Shown here: positions 1-64,000 of the stretch, one piece after another
How the letters are laid out: every line of letters begins with the position of its first letter
How positions within the stretch are numbered: the first letter of the stretch is position 1
Assembly: GCF_022201045.2 (NCBI RefSeq)
Contig: NC_068558.1
Location: 36,413,501-36,477,500, forward strand
DNA: 64,000 bases
Source of the DNA: Citrus sinensis
Lineage: Eukaryota > Streptophyta > Magnoliopsida > Sapindales > Rutaceae
Reading direction: 5' to 3'
Notes under the pieces: model-generated
What the model saw: the letters and a program-made list of their open reading frames with translations, nothing else
The model's database searches: none
Told to the model about the DNA's origin: nothing
Position numbers and translations under genes: made by a program

Positions 1-276
1 AAGCAGTAAGATGGCATCCGAAACCTGGTCAGCCCAGGAAGTGCTGATGCTGAATCTAGCAAGGTTATGATAGAACGCGGCAAGGCACATCGGTCCCTGT
101 GAAAATAAAGTGATATCAAAGGCCAAGGTGTTGTCAGCCAAGTGTGCCAATAACAGCAGCAGTGCTGATATGACACAGAGACCCATAGCGTAGCTTAAAA
201 GCACGAGATTCCTTTGATGTTGAAGAAGAAGGTCGGTGCCATTAGAAACAGCGTCGCGTCCAAAACCAGTGGAATA
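1..276 (-). CDS. Partial membrane-protein ORF running off the left edge
   Basis: The minus strand is open from 276 to the window edge (92 codons), preceded by an in-frame TAA at 277-279. The first in-frame ATG is at 186. The frame encodes a polar start (DLLLQHQRNLVLLSYAMGLC), a strongly hydrophobic stretch, then LADNTLAFDITLF and an aromatic-rich segment, suggesting a small membrane protein with at least one helix. I do not recognise the family. An upstream splice acceptor that keeps the frame open was not found, so this may be an exon, a short gene starting at 186, or a remnant. The DNA just upstream (about 540-650) resembles the DNA upstream of the small membrane ORF at 9342-9629, so the two could be relatives, although I see no convincing protein similarity. 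Confidence 0.35.
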
Positions 277-280
277 TTAT

Positions 281-730
281 TCAGAGGCTAAATTTTGGTA
301 ACTATCAAAGGATCTCACAAATATAATAGCCACCACCGCAAGGACACCATTTATGTGGAACCGAAGCATTTATCGATCATGTAGCATTCGTGGAGGTCGG
401 ATTCCAAATGGCATTTTGAGACAGGTGATATGAATGAAAACACAAATGAATCTGTGATTGGCTGTATGTATATATATAACAATTTTGAACCACTTAAGAG
501 ACTTATGGAAGCAGGACTAGGAAAAGCAGTCAAACTAAAACTATGGTTAACTTTTAACTTTGATTAAGTGTTGCCTGTAAGTAGTAGTTCATAACTTAAA
601 ACTTCAAACTGCAGTTCACAGTTCTCTGCTGCTCACTGACATTATTCTTTTGGGATTCTAGGACAAAAATAGAACACTTTGATACACGAGTCTCGTTTGC
701 TTAATGTGTTTCGCTTGGGTTGTATTTGTA
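281..730. other. Non-coding stretch, related to about 9640-9960
   Basis: No gene was seen. The part from about 538 shares a recognisable block (including ACTATGGTTAACTTTTAACT) with 9770-9900, followed in both by CTCACTG and a CATT..TTGGGATT motif, so it is an old duplicated flank. Confidence 0.5.
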
Positions 731-739
731 CTTACTATA

Positions 740-1824
740 CGGGTAATTTTTAGGAACCCTTGAGGTTTGGTGTATTAACACTTACATAAAATGTATTGAT
801 GTAATTACATTTACTTCTGTTAGTATAAAAATACGTATGACATCAGTATAGGAGGGTAAATGTGTAAAATCATATTTAAAATTAAAAATATTTTTTTTGC
901 TAGATCAATACAATTTTGACCGATTTGCCCGCCGTTGACCGAACGTGACCAGCCGGCCATGGCTCCACAGGCGGCCGATGGTAGTGTTTTGCCATTGCCA
1001 AAGTCCCCAACGCTGGTGACCAACGCCAGTCACGAGAGCCTCTAAATCAGCTGCATCCACCACCGAGCATTAACCCAAGAAGATGGGTTTTGTCTCACAA
1101 CCCCCACACCGGCAGTGCCCCTTTGGCCGTTGCTGATGCCACCCATCCGCCATCACCCTTGAGCCATTCCGATACCATGCAGCAACCTCTAACATCCCAA
1201 AATTCAACCACACACAGCCCTCAAAACCCTAGCTCGCAGCTTCTCACGCCACATGCCACTGCCATGATTTTTGCCATCGGTGAGGGTTCCATTGTGTCAC
1301 CGTCCATCCCCTCAACCAACCCCCGTGCAGCTCCGACCTCAAAACATCTCAACAGCCACAAATTTCATCCCGCACTTGCGGCCATGTTCAACCCAATTAG
1401 ATCTCACAAACGAAATCCTCTTTAAGCCCAATACACCGCCAACATGCATTTTGTTGAAGTGGGTTTTCAAACAATTTGTTAATTCTGATGCAGTTAATTA
1501 CTTTGATACTTGATAATATTTTACTAAGGAATTATTTCAGTTTTAAGGAATTTTTTATAGTTAACATGTCAATTACTTTACATAAATGATTTTTTTTTTT
1601 ATCTTTTTCTGTGTTTTGTGATTCCGGCCAAACTTATACCCATCAATTCTCAAATTTATATTTAATAATTTATTATTTTAATAAAAAGAATATTTTAATA
1701 ATTTTAATAACTCACTCACGGTCAATTTAAATATTAAATAATAACAGAGGAGATTTTTATAATTATATCAATATATTCTATTTAAATATTAATAGGTTAA
1801 ACCTCATATACTTAAAAATTACCC
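740..1824. mobile_element. Non-autonomous MULE-like element, possible Pack-MULE
   Basis: The left end reads GGGTAATTTTTAGGAACCC and the inverted right end GGGTAATTTTTAAGTATATG. Similarity continues for about 80 bp on each side (shared GAGGTTT, TATTGAT.TAATTA and TCTGTTA blocks), giving long terminal inverted repeats. The flanks CTTACTATA (731-739) and CTTACTATG (1825-1833) form a 9-bp target duplication with one mismatch, the size typical of Mutator-like elements. The interior at about 905-1440 is clearly more GC-rich than anything around it and is open in more than one frame, as expected for captured genic sequence, but I do not recognise a source gene. No transposase is present. Confidence 0.7.
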
Positions 1825-2124
1825 CTTACTATGATTTACTTTATTAATGCTCACGCTTCTGCTTTCAGTTTCAAAAGATTAATGATCACACCATTTTTAT
1901 GTACCTGGCTATGCAGTCTTAATGAAAAAGATGTGACTCTGACACTCCCACCATTTTTGTGTCTTTACCCAGTTGATGTTATTTTCCTTTGTTATTATTG
2001 ACTGCCAAATAAAATATTTTAAGAAATAGAAACACTTTTCTACATGGTTTTCTTTGAACTCTGAACACTTTCTTGTAGTTGTGGATATTATTATGTTAAT
2101 ATTTTAAACTTCTCTTAGAAGATG

Positions 2125-2265
2125 GGATCAGGCTACGGTGCAACTGTGGCACCGTGCCACAGTTACATCTAGTCGTTGAATGCAGTTAGATTAGTGGAGT
2201 CCACTGACATCCAACGGCTAGATACAACTGTGGCATGGTGCCACAGTTGCACCTAAGGTTTCCCC
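2125..2265. mobile_element. MULE-type MITE with long inverted repeats
   Basis: This 141-bp element is flanked by identical 9-bp direct repeats TAGAAGATG (2116-2124 and 2266-2274). Its halves are inverted copies over almost their full length: GGTGCAACTGTGGCACC near the left end matches the inverted right end with few mismatches. Each arm also holds its own short palindrome, AACTGTGGCACCGTGCCACA. It encodes no protein. Confidence 0.85.
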
Positions 2266-2274
2266 TAGAAGATG

Positions 2275-4140
2275 TCCATCAAAGTCACTGTCACACCATT
2301 TTGATGTATATGGCAATGCAGTGACTCTCAATTAGAAAAAAAAAAAAAAAAAGTGATTTTGACTTCTTTGACCCGTCCTTTCCTTTCCTTTTATGTTCTT
2401 TATTTCTTTGGGAAATAGTCATTGTCTATATGATAAAATTAAATTAATAATTTTTCATCAAACAGTTCGAATGTACCAAAAAAAAAAAAAAAATCCTTGA
2501 AGGTAACATAGAGTTGCAAACGGCAGACCTAGTGTAGCTAAAAAAATGTAGTGTGCACTTTTTCTCTGCGAGAAATCTTTACTAATTTAAGAATTAAAGA
2601 GAGTTACCATAATAAGCACATTAATTAATAATGTACAAAGACATTTATTATGCATTATGTGACAAAAAGGAGCCCATCGTTTTCTCATTAAATTAAAATC
2701 CTAGCCCATTTGAACCAAATCATCAAATACCAATCCACCTTATAATAATCCATGCCAAATTTTCCTGCTACAACACATCCATCTATGAAATCCACACACC
2801 AAAACCTTACTGCTCGTATTCTTGATTCATTAATTCATTGTTTTTTGACTCATCTTATAATTATTTTTTCAACCGTGAATTGTGAAATGTGATGTGTTGA
2901 TTGTTTAGAGATAAAATTTAATTCATACTTGCCCTAGTGATCAGTGAAAATAATAGAAACATTTCATTAATTTAGCAGAAAGTTCATTTACACACACATA
3001 TATATACATACCTAGAATATGTTGAGTATAAATTTCAAATATTTGAAAGAAAATCTTTCTTCGCATATGTACATGAAGCAACTTGAACCTAAACATTCTT
3101 CTTAGTCCCGATCTCGCTTAGGAAAGGGGGCAGTTTATAACAAAGTTTTTGTGTTGCTAATTCTTAGACGTAACGCCTCTTATCCTATGCTGCCTATTGT
3201 TACTGGTGTAATAGGGTTGAATTGTAATACAGAACCCATGGGTGTAACCTTTCGCTCAATACTAGAATTGACAATTGAAGCATCTGAGACTGCATTAATC
3301 GGGGATACACGACAAAATGAATGGTTTTATCTATAAACTTTACCTTCAACAAAGCATAGATTTTTTCAATAATTTTTTTTTATTCTTTTCTATCCCAAAT
3401 TGTCTTTGTTAATCATAATAAAACTGTGGTACGACACCTATTTTGGGGGAAAAAAATCCAACATATACATGGTTTTCCAAAACTAGTTTTGTACAAAATA
3501 GTACCAATTATTTGCTTATATTCTTTATAAGAAAGTTAAGCCCTACTAAATAATCAATTCAAGAGGATGAGTAACAGCATAGACTAAACATTATACATCA
3601 CAATAATTTATTCATTCTTTATTATTAAGTGGTTTAAGAGAATCGGTTTAAGTTTGTATTCATAACCAATTCCTCTGAAGAAATTAAAGAACATATTTGT
3701 TTTAATAAGGACCCAACAAAAAGAGAACCCATAAAAAATTTCAAGGATAATCGAATTTCGCATGCAAGGTTTCCAATTTTAGCAATTATGAAACGTCACA
3801 TAAAAGCTTGAATTGTACAAAAGCTTGAACATACGGCGTCGTAAAACTGGTGTTTGCATGTTTGCTCTATAGATTGATGTGGTTCGGTTGACTTGGTCAA
3901 TTTTATATAAAATTGACCCCTTTCTAACAGGCTTATCTCCCCATTTGACATAGAGTCGAGCTATTGGGCACCCCTGGAAAGTCATGAAACGTCTTTTACT
4001 TGTATTTACAATTTTACTTTTACACCCCTCCACTCATGCATCGTTGTTTGCAATTTTCATTTGTGTTAAAAGCACATTTGTTGTTTGTTGGCTGTTGAAG
4101 GTGCTTCAATTCGTTGATAAGCCAAAATTCCTACTCTTTC
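2275..4140. other. AT-rich intergenic stretch
   Basis: No supported gene. The CCATTTT..TGATGTA..TGG.AATGCAGT block at about 2300 is another copy of the block at 1890-1930 and 9925-9950. The stretch holds A and T runs (for example 2338-2352). The only sizeable open frame is described separately. Confidence 0.4.
3121..3336 (+). other. Unrecognised open frame without ATG start
   Basis: A frame of about 70 codons runs to a TAA at 3334-3336. It has no ATG near its beginning; the first in-frame ATG is in SYPMLPIVTGVIGLNCN. Composition is more balanced and less AT-rich than the flanks and the frame looks protein-like (TEPMGVTFRSILELTIEAS, then ALIGDTRQNEWFYL). I do not recognise it. It could be a decayed exon, an organelle-derived insert or a transposon fragment. 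Confidence 0.2.
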
Positions 4141-4890
4141 ACTCATAATATTCATATCAATTCAAATGTGGAGAATTAAATAAACAAAATACTACAGAAA
4201 ATCTAACAATGAAAGGGAGAACTTTTGAATATTATATCTAGATTGAAAATTCACTATTAAGATTTTTTTTTTTAAGGGAAAGAGAAGTTAAATTTAAGAA
4301 AACCATGGTTGCATACTATTCCTTCGTTGTTTGGAGATTGTTAACAAACAATGGAGGGTATTTTTATTTGGGTAATGAATGGCTATTTAGGTCTTAGAGA
4401 GCAGTTTGAAAGCAAAAAGTGCCAATATATATGAATGTGGAAACTGCAACCCGCTGATGAACTTATATATATGGAAACTGCAACCCGCTGATGAACTTTG
4501 TTTGATATTTTGAAGTACAAATGATTGGAGATCAAATAAATTTTCCATTTTTAAGAATATAGCAAGGGTGTAAAATTTGACGGTTTCATGTAAGACTTTA
4601 TGTTAGTAAAATACTAAATTAAATCTTCCAAATTATATAATTAAATTTGAGAAATTGAATATTTGTTCTCTTGTTTTCATTACAAGAGATCAAATTATTG
4701 GAGAGATTCAACCTAAACTCCTTATTTTTATTACAAAAGGCCAAACTAACTTAACTTTATCCTCATACTCATCCACCATGAAATAATGAAAGCATTCTCT
4801 AAATTATGCTATCGGTTAAAAAGTTGTATTAATTGAGAATGTGGAGTGCCTAATTTTATTTAGAGGGAGTTCTCTAAGACTTTTACAAAT

Positions 4891-4945
4891 TAAACACATC
4901 GATTTAAAGAGAGAAAAAGAAGAAGCGGTCAGCTGTATATACAAG
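4891..4945 (+). promoter_or_regulatory. U2 copy 1 promoter: weak USE and TATA
   Basis: TAAACACATCG at 4891-4901 matches the 3' part of the plant snRNA upstream sequence element (RTCCCACATCG) and is centred about 75 bp before the U2 start. TGTATATAC (4934-4942) is a TATA box at about -35. The spacing is that of Pol II-type plant snRNA genes. The USE is mutated at its CCC core. Confidence 0.6.
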
Positions 4946-4970
4946 AAGCAACTGCATAAGCTTAAAACTC

Positions 4971-5182
4971 ATCCCTTTCTCGGCCTGTTGGCGAAGATCA
5001 AGTAGCGTAGTATCTCAGATACTGTATCTGTTCTTATCAGTTTAATATATGATATGTGAGCCAAAGGCTCGCACGATATTAAATTAACCATTTTAAGGCG
5101 GAGAGTTCGCTACGGGAGCTTGCTACCGGGGCTCTCGAGCGTCGCCCTTGCGTTGCACCACTGCGAGAGCCTGGCGCACCCC
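4971..5182 (+). ncRNA. U2 snRNA, copy 1 (probably a pseudogene)
   Basis: U2 snRNA is the spliceosomal RNA that pairs with the intron branch point. Recognisable blocks in order: CCTTTCTCGGCC at the 5' end, AGATCAAGT, GTATCTGTTCTTATCAGTTT, TGATATGTGAGCC with its pairing partner GGCTCGCACGATATTAAATT, TTTTAAGGCGGAG, the stem IV region, and CGTTGCACCACTGC with GCGCACCCC at the 3' end. Compared with copy 2, about 17 extra bases lie between AGATCAAGT and GTATCTGTTC, including the perfect inverted repeat AGTATCTCAGATACT (5009-5023). This interrupts the branch-point recognition region, so normal function is unlikely. A CA..AGCTGAA sequence just downstream resembles the plant snRNA 3' box. Confidence 0.85.
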
Positions 5183-5397
5183 ACCAATCCAGCTGAAAGT
5201 TTTTCACATGCAATCTGCTTCTTTTTTTGTGTTATTTATTCTCAAACAAAATAAATATTCAACCTGCTTTTGCTCAAGGGTTTTTAGTGATAGAGAATAT
5301 AAATGGTATGTTGCAGATTCAACCGTGCATGATCTGCTTGCTGTGGAAATCAAGTTATAGCATGATATTGAAATGAGCTATTCGACATTGCATAAAT

Positions 5398-5453
5398 ATC
5401 CCACATCGGGAAAAGACTGAAAAATAAAAAAACCTGAGGCCAGTACAAATAAA
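5398..5453 (+). promoter_or_regulatory. U1 copy 1 promoter: USE and TATA
   Basis: ATCCCACATCG at 5398-5408 is an exact match to the plant snRNA USE (RTCCCACATCG), centred about 73 bp upstream of the U1 start. ACAAATAAAG (about 5444-5453) occupies the TATA position near -30. The gap of about 36 bp between them is the Pol II-type arrangement, longer than that of Pol III-type plant snRNA genes. Confidence 0.85.
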
Positions 5454-5475
5454 GAAGCTGGAGCAACGTAAGAAC

Positions 5476-5640
5476 ATACTTACCTGGACGGGGTCAATGG
5501 CGGATCAGGAAGGCCCATGGCCTAGGATGGTGGCTCTCATTGCACTTGGAAGAGTGCACCACCCTAAGGTCTCCCCAAGCGGGAGAGCCTACGTCATAAT
5601 TTGTGACAGTGGGGGCCTGCGTTCGCGCGGCCCCTGTCCA
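5476..5640 (+). ncRNA. U1 snRNA, copy 1
   Basis: U1 snRNA recognises 5' splice sites as part of the U1 snRNP. The 5' end ATACTTACCTGG, which pairs with the splice site, is intact. Stem-loop I carries GATCAGGAAG, in agreement with the U1-70K binding loop pattern GAUCANGAAG. Further recognisable blocks are CCATGGCCTAGG, GTGCACCACCCTAAGGTCTC, the Sm-site region AATTTGTGA, and the 3' stem GGGGGCCTGCG/CGCGGCCCC. Length of about 165 nt is normal. With an exact USE, a placed TATA and a matching 3' box, this copy could be expressed. Open frames over this region are fortuitous. Confidence 0.93.
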
Positions 5641-5652
5641 TTGCTAGTAAAA
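5639..5652 (+). terminator. U1 copy 1 3' box
   Basis: CA, five bases, then AGTAAAA matches the plant snRNA 3'-end processing box CA(N)3-10AGTNNAA immediately after the U1 3' stem. Confidence 0.75.
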
Positions 5653-6879
5653 AAATTTCACCATTCAAATAGGCATCATACTCTCTTCAACATCATAATA
5701 ATAGTACTAGTAATGTTTAACTGTTCCACTGAGCATAATAATACCATTCAAATTAGCAACATGGAGTCTCCATAATCCCATAACCCTTAGTATTAACCTA
5801 AGGATTGAAAATACATACTTTGAGAACAAAATTAAAAAAAAAATTGAATTTTTGTAATAGAAAGTGGGGAGCAACATGTTGTATCTCTCGTAGAACGGAA
5901 TCGGAGTCAAAACCTGACATCAACATTTCATCAGAAGATTTAAAAAAGGAAATAGGATCTATATGGTGATTTTGGTAATAGCAACAAATATGTAAAAAGA
6001 AAAAAAAAATTGAATGGTAGAACTGACAAGGCTAGAACCATGGATTTTGAAGCTTCTGAAAGCTTCTCATCCATATATGTATGATGTATCAGATATAAAA
6101 TTTTGATATCCAATTTGAGAGCTGAAGTTAAAGTGACCATCAGGTGGGCAATTAAATAAATGAAATATTAGAGAGAGATTCTAAAAATGAAAGGGAGAAC
6201 TTTTGAATATTACATCTAAATCGAAAGGTCTCTATTAAGAACTTTTTTTTTCCCTTTTTTTAATTCCATCTTTGTTTGGAGAGATTTTTGTTTGGATATT
6301 ATTACCAAACAATAGAGAGCAGTTTTGTTTGGTTATTGATTTAGGTCTTGGAGAGCAGTTTGAAAGCAAAAGGGCAACCAAGAGCCAATATATATGATTG
6401 TGGAAAATATAACGCGCTGATGAATTTTGTGTTGTATTATGATGTACAAATAATTGGAGATCAAATATATTTTTCTTTCTTCAGAGACAGCAGGAGTGTA
6501 AATTTTTGCGATTTCATGCAAGACTTCATGTTAGTAAAACACTAAAACCTTCCTACTAATTGCATAAATTGGAGAAATTGAAGTCTTGATATCTTGTTTT
6601 CGTCATAAGAGATTAAATTACTAGAGAGATTCATCCCTTGACTCATTACAAGAGGAGCGAAATTAACTTAATTGTACGGTTATGCACCACGAAATAAAGA
6701 AAGCATTTCTATAAATTATACTATAGGTTAAAAAGTTGAGTAAATTGAGAACGTGGAGTGCCTGATTTTAAATTGGAGGTAGTTCTCTAAGACTTTTCCA
6801 AATTACTACATTGATTGAGAGAGAAAAAGAAGGAGCTGTCAGCTATGTACAAAAGAAGCAACAGCATAATCCTAAACTC

Positions 6880-7078
6880 ACACCTTTCTCGGCATTTTGG
6901 CCAGGATCAAGTTTAGTATCTGTTCTTATCAATTTAATATCTGATATGTGAGACAATGGCTCGCACGATATTAGATTAATTATTTTAAGGCGGAGAGCTC
7001 GCTACGGGAGCATTCTACCAGGGCTCTCGAGCGTCGCCCTTTCGTTGCACTACTGCAAGGGCCTGGCACACGCTACCC
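6880..7078 (+). ncRNA. U2 snRNA, copy 2 (variant)
   Basis: The same block order as copy 1 without the internal insertion: ACCTTTCTCGGC, GATCAAG, GTATCTGTTCTTATCA, TTTAATATCTGATATGTGAG, CTCGCACGATATTAG, TTATTTTAAGGCGG, CGTTGCACTACTGC, ending near GGCACACGCTACCC. Length of about 199 nt is normal. The branch-point recognition block reads TTTAGTATC where GTGTAGTATC is usual for U2, so the base before TAGTA differs. The 3' terminal stem also looks weakened. The USE position (about 6804-6814, TTACTACATTG) and TATA are degenerate. It is either a divergent variant or an early pseudogene. Confidence 0.85.
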
Positions 7079-7494
7079 AATCCAGCTGAAAAATTTCACA
7101 TGCTGTCGTGGGATAAGCAGGATTTTGTGATGGAGAATTTAAACTGTTCCTTGCTTTATCTTCTTTCTATCAAATAAATTTAGTGATTAAGGTGTTGTCA
7201 TGGATACAAATTTATTGGGTGTCTAGTCTTTGAGTAGACAGCGGCATCGGAATTTAATTGTAAATCACTGATCGATGAATTATTTGTTTCCTGAAACAAT
7301 ATCACGAAGGATCGATATACAAGCAAGTTAATCATTTGAGAAAAGAAGAAGAAGAAAGAATTTGCCTAGACCATGGAATGCTCTTAATTGGATGGTATGT
7401 TGCAGATTCAACCTTGCATGCATGACCTGCTTGCGGAGGAAATCATGATATAGCATGATGATATTGATACGAGTCATTCGACATTGCATAAAAT

Positions 7495-7550
7495 ATCCCA
7501 CATTGGAAACAGACTGAAAAATAAGAAACCTAAGGCCAGTACAAATAAAG
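7495..7550 (+). promoter_or_regulatory. U1 copy 2 promoter: USE and TATA
   Basis: ATCCCACATTG at 7495-7505 matches the USE with one change (C to T at the next-to-last base). ACAAATAAAG at 7541-7550 is the TATA element 30 bp before the U1 start, identical to copy 1. Confidence 0.8.
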
Positions 7551-7570
7551 AAGTTGGACAACATAAGAAC

Positions 7571-7734
7571 ATACTTACCTGGACGAGGTCGATGGGGGAT
7601 CTAGAAGGCCCATGGCCTAGGATGGTGGCTCTCATTGCACATGGAGAGTGCACCACCCTAAGGTCTCCCCAAGTGGGAGAGCCTACGTCATAATTTGTGG
7701 CAGTGGGGGCCTGCGTTCGCGCGGCCCCTACCCA
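7571..7734 (+). ncRNA. U1 snRNA, copy 2
   Basis: The splice-site-pairing 5' end ATACTTACCTGG, the CCATGGCCTAGG block, AAGGTCTCCCCAAGTGGGAG, the Sm region AATTTGTGG and the terminal stem are all kept. Stem-loop I reads GATCTAGAAG, changing the A of the GAUCANGAAG loop that U1-70K binds, which may weaken that contact. The rest is very close to copy 1. Confidence 0.9.
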
Positions 7735-7746
7735 TTGCAAGTAAAA
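7733..7746 (+). terminator. U1 copy 2 3' box
   Basis: CA, five bases, AGTAAAA; the same arrangement as in U1 copy 1. Confidence 0.7.
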
Positions 7747-8300
7747 AAATTTCACCATTCAATAGGCATAATACTATCTTCAAAATAATAATAATAATGA
7801 TAACAGTACGAGTAGTAATAGTCAATTCTTTCATTGAGCTTAAATCCTAGTTGGTAGGTGCTGAAAAAGTTGTAGTTATGAAATAAAAGTTAATAATATT
7901 AGTAAATTTAATTTTTAAATAATAATTTTAATAAGATTTTTAAAAATATAAAAGATTTTTCATCATATAAATAGAAAATTAAATCAAATTAGTTTCTAAA
8001 CTAAAGCATTTAATGTTTATCAAACACTTTAGTGCTGTAACTTTTAAGATATAACTATTCAATCTTAATCTCAAACAAGGCCTTAGTAATACCATTTAAA
8101 TTAGTAACATAAAAAAACTGAGTCTCAATAATCTCTAACCCTTGACGAATCTAAAATGCCCAATGCTAGAGTTTTAAATGGAACTTAATTTAAGGGTTGA
8201 AAATAAATACTTTGAAGGAAAAAAAAAACACTTGAAAGTGGACAACAAAATGTTGTATCTCTCATACAACACTCTATTGTTCACAGTCATGACCATCATA

Positions 8301-9341
8301 GTATCTTCAAGTAAGCTAGCATATTATATGAGAGATTCTATAATACCTCTATGGTATTACACCTATTTAATGCATGTATGATATGTGTTCATTTATTTTA
8401 AAAAATCATCATGTAATTGATAGTTATATTTAATTCATGAACACATGTCATAAGTGTATTAAGTGAGTGTAATAAAACAGAGGTACTCTAGTATCTCTCC
8501 ATATGATATTATCCTTTCACCAATACAATGAACTTAAGGTTTGAGTGTGTATGGTTGTGATCAAAATCATTACCTATGTAAGTACTACAAGAAATAGTTG
8601 ATAAGTGACAACTATCTTATACTTGATAGTGTGGTTGGATCTTACAGCAAAAAGGTACTAACATCAAGGAGGATCAACTTCTAGAATGCTGAAGAGTGAG
8701 AAACAAGAAAAAGCAAAATGAGTATAATATAACTCAGCGAGTGAATTCTTAAAATTAGCTTCTCTCTATATACATTTAGAGAAATTGTATGATATCTCTG
8801 ATACATTATATTATATAATTCCTCTTCATAAAGGGACCCATTTATGTCTATCACGTAATGAATCAAGAAACGTAACTGGATAAAGTAGTGCTTACGTGCT
8901 AAGGTTTCTCGAAAGCCAGCTATAAGAAACGTTTGTTTGTAAGCCCAAAACTTCGATTTGCAATGAGTGCAAAAGTTATAGTAATAATTTTATTATTTTG
9001 TTTCTTTCAATGACTTGAGAAAAGTGCCATGAACCTACGACCTCCTTCCACAAACGAAAAATCTCAATCGCTTTAATTAAGTCAAGAATTTCTAATTTGG
9101 ATGAAGGACGTGAGGACAAAAGAAAAAATAACTTATGTTACAAAGAGCACACATTTTCAGCTTATATACACAACTAATGCATTAATAAAAATTAAAACTT
9201 CAAAGAAACATGTTATTTCCTTATCATCTTCAAATACCGTGCACAGTAGGATAGATGTAGCAGGCATCAAACGCTAACTCTAAGGAAAATGCAAGACTTG
9301 ATACTGAGAGCATCTATTATAATCATTCAACTAACTAGTTC
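8301..9341. other. Truncated RBR-cluster repeat tail and AT-rich DNA
   Basis: About 8510-8770 matches the tail of the repeat module found downstream of the RBR genes (ACTACAAGAAATAGTTGATAAGTGACAA, then a block ending in ATGAGTATAATATAACTC; compare 13100-13560 and 35970-36160). Only the tail is present here. No gene was seen. Confidence 0.5.
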
Positions 9342-9629
9342 TTAACGAAAAATATTCGCTGGGGGATCTTGCCTAGACCCAAAAAGTGGCTCAATTTTAA
9401 GAGAAGACAAAGCAACGCATAGAGAGCAGATGGCAATGCCCAGCACTATAGATACAGCGCACACGACTGCAAAGCCTAAATTGTGATCAATTGCTCCTGA
9501 ATAACAGACCATCAATGCTAATGATGCCCACATAATAACTACCGCTACCGGAAGGAGAGTAAGCATGCGCTTCCGAACATCGCCATCTCTGTTTGCTTGG
9601 CTTTCCAGAAATGGATTTTCATTTGGCAT
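9342..9629 (-). CDS. Small protein with two predicted membrane helices
   Basis: A 95-codon frame with ATG start (9627-9629). It encodes a polar N-terminus (MPNENPFLES, then ANRDGDVRKR), a hydrophobic segment at about residues 24-45, a short loop (SGAIDHN), a second hydrophobic segment at about 51-74, and a C-terminal tail KIEPLFGSRQDPPANIFR. The layout is a helical hairpin with both ends on the same side of the membrane. Codon composition is less AT-biased than the flanks, which supports coding. I do not recognise the family. It has no neighbours with a related role. It could be the last or only exon of a longer gene. Confidence 0.45.
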   Translation of the reverse strand: MPNENPFLESQANRDGDVRKRMLTLLPVAVVIMWASLALMVCYSGAIDHNLGFAVVCAVSIVLGIAICSLCVALSSLKIEPLFGSRQDPPANIFR

Positions 9630-11799
9630 GTTGTTGAGACCCGTAAGAAGTCACTTCAAAGTTTCACAAATATAAGATATTTTTTGAGTCACTTGAGAGG
9701 ATTGAATACGCTTAAGTAGACTTTAAAAAGAATCAACAAAATTAATCCTCACAATGCTGTAGAATGGTAACTATGGTTCTGGTTAACTTTTAACTTTGAC
9801 TAGGAGTTGACATAATTAAGCACTAAGCAGCGGTTAAACTGCATGCAGTTTTCGTTCTCTCTACTCACTGTCACTGACATTCATTTGGGATTGTGAAGCA
9901 AAAGTTGAAACACCATTTTTATGTATCTGACTCTGTAGTTTTAATGAAAAAGTTGTGTCTTTTAACTGCCTTGACTCTTCCCCCCCTCTCCATCTTCTTC
10001 TTCTTCTTTTTAATTAGGAAATAGTCTTATAAATTTAGAGAAGTACAGGGAATTAAAATTAACAAGTTAATTGATGATGTACGTTGATATTTATGTATTA
10101 TGTGACTAAAGAAGAACATCGTTTTCGCCTTGAAGTTAAAATCCTAGCCCATGTGAATCAAATTATCAAATAACAACTCATTCATACACCATACACCAAA
10201 AATTTACTGCTTGTATTCTTAGTCAAATAATTTTACTTATTCTCTCTCTTTTTTTTTTTTTTTTCTAAATATTTTTAACATGATGCTAGTTATTAATATT
10301 TGAATTGTAATACCAGTAAAATTATCTGTTACTTCATTCGATCACCCACATAATAGATTTATATGATATTTGCTCAACAGATATCGACATGTAGATGGAT
10401 TATGGTTCGGTGGTCCAGGAAAACTTAATTAAGTAATTGTTTATTTTTTTGTTACTAAATTCAGTTAGGATGTATCTAGAACTCAAATGTTTACCCTTTC
10501 CGAATTGAACTACCACGACGTGACCAAATTTACAACTTTAATCGAACATGTTAGGATAATTTTTTTTTTTTTTTTTTTGGTTTCCCCTCTTTCTTAATTA
10601 GGATTACTAGCATACTACTTAATGAGTTACGAAGTACTACTAAGAAAGGTTTACCTAAGAACCTTGACTGCAAGCTATGCAACTCTAATGTGAAATGTTT
10701 GTTTTTTTATTATAATACATATATTTCTACTTTCATTAATAGCTATGACTCTTACAACTGTTTTTTTTTTTTAATAGTAAAATGTGATGTGGTGATTTTT
10801 AGATACAATAGGTTGAACATAATTTCAAATAATTGAGGAGAAAAAAAAAGTTCCTACATCAACATATGAAGTAACTTAATCATATAACTTCTTTATAGCG
10901 TATTCTGAATATTTGGGTGCACAATAAGTCAAAAATATGCTTCCTAGTTCCTATATACTCTTTTAACAACATAGACCAAATAATATAAATCACATTTCTT
11001 CTTTAATTGTTATTAATTAAGAAGTTTAAAAGAATGGGTTTAAGTTTGTCTAATAATTCCTCTTAAGAAAGTAAACGTTTGTTTTAACAAGAACCCAACA
11101 ACAGTTTCAAGGATAATCAAATTAACATGCAAGGTTTCGAATTTGTGAACATGGTCGGACCAAACTCTATATCCACTATGAAATGACCAAGTCGCCCTTG
11201 ACTTAGACAAACACAAATATAGACAATTGTACATTATACTTCACATTTCTTCATTATTTAGATATTTTGTGATCTAAGAGGACCGGTTTTGAAAGTTTGT
11301 CCGATAATGCGTCTTAAGAAAGTAACAATATGAAGGATGATCAAATTAACATGCAAAGCTTTCCAAGTTTGGCAACTAGGGAACCTCCTCACATAAAACT
11401 TGGAATGTATTACAAAGCTTCAACAAACGTCGTCGTGAGAGTGATGTTTTGCCGTGGATTGATGTGGTTCGGTTGACTTGGTCAATTTTGTATCAGTTTG
11501 GGCCCTTTTGGACGGTTTATTTGCATTAACCAATCTTTTCCTTTGTTATTCCTTACTCTTTATGACTAGGAAAATGCTTTTTCGATATCCCATTTGCCCT
11601 CGTTTTGTTGAATGACACTTGTGACCTTACCGTTGTTGAAAAATCTTAAATTTTGGATTAATTTTCCATTACTCCTTGGAAAATAAAAATCTTCAAAATG
11701 CTTACAAATTATTATAAATTTTAGTTTATTCTCTCTCTCTCTCTTTTTTCTTTATTTAAAGATGGAGAAAAAATGAAGGTAGGTTGATGAAATTTTTTG
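9630..11799. other. AT-rich intergenic stretch
   Basis: No supported gene. It contains the duplicated flank shared with the left end (9770-9970) and long T runs (10250-10265, 10560-10578). The block at 10980-11520 resembles 3600-3960 (for example GTGGTTCGGTTGACTTGGTC at 3877 and 11464), an older duplication of the region left of the snRNA repeat. Confidence 0.45.
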
Positions 11800-13079
11800 A
11801 TCTTCTTAACCAAAGGTCCGGGAATAAATTGAGATTAACTATAGTTTAAGGTATGAGTTTTATATATTCTTCCCCTACTATTTGTATAACTCCACCCCAA
11901 TTACTAAAACTTTTTATTGTTACAAATTTGCCTTTCATATATTGTGCTCCACATTTTCAATCTCGTTTTATTTAGTTGACTGAGACCTTTCCCTAACCTT
12001 ATCAAACTAAAATCTTTATTTTTGATTTCAACGGGTGTTGCGATTGAGCTACTCCATCATATTCATGTGTGTATTTTTATTTTTATTTTAAACCATTCAT
12101 TTTCTTAAAGTTCAATAGAACAATCAGAAGCGTTAGCAATCTAGTCCATGTTGTTATGGGTGATGAATGGAGCATAAACATCACCTAATGGATGCATAAG
12201 AATCGTGTCTCTTAATGAAAAATTAGTTCGAAAAATTAACTGAGTTAATCACCTCCAAGTTCCATTAATTTGTCACTACTCAATAATAAAATAAATTGCA
12301 GCAAAATAATGAGAATTTGTGCCAAAACTCAAATGATAGTTGCAAATTTCTTCATGAGGATGATAGCCTGTTGCTTCCTAGTTTTGTGTGCTTGGCTTTC
12401 TTTTAAAGCTTGGAAACATGTTTACGGTGAGTGGAGAGAGGAGAGAGAGAAAAAAAAAAGTTGATGTAAGTGTAGTTTGGTAATAAGAGACATTTATTTA
12501 TAAAATATTTTGATTTACAATGCTTTTGTAGGGTGCGTTTATAATTGGGGTGGTATTACAAAATAAACGAGGTTGAAATATCATTATCCTTTAGATATTC
12601 TTGATCTTTTAAGTATTTGTTTAACCCCCAACTTATAATATGTTGTGTATACCCCCATCTTTTTCGCTGTAAGCTTAGGAATAATGGAAAACTTGAGGGT
12701 GTTAAGCTTAAGCAATACAAAACCATGCTCCATTTGGCTATTAAACTACAATTATTTAACTTTAATTATAGTTTTAGAAGTTAATGATATTTTAACCTAT
12801 AGTTATCTGATGAAAAACTTGTATTTGCTTTAACTTTTATTTAAAAGTCGAAGCTTGCTCTTCACAACAATTATGGCCTGAAAGCAATACTAGAGTACTA
12901 AACGGAGCCTAAGTTAAGGAGTTGACAACGAAAACTTTGAGGAAAAAAGGAAAATTGAAACCTTAAATTTTAATAGAAAATGGGAGGCAGATACATACAA
13001 CACTGCATTGTATTTGTTCACTGAGTCATGACCGTCACAACATCTCAAAGTAAGACATGTGATACATATGGTGATCAAA

Positions 13080-14250
13080 ATCTTTATATGTATCAAAGCT
13101 ACTTGTGTGTGATACTACAATAAATAGTTGATAAGTGACAACTAGAATATAAGTTTTTTTTAATATTGAGGTACTATAACTTTTAAGTTACAGTTATTGT
13201 GAAAAAAAATTGTAATTATGAAATAAAAGTTAAATAATTTATAATAAATATAAATTTTAAATAATATTTTTTATAATATTATTAAAGATATAATAATTTT
13301 TTTCATGATGTTAGTGAAAAATTATATCAACATAGTTTTCAAGATACAACAGCTAGTATTTATAAAATATTTTAGTGCTGTAGATTTTAAGTTACGGCTG
13401 TTCAATCTCAATCCCAAAAACATTCATTCTATATTAAAGGGAGGACATCGCAGTCGAATCTCACAACAAAATGATAGTAACAGCAAGAAGTAACTCCTCG
13501 TATGCCTGGGAGATAGAGACAAGGAAAAAAAGCAAAATGAGTGTAATACAACTCAGCGAGTGGATTCTTAACATTACTACTTTCATAACGTACAAGGAAG
13601 GTAAAGAATAATATAATTAGTTAACAACTAGATAAAAAATGAAACCAAGTTATTTATAATGCTTTCAATTAGTATTCTCTTTACATCCATTTGTATAGAT
13701 GGAGAATAAAATGACGCAAAATGACAATTTTCTAAGCATATGGAAAAGTTGGTTATAACCTTGTTGAGAGAAATCAATGCACAAGGAGAGCTACAAGAAT
13801 GCAGTAAGCTCAGAACAATTTTCTAAGCATATGGAATAGTGAATTCATACACGGCATTGATGGCAGAGATAACCAGACGCATGCAGAGCAACATAAGCTA
13901 ATCATAATATTGTTACTGAGATATATATTGTGTATAGTTCCAAAACATATTCCGAGTCAATATTGAAATCCTACCAAATCTTAGGATAGAAACATATAAA
14001 CATATCAAATATTGTGATTCTAATTAGCAGACTAAACGTCATATCATCATCCATTGTTAAACTTCATAATCAAGTACGGAACAATCAGTAATTACTAAAC
14101 TTTGTAAGCAACAGTAGAAAGATTATAGTAAGTTCTTCAAAAAAGGAAGATTGACTCACAGCCATAAGAAGAAGCTTAGCTTTGATCTGGGCCAGTCCTT
14201 CGATCATCTTCAATTACAATAAAATGCAACAGACTTAGTACTTATATCTG
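13080..14250 (-). repeat. RBR-downstream repeat module 1
   Basis: First of five copies of a module lying 3' of the minus-strand RBR genes (others: 18340-19384 continued at 25394-25440, 27740-28500, 31950-33060, 35930-37060). On the minus strand it holds exon-like blocks bounded by splice-like signals. Here the block ending AAGCTTCTTCTTATGGCT followed by GTGAGT lies at about 14160-14210, and a block encoding VISAINAVYEF lies near 13855. The second donor is deleted in this copy. See the separate finding. Confidence 0.55.
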
Positions 14251-14397
14251 GCATATTTCCTGCATAAAAAGAGATGAGTGACCAAAAGTGGCACCAAAAG
14301 TGCCGATCTGATCAAACGCTTTCAATCGACGCTCAAATCTAAAAATAATAATAATTAGTGTAGAAACATTGAAGCTATAAGAAAATTTTCGAACTAC

Positions 14398-15286
14398 TTA
14401 CTTCTTAATCAAAAAAGCTAGAACAAATATAAATCCTGCTGCCATGAATAAAATTGAAAACGCTATCCTGCAGTTGCATGCAAAACTCCTAAAGCATAAA
14501 CATCCAAGCGGATACTTTCCCCCACATTTATAGCAAAATTGAGTCTTGCATCTGAAAAAGTAAATAATGTTGATGATGAAAAAAATTATACTTTTGAAAT
14601 TAATAGTTAATAACAAGCAAACGAGGGAATTAGGGGGGCAAAAAAAAAAAAAAAACTAGCCTGCACATGACAACAGAGCAGCCGTTCTTGCGCTCAACAC
14701 AGTGGCCACAGCCAGGGCACCTAGTCCAATTCATCGTCTCCACAAGCTGCCCAAACATAATATCATTTGGGTCCCTCAAGTTCCCACTTTCTTCACATCT
14801 GAAGCCAGCATGCCATTTCAACTTGCACTGAAAACAGAACCATTGCTTGCAACTTGGGCACTGAGCTTTCTTCAATGTCCCATTTCTCTCACACTCATTC
14901 ACTACCAAAGCCAAGCAGTTTGTGTTGGGACAGTAGCTTCTCTCGAACCCCAGAACATAATCGTCGCAAAGAACATCACACCATTTTGAAAAAAGACTCG
15001 ATGGGATGATGGGTTCGCAAGAAAAAGGGTCTAAGTCATGACTACACTCTAATCCAGGGCATTCGATTTTGGCTGTGTTGTCGTCTTGGACCTTCACTTG
15101 TATGTATTTGGCTATGCAATCTTGACAGAAAGGGTGTGTGCAGCGATTCTTGTTCTTGAATTTCTTGCTTGCTGCCATTGGCTCTATGCAAATCTCACAA
15201 GTGAAGCTGCTTCCACTGCTTTCTTCTTCTTCTTCTTCTTCTTCTTTCTCTAGGTTTTCTTTTGGTGTCTGCAGTGTATTTCCCAT
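14398..15286 (-). CDS. RBR E3 ubiquitin ligase with C-terminal membrane anchor (RBR-A)
   Basis: RBR ligases take ubiquitin from an E2 at RING1 and hold it as a thioester on a RING2 cysteine before transfer. Two exons: 15286-14661 and 14551-14398, giving 259 aa. RING1 is C30-C81 (CEIC, CTHPFCQDC, CPGLEC), the IBR C119-C164, and RING2 C190-C218 with the likely catalytic Cys203 in KNGCSVVMC. A single hydrophobic helix spans about 238-256. The intron is phase 2 inside RING2 and begins with GC (AG|GCTAGT), ending TTTTCAG. Start: the MGNTLQ Met is chosen because it is conserved across the cluster; the frame is open further upstream. A run of Glu (residues 15-22) comes from a GAA repeat. The architecture resembles plant membrane-anchored RBRs such as the RSL1/RFA group; that link is inference. 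Confidence 0.88.
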
Positions 15287-15875
15287 GACTTTTTTGCAGC
15301 TCTCAATTCTCTCATTCACTTTCTTGAAAAGGTAGTAGTGGTAAAGTACGCTGTGCTTTTGACTGAGGATATAACGCAATAATTTCGTACCGTTTTCGTG
15401 GATAGTGGATGGTTCTTTCAACTTCCTGCGTTTGCGCTTGCTTGGGATTGGGGGTGAGGGGAGGGCTTACATGGACATAACCATGTAAAATTTACATTAT
15501 AATTTAAAAGTCTTTGTATTTTTTTCAATTCAAAAATCATATTATTTTTATTAATTTTAAGAAACAAAATCTGAGGCTGTTTGATTAGCCAATTTTTTAT
15601 TTTAATTTGAATAAGTCAACAAATTGTAAAATTATTTTCATATTTTGTTATTTGTTTTTGATACCTATCTCCAAAGTCAACATATGGCTATCCAACTAAC
15701 GTAATTTCATCTTTCAACTAACGTTATTTCATATATTAAGTTCTTGAATTTTCCATGCATATCATCATAGTGACTTCACTCATTCAGTTCTTGAATTTCC
15801 CATGCAGATCATCATAGTTATTATTCTTAAGTTTTTTATGTAGTTATGTATATACCCTATATTCTATATATATAT

Positions 15876-15906
<31 letters not shown>

Positions 15907-15952
15907 ACTGAATTGGATTTCAATTCATGCTTTAAGGTATGATTTTGGGTTT
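15287..15952. other. Upstream region of RBR-A
   Basis: This is the presumed promoter side of RBR-A, matching 29700-30360 in unit 2. It includes a TTTA microsatellite at about 15876-15905 and the repeated pair TTCTTGAATTTTCCATGCAT / TTCTTGAATTTCCCATGCAG near 15740-15810. No further gene was seen. Confidence 0.5.
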
Positions 15953-16154
15953 GAGTAATGATACAGCCACAAACTCTTGTACAAATTTATTTTGTACAAA
16001 CTGACGTGACATTAATTGATTGGTTGAATAAAAATATAAATTAATAAAAACAAATCATGTGGGCCAAGTGATATTTAATTCAACTAATCTTATCATGCCA
16101 CATCAATTTGTACAAAATAAGTTTGTACAAGAATTTGTGGCTGTATCATTACTC
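15953..16154. mobile_element. MITE with long TIRs and 10-bp target duplication
   Basis: The left end GAGTAATGATACAGCCACAA and the right end, read inverted, are the same; TIR similarity runs about 60 bp (including TTGTACAAATTTATTTTGTAC). It is flanked by TTTTGGGTTT on both sides (15943-15952, 16155-16164). The 10-bp repeat fits a Mutator-like origin. It is missing from the same place in unit 2 (about 30360), so it inserted after the duplication or was lost there. Confidence 0.85.
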
Positions 16155-16702
16155 TTTTGGGTTTATACTTTTATGGTTAGAAAGTTTTCTATCATTGTCT
16201 AATTTATATTGCTTATGCTTATAAATTTTAACATATAAACATAGTAAGATTACAATGTAAAAAATATAGGATTATAGTTTTTTAAAGTAAAAAAAAAATG
16301 AACAAGTTGATATTTATTTAAGGGGATTCAAATAAAAAGCAAATATATTATTTAAAATTAAACATTCAAGCCTATTTAAAGTTTAGACTAATTTAATTTT
16401 ATTTAAATTTCAGACTAAATAAAAAAAAACCACCTATGTATATTTTTTCTATGAAAAAAAAAATAAATGACATTATGCGTAATACATCACACTAAAAATG
16501 TACTCAGGATCAGAAGCTTTTGGTCCTCGAAGTACAACTCATAGTTTGTTAGCCTAATATCTATTCGTGGGCGTAGAGAAATCAATAAACTCAATTTAAA
16601 GTTTGTCCCCTACGTCAAGACCTACTTTCATCTGTCAAATTAAAATAATATGGCACATAAGTATTTCCAAAAAATTTGAAAAAAAAAAAGTTACTCTCTT
16701 AA

Positions 16703-17196
16703 AGGGAGACAAAGAAATAAATGAATTAAATTTAAATCGAATCGTAAATGAATTTGATCAAAAATTGATGAATTTGAATTTATTAAACCATTAGTAATTT
16801 CATGATTCGAATTTGATTCGTTTATTAAATGAATATCCATTTAATTCATTTATTGAACAAAATTAGATGAATCGAATCGAATTTGGATTCGTTTACCATT
16901 CATTTAATCATTTATGTGGAATTAATAACAAATCAATTGAATCTACATTCATTTACCCAAAAAATAATAATAAATAAAAACCAAGTAAAATAAAATTAAA
17001 AAAACCATAAAATTTACATCCTACAAAATATAAAAAAATTCTAAACGAATAAACGAATCAATGACCTCAAACCCAAATTATTTAACCAATCAAATCAAAT
17101 TCAATTATTTTGTCAAATGAATCAATTTTTTTTTCAAATCTAAACTCATTTAATTTGAATGGAATTAATAGAATAATCAAGTCGTGTTGCCACCCT
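16703..17196. mobile_element. hAT-like non-autonomous element (unit 1 copy)
   Basis: The ends read AGGG.G.CAA and TTGCCACCCT, the terminal pattern of a hAT-like element. The interior is made of AATCGAAT/TGAATTTG-rich text with no coding capacity. The same element lies at the same place in unit 2 (30756-31253), where the left end AGGGTGGCAAGACGA is better kept. Confidence 0.6.
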
Positions 17197-17978
17197 ACTC
17201 ACAACATACGTGGAGAGACAATAACAAAGTAAGAAATGTCCGCCATCAGCGAGTCCAGTCTAATTGGTTAATTGATAACTTACTGGTATATTGTAATAAA
17301 ATGTGGTAAGAAACTTGGAATTCAGATTAAAACAAACTGATTCAAATCATGATAAATATCACATCAATCTGAAGTCAAAGATAAACTGACGTGAAACACA
17401 AATTTTATTATATATGATATTTTTGGTCAAAAAATTAATTTATTAACATAATAAACTAATTATTTGAACCAAAACTTTAACTTATGTCATCTAATGGAAA
17501 GGTTTGCAGCTCCATAACAATTTGACAGAACGAAGCTTCCTGAAATATTATGATTTAAAATCGCAGTATTTGGCGTCCGCGAGAACTTCTCATATTCCCT
17601 TAAAAAGCCCATCATTTTATACCTTTTTCAAGTACAATCTTCTCCTTTATTAAACAGAGCTGTACTTATTATTTAATTTCCATTACTCAAGCCTCAAGAA
17701 AAGGGAAAATCGTCTTACTTTTTGGAAACTGAAATTTCAATAATTATATTCAAAATCCTTAATAAGCCTTAGCCCTGATTAAACACAGTAACCTCTACAA
17801 AAAAAGAAAAAAATGGTCAGAATTTTCCCTTCTGTTTTTGGGGACTAATGACGCTGTAAAGGAGTTTGGAAAATCACTTCTACATAAGTCGACGAAGACA
17901 CGAAGTTCACGACCATTAGATCTCCTGAGAAAGGCATGATATTTCTCTATATATATATATATATATATAAATGTTTCA

Positions 17979-18114
17979 GTCATAAATTTTAAAGTGCGGA
18001 AAAGTGCAGAAAACTTTTAAAACCGTATGGTTTTAAAGGTTTAAAACTGTAAGTTTTTAAAGCTGTGTGGTTTTAAAAATTTTCCGAACATTCCCGCACT
18101 TTAAAATCCCTGAC
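17979..18114. mobile_element. Small inverted-repeat element
   Basis: ATTTTAAAGTGCGGAAAAGT near the left end pairs with an inverted copy at the right end (CCGCACTTTAAAAT), with about 45 bp of TIR similarity and a centre rich in GGTTTTAAA. A TA microsatellite (17944-17970) lies just left. It is absent from unit 2. Confidence 0.6.
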
Positions 18115-18305
18115 CATAATAGCACAAATTGTTATACAAATTTATTTTGTACAAACTGATTTAGTATTAACTCATTGGTTGAATAAAAATAAAAATAAAA
18201 AATTATGTGGACCGAGAGTTATTTAATTTAACCAATTAAATCATGCCACATCAGTTTGTACAAATAAAATTTGTACAGGAGTTTGTAGTCATATTATTAC
18301 TCATA
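18115..18305. mobile_element. Decayed relative of the 15953-16154 MITE
   Basis: It shares ATACAAATTTATTTTGTACA, CATGCCACATCA.TTTGTACAAA and the ATTATTACTC end with the element at 15953-16154, but the left end is degraded. It is absent from unit 2. Confidence 0.6.
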
Positions 18306-18339
18306 TATATTACATCCGTCCACCATCCCTCCCAATGTA

Positions 18340-19384
18340 CTAAACGTTTCTGTTTATTTGGTGATTAAGATTAGGACATATCAGTGCTACTTCTACCTGA
18401 GTACCTACGAGAAATAGTTTATAAGTGACAATTAGAATAGACTACGTTGGTGAGACGATAGCAAGCTTGAATCTCGCTATAAAAAGATATTAACAGCAAG
18501 GAGGAAGCTCTTGAATGCCCGAGGAGATAGAAACAAGAAGAAGAAAGATGAGTATAAATGTATAATATATATAACTCGGTGAGTGGGTTCTTTAAATATT
18601 ACTACTCTCATAACATACTTTCCGGAATCCACTAGTACTAGAAAAGAATAATAAAAACAGAAATAAAAATAAAATTACAAGAAGGGAGAAAGCGAATAAT
18701 ATAATGAGTTATGAGTATGATTTCAATTAATATTCTTTTTACATCCATGTCTATGTTGGAGAATGATGCAAAATAACAATTCTAAGCATAATGAAAATTT
18801 ACTCACAACTCAATGCACAAGGAAGCCATTCTAAGCCCGTCGTACATGAGTGGAGAGTAAGCTCGGAATTAAAAGTAGAACAGTCACAGCTAGTCATACA
18901 CTGCAAATATGATCAATGTGCATGTTCAGCAATATATGCTAGTCATATGTAATTGGAGTGTCGTCATATACCTATGCAGAATTGTTATAGCTACCATAGA
19001 CAACTTGATACTCAACAAACATGTGTATCGATAAAAGCTGGTTATATGTAGACTACAGTAAGCAAGATACTCACCCAAAGTGAACTCATAAATGGCAGAG
19101 ATAATCAACTGGCTTGCAGAGAAACATAAACTAATAGTAATATTGCAATGGTTCAGCAACTTGTTTCAATTCAATATTAAAATACCAAATCTTGAGAGAA
19201 ATGCATATAAACTTACCAACATTGTATTTCTGCGCATGAATAAAATTCTGATTAATGGACTATATGTTATTTCCTCAATCATTGTTACACTTTACAATCA
19301 CGTAATGAAACAATTAGTCAGTAAACTTTGTAAGCAACAACAATGAGATAAAATAAATAGAAAATCAATAGTTCATCCACTCAC
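18340..19384 (-). repeat. RBR-downstream repeat module 2 (split by copia element)
   Basis: Module copy corresponding to 31950-33000. It keeps the exon-like block encoding QLIISAIYEFTLG (about 19075-19125, minus strand) followed by a GTGAGT donor, and the CTTACTC..CTCATGTACGACGGGCTT block near 18815-18870. The rest of the module continues after the retrotransposon at 25394-25440. No RBR gene follows, because the duplication junction lies there. Confidence 0.55.
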
Positions 19385-19854
19385 TGTCCTCTTAATCTTC
19401 ATAACATCCATATTAAATTACTGAGAAATACGAAAGCGGAAGCGTACCTGAATCCATGGTGATTCATAGTGGTTCTTGAGTGTAGGAGATGGACTTCCAA
19501 TCTTCTCTTTTTCTTGAGTTTAGAATTCTCTTTGAGAGGATTAGAGAATTACAAAAGATTATTAGAGAGATTGGGGACCATAACCCCTTTTTATATAAAT
19601 ATCGTGACTATTAGTTTTCCTTTTGGAAAACCCAACAGTCACGTATTTATGATAATAATCACTTCAGCCCCTCATTAAAGTGATGATTAAATTCTGGTAT
19701 CTATGCATTTAATCCACAATAATTATACCATTAACTATTTAATGAACTTCAATTAGATCACTTAATTCTTGGCTTATTAAATAATAGCACACACATTTTA
19801 TTTATTTCATGTGTGGCCCCAAATATATTAGATTAATATAAAATTAATCTAACA
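19385..19854 (-). repeat. Copia 3' LTR
   Basis: 470 bp, TG...CA ends. It differs from the other LTR at four sites (near 19439, 19465, 19730 and 19736). Confidence 0.95.
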
Positions 19855-20263
19855 ATATCTCCCACTGGGCCACAAATGAAAAACTGAAATGTGTCAAACT
19901 TAATGAGCTCATGAAATTGCTATTATGTCCTTAGGGTATATATGAACAATCTAGTTCAATAACCACATCGGTATAGGATCATAGCGGCCTTTGTTACATT
20001 AATTGTAACGCAACCATCCATGGTCACATATATCAATATAGTTACATAACATAGATCAATTGTGGATGCATAGCATGGAAATTACATGCAATGTGATCTA
20101 AACATGTCTATTCCCAGCTGGTCCTAATTCACTTTATTGAGATCTAAACTTAAGTTAGTCCAACAGAGTGTAAGGAACTGAAATACTGTATTTCTGCAGA
20201 AAATAATCTAAATAATATAATCAAAAATCTAAAAGTCGCACTTAGTAATGATACAAACTCCCA

Positions 20264-23200
20264 CTAAATCTGAATATCTTCAAGTAAAATCACACCCATA
20301 CGAGCAGTGTGCTCATGAAAGACTTTAGGTGGTAATCCTTTAGTGAGCGGATCCGCTATCATGGAGTTTGTCCCAATGTGCTCTATAGATATTTGTCCAC
20401 TCTGTACTCTTTCCTTCACAACAAGGAACTTGATGTCAATGTGTTTTGACTTTGTAGAGCTCCTGTTGTTGTTGGAATATAAAACTGATGACTTATTGTC
20501 ACAAAATATCTTGAGCGGTTTTTCTACACCCTCTAGAATACGCAGCCCAGTGACAAAATTACAACCATATTCCTTGATTAAACGCCTCATAACATGCTAC
20601 AAACTCTGCTGCCATAGTCGATGAAGCTACAAGTGTCTGCTTGGCAGATCTCCAAGAAATTGCTCCACCAGCCAACATGTAAATATAGCCTGATATGGAT
20701 CTTCGGCTATCTTGGCATCCAGCAAAATCAGAGTCGGAATACCCAATGATCTCTAACTGATCCGACCTCCTATATGTGAGCATGTACTCTTTTGTTCTCT
20801 GTAAGTACCTCATAACCCGTTTGGCTGCTTTCCAATGATCCATCCCGGGATTGCTCAAATATCTGCCCAACATGCCAACTATGAACGCAATATCTGGACG
20901 CGTACATACTTGAGCATACATAAGACTCCCTATAGCTGAAGAATAAGGAATCTTCTCCATTTCCTGGATTTCAAGATTGGTCTTAGGGCATTGACTAAGG
21001 CTGAATTTATCTCTTTTGGCGACAGGGGTGTCACCTGGTTTACTGTTTTGCATGCCAAACTTCTTTAAAACTTTATCGATATAGTTCCTTTGTGACAATC
21101 CCAGAATACCCCGAGAACGATCCCGATGTATCTCGATTCCTAAAACAAAGGAGGCATCACCAAGATCTTTCATTTCAAAATGTTTTGATCGAAAACTCTT
21201 GGTGTCGTGCAGTATGCCTATATCATTTGTGGCAAGCAATATGTCATCAACATATAAAACCAGGAATATATGTTTACTCCCACTGAACTTGTGATACACA
21301 CATTCATCAATAACATTTTCCTCAAAACCATATGAGATAATTATTTGATGAAACTTAAAGTACCATTGACGAGAAGCTTGTTTGAGCCCATAGATGGATT
21401 TGGTTAGCTTACAAACCATTTTCTTTGGGTCTCCCAACACAAAGTTTTCTGGTTGTACCATATAAATTGTTTCCTCAATGTCACCATTAAGGAAAACAGT
21501 CTTAACATCCATCTGATGTAACTCAAGATCAAAATGTGCAACAAGTGACATAATTGTCCTAAAAGAGTCTTTCGTAGAAACCGGAGAGAAAGTCTCTTTA
21601 TAGTCAATTCCTTCCTTTTGAGTAAAGCCTTTAGCTACCAGACGTGCTTTATACCTTTCCACATTACCATTTGAATCCCTTTTGGTTTTAAATATCCATT
21701 TACAACCAATGGGCTTCGCACCGGAAGGTAATGAGATGAGTTCCCAAACTTTATTGTCTTGCATTGACTTGTACTCTTCATTCATGGCTTCGATCCATTT
21801 ATGAGAATTGGAGCTTTGCATGGCTTGATGAAAGTTAATTGGGTCATCTTCCATCACTCCAGTTTCATCCTCATGTTCCTGAAGAAATACTATATAATCA
21901 TCCGGAATAGCATTTCTCTTTTCTCTTGTGGATCGTCTTAATTGCACAGGCTCTTGAGGTTGTTGAGTTTGTTCCTCAAGAACAATCATCTCATGTTGAT
22001 GCTGGGGTTGAACAATATTGTCAGATGGTTGAGGATCTGAATTTACTTCATGATCAATGACAGGTATTAAAACTTGTACATTGTCAAAAGCAACAGTGGA
22101 TCCCTCTTCATCTTCAAAGACAATGTTTCTTACTGGATTTCTCCCCCCAAACTCAACATCCTCAAAGAATGTAGCAGTTCCCGTCTCAAAAATTGACCTT
22201 GTACTGGGATCATAAAACTTAAAACCCCTTGATCGCTCTGCATAGCCAACAAAGTAGCTGCTTACAGTTTTGGAATCCAATTTCCTTTCATGAGGTCTAT
22301 AAGGCCTCGCCTCAGCTGGACAGCCCCAAATATGTAAATGGTTTAGACTAAGCTTTCGACCCGTCCAAAGCTCATAAGGTGTTTTAGCAGCCGCTTTAGT
22401 TGGCACTCGATTTAGGATATAAGCTGCTGTTTTTAGTGCTTCACCCCAGAGTGATTCTGGTAAAGTAGAATGACTGATCATACTTCTTACCATATCCTTA
22501 AGAGTGCGGTTTCGTCTCTCAAATACACCATTCATGCTAGGCGATCCTGGCATAGTATATTGAGGGACAATTCCACATTCCGCTAAGTATTTAGCAAACG
22601 GTCCTGGACGTTGTTCACCTGAACCATCATATCTACCGTAGTATTCACCACCACGGTCAGACCTGACATTTTTAATCCTTTTGTTGAGTTGTAACTCAAC
22701 TTCGGCTTTAAACGTTTTGAACACATCCAAAGACTGTGATTTTTCATGAATCAGGAATATATAGCCATATCTCGAATAGTCGTCTATGAAGGTAATGAAA
22801 TATTGTTGACCATTCCAAGTAGCTGTAGGGAATGGTCCACAGATATCTGTATGAATTAATTCTAAGACGTCTGATGTTCTGTAGGCTCCTAATTTCTTAC
22901 TTTTGGTTTGTTTTCCCTTGATACACTCAATACAAACATCAAGGTCTGTAAAATCAAGAGATCTTAAAATCTCATCAGACACTAATTGCTCAAGTCGAGC
23001 TTTAGAGATGTGACCTAAGCGTTTGTGCCATAATGAGGCCGAATTTTCTTTCTCTAATTTACGCTTTATACCTCTGGAACTAAAATGCAGGTTTTCATTA
23101 TAACGTGAAACATTGTCTAGCAAATATAGATTGTCATAAGCATTAAGTAAACCGGTTCCAATAACATTAGAATTGATAGATAAACTAAATTGTCTGTTTA

Positions 23201-24290
23201 CAAATGAACAAGAATAACCAGATTTGTCCCAAACAGAAACTAAAATCAAATTCCGTCGAAAAGACGGAACAACAAAAGTATCTAACAAATCCAAATAACA
23301 ACTAGTTTTCATAAGTAATCTAAAATGCCCAATTGCTTCAACTTCTACCGTCTTGTCATCTCCTACATAAATGCATCTTTCAGCATCACTTGGCAGCCGG
23401 TAGCTCAGGCAACCCTGCAATGAAACACAAATGTGAGTAGTAGCACCCGAATCTATCCACCATGTGTTTCTTGGTACTGAAGCTAAATTAGTTTCAGAAC
23501 AAACCAAAGTAAAAAATGTACCTTTCTTTACGCGCCATGCGTGATATTTTTGACATTCCTTCTTCACATGTCCAGGCTTGCCGCAGAAGAAACAGCCATG
23601 CTCGGCCTTTGGTTTCTTTGGCTCTGGACCCTTACAAGCAGCAGCTTCACCTTTTTTTGTTCTTTTGCCCTTATCTTTAGAAGTGCTTACCATATGTGCA
23701 TATTCGGATTTCTCTTGCTTCAGTCTCTCTTCTTCTTGCACACAAAAGGAAATCAGTTCATTGAGATTCCATTTTTCTTTCTGACAATTGTAACTGACTT
23801 TGAACTGATTAAATTGTGTTGGGAGAGAGATAAGGACCAAATGCACAACCAAATCATCATATAGGTCGAGCCCTAATGCCTTAAGCTTAGAAGCAAGATG
23901 AGACATCTCCATGATGTACTCCCGAACGTTTCCCTTGCCTTTATACTTTATTGAAATCAAGCTTGCTAAATGCGTACTTGTTTCAACCTTATCATTTTTT
24001 GTAAAACGTTTCTGAATTTCGGTAAGAAACTCACTAGCACTTGTAACCTCATCAGTTATAGCACTCCTAAATACTTCTGGAATACCGCGCTTCATGATCA
24101 TAAGACTCATCCTATTAGATCGATCCCACTTCTCATAGTATAACACATCCTCAGATGTACTATCATCAGTGAGTTCGTCTGGCTTAGGGTGTCTGAATGA
24201 TAAGTCTAGATCCATGCAGCCTAAGAGAATCATCATATTCTCTTTCCAGTCCTTAAAATTAGTCCCATTTAGAACCGGGACACTATTCAT
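20264..24290 (-). CDS. Copia gag-pol polyprotein, frameshifted in RNase H
   Basis: The main frame, 24290-20559 (1243 codons), starts with ATG. In order: a gag domain ([13 protein letters not shown]), a CCHC zinc knuckle ([14 protein letters not shown]), the protease active site WIDSGATTH, the integrase zinc region (HKRLGH) and catalytic core with DDYSRYGY and DRGGEYYG, reverse transcriptase with YVDDILLA, and RNase H with SDSDFAGC. Near 20570 the frame is broken by what looks like a small deletion next to a stop. The RNase H remainder continues in another frame to 20264 ([14 protein letters not shown], then [12 protein letters not shown]). The element is therefore probably non-autonomous now, although RT and integrase motifs are intact. 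Several shorter open frames on both strands here are shadows. Confidence 0.95.
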
Positions 24291-24908
24291 GTTTGCAGAT
24301 ATAGAAGTAGCAGACAGAAAAGCTAAATCGAGAAGAAAAAAATAATGCTCACATTAAATAACTCAAGTAATAATCTTTAAAAATTTAAAAAACAAATTAT
24401 AACATTTCAAGATACCTAGCACAACATTAGTAACAAGTCTTTGGACTATAATACTAATTTTAAATGGTACTCTTGTTGCAATGATCAAATTTTGACAATA
24501 AATTATGTCAAGTAATGAACCAATCTTTGGATTAGTAAATTACTCACATTAAGTTATCTTAATAATCGTCACAAATTTACCATCACAAGTGTGTGTGTAA
24601 TTAGGCCAAATATTAACCTTCCTTTGGGTCGATTAACATCCGCAGGAATTACACAAACACAAACATCTAACACTTCAAATAAACTACTCTACACAAGAGA
24701 TATCACTTTGGTGACTTCTTGTTTTAATTAGCATATCATCAATGTTAGACCAATAATAAACTTATGTTATAAATCATTTTAATTTAAAGATTATAAAACC
24801 ATAACCGAAATAATTGATAAAACCGAAACCGAAACGTGGTCTAACCACAACAATTACAAAATTCCAAGCAAAATGATATTAATAACTCAATAATCTAATC
24901 ATGGATGT

Positions 24909-24921
24909 GGCTCTGATACCA
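24909..24921 (-). other. Copia primer-binding site
   Basis: TGGTATCAGAGCC on the minus strand, complementary to the 3' end of initiator methionine tRNA, 2 bp from the LTR. Confidence 0.9.
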
Positions 24922-24923
24922 CT

Positions 24924-25393
24924 TGTCCTCTTAATCTTCATAACATCCATATTAAATTACTGAGAAATACGAAAGCGAAAGCGTACCTGAATCCATGGTG
25001 ATTCGTAGTGGTTCTTGAGTGTAGGAGATGGACTTCCAATCTTCTCTTTTTCTTGAGTTTAGAATTCTCTTTGAGAGGATTAGAGAATTACAAAAGATTA
25101 TTAGAGAGATTGGGGACCATAACCCCTTTTTATATAAATATCGTGACTATTAGTTTTCCTTTTGGAAAACCCAACAGTCACGTATTTATGATAATAATCA
25201 CTTCAGCCCCTCATTAAAGTGATGATTAAATTCTGGTATCTATGCATTTAATCCACAATAATTATACCCTTAACCATTTAATGAACTTCAATTAGATCAC
25301 TTAATTCTTGGCTTATTAAATAATAGCACACACATTTTATTTATTTCATGTGTGGCCCCAAATATATTAGATTAATATAAAATTAATCTAACA
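24924..25393 (-). repeat. Copia 5' LTR
   Basis: 470 bp, TG...CA ends, with near-identity to 19385-19854. Confidence 0.95.
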
Positions 25394-25440
25394 CTTACAA
25401 CATAAGAATCTTAGCTTGGATTCGAGGCAGTCGAGCTCTT

Positions 25441-26331
25441 TGATCTGAGCTCTTCTTAACGAAAGTCGGGAATAAATTGAGCTTAGCGATAGTTTAAGGT
25501 ATGGATTATAATATTTTTCCCCACTATTTGAATAATTCCACCCCAATCACTAAAACTTTTTTTAATGTTACAAATTTGACCTTCATATTTTGTGCTTCAC
25601 ATTTTCAATCTCGTTCAATTCAGCTGATCGACACCTTTCCCTACCCTTATCAAACTAAAATCTATTTTGTTGATTTCAGTATGAGTGCCACAATTGACCT
25701 ACTCTAGCACATTTATGTGTGCCTTTCATTTTCTTAAACTCTAACAAAACGATCAGAAGCATCAGCATCATAGTTGGTGAATGGAATATAAAATCACCTA
25801 ATCGGTGTCTAAGAATCGTGTCACTTAATGAAAAATTAGTTCAAAAATTTAACTGAGATAATCACCCCAAGTTCCACTAGTTTGTAAATACTCAATAAAA
25901 AATACATTGTAGCAAAATTATGAGAAACAGTGCAAGAGAGTTCAACAATTCATGTTTATTTGTCCCAAAACCCAAATGATAGTTACAAATTTCTTCATGA
26001 GGATGGTGGCCTGTTGCTTCCATTTGTAGTTTTGTGTGCTTGGCTTTCTTTTAAAGCTTGGGAGCAAGGTTACGATGAGTGGGGAGAGAAGAGAGAGAAA
26101 AAAATGTTGATGTAAGGGTAGTTTGGTAACAAGAGGGGTTTATTCATAAAATAATTCGATTTTCAATGTTTTTGTGGGTTGTGTTGTAATGGGGGTGCCA
26201 TTACAAAATAAAATGGGGGTGGAAATGTCATCATCCTTGAGGTATTCTGATTTTTTAAGTTTTTGTTTAACCCTCAACTTAATACCAGCTTCTTCGTTGT
26301 AAACTCAGGTATAATAGAAAAGTTGAGTTGG
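25441..26331. other. Unit 2 counterpart of about 11800-12680
   Basis: No supported gene. A short hydrophobic open frame seen at 12309-12464 is broken by a frameshift in this copy, which argues that neither is a gene. Confidence 0.5.
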
Positions 26332-27114
26332 TAGGGGTGTTCAGAATCCAATCCGATCCGTTCAATTCATCTGATCCGCAAAAATCCAATCTATGGATTG
26401 GTGGATTTGATTAGATTAAAATTTTAAAAATCCACAGTCGCTAGATTGGATATGGATTTACTTCTGTAAATCCACAAAAATCCGCGAATCCGCAAAAAAA
26501 TAAAAAATATATTTATTTATTTAATTAAAAAATAATATTTGTACATGTGTTACTACTTACTAATAAATAAATAAGTTAAAATGTAGTTACATTAGCACTA
26601 TACATATTTTATCCGATAATAATGTATAATAAATATGATTAAATAATTGAATAACTAAATAAACAAATATAGCTTTCTAAACATTTAATTTTTATAATTT
26701 TAGTTAATTTTCATGTATTGATTTAAACAAATGAGATTTCTTCTTTTCACGGTATTATATTTTGAGACTTTGAATGTATTATTCTATCTTTATTTAAACA
26801 CTTAATTTATTTAAATCTTATTCAATTTTGAATTTGATCGGTAATAAAATTATTTTTATATAAGATTTTTTATTTAATTAGTTTGTACAATGAACAGAAT
26901 TAAAAAAATTTTAATCCGCAAATCGATCCGCAAAATGGTAGATTGGATATTGATTGGGTCAAATCCACATTCGATCTATAGACATATGAATTGGATTTGG
27001 GTTGCATTCGCCAATCCGTGGATTAAATTGGATTGAAAATTTACAATCGATAAAATCATGGATCGAATATGGATTGATGTTCAATCCGCAAAATCTTATT
27101 CTCGAACACCCCTA
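26332..27114. mobile_element. hAT-like non-autonomous element
   Basis: Ends TAGGGGTGTTC and GAACACCCCTA form the typical hAT terminal pattern. The interior is AT-rich, and both sub-ends contain repeated AATCC.ATC motifs such as TCCAATCCGATCCG. No transposase is present. The equivalent place in unit 1 (near 12683, AAAACTTGAGGGTGTT) lacks the element, giving an empty site. The flanks AGTTGAGT and ACTTGAGG are consistent with an 8-bp duplication that has mutated. Confidence 0.75.
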
Positions 27115-27219
27115 ACTTGAGGGTATTAAACTTAATTAGTTTAATAGCTCCGTTTGGCTATTAAACTACAACTATTTAACTTTAATTATAATTTGGAAGT
27201 TAGTGATATTCTAACTTAT

Positions 27220-27420
27220 TAATCATTTTCAGGTGCAGATGCCTGCATTTTTTTAATGCTGGCATACTTTTAAACTGTGCGGTATAAAATGGTTAATTTT
27301 CGAAAAGAATTATAAAATCGTAGAGTTTAAGAGAGTTAAAAACTAACTCTCTTAAATTCCATGGTTTAAAGTGTATCTGTATGAAAATAAAATGAAGACG
27401 CCCGCACTAGAGAATGATTA
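27220..27420. mobile_element. MITE, absent from unit 1
   Basis: The left end TAATCATTTTCAGGTGCAGA and the inverted right end TAATCATTCTCTAGTGCGGG match with few changes. The unit 1 site (near 12795) is empty. A relative lies at about 35081-35275. A long fortuitous open frame crosses it. Confidence 0.75.
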
Positions 27421-27739
27421 TCTAACATATAGTTTATTTGATGAAAAACTTATATTTACTCTTAACTTTTATTTAAAAGTTGAAGCTTGTACTTCTCAGC
27501 AATTATGGCCTAAAAGCAATGCTAGAATACTAAATAGAGCCGAACTTAAGGAGTTGAAAACGAAAATTTTGAGAACAAAATTTGGTCCCAGGAAAATAAT
27601 AATAATAATAATGATTATTATTATAAAACACCTTGAAAAATTAATTTTTATTAGAAAATGGGAGGCAAAATGTTGTATCATTCATACAACACTACATTGT
27701 ATTTGCTCACGAGTCATGACCACCGCAACATCTCCAATG

Positions 27740-28500
27740 GGAGGATATATAGCTCAATCGAATCTCACAACAAAAAGACAGTAACAACAAAAGGGGACCT
27801 CTCGGATGCCTGAGAGATAAAGAAAAGAAAAGGAAAAATGAGTATAATATAATTCAGTGAGTGGATTGTTAACATTACTACTTTCATAACATACAGGGAA
27901 AGTAGGGAATAATTTAACGAGTTATAATAAGGTAATGGAACCAAGTTATTGATAATGCTTTCAATTAGTATTCTGTTTACATCCATATGTGTAAATGGAG
28001 AATATAATGATGCAAAATAACAAATTTCGAAGCATATCGAAGATTTGGTTATAACCATGTTGAGAAAAATCAATGCACAAGGAGAGCATAGTCGTACAAG
28101 AATGCAGTGAGCTCAGAACTAAAGCAGAGTAGTCACAGCAATATAATTAAGCTAATCATAATATTATGACTGAAATATATATTTGTGTATAGCTCCAAAA
28201 CCTATTCTGAGTCAATATTGAAATCCTACCAAATCTTACGATCAAAACATATAAACATATCAAATACTGTGATTCTGCGCTTGAATAAATTCTGATTAGC
28301 AGAGTAAATGTCATAGCATCATCCATTGTTAAACTTCATAATCAAGTACGGAACAATCAGTAATTACTAAACTTTGTAAGCAACAATAGAAGGATTGTAA
28401 TAAATTTAAAAAAAAAAAAAAGGGGTAGATTGACTCACAGCTATAAGAAGAAGCTTAGCCTTGATCTCGGCCAGTCCTGCGATTATCTTCAGCTACAATA
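27740..28500 (-). repeat. RBR-downstream repeat module 3
   Basis: Module copy 3' of RBR-B. It keeps the block encoding GLAEIKAKLLLIA (about 28441-28495, minus strand) with TGTAG acceptor and GTGAGT donor on either side. The block encoding ISAVYEFTLG in other copies is missing here. Confidence 0.55.
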
Positions 28501-28834
28501 AAATGCAACAGATTAAGTACTTATATGTGGTAAATTTGGTGCATAAAAGGACATGAGTGGCCTTTCAGCTTCTTCAACATACTTAGCAATGTATCACACA
28601 CATTCTCTCAATCATATGATCAAACAAGTAATGTGTTTCACTGTAAACTCAAAAGGTAACATCGCTTTTAAATAATATTTTCTCTCCCGCGTCATCCATG
28701 GCATTAACAGCATCAATTAATAAAAGTGGCACCAAAAATTCTAGTCTGATCAGACACTATCAATCGACACGCGAATCTAAAAATAATAATAATATTGAGT
28801 GTACAAACATTGAAACTATAAGAAAATTTTCGAA

Positions 28835-29697
28835 CTACTTACTTCTTAAATTCATCAAAAGAGCTAGAAAAAATATAATTCCTGCGATGAATAAAATTGG
28901 AAATGCTCTCCTGCAGTTGCATGGAAAACTTCTAAAGCATGAACATCCGAGCGGATACTTTCCCCCACATTTATAACAAAATTGAGTCTTGCATCTGAAA
29001 AAGTAAATAATGTTGATGATGAAAAAAAATTATGCTTTACAAAATAATAGTTAACAAAAAAAAAAAAAACTAGCCTGCACATGACAACAGAGCAGCCGTT
29101 CTTGCGCTCAACACAGTGGCCACAGCCAGGGCACCTAGTCCAATTCATCGTCTCCACAAGCTGCCCAAACATAATATCATTTGGGTCCCTCAAGTTCCCA
29201 CTTTCTTCACATCTGAAGCCAGCATGCCATTTCAACTTGCACTGAAAACAGAACCATTGCTTGCAACTTGGGCACTGAGCTTTCTTCAATGTCCCATTTC
29301 TCTCACACTCATTCACCACCAAAGCCATGCAGTTTGTGTTGGGACAGTAGCTTCTCTCGAACCCCAGAACATAATCTTCGCAAAGAACATCACACCATTT
29401 TGAAAAAAGACTCGATGGGATGATGGGTTCGCAAGAAAAAGGGTCTAAGTCATGCCTACACTCTAATCCAGGGCATTCGATTTTGGCTGTGTTGTCGTCT
29501 TGGACCTTCACTTGTATGTATTTGGCTATGCAATCTTGACAGAAAGGGTGTGTGCAAAGATTCTTGTTCTTGAATTTCTTGCTTGCTGCCATTGGCTCTA
29601 TGCAAATCTCACAAGTGAAGCTGCTTCCACTGCTTTCTTCTTCTTTTTCTTCTTCTTTCTCTAGGTTTTCTTTTGGTGTCTGCAGTGTATTTCCCAT
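28835..29697 (-). CDS. RBR E3 ubiquitin ligase with membrane anchor (RBR-B)
   Basis: The unit 2 duplicate of RBR-A. Exons 29697-29075 and 28994-28835 give 260 aa. RING1 (CEIC, CTHPFCQDC, CPGLEC), IBR (SYCPNTNC to HAGFRC) and RING2 (CPGCGHC, KNGCSVVMC, CKTQFCYKCG) are complete. It differs from RBR-A in exon 1 by only a handful of residues (for example LCTHPF for RCTHPF, ECRHD for ECSHD, CEDY for CDDY) and has a shorter Glu run. The C-terminal helix is AFPILFIAGIIFFLALLM. The intron donor is GC (AG|GCTAGT) followed by a long T run; reading through it gives a false longer frame. An in-frame Met 11 codons upstream is an alternative start. Confidence 0.88.
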
Positions 29698-30755
29698 GAC
29701 TTTTTTGCAGCTCTCAATTCTCTCATTCATTTTCTTTCAGAGTCCATTTTATAAGGTATTAATGGAAAAGCAAACGAAAACTCTTGGAAAAAATTGTTAG
29801 ATTTCTGATTTCTGTTTGACTGAGAATATAACGCAACAATTTCGCACCGTTTTCCTGGATAGGGGACAGTTCTTTCAACTTTCTGCTCTTGCGCTTGCTT
29901 GGGGGTTGGGCGTGTGGGGGAGAGCTTACACGGAAATAACCATGTTTTTGCATTATAATTTAAAGTCCTTGTATTTCATTTTATTCAAAAATCATATTAT
30001 TGTTATTAACTTTACGAAATAAAGTCTAAGGCCGTTCTTTTACCCTTTTTTTTTTTCTGAATAAGCCAACTAAATTTTAATGTAAAAAAATTTCATGCTT
30101 TATTTTTATTTTTCATATCTATTCCCGGAATCTACATAAGTATGTCCAATTAATACAAACTCATCTTTCTTTTCCAACTCACATTCCTTTCCATTTTGCT
30201 GAGTTACTTCATTCATTAAGTTCTTGAATTTTCCATGCATATCATCATAATTATTATTCTTAAGCTTTTTGTGTAGCTATGTATATAGTCTGTATTTATA
30301 GAATCTTTTTTTTTACTGAATTGGATTTTAATTCATACTTTAATATATGAGTCGTATGACTTTGGGATTAGGCCTTTAGGGTTAGAAAGTGTTCTATCAT
30401 TGTCCAATTTATATTGCCCATCCTTACTGATTTTAACATGTAAACTTAGAAAGGGTGCAATGTAAAAAAATATAGATTTTTATTTTTTTAAAGATATAAA
30501 ATAATAAACAACCTAATATTTATTAAAAGAGATTCAAATAAAAAAATAAATATATAATTTAAAATCAGACATTCAAATCTATTTATAATTCAAATTAGTT
30601 CAATTATATTTAAATTTCAGACAAAAAAATATCACATAAATATATTTTCTCTGTTACAAAAAGTAGTATGACATTATACATAATATATCACACTAAAAAT
30701 CTACTTAGAATCAGAAACTATTGGCTCTCCAAGTACAATTCATTACTCTCTTAAA
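29698..30755. other. Upstream region of RBR-B
   Basis: Counterpart of 15287-16700 without the 15953-16154 MITE. No gene was seen. Confidence 0.5.
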
Positions 30756-31253
30756 AGGGTGGCAAGACGAATAAATAAATCGAACTTGAATCAATTCGTA
30801 AATGAATTAGATCAAAATTCAATAGATTTGAAGTGATCAAACCAACAGTAATTTCATGATTCGGATTTGACTCATTTGTTAAACAAAAATCCATGTAATT
30901 TGTTTCTTGTACAAAATTAACCAAATCAAATCGAATTTGGATTCATTTACTATTCATTTAACCATTTATACAGAAGTACGAACAAATGAATCGAATTTAG
31001 ATTCGTTTACAAAAGTAATAATTAGTAAATAAAAAATAAGCAGAATAAAATTTAAAAAAACCATAAAATTAACATCCTAGAATTTACAAACAAATCTTAA
31101 ATAAATAAATAAATGAATCAATGACTTCAAACTTAGATTTTTTAACAAATTGAATTGAATTCACCCATTTATTAAATGAATTATTTTTTTCAAACTTAAA
31201 CTCATTTAATTTGTATCGAATTTAATCGAATAAACAAATCATGTTGCCACCCT
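30756..31253. mobile_element. hAT-like non-autonomous element (unit 2 copy)
   Basis: AGGGTGGCAAGACGA at the left and TTGCCACCCT at the right, same interior type as 16703-17196; inserted before the segmental duplication. Confidence 0.65.
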
Positions 31254-31949
31254 ACCGACAACATACATGGAGAGACTCACAAAATCGAGTTCAATAACAA
31301 AGTAAGAAATGCTCCCCGTTAGCGAGTCCAATTGGTTTAATTGATAATTTATCGGAACATTGTAACAAAGTATGGTAATAAACTTGGAATTTAGTTTACA
31401 AACAAATCGACTAAATCATGCTAAATATGACGTCAATCTGAAGTTAAATAAAATGTGACGTGAAACAAAATTTTATTTTATATTATATTTTTTAAAATTA
31501 TAAGTACTTGGCGTGCAACGAGAACTTCTCTTATTCCCTTAAAAGTCCGTCATTTTATACGTTTTTCATTTACAATCTTGAATCTCCTCCTGTATTAAAC
31601 AGAGCTGTACTAATTATTTATTTTCCATCACTCAAGTCTCAAGAAAAGGGAAAATCGTCTTATTATTTTCTGAAAACTGAAATTCCAATAAGTATATTCA
31701 AAATCCTTAATAAGCCTTCGCCCTGATTAAACGCGGTAACCCCTCCCCAAAAAGAAAAAAAATTTTGTCAGAATTTTCCCCCCCTTTTTTTTTTTTTTTG
31801 GGACTAATGACCCTGTAAAGCAGTTCGGAAAATCACTTCTAAATAAGTCGTTGAAGTTCACGTCCATTAGATCTCCTGAGAAAGGCATGTTATATGTATA
31901 TGAATTACATCCGTACACCATCCCTCTGAATGAACTAAACGTTTCCGTT

Positions 31950-33060
31950 TTATTTGGTGACCAAGATCAGTACATATCAAAGCTACTTCTACCTAAGTAA
32001 CTACGAGAAATAGTTTATAAGTGACAATTAGAATAGACTAAGTTGGTGAGACAATAGCATGCTCGAATCTCGCCACAAAAAGATATTAACAGCAAGGAGG
32101 AAGCTCTTGAATGCCTGAGGAGATAGAAACAAGAAGAAGAAAGATGAGTATAAATGTATAATATATATAACTTGGTGAGTGGATTCTTTAAAGATAACTA
32201 CTCTCATAACATACTTTCTGGAATCCACTAGTACTAGAAAAGGATAATAAACACATAAATAAATATAAAATTACAACAAGGAAGAAGAGAATAATATAAT
32301 GAGTTATAAGTATGATTTCAGTTAATATTCTGTTTACATCCATATCTATGATTGGAGAATGATGTAAAATAACAATTCTAAGCATATTGAAAATTTAGTC
32401 ACAACTCAATGCACAAGTAGAGCATGCCAAGCCCATTGTACATGAATGGAGTAAGCTCGGAATTAAAAGCAGAGCAGTCACAGCAAGTGATACACTGCAA
32501 ATATAATCAATGCGCACGGTGAGCAATATATGCTAGTCATATATAAGTGGAGTGTTGTCACATACTGGTGCAGAACTGTTATAGCTGCCATACTTGATAC
32601 TCAACACACGTGTAACGATAAAAGCTGGTCATACATAGACTACAGTAAGCAAGATACTCACCCAATGTGAACTCATAAACAGCAGACATAACCAACATGC
32701 TTGCAGAGAAACAGAGAAACATAAACTAATAGTAACATTGTAATGGTTCAGCAACATATTTGAATTCACTATTAAAATACCAGATCTTGAGAGAAATGCA
32801 TATAAACTTATCAAATATTGTATTTTCGCACATGAAAATTCTGATTACAGACTATATGTCATTTCCTCAACCATTGTCACACTTGGCTATCACGCAATGG
32901 AACAATTAGTCATTAACGTTGTAAGCAACAATAATGAGATAAAATAAATAGAAAATCAATAGTTCATCCACTCACAGCATAAGAAGCTCAGCTTGGATCT
33001 GGGGCAGTCGAGCACTTCAGGCCAACTACAACAAAATGCAAAACATTATTTACTTATATG
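31950..33060 (-). repeat. RBR-downstream repeat module 4
   Basis: The most complete module copy with RBR-C. On the minus strand it carries in order the LPQIQAELLML block (about 32986-33036) with TGTAG acceptor and GTGAGTGGATG donor, the MLVMSAVYEFTLG block (about 32661-32700) with GTGAGTATC donor, and the CTTACTCCATTCATGTACAA block (about 32400-32455) after CCGAG. Confidence 0.6.
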
Positions 33061-33755
33061 TGCTTTCTAATCTTAAAGTCCTTGATTTATTTGTTAGGAG
33101 GCATGCTAAGTTGCGATTAACAGATCCTGTTGTTCTTGCCGACATGGCAAAATGATCTGGCCCTCTAGAAGCTGAGAATTGGTGCAGCTTGGCAGGGTAC
33201 TTTTCAGCTTCACAACAATTTCACTTTTGATCCACATAGAGTGAAGAAAATAATTAAATATGTCAATTAATTCGCTAAATAACAAGAGATGACTGATCTT
33301 TTAGCTTTTACAACCTACGACTAAGCAACGTGCCAAAATACAAATTGCCGCAAAGTTGTAATCATTGTATTGTTAGACTCTATCAACTCTCAAGCATATT
33401 ATCAAATGACTAATGTGCTTCAACACAGACTCAAGGTAACATCATTTTTCAGCACCATTATCTTCCACATCATCCACAACATTAACAGAATCAATTACTT
33501 CAAAAAAAAAAAGGACCGGAAAATTGTGACCTCAAGTCATCAACATGCACAATAAACTTACGCAAGATCCAAAATCTAACCAAAAGCCCTCTTGGCACTT
33601 TCAATATTTCCAAGACCTAAAGTTCTGATCTGATCAAACATTCATGTATAATCACTATGGGCCCCTTCTCCATTGTCAAACACTACCAATTGCATTACAA
33701 ATCTTTTTTCTTTTTTAGAAAAAAAAAATTGAAACGGAAATGATAAAACTTTAAT

Positions 33756-34676
33756 TCAATCAGCAAAAAATTTGAAGCTCAGAAATTTTTCATACTTACT
33801 CTTTTTCATTAGAGCCAATACAACCACATGCATTACAACTATAATTGCAATGTTTGCAATCATTAAACGGCAGTATCGGGTTGCTTGGCATGGACATCCA
33901 AATAAAGTCTTTCTCCCACATTTATAACAAAATCGAGTCTTGCATCTGAAAAATAATAAATTAAAAAGGAAAAAAAAAACAACTTTGATCATGAAAAAAT
34001 TAAATTCCCGAAACGTTAATTAATAAATAACAAGGAGAAAAGAAGGAAAACAAACTCGCCTGCACAAGACATAAGAACAGCCTTTCACTTTCTCAACACA
34101 GTGGCCACAAGCAGGACATCTAGCCCAATTCATCGTCTCAGCAAGCTGACCAAATACAATATCATTCCGGTCCCTCAAGTTTCCACTTTCTTCACATCTG
34201 TACCCAGCATGCCATTTCAACTTGCACTGAAAACAGAACCATTGCTTACAATTTGGACACTGGGTTTTCTTCACCTTGCCACTTCTCTCACACTCATTCA
34301 CCACCATGGCCATGCAATTTGTGTTGGGGCAGTAGCTTCTTTCAAACCCTAGAACATAGTCCTCACAGAGAACATCACACCATTTTGAAAAAAGACTCGC
34401 TGGGATTACGGGTTCGCAAGCAAAAGGGTCTAAATTATGCTTACAGTCTAATCCAGGGCATTCGATTTTGGCTATGTTGTCGTCTTGGACCTTCACTTGT
34501 ATGTATCTGGCTATGCAGTCTTGACAGAAAGGGTGCGTGCAGAGACTTTTGTTCTTGAATTTCTTGCTTGCTGCCACCGACTCCGTGCAAATCTCACAAA
34601 TAAAGCTGCTTCCATTGCCTTCTCCTTCTTCTTTCTCCAGGTTTTCATTTGGTTTCTTCTGCAGTGTGTTGCCCAT
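33756..34676 (-). CDS. RBR E3 ubiquitin ligase with membrane anchor (RBR-C)
   Basis: Exons 34676-34060 and 33945-33756, 268 aa. RING1 is CEIC, CTHPFCQDC, CPGLDC; the IBR runs from SYCPNTNC to HAGYRC; RING2 is CPACGHCVEKVKGCSYVLC then CKTRFCYKCG, with the Cys in KGCSYV as likely catalytic residue. One helix (IANIAIIVVMHVVVLALM) precedes a basic tail. The tail may instead be spliced: KKSKYEK is encoded by GAGTAAGTATG, a good donor sequence kept in RBR-D. The intron donor inside RING2 is GC (AG|GCGAGT). Start at MGNTLQKK by conservation; an upstream in-frame Met lies 6 codons before. Confidence 0.87.
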
Positions 34677-35080
34677 GATTTTTGCAGCTCTCAATTCTCT
34701 CTTTGATTTCTAGGAAGTCCATTTTTAAAAGCTATAAATGGTAAAGAGAACCAAAAGTTTTGGAAACGTTTTGTTTGTTTCCCGATTGTAGTGAGCTTGT
34801 TGCTGTTTCTTTACTGACCCACAGCGTTCATTCGCTGACTCGCAATAAAGAGTCAAACTTGCACACCAACGGGGCGGGCCGGTTCAGAGCAGTGCATCCA
34901 ACCATCGGCTTAGCAAGAAAATCATATTAGTGGGAAAAAATTTATATAACATCAAAAAAAAAAATCTCATTTCATTTTTCTTATAATTTTATTAGTATTT
35001 TTTATACATTTTAAGAAACTAAATTTTTAAAAAAGGAGTTAAATCATAAAAGATTGAAGAGCATATATATATATAATCAT
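34677..35080. other. Upstream region of RBR-C
   Basis: A moderately GC-rich patch at about 34800-34910, otherwise AT-rich. Nothing further was recognised. Confidence 0.4.
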
Positions 35081-35275
35081 TCTCAGGTGCGGACGTCTGT
35101 ATTTTTATTAATGCAAGCACTTTTAAATTGTACGTTTTAAAAAAGTTTGTTATTATATAAACCATAAACCCATATAATTTTAAAGAGTTAAAAACTAACT
35201 CTCTTAAATCTCGCAATTTTAAAATGTGTTCGTATTAATATAAAAAAAAAAAACACTCGTACTAGAGAGGGACTA
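35081..35275. mobile_element. MITE related to 27220-27420
   Basis: It shares ATCATTCTCAGGTGCGGACG with the left end, GAGAGTTAGTTTTTAACTCT-type central text (minus strand) and ACTCGTACTAGAGA at the right end. Confidence 0.65.
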
Positions 35276-35929
35276 CATACATATATATATATATATAGAG
35301 AGTATTAGTTTAGATTTTTTTATTTTTAATAATAAATTTAATTTTGACGGGTTTTAACGTTAAGTTAAATTTATGTATTTAATTAATCCAACATGGGCAT
35401 CAATTATTTAGATAAAATATGTCATCTGAAAATTTTGGACGGAACCTTGGTTAGTGGCTCCACCCCTGGGTCTAATAAAAAGGATTATTTGAACCAAAAC
35501 TCTAAACTGTGTATGTAATCTCTAAGTTGTGGAGGCCAGGGATTGCACGGCTTGTAAGTCGTAACACAGAGCTGGGCAGCTGCATAACAATTTAAAGCTT
35601 CCTGAAATTGCATGACTTAAAATTAAAGTATTTGCCGTGTGCTACCAGAACCTCGCATTATCCCTTAAATAGACCTTCATTTTGATTTTTTTTTAAATTA
35701 CATTTTTCTCCTGTATTAAACAGAGCTGTAATTATTTATTTCCCATCACTCAAGAAAAGAGAACTCTCTTATTTTTTTCAAAATTAAAATACTTATGATC
35801 ATCATCCCTACAAGAAAAAAAAAATCGTCAGAATTTTCATTGTGCTTTTTGCCTAATGCCCCCTAAAGAAATTCAGACAATCATTCTGTGTAATTCAAAT
35901 GAAGTTCATGACAATGTTTATGCGTACAT

Positions 35930-37060
35930 GGTGATCAAAATCATTACATGCATCAGAGCTATCTACACAAGTACTACAAGAAATAGTTGATAAATGAGAA
36001 GTGACCGTTATAATAGACTGGGTTGATGAGAGGATAGCGTGGTCGAATCTCACAATAAAAAGATGCTAACAACAAGAAGGAACCTCATGAATGCCTGAAG
36101 ATATAAAAAAAGAAAAAAGAAAAAAGAAAAAAATAAGGATAGTATATATAACTCGGTGAGTGGATTCTTAACATATTATTCCTTTCGTAACATACTTCCC
36201 GGAATCTATTAGTACTACAAAATAAGAAAAATGAAACAGAAACAAATATAAAATTACAAGAAGGAAGCAAGCAAGCGAATAGAATAATGAGTTATGAGTC
36301 AGATCACAGAGCAATAATTGTATAATGATTTCAGTTAATATTCTGGTTACACCCATATGTATGATAGGAGAATGATGTAAAATAACAAATCTAAGCATAT
36401 TGAAATTTTAGTCACAACTCAATGCACAAGTAGAGCAAAATAAAGCCCGTCGTACATGAATGGAGTAAGTTCAGAATTAAAAGCAGAACAGTCAGAACTA
36501 GTTGTCATACACTGCAAATATAATCAATGTGTGTGTAGAGCGATATATGCTAGTATTGGAGTGTGCTCATACACTGGTGCAGAACTGTTACATCTACCAT
36601 GGACAACGCTGATAATCAAAACATGTGTAACAATATAAGCTGGTTACACGTAGACTACAGTGAGCAAGATACTTACCCAAAGTCAATTCATACACGGCAG
36701 AGATAATCAGCAATTTATATGCGGTAGAGATAATCAACATGCTTTCAGAGAAAAATAAGCCAATAGTAATATTATAATAGTTCATCAACATATTTCGATT
36801 CAATATTAAAATCCTACTAAATCTTGACAGAGAAGCATATAAACTTATCATATAGTATTTCTGCACATGACATTTACAAGAGACCACATGTCATTTCATC
36901 CACCATTGTTAAGCCTAGTAATGAAGTTATCGAACTATTAGTTACTAAACTTTGTAAGCAAAAATAGTGATCTATAAAAGTAAATAATTCATCCACTCAC
37001 AAGATAAGAAGCTTAGCTTTGATCGGGGGGAGTCATGCGCTCCAGGTGACCTACAAAAAA
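35930..37060 (-). repeat. RBR-downstream repeat module 5
   Basis: Module copy 3' of RBR-D. The LPPIKAKLLIL block (about 37004-37044) has TGTAG acceptor and GTGAGT donor but a TGA just upstream in frame. The block before GTAAGTATC encodes a lengthened version ending LLIISAVYELTLG (about 36673-36740), with an internal duplication of the LIIS..Y unit. The acceptor before the last block has lost its AG. Confidence 0.55.
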
Positions 37061-37604
37061 ATGCAATACGTTATTTACTTATATGTGGTTGCTATTAACA
37101 GATTCTGTCATGCTTGATAACATGGGAACATGACCTGGCCCTCCAGAAGCTGACAATTGGTGCAGCTTGGCAGGGTACTTTTCAGCTTCATAACAATTTT
37201 ACTTCAGATCCACACAAGATGGAGAATATAATTATGTCTGTCAATTAATTTGCTAAATAAACAAGAGATGAGTGATCTTTTAACTTTTCAACCTACAATT
37301 AAGCAACATGGCGAAATACAAATTCCTGCAAAGTTGTATCCATTGTATCAATCACATTCTTGTAATCAACGTATTAGAGTCTCTCGAGCATATTATCAAA
37401 CAAGTGATGTACTCTAATGTAAAACTCAAAAGTAACATCATTTCTCAACACTATTATCTTCCACATCATCCATGACATTGAAAGTGTCAATTATTTTCAA
37501 AAAAATAAATAAAAAAACTCATGCAAGACAAATCTTAGCAAAAATCCTCTTAGTACTTTCAATATCTCGAAGACCTATCAAACATTCCTGCCCCTTTTCC
37601 ATTT

Positions 37605-38518
37605 TCAAACACTACCAATTGAAGCTAAAACATTTTTTTCATACTTACTTATTTTCATTCCAGCGAGTACAATTACATGGAATATGACCATCATTGCAAT
37701 GGTTAGAATAGTTAACTGACAGAATCCAATTGTTTGGCATGAGCATCCAGATGAAATCTTTCTCCCACATTCATAGCAAAATCGAGTATTGCATCTGAAA
37801 ACGTAATTGGATGAAAAAAAAAAAAAGGAAGAAAGTCAATTTTGATGATGAAAATTTTGAATTCTCAAATTATTAATTAATAATAAGGAGAAGAGGGAAA
37901 ATAAACAAGCCTGCACATGACAACAGAGCAGCCATCCTTGCGCTCAACACAGTGGCCACAAGCAGGACACCTAGCCCACTTCATCCTCTCCACAAGCTGA
38001 CCAAACACAATATCATTCTGGTCCCTCAAATTTCTACTTTCTTCACATCTGTACCCAGCATGCCATTTCAACTTGCACTGAAAACAGAACCATTGCTTAC
38101 AATTCGGACACTGGGTTTTCTTCACCCTGCCACTTCTCTCACACTCATTCACCACCATGGCCATGCAATTTGTGTTGGGGCAGTAGCTTCTTTCAAACCC
38201 TAGAACATAATCCTCACAGAGAACATCACACCATTTCGAAAAAAGACTCACTGGGATTACGGGTTCGCAAGCAAAAGGGTCTAAATTATGCTTACAGTCT
38301 AATCCAGGGCATTCGATTTTGGCCGTGTTGTCGTCTTGGACCTTCACTTGTATGTATCTGGCTATGCAGTCCTGACAGAAAGGGTGTGTGCAGAGATTCC
38401 TGTTCTTGAATTTCTTGCTTGCTGCCATTGGCTCTATGCAAATCTCACAAGTGAAGCTGCTTCCTCCTCCTCCTTTCTCTAGGTATTCATTTGGTTTCTT
38501 CTGCAGTGTGTTTCCCAT
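37605..38518 (-). CDS. RBR E3 ubiquitin ligase with membrane anchor (RBR-D)
   Basis: Exons 38518-37911 and 37794-37605, 265 aa. RING1 (CEIC, CTHPFCQDC, CPGLDC), IBR and RING2 (CPACGHCVERKDGCSVVMC, CNTRFCYECG) are all complete, with the Cys in KDGCSVV as likely catalytic residue. The helix is LTILTIAMMVIFHVIVLAG. The acidic linker after MGNTLQKK is short (GGGGSS replaces the Glu run). The intron donor is GC (AG|GCTTGT). Very close to RBR-C over RING1 and IBR. As in RBR-C, a GTAAGTATG near the end could be a donor for further exons. Confidence 0.85.
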
Positions 38519-40005
38519 GATTTCTTCGTTTTCAGCTCCCAATTCTCATTTCTCTGTTTCATTTTCTTGCAGAGTTCATTATAAAAGCTGTAAATGGTAA
38601 ACGTGACCAAACTTTTTTGGAAATGTTTTGTTTGTTTCCTGATTGTGGTAAGTTCGTTGCGCTCTTAATGACCCACTTTGCCCATTTGTTTGAGTAAAAA
38701 ATCGAGGCTTCTTTGCAACTGCGCCACATCAGTGGTCATTAATTTGCGTGCTGCATAAGCCCACAACCTCAGTGGAAATAGAATCGTAGTAATAAATGAT
38801 ATACATCAACACTCATAATCCTAGCTGTTTTATGAAAATTGAAAACCAGTTATAATCATGCCCAAAATCAACTTAATGTTGATTTCTTCGAGATTCAAGA
38901 AAGGAGGACAACTAAAATTTTGAAAAAGAGAAATCGAGCAGCATGTTTATATCGATTGGCTCGTGTAGGGAATCTTTTCCACGAACGATTAGGTGGGTGT
39001 TTCACATTGGGTTGGATTTCAATTTTAGGAGATAATGATTACGAACTAAGAAAAATGATAGTTTTCATAGCTCGATTTATTTTTATATTTTGATATTAGT
39101 GTCAATTTAGTCTTTGTACGTTAAAACATTCTTACTATTACATTATCGATATCCTGATATTACTTTTTGTTCCTTTTAATTTAGTTTTAAAATATTATCT
39201 TCTTACAATGATATATTTTTTTTATAAATTAATAAAAAGAAAAAAATAGATACTAATTTAATCCCAAAAATAAAAATAAGAAAGGATTTATATTAATTTT
39301 TGTGGAATATTTTGCTGAGGAGTTAATACATTAATTTATTTATTAATGTCCAAAAAATTGGTAATTTAATTTTTTTAACATACGCGAGCTTCCACAAAAG
39401 TTAATGTATATTCTTTTTGTTTTTATTTTATTTTTGAGGTTAAAATAGTAATTTAATTTTTTTTATCAATGTCTAAAAAGAAATATTATTTTAAGACAAG
39501 TATTATTGTAAAAGAAAGGCAAAAGGAACAAAAGTAACAATAAGAGTGTCAATAGTTTAATAATGTAGATGTTTTGAGGTAATTTTATAAATATAAGGGA
39601 TAAATTGATATTAATCTAAAAATATAAGGATCAAACGAATTTTTGCCCTTTCAATTCACTCTAACACGACGGTCAAAACAAATCAGGATCACACCCTTTC
39701 CAAATATTACATTAGAAGAAAACATACAATATTAATTTCAATTCAAAAATTAAAAAAAATTATAATACATTAGAGGTATCAGATTGATTATAATATAATT
39801 AAATAATATTGTACTCGTGTGTGTGGATATTTTTTTCAAACCAATATATACAAGTGATAATTAGTTATATTAAACTCCAAGAATTGATATTTGGCACAAA
39901 AAAAATTGTGAACTAACAGTATATTTTAAGAAATTGCATAGAGCCAATAAAAATTAAACAATAGTTATAAAACAATATTGAAGCTAAGAAATTCTTCATG
40001 ACTAT
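38519..40005. other. Intergenic stretch between RBR-D and RBR-E
   Basis: No supported gene. An 84-codon open frame at 38839-39093 (plus) has no recognisable domain. From about 39100 the text GTCAATTTAGTCTTTGTACG and the region near 39590-39640 (TAAATTGATATTAATCTAAA then AAGGATCAAACGAA) look like opposite ends of a non-autonomous transposon about 550 bp long; I could not fix its borders. Confidence 0.35.
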
Positions 40006-40859
40006 TTAATAGAAGCTACCCCATATTATAAGTGCAACAAACACAGCAAAAAAAACCATTTGTATAAAGAGCTCTCGAAAGGTGTCTCTCAACAAAACAT
40101 TGCATGAACATCTACTTGGAAGCTTTCCCCCACATTTATAACAAAACCGAGTCTTGCATCTGAAAAATTAAAATTAGTTGATAACAATAATAAACTAAAC
40201 AGCGATTTTGATTAAGAGGAAATTAAAGAGGGGAAAATTAACTAGCCTGCACACGACCACGTGACAGCCGTTCTTGCGCTGAACACAGTGGCCACAACCA
40301 GGACACCTAGCCCACTTCATCCTCTCAACGAGCTGCCCAAACGCGATATCATTTCGGTCCCTCAAGTTTCCACTTTCTTCACAGTGGTACCCTCCATGCC
40401 ACTTCAGCTTGCACCGAAAACAAAACCAGTGCTTGCAATTTGGACACTGAGCTTTCTTCATTCTTCCCTTTCTCTCACACTCATTCACCACCAAAGCCAT
40501 GCAGTTCCTGTTTGGGCAATAGCTTCTTTCATACCCTCGCACGTAATCTTCACAAAGAAGATCACACCATTTTGAAAAAAGACTGGATGGGATCATGGGT
40601 TTGCAAGAAAAAGGGTCTAAATTTTTTTGACAATTTAACCCGGGGCATTCGATTTTGGCTGTGTTGTTGTCTTGTACCATCACTTGTATGTATTTGGCTA
40701 TGCATTCTTGACAAAAGGGTGAGTGCAGAGATTCTTGTTCTTGAATTTCTTGTTTGTCGCCATTGGTTCGATGCAAATTTCACAAGTGAAGCTGCTTCCA
40801 TTGCCTTCTTCTTCTTGTCTCCCTCGGTTCTCAGTTGGTCTCTGCAGTGAGTTTCCCAT
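40006..40859 (-). pseudogene. RBR E3 ligase copy E, frameshifted in RING1
   Basis: The same two-exon plan: 40859-40247 and 40159-40006. The frame that starts MGNSLQRP breaks inside RING1: after CTHPF one base is missing at about 40712-40715, compared with the CTTTCTGTCAAG of the sister genes, which destroys the second half of the RING. The downstream frame is otherwise intact: CPGLNC, IBR from SYCPNRNC to HGGYHC, RING2 CPGCGHCVQRKNGCHVVVC then CKTRFCYKCG, and a C-terminal helix (QMVFFAVFVALIIWG). The donor is GC (AG|GCTAGT). A single recent lesion suggests young loss, or a sequence error. Without RING1 the product could not recruit an E2. Confidence 0.85.
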
Positions 40860-43282
40860 GATTTTTTCTCTTCGTTTTTTTTTGTTATTGTTGTTAAGAA
40901 ATAAAGTCATGTCTATTTGGTTAATTTAATCTGATAAGTTTTGCTAGGTTGGTATGTTTAGCAAGAAACTTGGATTCAAATCATGCTAATATCATGCATG
41001 TTATAAAGAAATTTAATTTAGGGAAATCTAACTTACTATTGTTGTTACAAGGTCACAATGTTTTTGTGAATAGTAAAAAATTGCTTGTTACTCTTCTCAA
41101 TTTTTTTGTCAAGTGTAACAAGATTTAGTTAGCAAATCATTTACATTTGACAAACCCAAAAGAGTAGGCTTGGAGAAAAAAAAATCGAACCGATCGGTTC
41201 GTGAGTGGTTGTACAAGATTGGATTGATTTCCAAACCAATTTTATCAATATTGATGTAAAATTTTGCTCAGTGTATAATAACTAATTTTGTGTTATAGAA
41301 TTTCTTTTAAATCAAGGTTTGTGACCTACTTTTTTCCTAAAGTGATTTCTTAGATTACGTGTCTTCTTATGATTATTTGTCTTTAAAAAAAAATTGTCCG
41401 AGGGTACTAGTTTGTTGGCGATAACCTTCCAATACTCAAATTAGTCATTGTACTCAATTTCAAAAAAGCAAGTCTATAGGGAGTGGGACAATTTTATATT
41501 CATATTATGTCTTACCTCCAAATGTGGGAGGCTTTAGCCTTATATAGATTACTTGAAGAATTGAGTTAAAGGAGTTATCATGATGCGTGGCATTGTTAGT
41601 TTGACAAATGCCCATAAAGCCCATGCATAACGACACTTATCAATATGTGTTAATATTTGTTCATGATAGATATTCTTTGAACACTTAGCTTTTGACTTTT
41701 AATGGGCTTGGACTTGACTACAACCCTTATATTGGTTCCCTATTAAGAGGATTGGTTTAGCGGCATAATGAATTTTTGTTAAGTTATTGCTAGCAGGCAC
41801 TTATAATATTTTATAAATAATTGCCCTTAATCCATTCTTGTAAAGAATAGCCCTAGAGCATTTTTTCAAACAAGTTTTGCATGTAGGCATATTTGTAAAA
41901 CTCTACCCATAAACAATTTCCTATGTTTGCCCATAAGTGTTTCGTAAAATATTTATTTGTTCGTAGGCTCATTTTATAGAACGTATGTTTGTTTGTAGAT
42001 TCATTCCATAAAATGTATGTTTGTTTCATAGGTGCATTCTATATAATGTTTTGATCTACAGACTCATTCTATAGAACACTTGTTGAATTATAGGCTCATT
42101 TCTTAGAATGTTTGTTTGCTCGTAGGCACATTCCATAGACTTTTTGTTGTCCTATAAGCTCGTTCTGTAAAATGTATATTTGCTCTAGACTCTTTACATC
42201 AAGCATTTTCTATATATCTAAGTCATTCTTGTAGAAAATAGGTCTATATCATTTTTTGTAGAATGATGCATTTAGGCGTTTTATTAATTCTTTTCTTAGA
42301 ATACTTTCTAAATACCTAAGTCATTTTTTTAGAGAATATATCTAGGTCATTTGTGTACAATCATGTCCTTAGATATTTTTTCGATTTTCATCTTTGGACA
42401 ATTTACATGTAATATTTTACAGATAATACTTTTTAAGAATCTAGGTTCACAAGAATAACCTAGATAATTTCATATAGAAAATTTTTGTGGGGCTTATTAT
42501 TTTGGGTTGTTGGGCTTTTTGTCAATTTGGTATAACACTCATCAGATTTTTTTTTGGTATTAATGAAAACAAAATTGGGAACACTGAACTTCTCTCTGTC
42601 ATAGTTGAACTTGAAGATACCACCCATACGTTTGTTAGTTTTCTTTCTTTCTTTCTTTTTTTTTTTTTTTTTTTTTGGTGGGCCTTCAAACCACTAAATA
42701 CATTTATGTAGTGTTGGGAGTATGCGAAGTCATTTTTAAAGTTTAAAGAATAAATTATTATCCGAAATAATTTTAGAAAAATATTTTATTCTATTTTAAA
42801 TGTATTTTTCTTTTTTTGTAATATACTGATAATTATTACTACTAAAGGTAAGTTTCTTAAGATAAGATCTAGAAAAATTATAACTTATTATAATGTACAA
42901 TTTATTCTTATTGATAACTAGTCCAAATTGGGATTGAAAATTTTTATAACTACATAAAAGTTATTCCTACATAGAGTAACACTATAGAGAGGTATTCCTA
43001 CATATAACATATGCTTGCTCGTATAACTGAAAGACGAACCCTCAATTCTTGCTCTAATGAACCCTCCATTCTTGCTCTGATGTGAAAAAGAAAGAAGACG
43101 ATTTTCTCAGGTCGGAGCACTGTTCATTTTTTATTCATTTCCTTTCGCATATGTACTTCAACCAATTGTGATAAAATTTAAACACAAATGGCAATAGTGG
43201 AGTGATAAAGAGCATTGTTATAGGAGTCGTGTCATATTTAGATAGGATGAAAAAATCGCATCGATCTGTTACTCTATTTATA
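40860..43282. other. Inter-cluster stretch where RBR orientation switches
   Basis: No supported gene. It holds the degenerate tandem repeat at about 41930-42190 and a long T run near 42655-42676. This is the middle of the cluster, between minus-strand and plus-strand RBR genes. Confidence 0.45.
41930..42190. repeat. Degenerate tandem repeat, unit about 30-33 bp
   Basis: About seven units on the theme TTTGTTYGTAGGCTCATTYY followed by ATARAAYGTATG, for example TCGTAGGCTCATTTTATAGA, then TTGTAGATTCATTCCATAAA, then TCATAGGTGCATTCTATATA. Related but weaker text (GTCATTCTTGTAGAA and similar) continues to about 42470. Confidence 0.7.
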
Positions 43283-44060
43283 GGGCCGGCTTTAAAATGT
43301 TTGTGCCTTAGGCAAAATTTTTTTATGAGGCCTCTATTTATTTTGTAATTTCAATACTTGAAGAAATAAAAAAAGGCTCAAAATTTATTCCATTTTTAAT
43401 TCTTGAATTTTAAAAATAAAACTTAAAAAAGAGTTAAGACGATATTTTTTATTCCATTAAAACTATTTCAAAACAAACAATCAAATAAATAAGAATAATA
43501 TTATTTTCAAATAGGATATTTAGAATGATAGAACATAAAAAGTTGAGATGATGAATTGATGATCAGATAGAAATAAACTTTGTATTTATATAAACTGATT
43601 TTTTTTAAAATTAACCAATGAATATAATAATTTTCTTTGTGGAGAAGAGAGGAAGAAATTTTTTCATTTACTGATTTTTGAGATTACAAAGTTTTTAATA
43701 GAAATTAAAAGAAATATTAAAAGTCAAATGTTCTTACATTAAATCATTAATTTTTTTAGGAAATTGAAAAGATAACTAATTTAATTTTTTGTTAGAAGGA
43801 CTAATAATGAATGAATTAATGATTAAATAATATTATTAGTTATATCTATTTAACATTAATGTTATCAAATATAGATTTTTCATAAAAAAATAATTCTTAA
43901 TTGTAGGATAATTAATAATTAGAGAGATGTTAATAAACTTTTTGATTTCCTAAAATACGTAACTTAAAAAAATGAAAATTATTAAAAAAATCAAAAAATG
44001 AGATTTTCACAAAATATGGGGCCTTAGGCGACCGCCTTGTTCGCCTATACCTAAAACCAT
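43283..44060. mobile_element. Possible hAT-like relic
   Basis: GGGCCGGCTTT at the left with GCCTTAGGCAAA, and GGGGCCTTAGGCGACC at the right, are end motifs common in plant hAT-like non-autonomous elements. The interior is very AT-rich. The TIRs do not align cleanly, so the borders are uncertain. Confidence 0.35.
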
Positions 44061-44097
44061 CCATGTTTATTTATATGATATTTTCGAACAAATATAT

Positions 44098-44260
44098 TAA
44101 AGCAATTACATTTCATGTCTCTCGTCTCATGCATGTTACTGCTGATTGCCTTTGATATTTTAAACCAACTTTGATTCACCAAATTAATCAATTAATTTAT
44201 TTGCTCTAAATTCTCATAACTTACCCATGACAGATTTCCAATGCGGACACTCTATTTCAT
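44098..44260. repeat. Dispersed flank repeat (three copies)
   Basis: This block, about 48233-48392 and about 48955-49075 share AAATTAATCAA..ATTTATT.GC.CTAAAT and TTTCCAATGCGGACAC-type text. They look like duplicated upstream regions of plus-strand RBR genes, two of which now have no gene attached. Confidence 0.5.
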
Positions 44261-45253
44261 TTTTCTGCAAATTACTCAAAAAGTTTTTGGTTTTTAAGGC
44301 AATGTTTATTAAGCCATATGAGTGGTGGCACAAATTTTTCGCAAAGGTCCAGAAACTGACTTGAGCGTCGGAGGGTTCACGCCGGAAAAACTTCTGGCGC
44401 CTCTGACCGTCTTCTATGATTTCAAGTATTCGTAGGTTAATCGCTAGTGGTTGCAGAACATCTTGACAATTGACCAATCAATTCTCCAAAAAATAAATCT
44501 AATGATGGTGTCGAAGTCTGATATTAAGTCGCTAATAGACTAGATCAAATTTGGACATCAACAGTAATGTCATATGATCATGATTTTCCAAGACATCGTC
44601 TACTTCTAGTTAGTGTTTATACTAATAAATATATCAATTGATGTTATTATTGTGATAAATAATATAAAATACAATAACGTTGAGCCTACTTTGATGTATT
44701 TACAACTTTACTGTAGAAGCCAATCTCTAATTTTTTTTTGCAAAAAAAAAAATAATAATAATTAACGTGGAAGATTGTAAATATAACAAAATCAAACACA
44801 AAATTAGTTTTTCAAAGGAATTAGAATTGTCTCATTATCTGAGTTTCTCCTAAGCACAAAATATTGATGGAAATGGAAAATTATTGGTTAATAGATTAAA
44901 ATATATAAATAGTTAAAAATTTCTAGACACTAACACTAATTAGGTAGAAGGTAACGTAAAATACTTAAAAACTCAAGGAGTATTACACAATAAATCAAGC
45001 CTAGATGTTTCGCCTTGTTAATTGATATATTTCAATATACTGTTTTACCATTATTTTTGTTAGAATTCTGTCAGATTTTTCTGCTAAATATCACCGCTTG
45101 AGAGAGTATATGTTGGCTCGTATATTGAGACACGCAAACACAAACTTTAATTAATTTTGGTCTCCTTTATTAGTCATTATATAAATTGACTACAAGTTAA
45201 TAAGCTAATTAAGAAGCTCGTGCATGTGAGAGGCTTGTCAGAGTTGCAAAATC
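44261..45253. other. Upstream region of RBR-F
   Basis: An 87-codon minus-strand open frame at 44214-44477 has no recognisable domain. No supported gene. Confidence 0.35.
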
Positions 45254-46833
45254 ATGGGAGTTTATAGAATATTCACTTGCGAGATTTGCACGGAATCAAT
45301 GTCAACAAACAAAATATTCAGGAACAAAAATCTCTGCAGACACCCCTTCTGTCAAGAATGCATAGCCAAATACATAGAATCCAAGGTTCAAGACAGCAAC
45401 ACAGCCAAAATCGAATGCCCCGGGCTCCGCTGCGAACAATTTTTAGATCCTTTTTCTTGCAAATCCATGATCCCACCGAGCCTTTTTTCAAAGTGGTATG
45501 GTATTCTTTGTGAAGATTATGTTCTAGGGTTTGAAAGAAGCTACTGCCCCAACAGAAATTGCATGGGTTTGGTGGTGAATGAGTGTGAGAGAAAAGGTAC
45601 GTTGAAGAAAGCTCGGTGTCCCAATTGTAAGCGATGGTTCTGTTTCCGGTGCAAGTCGAATTGGCATGCTGGGTACAGATGCGAAGAAATTGGAGACTTG
45701 CTCGGGGACCGGAATGATATGTTGTTTGGGCGTCTTGTAAAGAGTAAGAATTGGGTTAGGTGTCCTGGATGTGGCCACTGTGTTGAGAGACGAGACGGCT
45801 GTCCTGTTATGAAATGCAGGTTATTTTCCTCACTTTTTCTCTTTTCTTTCCTTTTCTCTTATTTATATATGTATATAGGAGCTTGCTACCTTACAATTAT
45901 TGTAAGGTACTGCTCTTTCACAAAGTGGGTCGTGAAGTCCAGGACTGATTACTATTTTAGTGAAAAAATTATACTTTAAAATAATTATAAGGTAGTCACT
46001 CGCATATATTTAAAATATTTCAGCCAACTAACATAATGAGTGAGATTATTTACACCTCTTACTAAAACTATTAAAGCGTGAAGTTATTTTAATTTAAATT
46101 AATAAGGAATACTTTTTTTCTTTTTCTTTTTTTAAAAAATTTAACCACAAGCATATTGTTTACAAAACAAAAGAATTTTTAATTCAACTTGTTGGCAGTT
46201 GGCTTTGCTTATGACAAATAGATTAGATTAAGCAAAATCATCAACAGTATTTAACAAGTGGTTTTATTTGTAAGTAAGATAGTGTTCAAAGGATGCAAAT
46301 ACCTCCCGCCCTTAAAAGACTATGACATCTATAGAGTATTAGTATATATAATGGAGTGTTGAATTTTAATAAATATGATATATTTGGTCTTAGTATGCCT
46401 CCTAATATGACTTGTGACGTATATATGGTGGTGTACAGAGAGTATAGACAGAAAGGCATTTTTCTAATGACTCAAAAGTTTTAAAGTACTATATTTACCA
46501 CTGTTCATCCTTTATAATTATGAAAAGGGTGAGGCTATTTATCAGTTAAATAGTTATAAAACACACACACAACAAAGGGCGTGAAATAATAATAATCTGA
46601 ACTGATAGTGCTTGACCTTTTTTTTCAGATGCAACACATATTTTTGCTACAAGTGTGGAGGAAAATGTCCATCTGGGTGTTTATGCAAAGAAAAGGGCCA
46701 CATCTATATTCATTACTACCAATTACCTGTTAACATATATGTTTCCATAATATTGATTTTGATGATAACAAACAAGAAGAGGGAGAAATTTGTGGAATCA
46801 TTCTTTAAATACATGAAATGTTTGTCATCATAA
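45254..46833 (+). CDS. RBR E3 ubiquitin ligase F, C-terminus replaced by LTR element
   Basis: Exons 45254-45819 and 46629-46833, 256 aa, with a GT donor (AG|GTTATT) and TTTTTTCAG acceptor. RING1 (CEIC, CRHPFCQEC, CPGLRC), IBR (SYCPNRNC to HAGYRC) and RING2 (CPGCGHCVERRDGCPVMKC, CNTYFCYKCG) are complete. Two oddities. The N-terminus is only MGVYRIF before RING1, so the usual acidic/Gln linker is lost. A retroelement begins at 46728 inside exon 2, so after HYYQLP the frame reads into LTR sequence (VNIYVSIILILMI then charged residues) and stops at 46833. The element fortuitously supplies a hydrophobic stretch. The original tail continues after it at 48104 (TMFALFLQFLVAV) and would also be hydrophobic. 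Confidence 0.8.
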
Positions 46834-48098
46834 AAAAGGGGGAGATTGTTAACATGTATGTTTCCATAATGTTGATTTTGATGATGACAAACAAGATTAA
46901 GAATAATTAATCTTTTAAACTCAAATTATTTTCTTTTTAAATAAATCATTATTTTCACATTTTAAAGGTTTTATATTTAATGAAAAAATGATTTTATGAA
47001 ATTATTTGTTCTTTCAAGTTTATGGTTTAATTAAAAAAATTTTGAAAACTTTGAAATCAACAAGTATTGCTTGAAATTTTGGAGAAGAACTTATTTGAAA
47101 AGTGTCATAGCATTTTGAGCTACATCATAATTTCAGAAAGTTTTGGGATTAACAAAGCATTACATAGAAATTCTGAAATTGGACCTATTTGTAAAATTTC
47201 ATAACGTTTTGGGCCGTAATATAGTTTTATAAAGTTTTAGGATCAAACTATAATTTTAGAAAATATGTCACTGTAGCAGTTACTGTATAAAACGGCGATC
47301 CAATATCTTGATAACGGCTCGCCGACATCTAACAGAATTGAAGATTAGCCTCTGGACCTAAACGGCGATCCGACAATTTTGATAAACGGCTCGTTGATAT
47401 CTAACAGAACTGAAGATTAGCCTCTGAACCTAAACGGCAATCCGACATCTAGATAACGGCGATCCGACAATTTGAAAAATCAGCCCAATGGTCATATTGA
47501 CCAGTCAAACGACGATCCGACAGTGTGCAGAAAGTCAATAACGGCTAGTTTTCAGCTCCAACTATAAATAAGCTCAATCCAATTCAAACAAAAAGAGATC
47601 CAAGAGTTATCATTGAGCTTGCCATTGAGCATAAAATTATTATTGAGCTTTGAACTTGTTTTTATTTCTTTGATTCACGCCTTGAGCATTCATTTGTAAT
47701 CAAACACATTGTGTGAGAGAAAATTCATTTGTAATATTTATCCTTGAGAGGTTGTAAGTGTTGGGATACACTTGGGTTAAGAGATTGACGATAATCTCTT
47801 GTTGTAAAGGTCTATTGACACCTTGGAAGTCAATTGTAAGCGTTTGAAGCCTTGAGAGGCTAGCTTAGTGAAATTCTCAAACCTAGTGAGCTTGGAGGCG
47901 TGGACGTAGGCGGGGATTGCCGAACCACATAAAAATCATTGTATTTGTTTTCTCTTCCCTTACTTTTTTATATTGTAATTGATTTATTTGTTATTTTTTA
48001 AAATTAGTTTTGGATTTGCATTGAGTTTTGTTTTAGAATTGAATAATTTTTAATATCCCAATTCACCCTCCCTCTTGGATTGACTAGTTAGTATTTCA
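46728..48098 (+). mobile_element. Internally deleted LTR retroelement in RBR-F exon 2
   Basis: TGTTAACATATATGTTTCCA starts a 5' LTR remnant (about 46728-46776), followed by about 70 bp of internal 3' sequence ending in the purine tract AAAAAAGGGGGAGAT, then a full 3' LTR 46847-48098 (1252 bp, TGTTAACATG... to TTTCA). The flanking 5-bp repeats TTACC (46723-46727 and 48099-48103) are perfect, proving a single insertion followed by internal loss. The purine tract and LTR 3' end are of the copia type. Confidence 0.9.
47290..47480. repeat. Tandem repeat inside the LTR, unit about 70 bp
   Basis: AAACGGCGATCC starts repeat at 47290, 47360, about 47432 and in part about 47454, each followed by ATCTAACAGAA.TGAAGATTA and GCCTCTG.ACCT. 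Such repeats in LTRs often lie in the U3 region. Confidence 0.75.
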
Positions 48099-48103
48099 TT
48101 ACC

Positions 48104-50662
48104 CACCATGTTTGCACTTTTTCTACAGTTCCTTGTTGCAGTCCTCTTTTAGAGCGGATGAAAGCATCTCATTGATCTGTATTATAAGCTTTTTCTTTCT
48201 TTTTTTCTTTTTCCTTTTCCCCCCAACATATTAAAATAAAATTTACATTTCATTACTCCTGAGCCATGTGACTGCCGATTTCCTTTTGCAATTTGAACCA
48301 ATTTTGATACATCGAATTAATCAAGATATTTACTTCTAAATTGATATAAATATACCAATTACAGATTTCCAATGCGGACACATGAGACAGATACGAAATT
48401 TTTAAATGTCACTTAAGAGAATGACTTGATGATACGCCTAAGGTAAATACTGAAAGGTTTCCGTTTCCAAAATAGATATACGATTGAAAACAATCGAACA
48501 GTGTATTTACTATTTACGAGAAATCAAACACCCCTCTACCTTTGAAAAAGAAGAAAATTTTGATTTCTAATAAAGAAATTGAAGAAGAAAAATGTAGACA
48601 AGGCCTAGCTAATATTAAATCACGTATTTGCCAGCTTAGAATGGAAGCTTCCTGAATAACCCTGTCTCTGATTTTTTGTGCACAAACAAAATTTATTTAA
48701 CATTGAGGAAAGCCAATTAATAAATTAGAGAATCAAACACAAAACTGGCTTCATCTGATTATTGTTGTGGTTAGATCTAACTTTTTTAAAGATAAGATAG
48801 TTTTTCTATTTGATAAAACAGAAATCAAACAAATTTGACATGTTAACAAGTGAAAAATTCGCTAATTATAATGAAAAACTTTTTGAGTAATTTTTTAAAA
48901 TATGGAGTCTAACTAAAAAATTGGATCAAATAATGGAGACTAAAAGAGTACTTGCTAGCTTAATGCCTTTTGATTTTAGACCAAATTTGATACATAAAAT
49001 TAATCAAGATATTTGCCTCTAATATGACTCGAATTTATCTACTATAGTTTCCATTGCGAACACAAGAGACAAGTTTGAAATTTTTCTAATCTCAAATTTG
49101 TATCTTTTAAATGTTTATCTACATAAGAGAATGATTTGATATGTCTAAAATAAATAGTAAAATGCTTCTTTTCCAAAATAGATACAAGAGTATAGGCTTG
49201 ATAAAAGTATTTCACAGATTGATCATAATATCATTAAATGATCATAAAGTTAATAAAATTTGACCATGTACGACATGAATACCATAATTATAGCCAAAGT
49301 CATTGATACCCATAATATATATATATATATATATAGCAGCGGTGGTAAATTGACGGCAAACGAAACCGACAGTAACTGCATAATTTTAAACTTTAAAAAA
49401 ACTAAACTTGCCATTCATTAGTCAATGGTTGTTGGTGTGCTTGCCATAAATTTGGTGCTTATTGGCCATGATTCATGCATTGCCGTGATAGCAGCAAGGC
49501 AATTACCTGCAATTTCGAGTCCAGGTGATGGCAGCGAGATCAACGGTTGTAACCACAAAAATAATTGTGTAAAATCATGGCACGCACGCTAGGTGTTTGA
49601 TAAATTGCCCTCTGGTAATTTTTTTATTCGTGAGTTTGCCGTCATTCCCTAAATTGGATTAATAACTACTGTGTAGTTTATTGTTGACTTGTTCTGGTTA
49701 ACACTATGGTCGCAACCAAACACCACTGTTTTGTTGCGTTTTTATCCTACTCGCAAGTCGCAACCGTAGTGTTGTTTTTTGTTTTTTTGAAAGACCGTAG
49801 TGCTGTCACCTATACGGCTATACCACATTTTTGGTCTCAAAGTGTTCAGGTGTCAAATTATTGGGCGTTGGATCACTTTCATCTGAAACCAACGGTACAC
49901 TAGCTTAACAGCTGAAAAGGGCCTAAAGAGTCGTAACCGACCACAGTTGCAGTTGCAACTACCACTTGCAACATAGACGTGGCCTGAAAAAATATATCAA
50001 TTTTTTATTTAGAAAGCCTTTGCCGGCAGCGTGAAGATGAAGAGTCTAAAGTCGAATCTCTGATGCGATGATTACCTGACTCTTAAGGTAACTTCGATGT
50101 AAAATCGGATCTACTATTTTTTTCTTCCCATTTTTACACTGTATAGTTAATGCACAATTATGAGTTCATTTTAGTTCACGATCACTATTCAGTCATCATT
50201 TTGATCCGCTGTGAGTTTATTTCCACTTCCATGGTTCTGCTATGCTTCGTAATTTTGAATCTTTGAACTGATCTTATGATATGTACAAAACATAAAGCTC
50301 TTTTGATCTGAACTTATGCACAATTATTCGCTTTATTTTGATTTGGTTAATCTCTTCCTGTTCATTTAAATTTCGTTTTGAGTTTCCTCTGAAAAACATT
50401 TTATGTATAGGGATTTAGAATCTGAATGGCTGTTTGCATTTGTCTATCAGGGATCTAATTTGTCTCTTTCTTGTCTCTATGTTTGACTGAATAAATTACG
50501 GTTTTGGTGATTGTATCGGGTAGGAAGCTTGAAAACCAAATACACTGCAGAAAGGTTTGCCTCTGGAGTTAGAGAAACAGTCTGATAGGCTATAAATAAA
50601 TCAGGTAATAGGCTAGCTCCTGTTGGAGACTTATTGTGATAGCGTTATTGCAAATTCTGAGC
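48104..50662. other. Stretch between RBR-F and RBR-G
   Basis: It begins with the displaced last codons of RBR-F (to about 48150), then two copies of the dispersed flank repeat, a TA microsatellite (49316-49335) and the presumed promoter of RBR-G. The 65-codon open frame at 49706-49903 has no recognisable domain. Confidence 0.45.
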
Positions 50663-52183
50663 ATGGGAAATTCACTGCAAAAACCAATTGAGAACCGGCA
50701 AAGTCCCCGGCAAGAAAAAGAAAATCCTCGGCAAGAAGAAATTAAAGAAGAAGAATTAGAAGACATTGATGGAACCTTCACTTGTGATATTTGCATAGAA
50801 CCAATGTCGGTCAACAATAAATTCAAGAACAACAACCTCTGCACGCACCCTTTTTGTCAAGACTGCACAGCGAAATACATAGAAGTCAAGGTTCGAGACA
50901 ACAACACAGCAAAAATCGAATGCCCGGGGCTACATTGTGAACAATTTTTAGACCCTCTTGCTTGCAAACCCACGATCCCATCGAGTCTTTTTATAAAGTG
51001 GTGTGATCATCTTTGTGAAGATTATGTTCTAGGCCTTGAAAGAAGCTATTGCCCTAACAGGAACTGCATGGCTGTGATGGTGAATGAGTGTGAAGAAATT
51101 GGAAGAGTGAAGAAAGCTCAATGCCCTAAATGTAAGCAATGGTTTTGTTTTCAGTGTAAGTTGGCATGGCATGCGGGGTATCGATGTGAAGAAAGTGGAA
51201 ACTTGAGGGACCGGAATGATATTGCATTTGGGAAGCTTTTGGAGAAGATGAATTGGACTAGGTGCCCTGGTTGCGGCAACTGTATTGAGCGGAAAAAAGG
51301 CTGTCGTATTATGTTCTGCAGGTTCATTTTCCTCTCTTTATGTTTATGTATCTTTTCAAACCGTTATTTGTTATAACAGTCACAAACTTTTTGATACTTG
51401 CCATCAATTTTTCGTTACATAGTGTGTTATGAAAATATGTTATCACACATTATATTGTAGTGATAGAAAAAATTTCTAGCGTTGGTTCTTAAGCCCTGTT
51501 TGTGACTGCTGGTGCAACCCTCCCAAACAAATTTAGTGTTGCTCTTCTTAGCTGCCACAGAGCTACAGGTATTTGAGCCTGAAGGAGCGCTACTCCTGTG
51601 CCAAGTGCATGAGCTTGAGAAAAAACTCAACTCAATAACTTAGCATTTTCGTTTTTGTTTTTGTTTTTTTTTTGTTTTTGCCTTCTTCTGTTTGTTTGTT
51701 GCTTATATACGTAGTGTGCGAATACTAGTAAGATAGTGTTGAATTTAATAAGAGATATTATCCACGGTACCTTTAGCACTGTTAAGATAACTGCTAAGAT
51801 AACGCATGCATTTGAAGTATGAAATTCAGTCTTATGTACTTATAAATTAAAACACACCAAGAAAAGGAGTATGGACTTTGTGATATGAAATCTCATGAAT
51901 TTATATTTTTTATCAATTTAATTTGTGAACTAATAGTGCTTGCTCTCTTTTTTCTCTTTTTTTTTTTTGTTTTTGGGCCCCCAGATGCAAGACAAGGTTT
52001 TGTTATGAATGTGGAGGAAATTTAAAGAGTCCATCTGGGTGTTTATGCAAAGAAAAAGGTGACGTCTACTGTCATCACTACTGTGCAATCATCTGTGGAC
52101 TCATTCTAATTTTTACAGTTTTAGGAGTTTTAGGAGGTGTGATCTATGGAATTTATTGTGTTATAAAGCGGGTATTATATTAA
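50663..52183 (+). CDS. RBR E3 ubiquitin ligase with membrane anchor (RBR-G)
   Basis: Exons 50663-51321 and 51985-52183, 285 aa. After MGNSLQKPIE comes a Gln/Glu/Arg-rich linker of about 30 residues. RING1 starts at C41 (CDIC, CTHPFCQDC, CPGLHC), then the IBR (SYCPNRNC to HAGYRC) and RING2 (CPGCGNCIERKKGCRIMFC, CKTRFCYECG) with the likely catalytic Cys near residue 214. The tail adds a Cys-rich stretch (SGCLCKEKGDVYCHHYC) and a long hydrophobic segment (LILIFTVLGVLGGVIYGIY). The 663-bp intron is GT-AG. Start at the conserved MGN; an in-frame Met 9 codons upstream is less likely. This is the best-preserved plus-strand copy. Exon 2 is nearly identical to that of RBR-I. Confidence 0.9.
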
Positions 52184-52749
52184 AATGTTTGCACCGGATA
52201 ATGGCCTGATATACGGTACATATTATAAATACTGAAAGATTTTATTTTTCTTTTCTTTTCTTTTTTCCCCCCTCCCAGAAATAGATATTTCAATAGAGGG
52301 TGTCACTGGGGGATTGCCAAAAAGCCCAGCCCGAGCCTGGTTGTTCTGGGGTAAGCCCAAATGTACTTGAAATAAATAAACATATATATATTATTTTTAA
52401 TTAAAAGTACAGCTTTTTAACATATATCAAACCCAAGTTATACACGCACACACATAACCGATCGATAACATATATTTAATACATTTAAAGTTTAAATCAG
52501 TCATGCCTAATTTTTAAAGCCTAATTTAATAAAAAAAATTGAATTTTATAAATTATAATATATAAAACATAATTTTTTTTTAAAAAAAATGTAGAATATA
52601 AAATTTGGGCTTTTTTATTCGGTCTGAAACAAAAGATAAGCTTGGGCAGACATTTTGTCATCCCTGGCTTCTTCACTTCACAGCCTCCTCAGTACTCACT
52701 CATACAGGAAAACAACCTTTGATCAAGCTCGGACTCTTGAAACGTATAG

Positions 52750-52783
<34 letters not shown>

Positions 52784-53169
52784 ATGTATATGTATTCAAA
52801 ACAAATAAGATTATAAAAATTCGGAATCAATAATCAATCGGTATATAAGCTTTCCAGATAAAAAAATTACTATGGAGGTTGGAAATTTATCACGGATGCT
52901 TACTAAACATAATAATAATGAATGTGAATTATTATTATTATTATTATTACTATTATTACGCGGGTTAAATATTTATGATCATTTGAAACAACAAAACACT
53001 AATTCTTGCTCTAACGTGATTACAAATATGATCCAAACTGTAACTTCTGAGAAATTGTGGGATCCTTGTACTTTTCAATAAATTTAAAAATTCCTTGCAA
53101 AGTTGTCATACAAATTAATCACCTAGGGCTTGTGAGAGACTTGTGACGCGATAGTGTAATTGCAAAATC
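52184..53169. other. Stretch between RBR-G and RBR-H
   Basis: No gene. It contains a TA/GTATAT microsatellite (about 52747-52795), an AT repeat run (ATTATTATT) at about 52928-52950, and the CTCAGTACTCA..ACAG..AACA.CCTTTGATCAAG block, which is also found downstream of RBR-I (58200-58350). Confidence 0.45.
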
Positions 53170-53520
53170 ATGGGAAATTCTCAGCAAAAACCAATTGAAA
53201 ACGGAGAACATCCCCAGCAAGAAAAAGAAAAAATAATAATAATTAAAGAAGAAGAAATTAATGGAACCTTCACTTGTGAGATTTGCATAGAACCGACGCC
53301 GGCTAACGATAACATAAAATCTGTGTACACAACACACCCTTTTTGTCAAGACCGCATGGCCAAATACATTGAAGCCGAGGCTCAAGTTTCAAGCCAACGA
53401 CACAGACAATCGAATGCAAAATGCAAACCCATTGCGAACAATTTTTACAACCCTTTACTACCAAAATGCAAATCCATGAGCCCATAATGTTCTGGGTTTT
53501 GAAAAACGCTGTTGTCCTAA
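53170..53520 (+). pseudogene. RBR E3 ligase copy H, decayed 5' fragment
   Basis: It starts ATGGGAAATTCTCAGCAAAA like its sisters (MGNSQQKPIEN, then a Gln/Glu/Ile run). It keeps the first RING1 pair CEIC, then degenerates: the third Cys is lost (VYTTHPFCQDR), the CxxC ends in Arg, and the frame drifts through remnants of KYIEA, the CPGLHC region and IPSSLF before a stop at 53485-53487. The GTTCTGGGTTTTGAAAAACG relic of VLGFERS lies just after. The rest of exon 1 and all of exon 2 are missing. Confidence 0.85.
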
Positions 53521-53935
53521 TAATTTTGAATTTATTTTTTTTGTCAATATATTATATATTTATTAGGTTAATTCATATTTAATTGAATAGATTGATAAAA
53601 TACACTAAATTTTCAGTTGATGAAATATATATGTACATTAAAATATAAATACACTCTGTACATTGATAATTTATTAATATATCGATTAATTAGTATATTT
53701 TTAAATTATTATATATCATAGCATTGTTATTAATTTATGAAGATTATACGGTAGTTTCAATTTAGATAGCTGATGTCAAAATAATTTCCAAAAGAAGATA
53801 AATTTTAATCTCAATTTCAAAAAAAAAATAAAAATTGTAAGATGACTTAACAAAAAGTTGAAACAAATGGCAAAATTAAAGTTGCAAATAGAGAATATGG
53901 AACAAACAAATGACTTAATAGGAAATCGGTCATCA

Positions 53936-54109
53936 TTGTTAAATGTGAATTATTATTATTATCATTATACATGCACACGCATTATTATTATCATTGTTAA
54001 ATGTGAATTATTATTATTATCATTATACATGCACACGCATTATTATTATCATTGTTAAATGTGAATTATTATTATTATCATTATACATGCACACGCATTA
54101 TTATTACTG
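53936..54109. repeat. 58-bp tandem repeat, three copies
   Basis: Units start at 53936, 53994 and 54052 with TTGTTAAATGTGAATTATTA and end with TACATGCACACGCATTATTA. The copies are almost identical, so the array is young. Open frames here are repeat artefacts. A similar ATT run with GGGTAAATGTATTTGTGAT follows to 54195. Confidence 0.9.
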
Positions 54110-54632
54110 GGCAAACGTATTTGTGATCATTAGCCGAGACACAATATTATTATTATTATTATTGTTATTATTAATTGGGTAAATGTATTTGTGATAAATC
54201 CAAAGATCTGGAACTAAACTTCTCAGAAACTGCGGAATCCTTCTACTTTTAAAATTTAAATTAAATTCAAATTTCTTACCATTGCCATATTGGGAAATGT
54301 ACAAAAATAACCTAAAAATTTTTGTAATTTTTACAATGAGCCCTTCAAACTTTTTTCTATCAACATTAGCCAAACACAAAGTTTTCTTCACAAATTACCC
54401 TTGTTTACAAACCAAAAGCAACTTTTCTTCTCCCCCTTGATCAAACGAAAAGCAGTCTTGTACTTTTGAATTATCATCAGCGACGACAAACAGCAACGGC
54501 AACGGCGAACGGTAAAAATGAACTCCGATCAAATACAACATAATCCATCCAGATCCAACACTAATACGTATCACCGAGCAGTAAGAGATATTTTCTCAAC
54601 TTGCGAACTTGATTCAGTACGATTACAGACAG

Positions 54633-54842
54633 GTGCGACAGGCACCTGTCGCACTAAGATTTCGTGCGACAGGCACCTGTCGCACTAAGATTTCGTGCGA
54701 CAGGCACCTGTCGCACTAAGATTTGGTGCGACAGGCACCTGTCGCACTAAGATTTGGTGCGACAGGCTGCCTGTCGCACCAAGATTTGGTGCGACATGCA
54801 CCTGTCGCACCAAGAGTAGGTGCGACAGGTAGCCTGTCGCAC
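54633..54842. repeat. Palindromic minisatellite, seven units of 31-32 bp
   Basis: Units start at 54633, 54664, 54695, 54726, 54757, 54789 and 54820. Each has GTGCGACAGG, a 2-3 base centre, CCTGTCGCAC, then an AAGATTTS spacer. Every unit is thus an inverted repeat with 10-bp arms, and units can also pair with each other. It is GC-rich within AT-rich DNA. Confidence 0.95.
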
Positions 54843-54922
54843 CTATTTATGATAATCAAATTGCATTCTATTTTTCCGCCAGCCCCAACCTAACCATCTT
54901 AAATGTTCGTTATTTGGTGCAG

Positions 54923-55240
54923 GTTTTCAATTGCTTTGCCCGGCACTTTTGCCTGCATTTTGAGGCTTTTCACCTCGGAATGGCACCCGTTTACGTGGCC
55001 TTCCTCCGATTCATGGGTGATGAAGAAGAGGCCAGACAATTTAGTTACAGTCTGGAAGTTGGCGGAAATGGTAGAAAGCTTACGTGGCAAGGAATACCTA
55101 GAAGCATCCGCGATAGCCATAAAAAGGTTAGAGATAGCCAAGATGGATTAATCATTCAAAGGAATTTAGCTCTTTTCTTTTCTGGTGGAGATAGACAGGA
55201 GTTGAAGCTCAAAGTAGCCGGCTGAATATGGAAAGAATAG
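54923..55240 (+). pseudogene. Captured SINA/SINAT E3 ligase fragment
   Basis: After an intron-like acceptor (TTATTTGGTGCAG) the frame reads VFNCFARHFCLHFEAFHLGM, then APVYVAFLRFMGDEEEARQF, GGNGRKL, SIRDSHKKVRDSQDGLIIQR and ALFFSGGDRQELKLKVAG. This is the C-terminal substrate-binding domain of plant seven-in-absentia ubiquitin ligases. It ends at a TGA (55223-55225), and a TAG at 55238-55240 follows where the family normally continues with a few more residues. RING and zinc-finger parts are absent. The retained intron end shows capture from genomic DNA rather than cDNA. Confidence 0.9.
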
Positions 55241-55427
55241 TGAGATACATATAACTATAAACCCCGTCAAAGATATTTTACTTCGAATCTGCATCATACG
55301 TATGCGGTAGTCGAAATACTTCTGTGTAAATGTGTAGATATAGATTGCTTGCAATCTCTTTTTTCACTCTTTTATCTATTTGCTTACAGGTAAATCTAAC
55401 TTCTGCAATAAGTTTCATGTTCAACAG

Positions 55428-55580
55428 TGGCGGCTTGCATGGCACCTCTACTTCTTCGTCCCCTTCTAGCTGGTGGATGTGAGATTGAAACTGATTTCAA
55501 TGTGGGTGGTGACAGTTCTACTCGGCTTCTGCAAGCAGCAGCTGCAGCAAATCATGCTCAAATCACTCTACAATTATTTG
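55428..55580 (+). pseudogene. Captured RhoGAP (REN1-like) exon fragment
   Basis: Between an acceptor (GTTCAACAG) and a donor-like GTAAAA, the frame reads AACMAPLLLRPLLAGGCEIE, then TDFNVGGDSSTRLLQAAAAA and NHAQ. I recognise this as the C-terminal edge of the RhoGAP domain of plant PH-RhoGAP proteins of the REN1 type. The last residues are altered compared with the family. It is preceded by about 190 bp of intron-like sequence. Confidence 0.75.
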
Positions 55581-56284
55581 GTAAAAAATCTAAAATAAAA
55601 CACCACCTAAAAGCCAAAGTCACCTCAGACCTCGCACATGTTTCTTTCTGACTCAATCATTATCATATCTAGCAGCAAAGAAACCTAATCCATGAAGAAA
55701 ACTACCATGAGAAATCAAAGCTCTTAATAACTTTTCGGCACATTATGTTACTTTCAATCCCTGCTGTATCCGAAAATGCTTCTTCCTAACGTTGGGGATC
55801 ACCATAAAAGGAAGCTCTTGTAGCACGACAATTGCAGTATGTTTTTGCCAAATTTCTTAATTTGTTGTTATTCATAAACCAAACCATGCAAGCGTAAAGA
55901 AGCTTTGAGTTTCAACATCAACTGGAAACACCCAGTAAATTCAGTAAATAAGAAAAAAGAATCCAATCAGCTCTCAGCACAAACTGATGATCTTGATAAC
56001 GCATCAAGTAGATCTTGCAGTGAATTCGGCGGTGAGAGAGAGAGAGAGGAAGGAGAGGACGGAAAGGTAATGTAATGGGAGGGGCATTTTCGGCACTAGG
56101 GATGATTATTGGCTAATGTTGATAGGAAAATAGTTGAGGGGTTAGTTGTGAAAATAACAAATTTTTTTTGGTTATTTGTGTAAATTTCCCTGCCATATTT
56201 GATCAGGCTAGCCCATATATGGAGCACTTAATAGGCTCCAGTGAGAAAGAGACCTATTGTGATAAGAGATATTGCAAAATCAAT

Positions 56285-58113
56285 ATGAGAATTTCACAGC
56301 AAAAACCAATTGAAAACCGTGAGTGTATACTCCAGCAAGAAAAAGTACATGAAAATCCTCAACAAGAAATCGAATTAGAAGACACTAATGGAATCTTCAC
56401 CTGTGAGATTTGCATAGAGCCCATCTCAGCAAACGATAAATTCAGGAACAAAGATCTTTGTTCACACCATTTCTGCCAAGACTGCATAGCGAAGTACATA
56501 GAAGCCAAGGTTCAAGACAACAACACAGCAAAAATTGAATGCCCCGGGGTACATTGTGACCAATTTTTAGACCCTTTTTCTTGCAAACTCATGATCCCAT
56601 CGAATCTGTTTTCAAAGTGGTGTGATGTTCTTTTTGAGGATTATGTTCTAGGGTTTGAAAGAAGCTACTGCCCTAACAGGAACTGCATGGCTTTGGTGGT
56701 GAACGGGTGTGAGATAAATTATGGAACATTGAAGAAAGCTCGGTGCCCTAATTGTACGCAATGGTTTTGTTTTCAGTGTAAGTTGGCATGGCATGCGGGG
56801 TATCGATGTGAAGAAAGTGGAAATCTGAGGGACTGGAATGATATTGCGTTCGGGAAGCTTGTGGAGAGGATGCATTGGGCGAGATGCCCCGCCTGTGGCA
56901 GCTGTGTAGAGCGAAAAGAAGGTTGTCGTGTTATGTACTGCAGGTTTATTTTTCCTCTTACCTTGCTCTTCCTAACCATCATATGTTACTGTGTGTATCA
57001 CAAAGTTTTCGTTAATAAGTTAGTTATTATTTAATGATAACCAAAAAAACATGGTAAACATATTATCAAACATTTCACATGTAGACAGAAAAGATTTCTA
57101 ACATTATTTCTTAAAACCTTGTTTGGAACTACTCCATTGTTCCCGCTTAGCTGCCATAGCGTAACATATTCTCGGGCTAAGCATATCAGCTTAAGAAAAC
57201 ACTCAACTAGAGGTGATAATAAGGGATGGAGGATATACAAGGTTAGTGGGTGCCGTAGCACCTGCAGAAGTTTGGAAAATTTTGGGGTTACTAAATGAAA
57301 TATGAAAAGTTAGTGTAAACCGTCTATATTAATGTATAAACTTTATATATTAGATAATAAAGTAATCTAAGAGTTCCCATTAAGGCACATTAATGTTTGA
57401 TAGCCTTTTTACTTTAAGGCTTAATAATTATTTTCCTTCATCTATAAATTATAAATGCGGTCTCTTTTTTCATATAGTATTGACAGTAGATAATATTCTT
57501 AGTAATTTTTTTTTTACTTTTTGATGATTTAGCTTGGTAGTAATTTATTATTGTTAAGAACTTAAAAATTGTAAGTTTAAATTTAGCTCTCTTAAAATTT
57601 TCCACTGAGCTTTGTCCCTAGTGACAATGTGGGTTACAACTCAGTTTTTATTTTATTTTATTTGTGTTAATATAAATAAATATAATTAATAAATTAATTA
57701 ACATGCCATATCATGATATGAGTAATAATAGTGTCAAATTTATGCTGAATAACCTCAACAGATTTATCAAATTATCACACGAATATATGTTTAACCACCT
57801 CAACATTACATTTTGCACTTTAAGAAGACGCGCATGCATTAATTTGAATTATGAAAATTGATCGGTCTTATTTATGGTGCTTGCTTTTTTTTTTTTTTGT
57901 TTTTGGGCCCCCAGATGCAAGACAAGTTTTTGTTATGAGTGTGGAGGAAATTTAAAGAGTCCATCTGGGTGTTTATGCAAAGAAAAAGGTGACGTCTACT
58001 GTCATCACTACTGTGCAATCATCTGTGGACTCATTCTAATTTTTACAGTTTTAGGAGTTTTGGGAGGTGTGATCTATGGAATTTATTGTGTTATAAAGCG
58101 GGTATTATATTAA
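56285..58113 (+). CDS. RBR E3 ubiquitin ligase with membrane anchor (RBR-I)
   Basis: Exons 56285-56943 and 57915-58113, 285 aa. RING1 (CEIC, CSHHFCQDC, CPGVHC), IBR (SYCPNRNC to HAGYRC) and RING2 (CPACGSCVERKEGCRVMYC, CKTSFCYECG) are complete, with GT-AG splicing (AG|GTTTAT). The start differs from all sisters: MRISQQKP replaces MGNSxQKP, so the Gly2 that could accept a myristoyl group is lost. The open frame extends 39 codons upstream into the Pack-MULE end, but that part is not conserved. The second exon is nearly identical to that of RBR-G, while exon 1 is only about 76% identical at protein level by my count. The promoter now begins inside the Pack-MULE, so expression may have changed. 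Confidence 0.87.
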
Positions 58114-58299
58114 AATATAAAGACTTTTAAGAAAAACCAGAAACAAATTATTTTTTTATCAAAAGAAGCATTTTTGATAGCTTCACTTTACTTTCACTTC
58201 ACAGCCTCCTCTTGCAGAAGCTCAAATTGTAAGAGGCATACACAATTTTAGCAAGAGGCATACACAAATTGTAAAAGCACCATTTTCCTGAGTTTCACT

Positions 58300-59620
58300 T
58301 CACAGTCTCCTCATGCAGAGAAACAGCCTTTGATCAAGATCAAACTCTGAAACATACGAAGGATTCCCTTTCAGCAACATCAGAAGGCCACCAAATGATA
58401 CGTATATCTCCCTGTACATATCAAAACAGATAATTATATAAAGATCGACAAAATATAACCAATTGGTAAAAGATAAAAGTTAATTAACAAACTCTAAACT
58501 CACATATGTGATTTTACATATGCAAATCTCTAAGGTTCATCACTTACTGTTATTGGAAAATAAATAAATGATTACATACGCTTTTACATTTGCGCCTGAA
58601 CCTTCCTCTGAGATCCTGTATATCTTTCCCTGCATGATATAATCAAATTTGTCTGCTATTGAATCCCTGCCAGTCTACAAAACGATACAGTGGGAAAATT
58701 AAAAAAAAAAAATGTTGATATTAGAACATTAGAAACTAATTAAGATTAGTGCAGCAGCTAAAATGAAACATATGTATATCATATTGGTCTTTATAATAAC
58801 AAAAGAAAACGAAAATTGGCAATAACTAGAGCATTATCAAGAATAACACAATCGGCATTAGGATTGCTTTTTCTTTTGGAAAATAATACATATATGCTCA
58901 TCACATTCCTCATGATGACATAAACTATACGAAAAATCGACACTTTACAGAAACGAATTTAGCATATTGTTTCAAATTCGCATTCTAAAAATTATATACA
59001 CACACACACACAAGCACGCACATATCAGCAGAAAAGAACCGAGATAGATTACCTGAGTGTAATAATCACCAACAGCTGAGCCGTCTTTGTTTAATGTAGA
59101 AGTTAACAAAACCACATGCTTTTCATTTTCCTTAATTGGATAAACATCAGTATTGACATCGAGTGTCATTAGCATTTCGAGGCTCTCACCCTCCGCTTCT
59201 ATACGAGAAACTACGAAACAAATACATTCAAGGATCTGTGAGCACACAAGATTAACGAATATGCATGGCATTAATTCGTTTCAGGATAATATAAAAGGTC
59301 AACTATTGTTTAAGATACGACGGTTATTGTTTGATTGATGACATGTTATCTTGGTATCTTCACTTTGTAAGCATATCATCACTCTAAGAAGAAATATAAC
59401 AAATGAATAGATTTCACCGCAGATAAAAAATATCATCATATATAAGAATTGATCGAATACAAAAGAAATAATTCATGTAAATGGTGAAAGTAGAAAAAGA
59501 AAAAGGAGGGGGGAAAAAAGAACGCACCGGAGTCAAATTTTTTTCCATCTGGATTGATTTTGCCAACTATGAACGTATCTTGCATCGTCACAGCAAAATT
59601 GTTTTTGACCTACAAGCAAA
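58300..59620 (-). CDS. Divergent RPB8-like RNA polymerase subunit
   Basis: RPB8 is a small OB-fold subunit shared by nuclear RNA polymerases. Coding exons 59585-59528, 59210-59053, 58674-58580 and 58411-58300 give 140 aa, with GT-AG introns at exactly the positions of the neighbouring RPB8 gene (exon lengths 158, 95 and 112 bp match). Motifs: [58 protein letters not shown] and [13 protein letters not shown]. The start is MQDTFIV, about 6 residues shorter than the sister because the ancestral start is not conserved. By my count 57% identical to the right-hand copy over 120 residues, with the C-terminus well kept and the middle fast-evolving. An acceptor TTGTAG at about 59610 implies a 5' UTR intron. 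Confidence 0.85.
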
Positions 59621-59799
59621 AATGTAGCCGTTAATTATCACTAATCAGGAAAATACTTTTTTTAAATATATATATCAATAATCAAAGTAAAGAAAAGAAA
59701 AGAAAAGAGGTTGAATAAATTAGATAATGAAAAAGAGAAAGGAGGCTAACCGAATGAGAATGAAGATGATCTCTGAATTTGTGGTGTGAAAATCCCTAA

Positions 59800-59845
59800 A
59801 GGAGGTGTAGCCCTAGCTAGGGTTTTGTATGCCCATATATACGTG
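59800..59845 (-). promoter_or_regulatory. Telo-box and TATA of the left RPB8-like gene
   Basis: On the minus strand, TATATATGGGC (about 59832-59842) is followed by AAAACCCTAGC (about 59815-59826), a telo-box (AAACCCTA) common in promoters of plant translation and transcription machinery genes. A possible 5' UTR donor (CATTCGGTTAGC) lies near 59748. Confidence 0.5.
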
Positions 59846-59897
59846 CTAGAATTTTTGCTTAAATCCTTATTGATTCTGTCGCTTTTTGAGATATGTG

Positions 59898-60374
59898 TAG
59901 AGTTGGTCAAAAGAGCCCGGCCCGGCCCGCCTGAGATGGGCCTAAATATGAACATTAAAATTCAAAGCCCGCACAAATTAAGTTTGTATAACAGTCTAAA
60001 AAAAGATTTAGGTTTATCCGGACTTTTTAATTTATAAATTAAATTTAAATAAAAAATTAAATACTAAATTAATATATTTTTTATATTAGCATTTGTGATT
60101 TTATTATGTTGTGTTACTAATATTTTATGTGTTAGACTATTATTCTATTATGTATTGAATAATTATATTTAATTTAATTTTTTTAATTTATTAAAAAATA
60201 ATTTTATATTTAATGAAAAAGTCCAGTTCTACCCCAAAATCCGACTCAAGCCCATTTAGGCTCGGTCTAAGCCAGACCCGTCTAATTTTGGACGGACTTT
60301 TGATTGACCTAGGCTTGTTATTAATATTATGGGCTTGAAAAAATCAGATCCAAACCCATATTTTACCAACCCTA
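59898..60374. mobile_element. hAT-like MITE
   Basis: Ends TAGAGTTGGTCAAAA and TTTTACCAACCCTA are imperfect hAT-type inverted repeats. The interior has AGCCCGGCCCGGCCCGCC near the left end and AGGCTCGGTCTAAGCC near the right. The flanks GATATGTG and CATATGTA are consistent with an 8-bp duplication with changes. It lies just upstream of the left RPB8-like promoter. Confidence 0.7.
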
Positions 60375-61224
60375 CATATGTAGGTGTGAATTGGGTGATT
60401 AACGGAGAATAATTTCAATTTAACATGGTTAATTTTCACGGAAGACCGTATTTGTCTCTGAACTAAATAAATAATTCCTAACATTTCAAGAACTTTCACA
60501 TGAGTCTTGCCTCCGCGAGTTGAGAGACATTGACTCACAAAAATTCCTACTGTGAGAGTCTTACACTGAGACTCCAATCAAACCAAACAGGGTGGGAAAA
60601 AGTTTCCCACACTTCAATGTTGATCCATTTCAAAATGCTTGTAAAATTTTTTTCTTGGATGGATACAGAGATCGATGATGTGGTACGCTCGTGTTCATGT
60701 AAGATTAGAATTTGATAAAACCTAACCAACTGTCAACAAATATTTGTGCAGATTCCTCTCATAAAAGTAAATTCCTTGAACATTTACTTAAGTCGTATGA
60801 GGTATCGATTGGGCCTTTATGCTGACATAATAATTGTCCGATACATGAATTATGAAGGAGATGGGTTGATGTTTACATCAAAATAAATGATGTACTTAGA
60901 TCTTTCACACCAACAAAAGAGTCTACACTTTTCAATTTTAAGAACCGATTTTCAAAGATATAAAACTCCTTATATCTACACTGAATGTAACAAAGAGGGC
61001 TTCATCATATAAATTCCTTTTATCATTTTGATAAATATAAAACAACAGACACAGCAAAACACATTCAGTTCAGGATATGCCTTAAAGGCCTCTCTTAACA
61101 CAGACACAGCCCACCATTTTACCCCACATCAAAATGAAAAGGTGAGTTATAACAGTTTCACTGCAACATCAACAAATTTGCTGGTTAAACGAGGGATTTG
61201 AGATACTACATCAGGGTTTACATT
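60375..61224. other. Stretch between the two RPB8 genes
   Basis: No gene was seen. The last part (about 61000-61224) should include the 3' UTR and polyadenylation region of the right RPB8 gene. Confidence 0.5.
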
Positions 61225-63750
61225 TTACAACTTCCTCATCAGGAGAAACAGCCTTTGATCAAGCTCGAAGTGAGAGACATAAGACGGATCCCCCTTGAGC
61301 ATCATTAGAAGCCCACCATATGAAACATATATCTCCCTGCAAAAGAAGAGAAAAAGGAAAAGCAACATAAATCATTGAATTTTAAAAAGAAAAAGCCCAC
61401 AAAGCCACTTAAACACAAGAAAATCAGTTTCTTCCGCAATTCAAAATCAGGTTGTATATTGAGCACCAGCCACAAAAAAAAAAAAAAAAAAAAAAAAGAG
61501 AGAGAGAGAAGTTTTGGTTACAGAGGTTTAAAGATGTATCACACATGCCCAGATAAAATAATAATGAATGCTTTGGGTAGTGGTTTCATACGCTTTAAGT
61601 GATTTTCCAGAACCTTCATCTCCAATCTTGAATAGCTTCCCATGCATAATGTATTCATACTTGTCAGCAAGTGTCTTTCTCGCACCCTGTAATAAATAAG
61701 AGTAAAGTTCAATATATAGATAGAATAACAGCTACAAAAACTAAAAGCAAACAGAGTACAGGTAATACAGTCCAAAACAAATATCAAGGATGCACCAATT
61801 TAAGGTGTTTTCAGATGACATTTTCCTTGCAGTTAGGTTAATACTATGGTCTAAGGGTACCCAATCACTCAATTTATTTAGGGTCATATACTATTATCAT
61901 ATCAGCAATCATTATCAACTCAACCCCTCAAATCATCCTCCTGAATTCCGATTTGAGCACAATCTTAATTTTCTATAATGTTTTTCACTGCCTTCTACAC
62001 TCAGGCATAAATACTGGCTTTATTGTCAATCATATTCATCTCCAAAACTTAATAATAACTACTCAAGCACATGAAAGATTATATTTAAACAGGAAAAACA
62101 TTGATTACAAAAAAATAAAATGCCCATTTGCAATAGAACATTTCAGAAAACATAGAAGGAATTACCAATGCTGTTATATTCAGAAAATGCCCCTTTCCAA
62201 TACAATGTTTACAAGGTTATTGTGCCATTGTGAAAAAAGAAAGCCCTTAATTTCAAGAAGCATTTAGAACTAAAATCTGAACCAGGGGCAATTTATGGGG
62301 AAATGGTCTCACTACTTCTACGCTGATGGACCGGATATAATACATATTCTAATCTGGAGATATCCTAACTTCCGAAGTACATATTTATTTTGCATAAAGA
62401 AGAAAGATTTAAAAATAAAATAATTGCAAATTCATATAAGAAATAACATGGCTAAAGATCTATGACGAACTCAGATAATGCCACGTCAGAAGTGAATAAC
62501 TTTCCCTTGACATGAAGTTGCCTTCAAATAGCAAACAAAATAAGATATTTCTATATTTTGAGTAAAACATGATATTCTCTACTAATAGCATCTTAATAGT
62601 TGGCTAATTTAGTTTAATATCTGCTACAACAATTTGATAATACAACACCTGATGATTTTTTTTTTTTTAAACAGCAAATAACTCAACACAACATATATTA
62701 TCTTCTTCTCACAAGATGAAAAGCCTAGAAGAAGAGCAAGCTTACTGGAGTATAATAGCCAGTATCTGGTGTTCCATCCAAATTTAACGTGTGAGCCAAA
62801 GCCATTGTGAATTTATCACCGACACGCATAGGATATAGCTCCGAGTTCACATCTAGTAGCATGTACATGTCACAGTTCTGACTATGTGCTTCAATGCGGG
62901 AAACTATACAATGACATCAAAAGGTAAGCCCAATATGCGCAGAAAAAGAAATTCTATGAATTAAATGTTAAACAGTTCACGAACACCTGGTGAAAACTAC
63001 CAGCATAAGACTAAAAACATGTGTGGCACATCATATAGCAAAATATTTTAACACAGTATTAACAAAATAAACTGCATTATAAGAAAAAAGCTCTATTATG
63101 TAGAAATAGGAATCTGAACAAAAAAATCACTTCATGTCAGCCCACAATCAAATTAAAGATCAATGAAAACTTAAATCTAATCCTTACATAAGCCTTTTTA
63201 TCCAAATAAGTTCAAGCATAATATAATTCTTTCTTGAGATGTTCATTGTGGACCACTTTTCTGTAATTGCAAACAATTTTCAGATACTTTAAGAGAACTT
63301 CCCAATACTGAACCTCGAATTCTTCATCAACTAGAACAAGGTTGAAATGTGTACGGTACGAAGTAGGAAAGAGAAAAAAGTGCAGAGCAGGGAAATGTGA
63401 TGACGCTAGTAATTCTTCTAGATCATTCTTTTCACTGATTAGCGAGACTAGCATCATAGTTTAGATTCAGACATCATTCAGTGCAGGTAAAAAATCAATT
63501 ATACTCAACATCTCATCCTATAGGTCAATGACTATGTAGTTTCACCAGCTGAGCAATCATCAAATTTTGCATGTCTAGGATATTATGTTAACACAAAACC
63601 AAGGTTTTTAGCCCAAGTTCTCAACAGACAATGAAATCATGCATTGAACCGACAACGAGGATCCGAAATCATACCCTTGTCAAACTTCTTGCCATCCGGG
63701 TCTATCTTCTCAACCACAAAAATATCCTCAAAAAGTACTATATTCGACAT
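61225..63750 (-). CDS. NRPB8: RNA polymerase subunit RPB8 (RPABC3)
   Basis: A subunit common to nuclear RNA polymerases I, II and III and, in plants, IV and V. Coding exons 63750-63675, 62903-62746, 61686-61592 and 61336-61225 give 146 aa, the usual plant length. Motifs in order: [108 protein letters not shown] and [13 protein letters not shown]. All introns are GT-AG (the first donor is AAGG|GTATGA). A CTGTAG acceptor at about 63797 marks a 5' UTR intron, so the first non-coding exon and promoter lie beyond the right edge. The 1.05-kb intron at 61687-62745 contains only chance open frames. This is the conserved, presumably essential copy. Confidence 0.95.
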
Positions 63751-64000
63751 TGTTGCAACAAAGAAAAAACAAAATCCCTCAGCAGTAACTGTGACCTACA
63801 GATACACAAAGAAGAAAGTAAAGAAACTACATGAATTCCCACAAATACAAAAATACATACAAGCCCATAAACAAATAAGCATTCACTATCACCCTTTCAA
63901 CCTCACAAGTCACAACCTAGACTGTAAAAATCAGATATAAAAAAGACCCGTATTTGATTTGCTTACTATACATTCTCTCGTTTTCATTTTTAATTTTCAA
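63751..64000 (-). other. 5' UTR and UTR intron of the right RPB8 gene
   Basis: About 47 bases of leader (to 63797), then intron sequence running off the window. Plus-strand open frames here are shadows. Confidence 0.55.

Follow-up and report, generated by a model that had tools for sequence, protein, structure and literature searches.

The DNA analysed here (the window) is a stretch of 64,000 nucleotides of Citrus sinensis (C3:36413501-36477500; the genome comprises 300 Mb and 11 contigs) and contains eight RBR loci, RBR-I and seven further ones, plus one truncated piece. This truncated piece (53161-53474) lies between RBR-H and an insertion of 1,899 bp. Just upstream of the insertion, at 53932-54106, a 58-bp unit is found in three perfect tandem copies. 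The insertion and the gene that follows it are composed of the following features:

54283-54291, no strand: left target-site duplication (TSD), TGCCATATT, a perfect 9-bp copy
54292-56190, plus strand: the whole element, a Pack-MULE of 1,899 bp, assigned by its TIRs, TSD, family relatives and donors
54292-54373, plus strand: left terminal inverted repeat (TIR), one arm of the inverted repeat
54374-54630, plus strand: 5′ subterminal sequence, common to the family including its longer transposase-bearing relatives
54633-54842, no strand: array of seven near-palindromes of the type GTGCGACAGG-N2/3-CCTGTCGCAC, with a spacing of 31-32 bp
54844-54856, plus strand: remnant of the first RhoGAP capture, from its left edge, matching donor L029 and the siblings L010 and L012-L015
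54859-55422, plus strand: captured SINA fragment with an intron end (54859-54922), the last exon from 54923 and 3′ flank; donor C2:1045900-1046463, 98.05%
55420-55561, plus strand: RhoGAP exon piece with its left side cut off by the SINA capture; donor C5:31361512-31361653, 96.5%
55564-55990, plus strand: captured anonymous C9 fragment; donor C9:8818410-8818835, 96%
55985-56023, plus strand: second RhoGAP exon piece of 39 bp, 100% identical to donor L029, with a few ambiguous bases overlapping the C9 match
56024-56108, plus strand: GA-rich 3′ subterminal sequence, common to relatives
56109-56190, minus strand: right TIR, the other arm of the inverted repeat
56191-56199, no strand: right TSD, TGCCATATT, a perfect 9-bp copy
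56285-58113, plus strand: RBR-I, an RBR-type gene with RING and IBR domains (56285-56941); exon 1 at 56285-56943 and exon 2 at 57915-58113 in our splice model

The element is a non-autonomous Mutator-like element, a Pack-MULE, as follows from the combination of TIRs, a TSD, transposase-bearing relatives with the same ends and host gene fragments whose donors lie elsewhere. A preliminary description of this DNA had already pointed to a Pack-MULE with TIRs of about 90 bp and a perfect 9-bp target duplication, and both features were recovered, with arms of 82 nt each at 82% complementarity and TGCCATATT on both sides. Among 4000 pairs of random points, only 2 had a perfect 9-bp match lying within 3 bases of the points. 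Related TIRs were also found elsewhere in the genome, in hundreds of places, the TIR-end pattern (up to 2 mismatches) giving 893 matches versus 33 for the reversed control. Our DNA searches of the genome scored only the top candidates (40 in the large searches), and copy counts derived from them are lower bounds. Among 21 family elements tested, the window copy included, a perfect 9-bp TSD flanks the exact ends in 14; L051 shows a perfect TSD once one end is shifted by one base, L015 and L019 have a TSD with one mismatch, and a convincing TSD was not found for the other four (L010, L020, L026 and L049). All these results come from one assembly, and an assembly error at the element is not excluded by reads. 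No description of the window element appeared among the papers listed by searches of the open-licence literature.

Two longer relatives share the ends of the window element. The first one (L055; 8,472 bp, perfect 9-bp TSD GGAATCATT) carries a frame in pieces with MULE, C48 (Ulp1) peptidase and DUF1985 domains, the transposase match to PF10551 reaching 4.4e-15 and that to DUF1985 7.3e-16, and with DBD_Tnp_Mut slightly below the cut-off. The second (L059; 7,710 bp), a 22nd family element tested and also flanked by a perfect 9-bp TSD (AATTATCTT), keeps a 715-aa frame with both transposase domains (PF10551, 4.1e-18; PF03108, 2.3e-9) and a separate DUF1985 frame (2.5e-14), whereas no C48 match was obtained in the seven frames scanned. 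DUF287 gave no match in the scanned frames of either element, a weak negative since these frames are broken. The two relatives are about 92% identical to each other across most of their length, and they represent a plausible source of transposase for the family; we infer that this transposase moved the window element. As a separate observation, four other loci (C3:6791747, C3:46306594, C8:13628879 and C8:28580079) give MULE-domain matches of equal score in 737-aa open frames, and are possibly a recently active MULE.

The preliminary description had recognized two captured genes, and parental loci for both were located, the SINA donor on C2 and the RhoGAP donor on C5; a third source, the C9 fragment at 55564-55990, had escaped it, together with the second RhoGAP scrap (55985-56023) and the palindrome array (54633-54842). 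Judging from these matches, the element contains DNA from three loci (C2, C5 and C9) and not from two. The SINA piece encodes a TRAF-like domain (PF03145, 4.6e-36), covers only this region without the RING, and still includes the acceptor AG at 54921-54922 along with about 63 bp of the intron before it, in agreement with the proposed SINA-type C-terminal domain exon with its splice-site edge. It differs from the donor at 11 of 564 sites, two of the changes falling on donor CpG sites; the translations show three amino-acid replacements and one new stop, and no sign of a preserved protein was apparent in this comparison. The genome search revealed no second SINA-bearing element, the next SINA matches being at 75%. 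An original splice-site edge had also been claimed for the RhoGAP exon, and this claim has to be abandoned: the left edge of the piece lies inside an exon of donor L029, and the GGTAAAAA run to its right is part of the C9 fragment. The frame of the RhoGAP donor itself gives a weak match to PF00620 (22.6 bits versus a cut-off of 24.5), and for the C9 donor we find only short ORFs in 8 kb and no Pfam match for the ORF tried.

Capture is not restricted to this lineage. Five further family interiors were searched, and one of them, that of L050 (C2:32473275-32475215), contains unlinked single-locus fragments. This element, flanked by a perfect 9-bp TSD, took its pieces from loci on C8 and C9 and represents a second, independent Pack-MULE of the family; a 97% sister lies at C3:1824290-1825668. 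The other four candidates were rejected: L046 is a deletion form of longer family members, the interiors of L056 and L048 match other high-copy repeats rather than single genes, and L022 belongs to a 1-kb high-copy subfamily with no donor gene seen. The C9 donor of L050 keeps a 350-aa open frame that by eye resembles a polyprenyl synthase subunit. The L022 subfamily (C4:27856033-27857038), which is non-autonomous and carries the palindrome array, gives more than 30 matches at 94-99% among the matches listed, and is probably a recent burst.

Intron sequence accompanied the captured genes, for SINA in the window copy and for RhoGAP in L015, which points to a DNA template. A capture from RNA or cDNA was suggested by L050, where donor stretches of 358 bp and 63 bp are absent and might have been introns, but neither gap shows GT-AG borders and the 63-bp one falls in the open frame of the donor. 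These gaps are not introns, and an RNA intermediate is regarded as extremely improbable.

A comparison among the siblings allows the captures to be placed in order. The simplest copy (L015) holds RhoGAP only, as two blocks with a gap between them and with intron sequence present, whereas in L010, truncated at the outer 5′ end, the RhoGAP sequence is interrupted by a long C9 piece. Three other copies (L012, L013 and L014) combine RhoGAP with 40-49 bp of C9 and a piece of about 970 bp from a cytochrome P450 gene (donor C4:21278619-21279584, 97%, with a tandem copy at 95%), and the window copy combines RhoGAP, C9 and SINA, the latter found in this copy only. The C9 joint is common to the window copy, L010 and L012-L014. 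Moreover, the stretch displaced by SINA is kept in L010, L012-L015 and in the RhoGAP donor, and the stretch displaced by P450 is kept in the window copy and in the same donor, so that for both genes the uncaptured state is the older one. These pre-capture states are deduced from sibling copies, rather than from other individuals at the same locus. Altogether, the alignments show an order of capture with RhoGAP first, C9 second, and then either SINA (window lineage) or P450 (lineage of L012, L013 and L014). The P450-bearing form was afterwards moved by transposition, since its three copies are flanked by three different perfect TSDs. Divergence from the donor is 0.020 for SINA and 0.027-0.031 for P450, while the window copy differs from L012-L014 by 0.035-0.042 in the 5′ terminal part and by 0.024-0.050 in the 3′ terminal part; because the latter range overlaps the P450 divergence, dating alone does not fix the order.

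The joints give an indication of how the foreign DNA entered. Depending on the assignment of shared bases, about 42-46 bp of element sequence were lost at SINA and about 13-18 bp at P450. At the four joints for which both parents are known, the microhomology amounts to 1, 3, 2 and 3 bp, a summed overlap of 9 with a P of about 0.010-0.016 under a negative-binomial null; single joints are not significant (P of about 0.06 for 3 bp or more in each case). The left joint of C9 shows no microhomology and a 2-nt filler, and its inclusion in the sum brings the P to 0.025-0.040. In L010 (element positions 640-700), the RhoGAP/C9 joint contains one 15-bp RhoGAP stretch twice, as would result from copying it two times.

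The reading that we favour, with good confidence, is a serial capture by gap filling and template switching in a non-autonomous MULE that is moved by the transposase of its longer relatives. A break or a stalled fork within a resident element would be the initial event, after which one broken end would be extended by a few hundred bases with an unlinked locus as template, and would return to the element once 1-3 bp of sequence matched. In this way, a short stretch of the element would be exchanged for a long stretch of the donor, with the donor locus staying in place. Transposition then moved the P450-bearing product; the SINA-bearing product is single-copy, and the capture of its SINA piece may thus have preceded the jump to RBR-I or followed it at the present site. 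A different origin, the fusion of two neighbouring elements with a gene fragment between them (the Pack-CACTA model), is known from Pack-TYPE elements of Arabidopsis and rice, as set out in the consulted part of PMC13317346, and the first RhoGAP capture could have arisen like this. Fusion is nevertheless quite improbable as a general explanation, as both SINA and P450 are flanked by one continuous older element from which only the few bases mentioned above were lost. Furthermore, no family TIRs are found within 8 kb around the SINA, RhoGAP and C9 donors (L009, L029 and L011; 7-8 kb covered in each case), and the donor stretch L035 (again 7-8 kb) has three 25-33-bp matches to the GA-rich 3′ piece and no other family match. 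The joints seem to agree better with template-switched gap filling than with a fusion of neighbours. Stray donor fragments could also have been inserted by end joining at a break, without any template switching, and the filler at the left joint of C9 and the slight microhomology at the other joints are in line with this. Both processes leave similar scars, but an overlap sum above chance at the four joints and the re-copied stretch in L010 are usual in copying repair, and we consider simple end joining unlikely.

With regard to the target gene, 94 bp lie between the last base of the element and the ATG of RBR-I at 56285, with a further in-frame ATG at 56219, in accordance with the distance of about 95 bp given in the preliminary description. 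As also stated there, a fragment of one E3-ligase gene now precedes another, the SINA piece lying upstream of a RING/IBR gene. With the insertion in place, only 94 bp stay adjacent to the RBR-I start codon and the DNA farther upstream lies on the other side of the element, which may or may not affect expression. The captured pieces of known strand all run in the same direction as RBR-I, so that readthrough toward the gene, which in the preliminary description could create chimeric or antisense transcripts, would give sense, and not antisense, SINA and RhoGAP RNA. A weak comparison of TATA-like motifs among RBR promoters finds TATAAATA at −72 in RBR-H and only ATATATGG at −70 in RBR-I, and the motif near −70 is absent from the other RBR promoters compared in the window. 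The paralogous RBR promoters of the window were also considered as a source for the empty site, and discarded: their flanks align in part and are too diverged at the target.

The palindrome array sits about 1.4 kb upstream of RBR-I. Each of its seven units has 1-4 mismatched positions, and as single-stranded DNA the array is predicted to fold at −99.6 kcal/mol versus −35.8 kcal/mol for shuffles (z −17.4). The core pattern occurs exactly at 354 places in the genome versus 0 for the control, a genome-wide count that may include places outside the family. With a looser pattern, L055 and L059 have 1 and 2 copies of the unit and a further ten members, partial or long, have 0-2, L012 has seven, L013 and L014 four each, L010 two and L050 three. 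The left capture joint falls 1-2 bases inside the last palindrome both in the RhoGAP lineage and in L050, two independent cases only, and the P450 joint lies about 140 bp from the array. A speculative and rather doubtful proposal is that the array serves as a docking site for the DUF1985 protein of the family, a VANC-like anti-silencer, which would place RBR-I under a transposon-encoded trans-acting switch, and that this hairpin-prone sequence is where breaks and donor uptake start. If true, an immune or stress-type ubiquitin ligase would be under such a switch.

How plant DNA transposons acquire unlinked pieces of genes is still an open issue, and a 2026 review (PMC13317346) indicates, in the portion available, that an alternative, undiscovered mechanism of gene capture may exist. 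In this regard, two capture events of the lineage described here can be followed within one genome from the donor through the pre-capture to the post-capture sequence, and the joints of further events are available as well, so that a copying-repair model can be tested at the level of single bases. The lineage also provides concrete cases of a MULE family in which a DUF1985 protein occurs together with a palindromic motif in tandem, and of an insertion directly upstream of an E3-ligase gene.

Several known systems resemble the family in one aspect or another. The CitMule of clementine (PMC4334395) is likewise a MULE with a 9-bp TSD from the citrus host group, but the sections at hand describe an element of about 6.9 kb, FAR1-type and with degenerate TIRs, whereas in the window family the TIRs are clear and the domains are DBD_Tnp_Mut and MULE; in PMC8903248, no mention of citrus was found. 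L055, with C48 (Ulp1) beside the transposase, recalls Kaonashi, the Ulp1-bearing MULEs of Arabidopsis, although these are presented as non-TIR MULEs in the part of PMC13317346 that covers them, and the window family has clear 82-bp TIRs. In the case of Arabidopsis VANDAL elements, VANC proteins contain DUF1985 and bind to motifs repeated in tandem within the non-coding DNA of the elements themselves, according to the available text of PMC5735166. DUF1985 is present in the longer relatives here, and a short tandem non-coding motif of variable copy number is found in both systems. The likeness to VANDAL anti-silencing is suggestive by analogy; the motif of the window family is, however, a near-palindrome unlike that of VANC21, and DUF287 was not matched in the frames scanned. 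Animal Pack-TIRs, for which gap-filling and FoSTeST models are set out in the available pages of PMC8277862, share the small replaced gap, the short microhomology (a median of 2 bp in animals) and the existence of single-copy and multicopy products, but here the donors lie on other chromosomes and the captures are serial. The same pages regard it as worth exploring whether these models apply to plant Pack-MULEs. In build, the family resembles the Pack-MULEs of rice and other plants, with their non-autonomous MULE ends, 9-bp TSD, intron-containing gene fragments, unlinked donors and several donors per element; in rice, about 100-300 MULE-derived genes per species have two or more parents, as given in the consulted part of PMC4858842. 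In contrast to those elements, the family has a palindrome array, and for two of its captures the states before and after the event can be read from sibling copies. The element is of an ordinary kind, and its value lies in the sibling record of serial captures and the pairing of the array with DUF1985.
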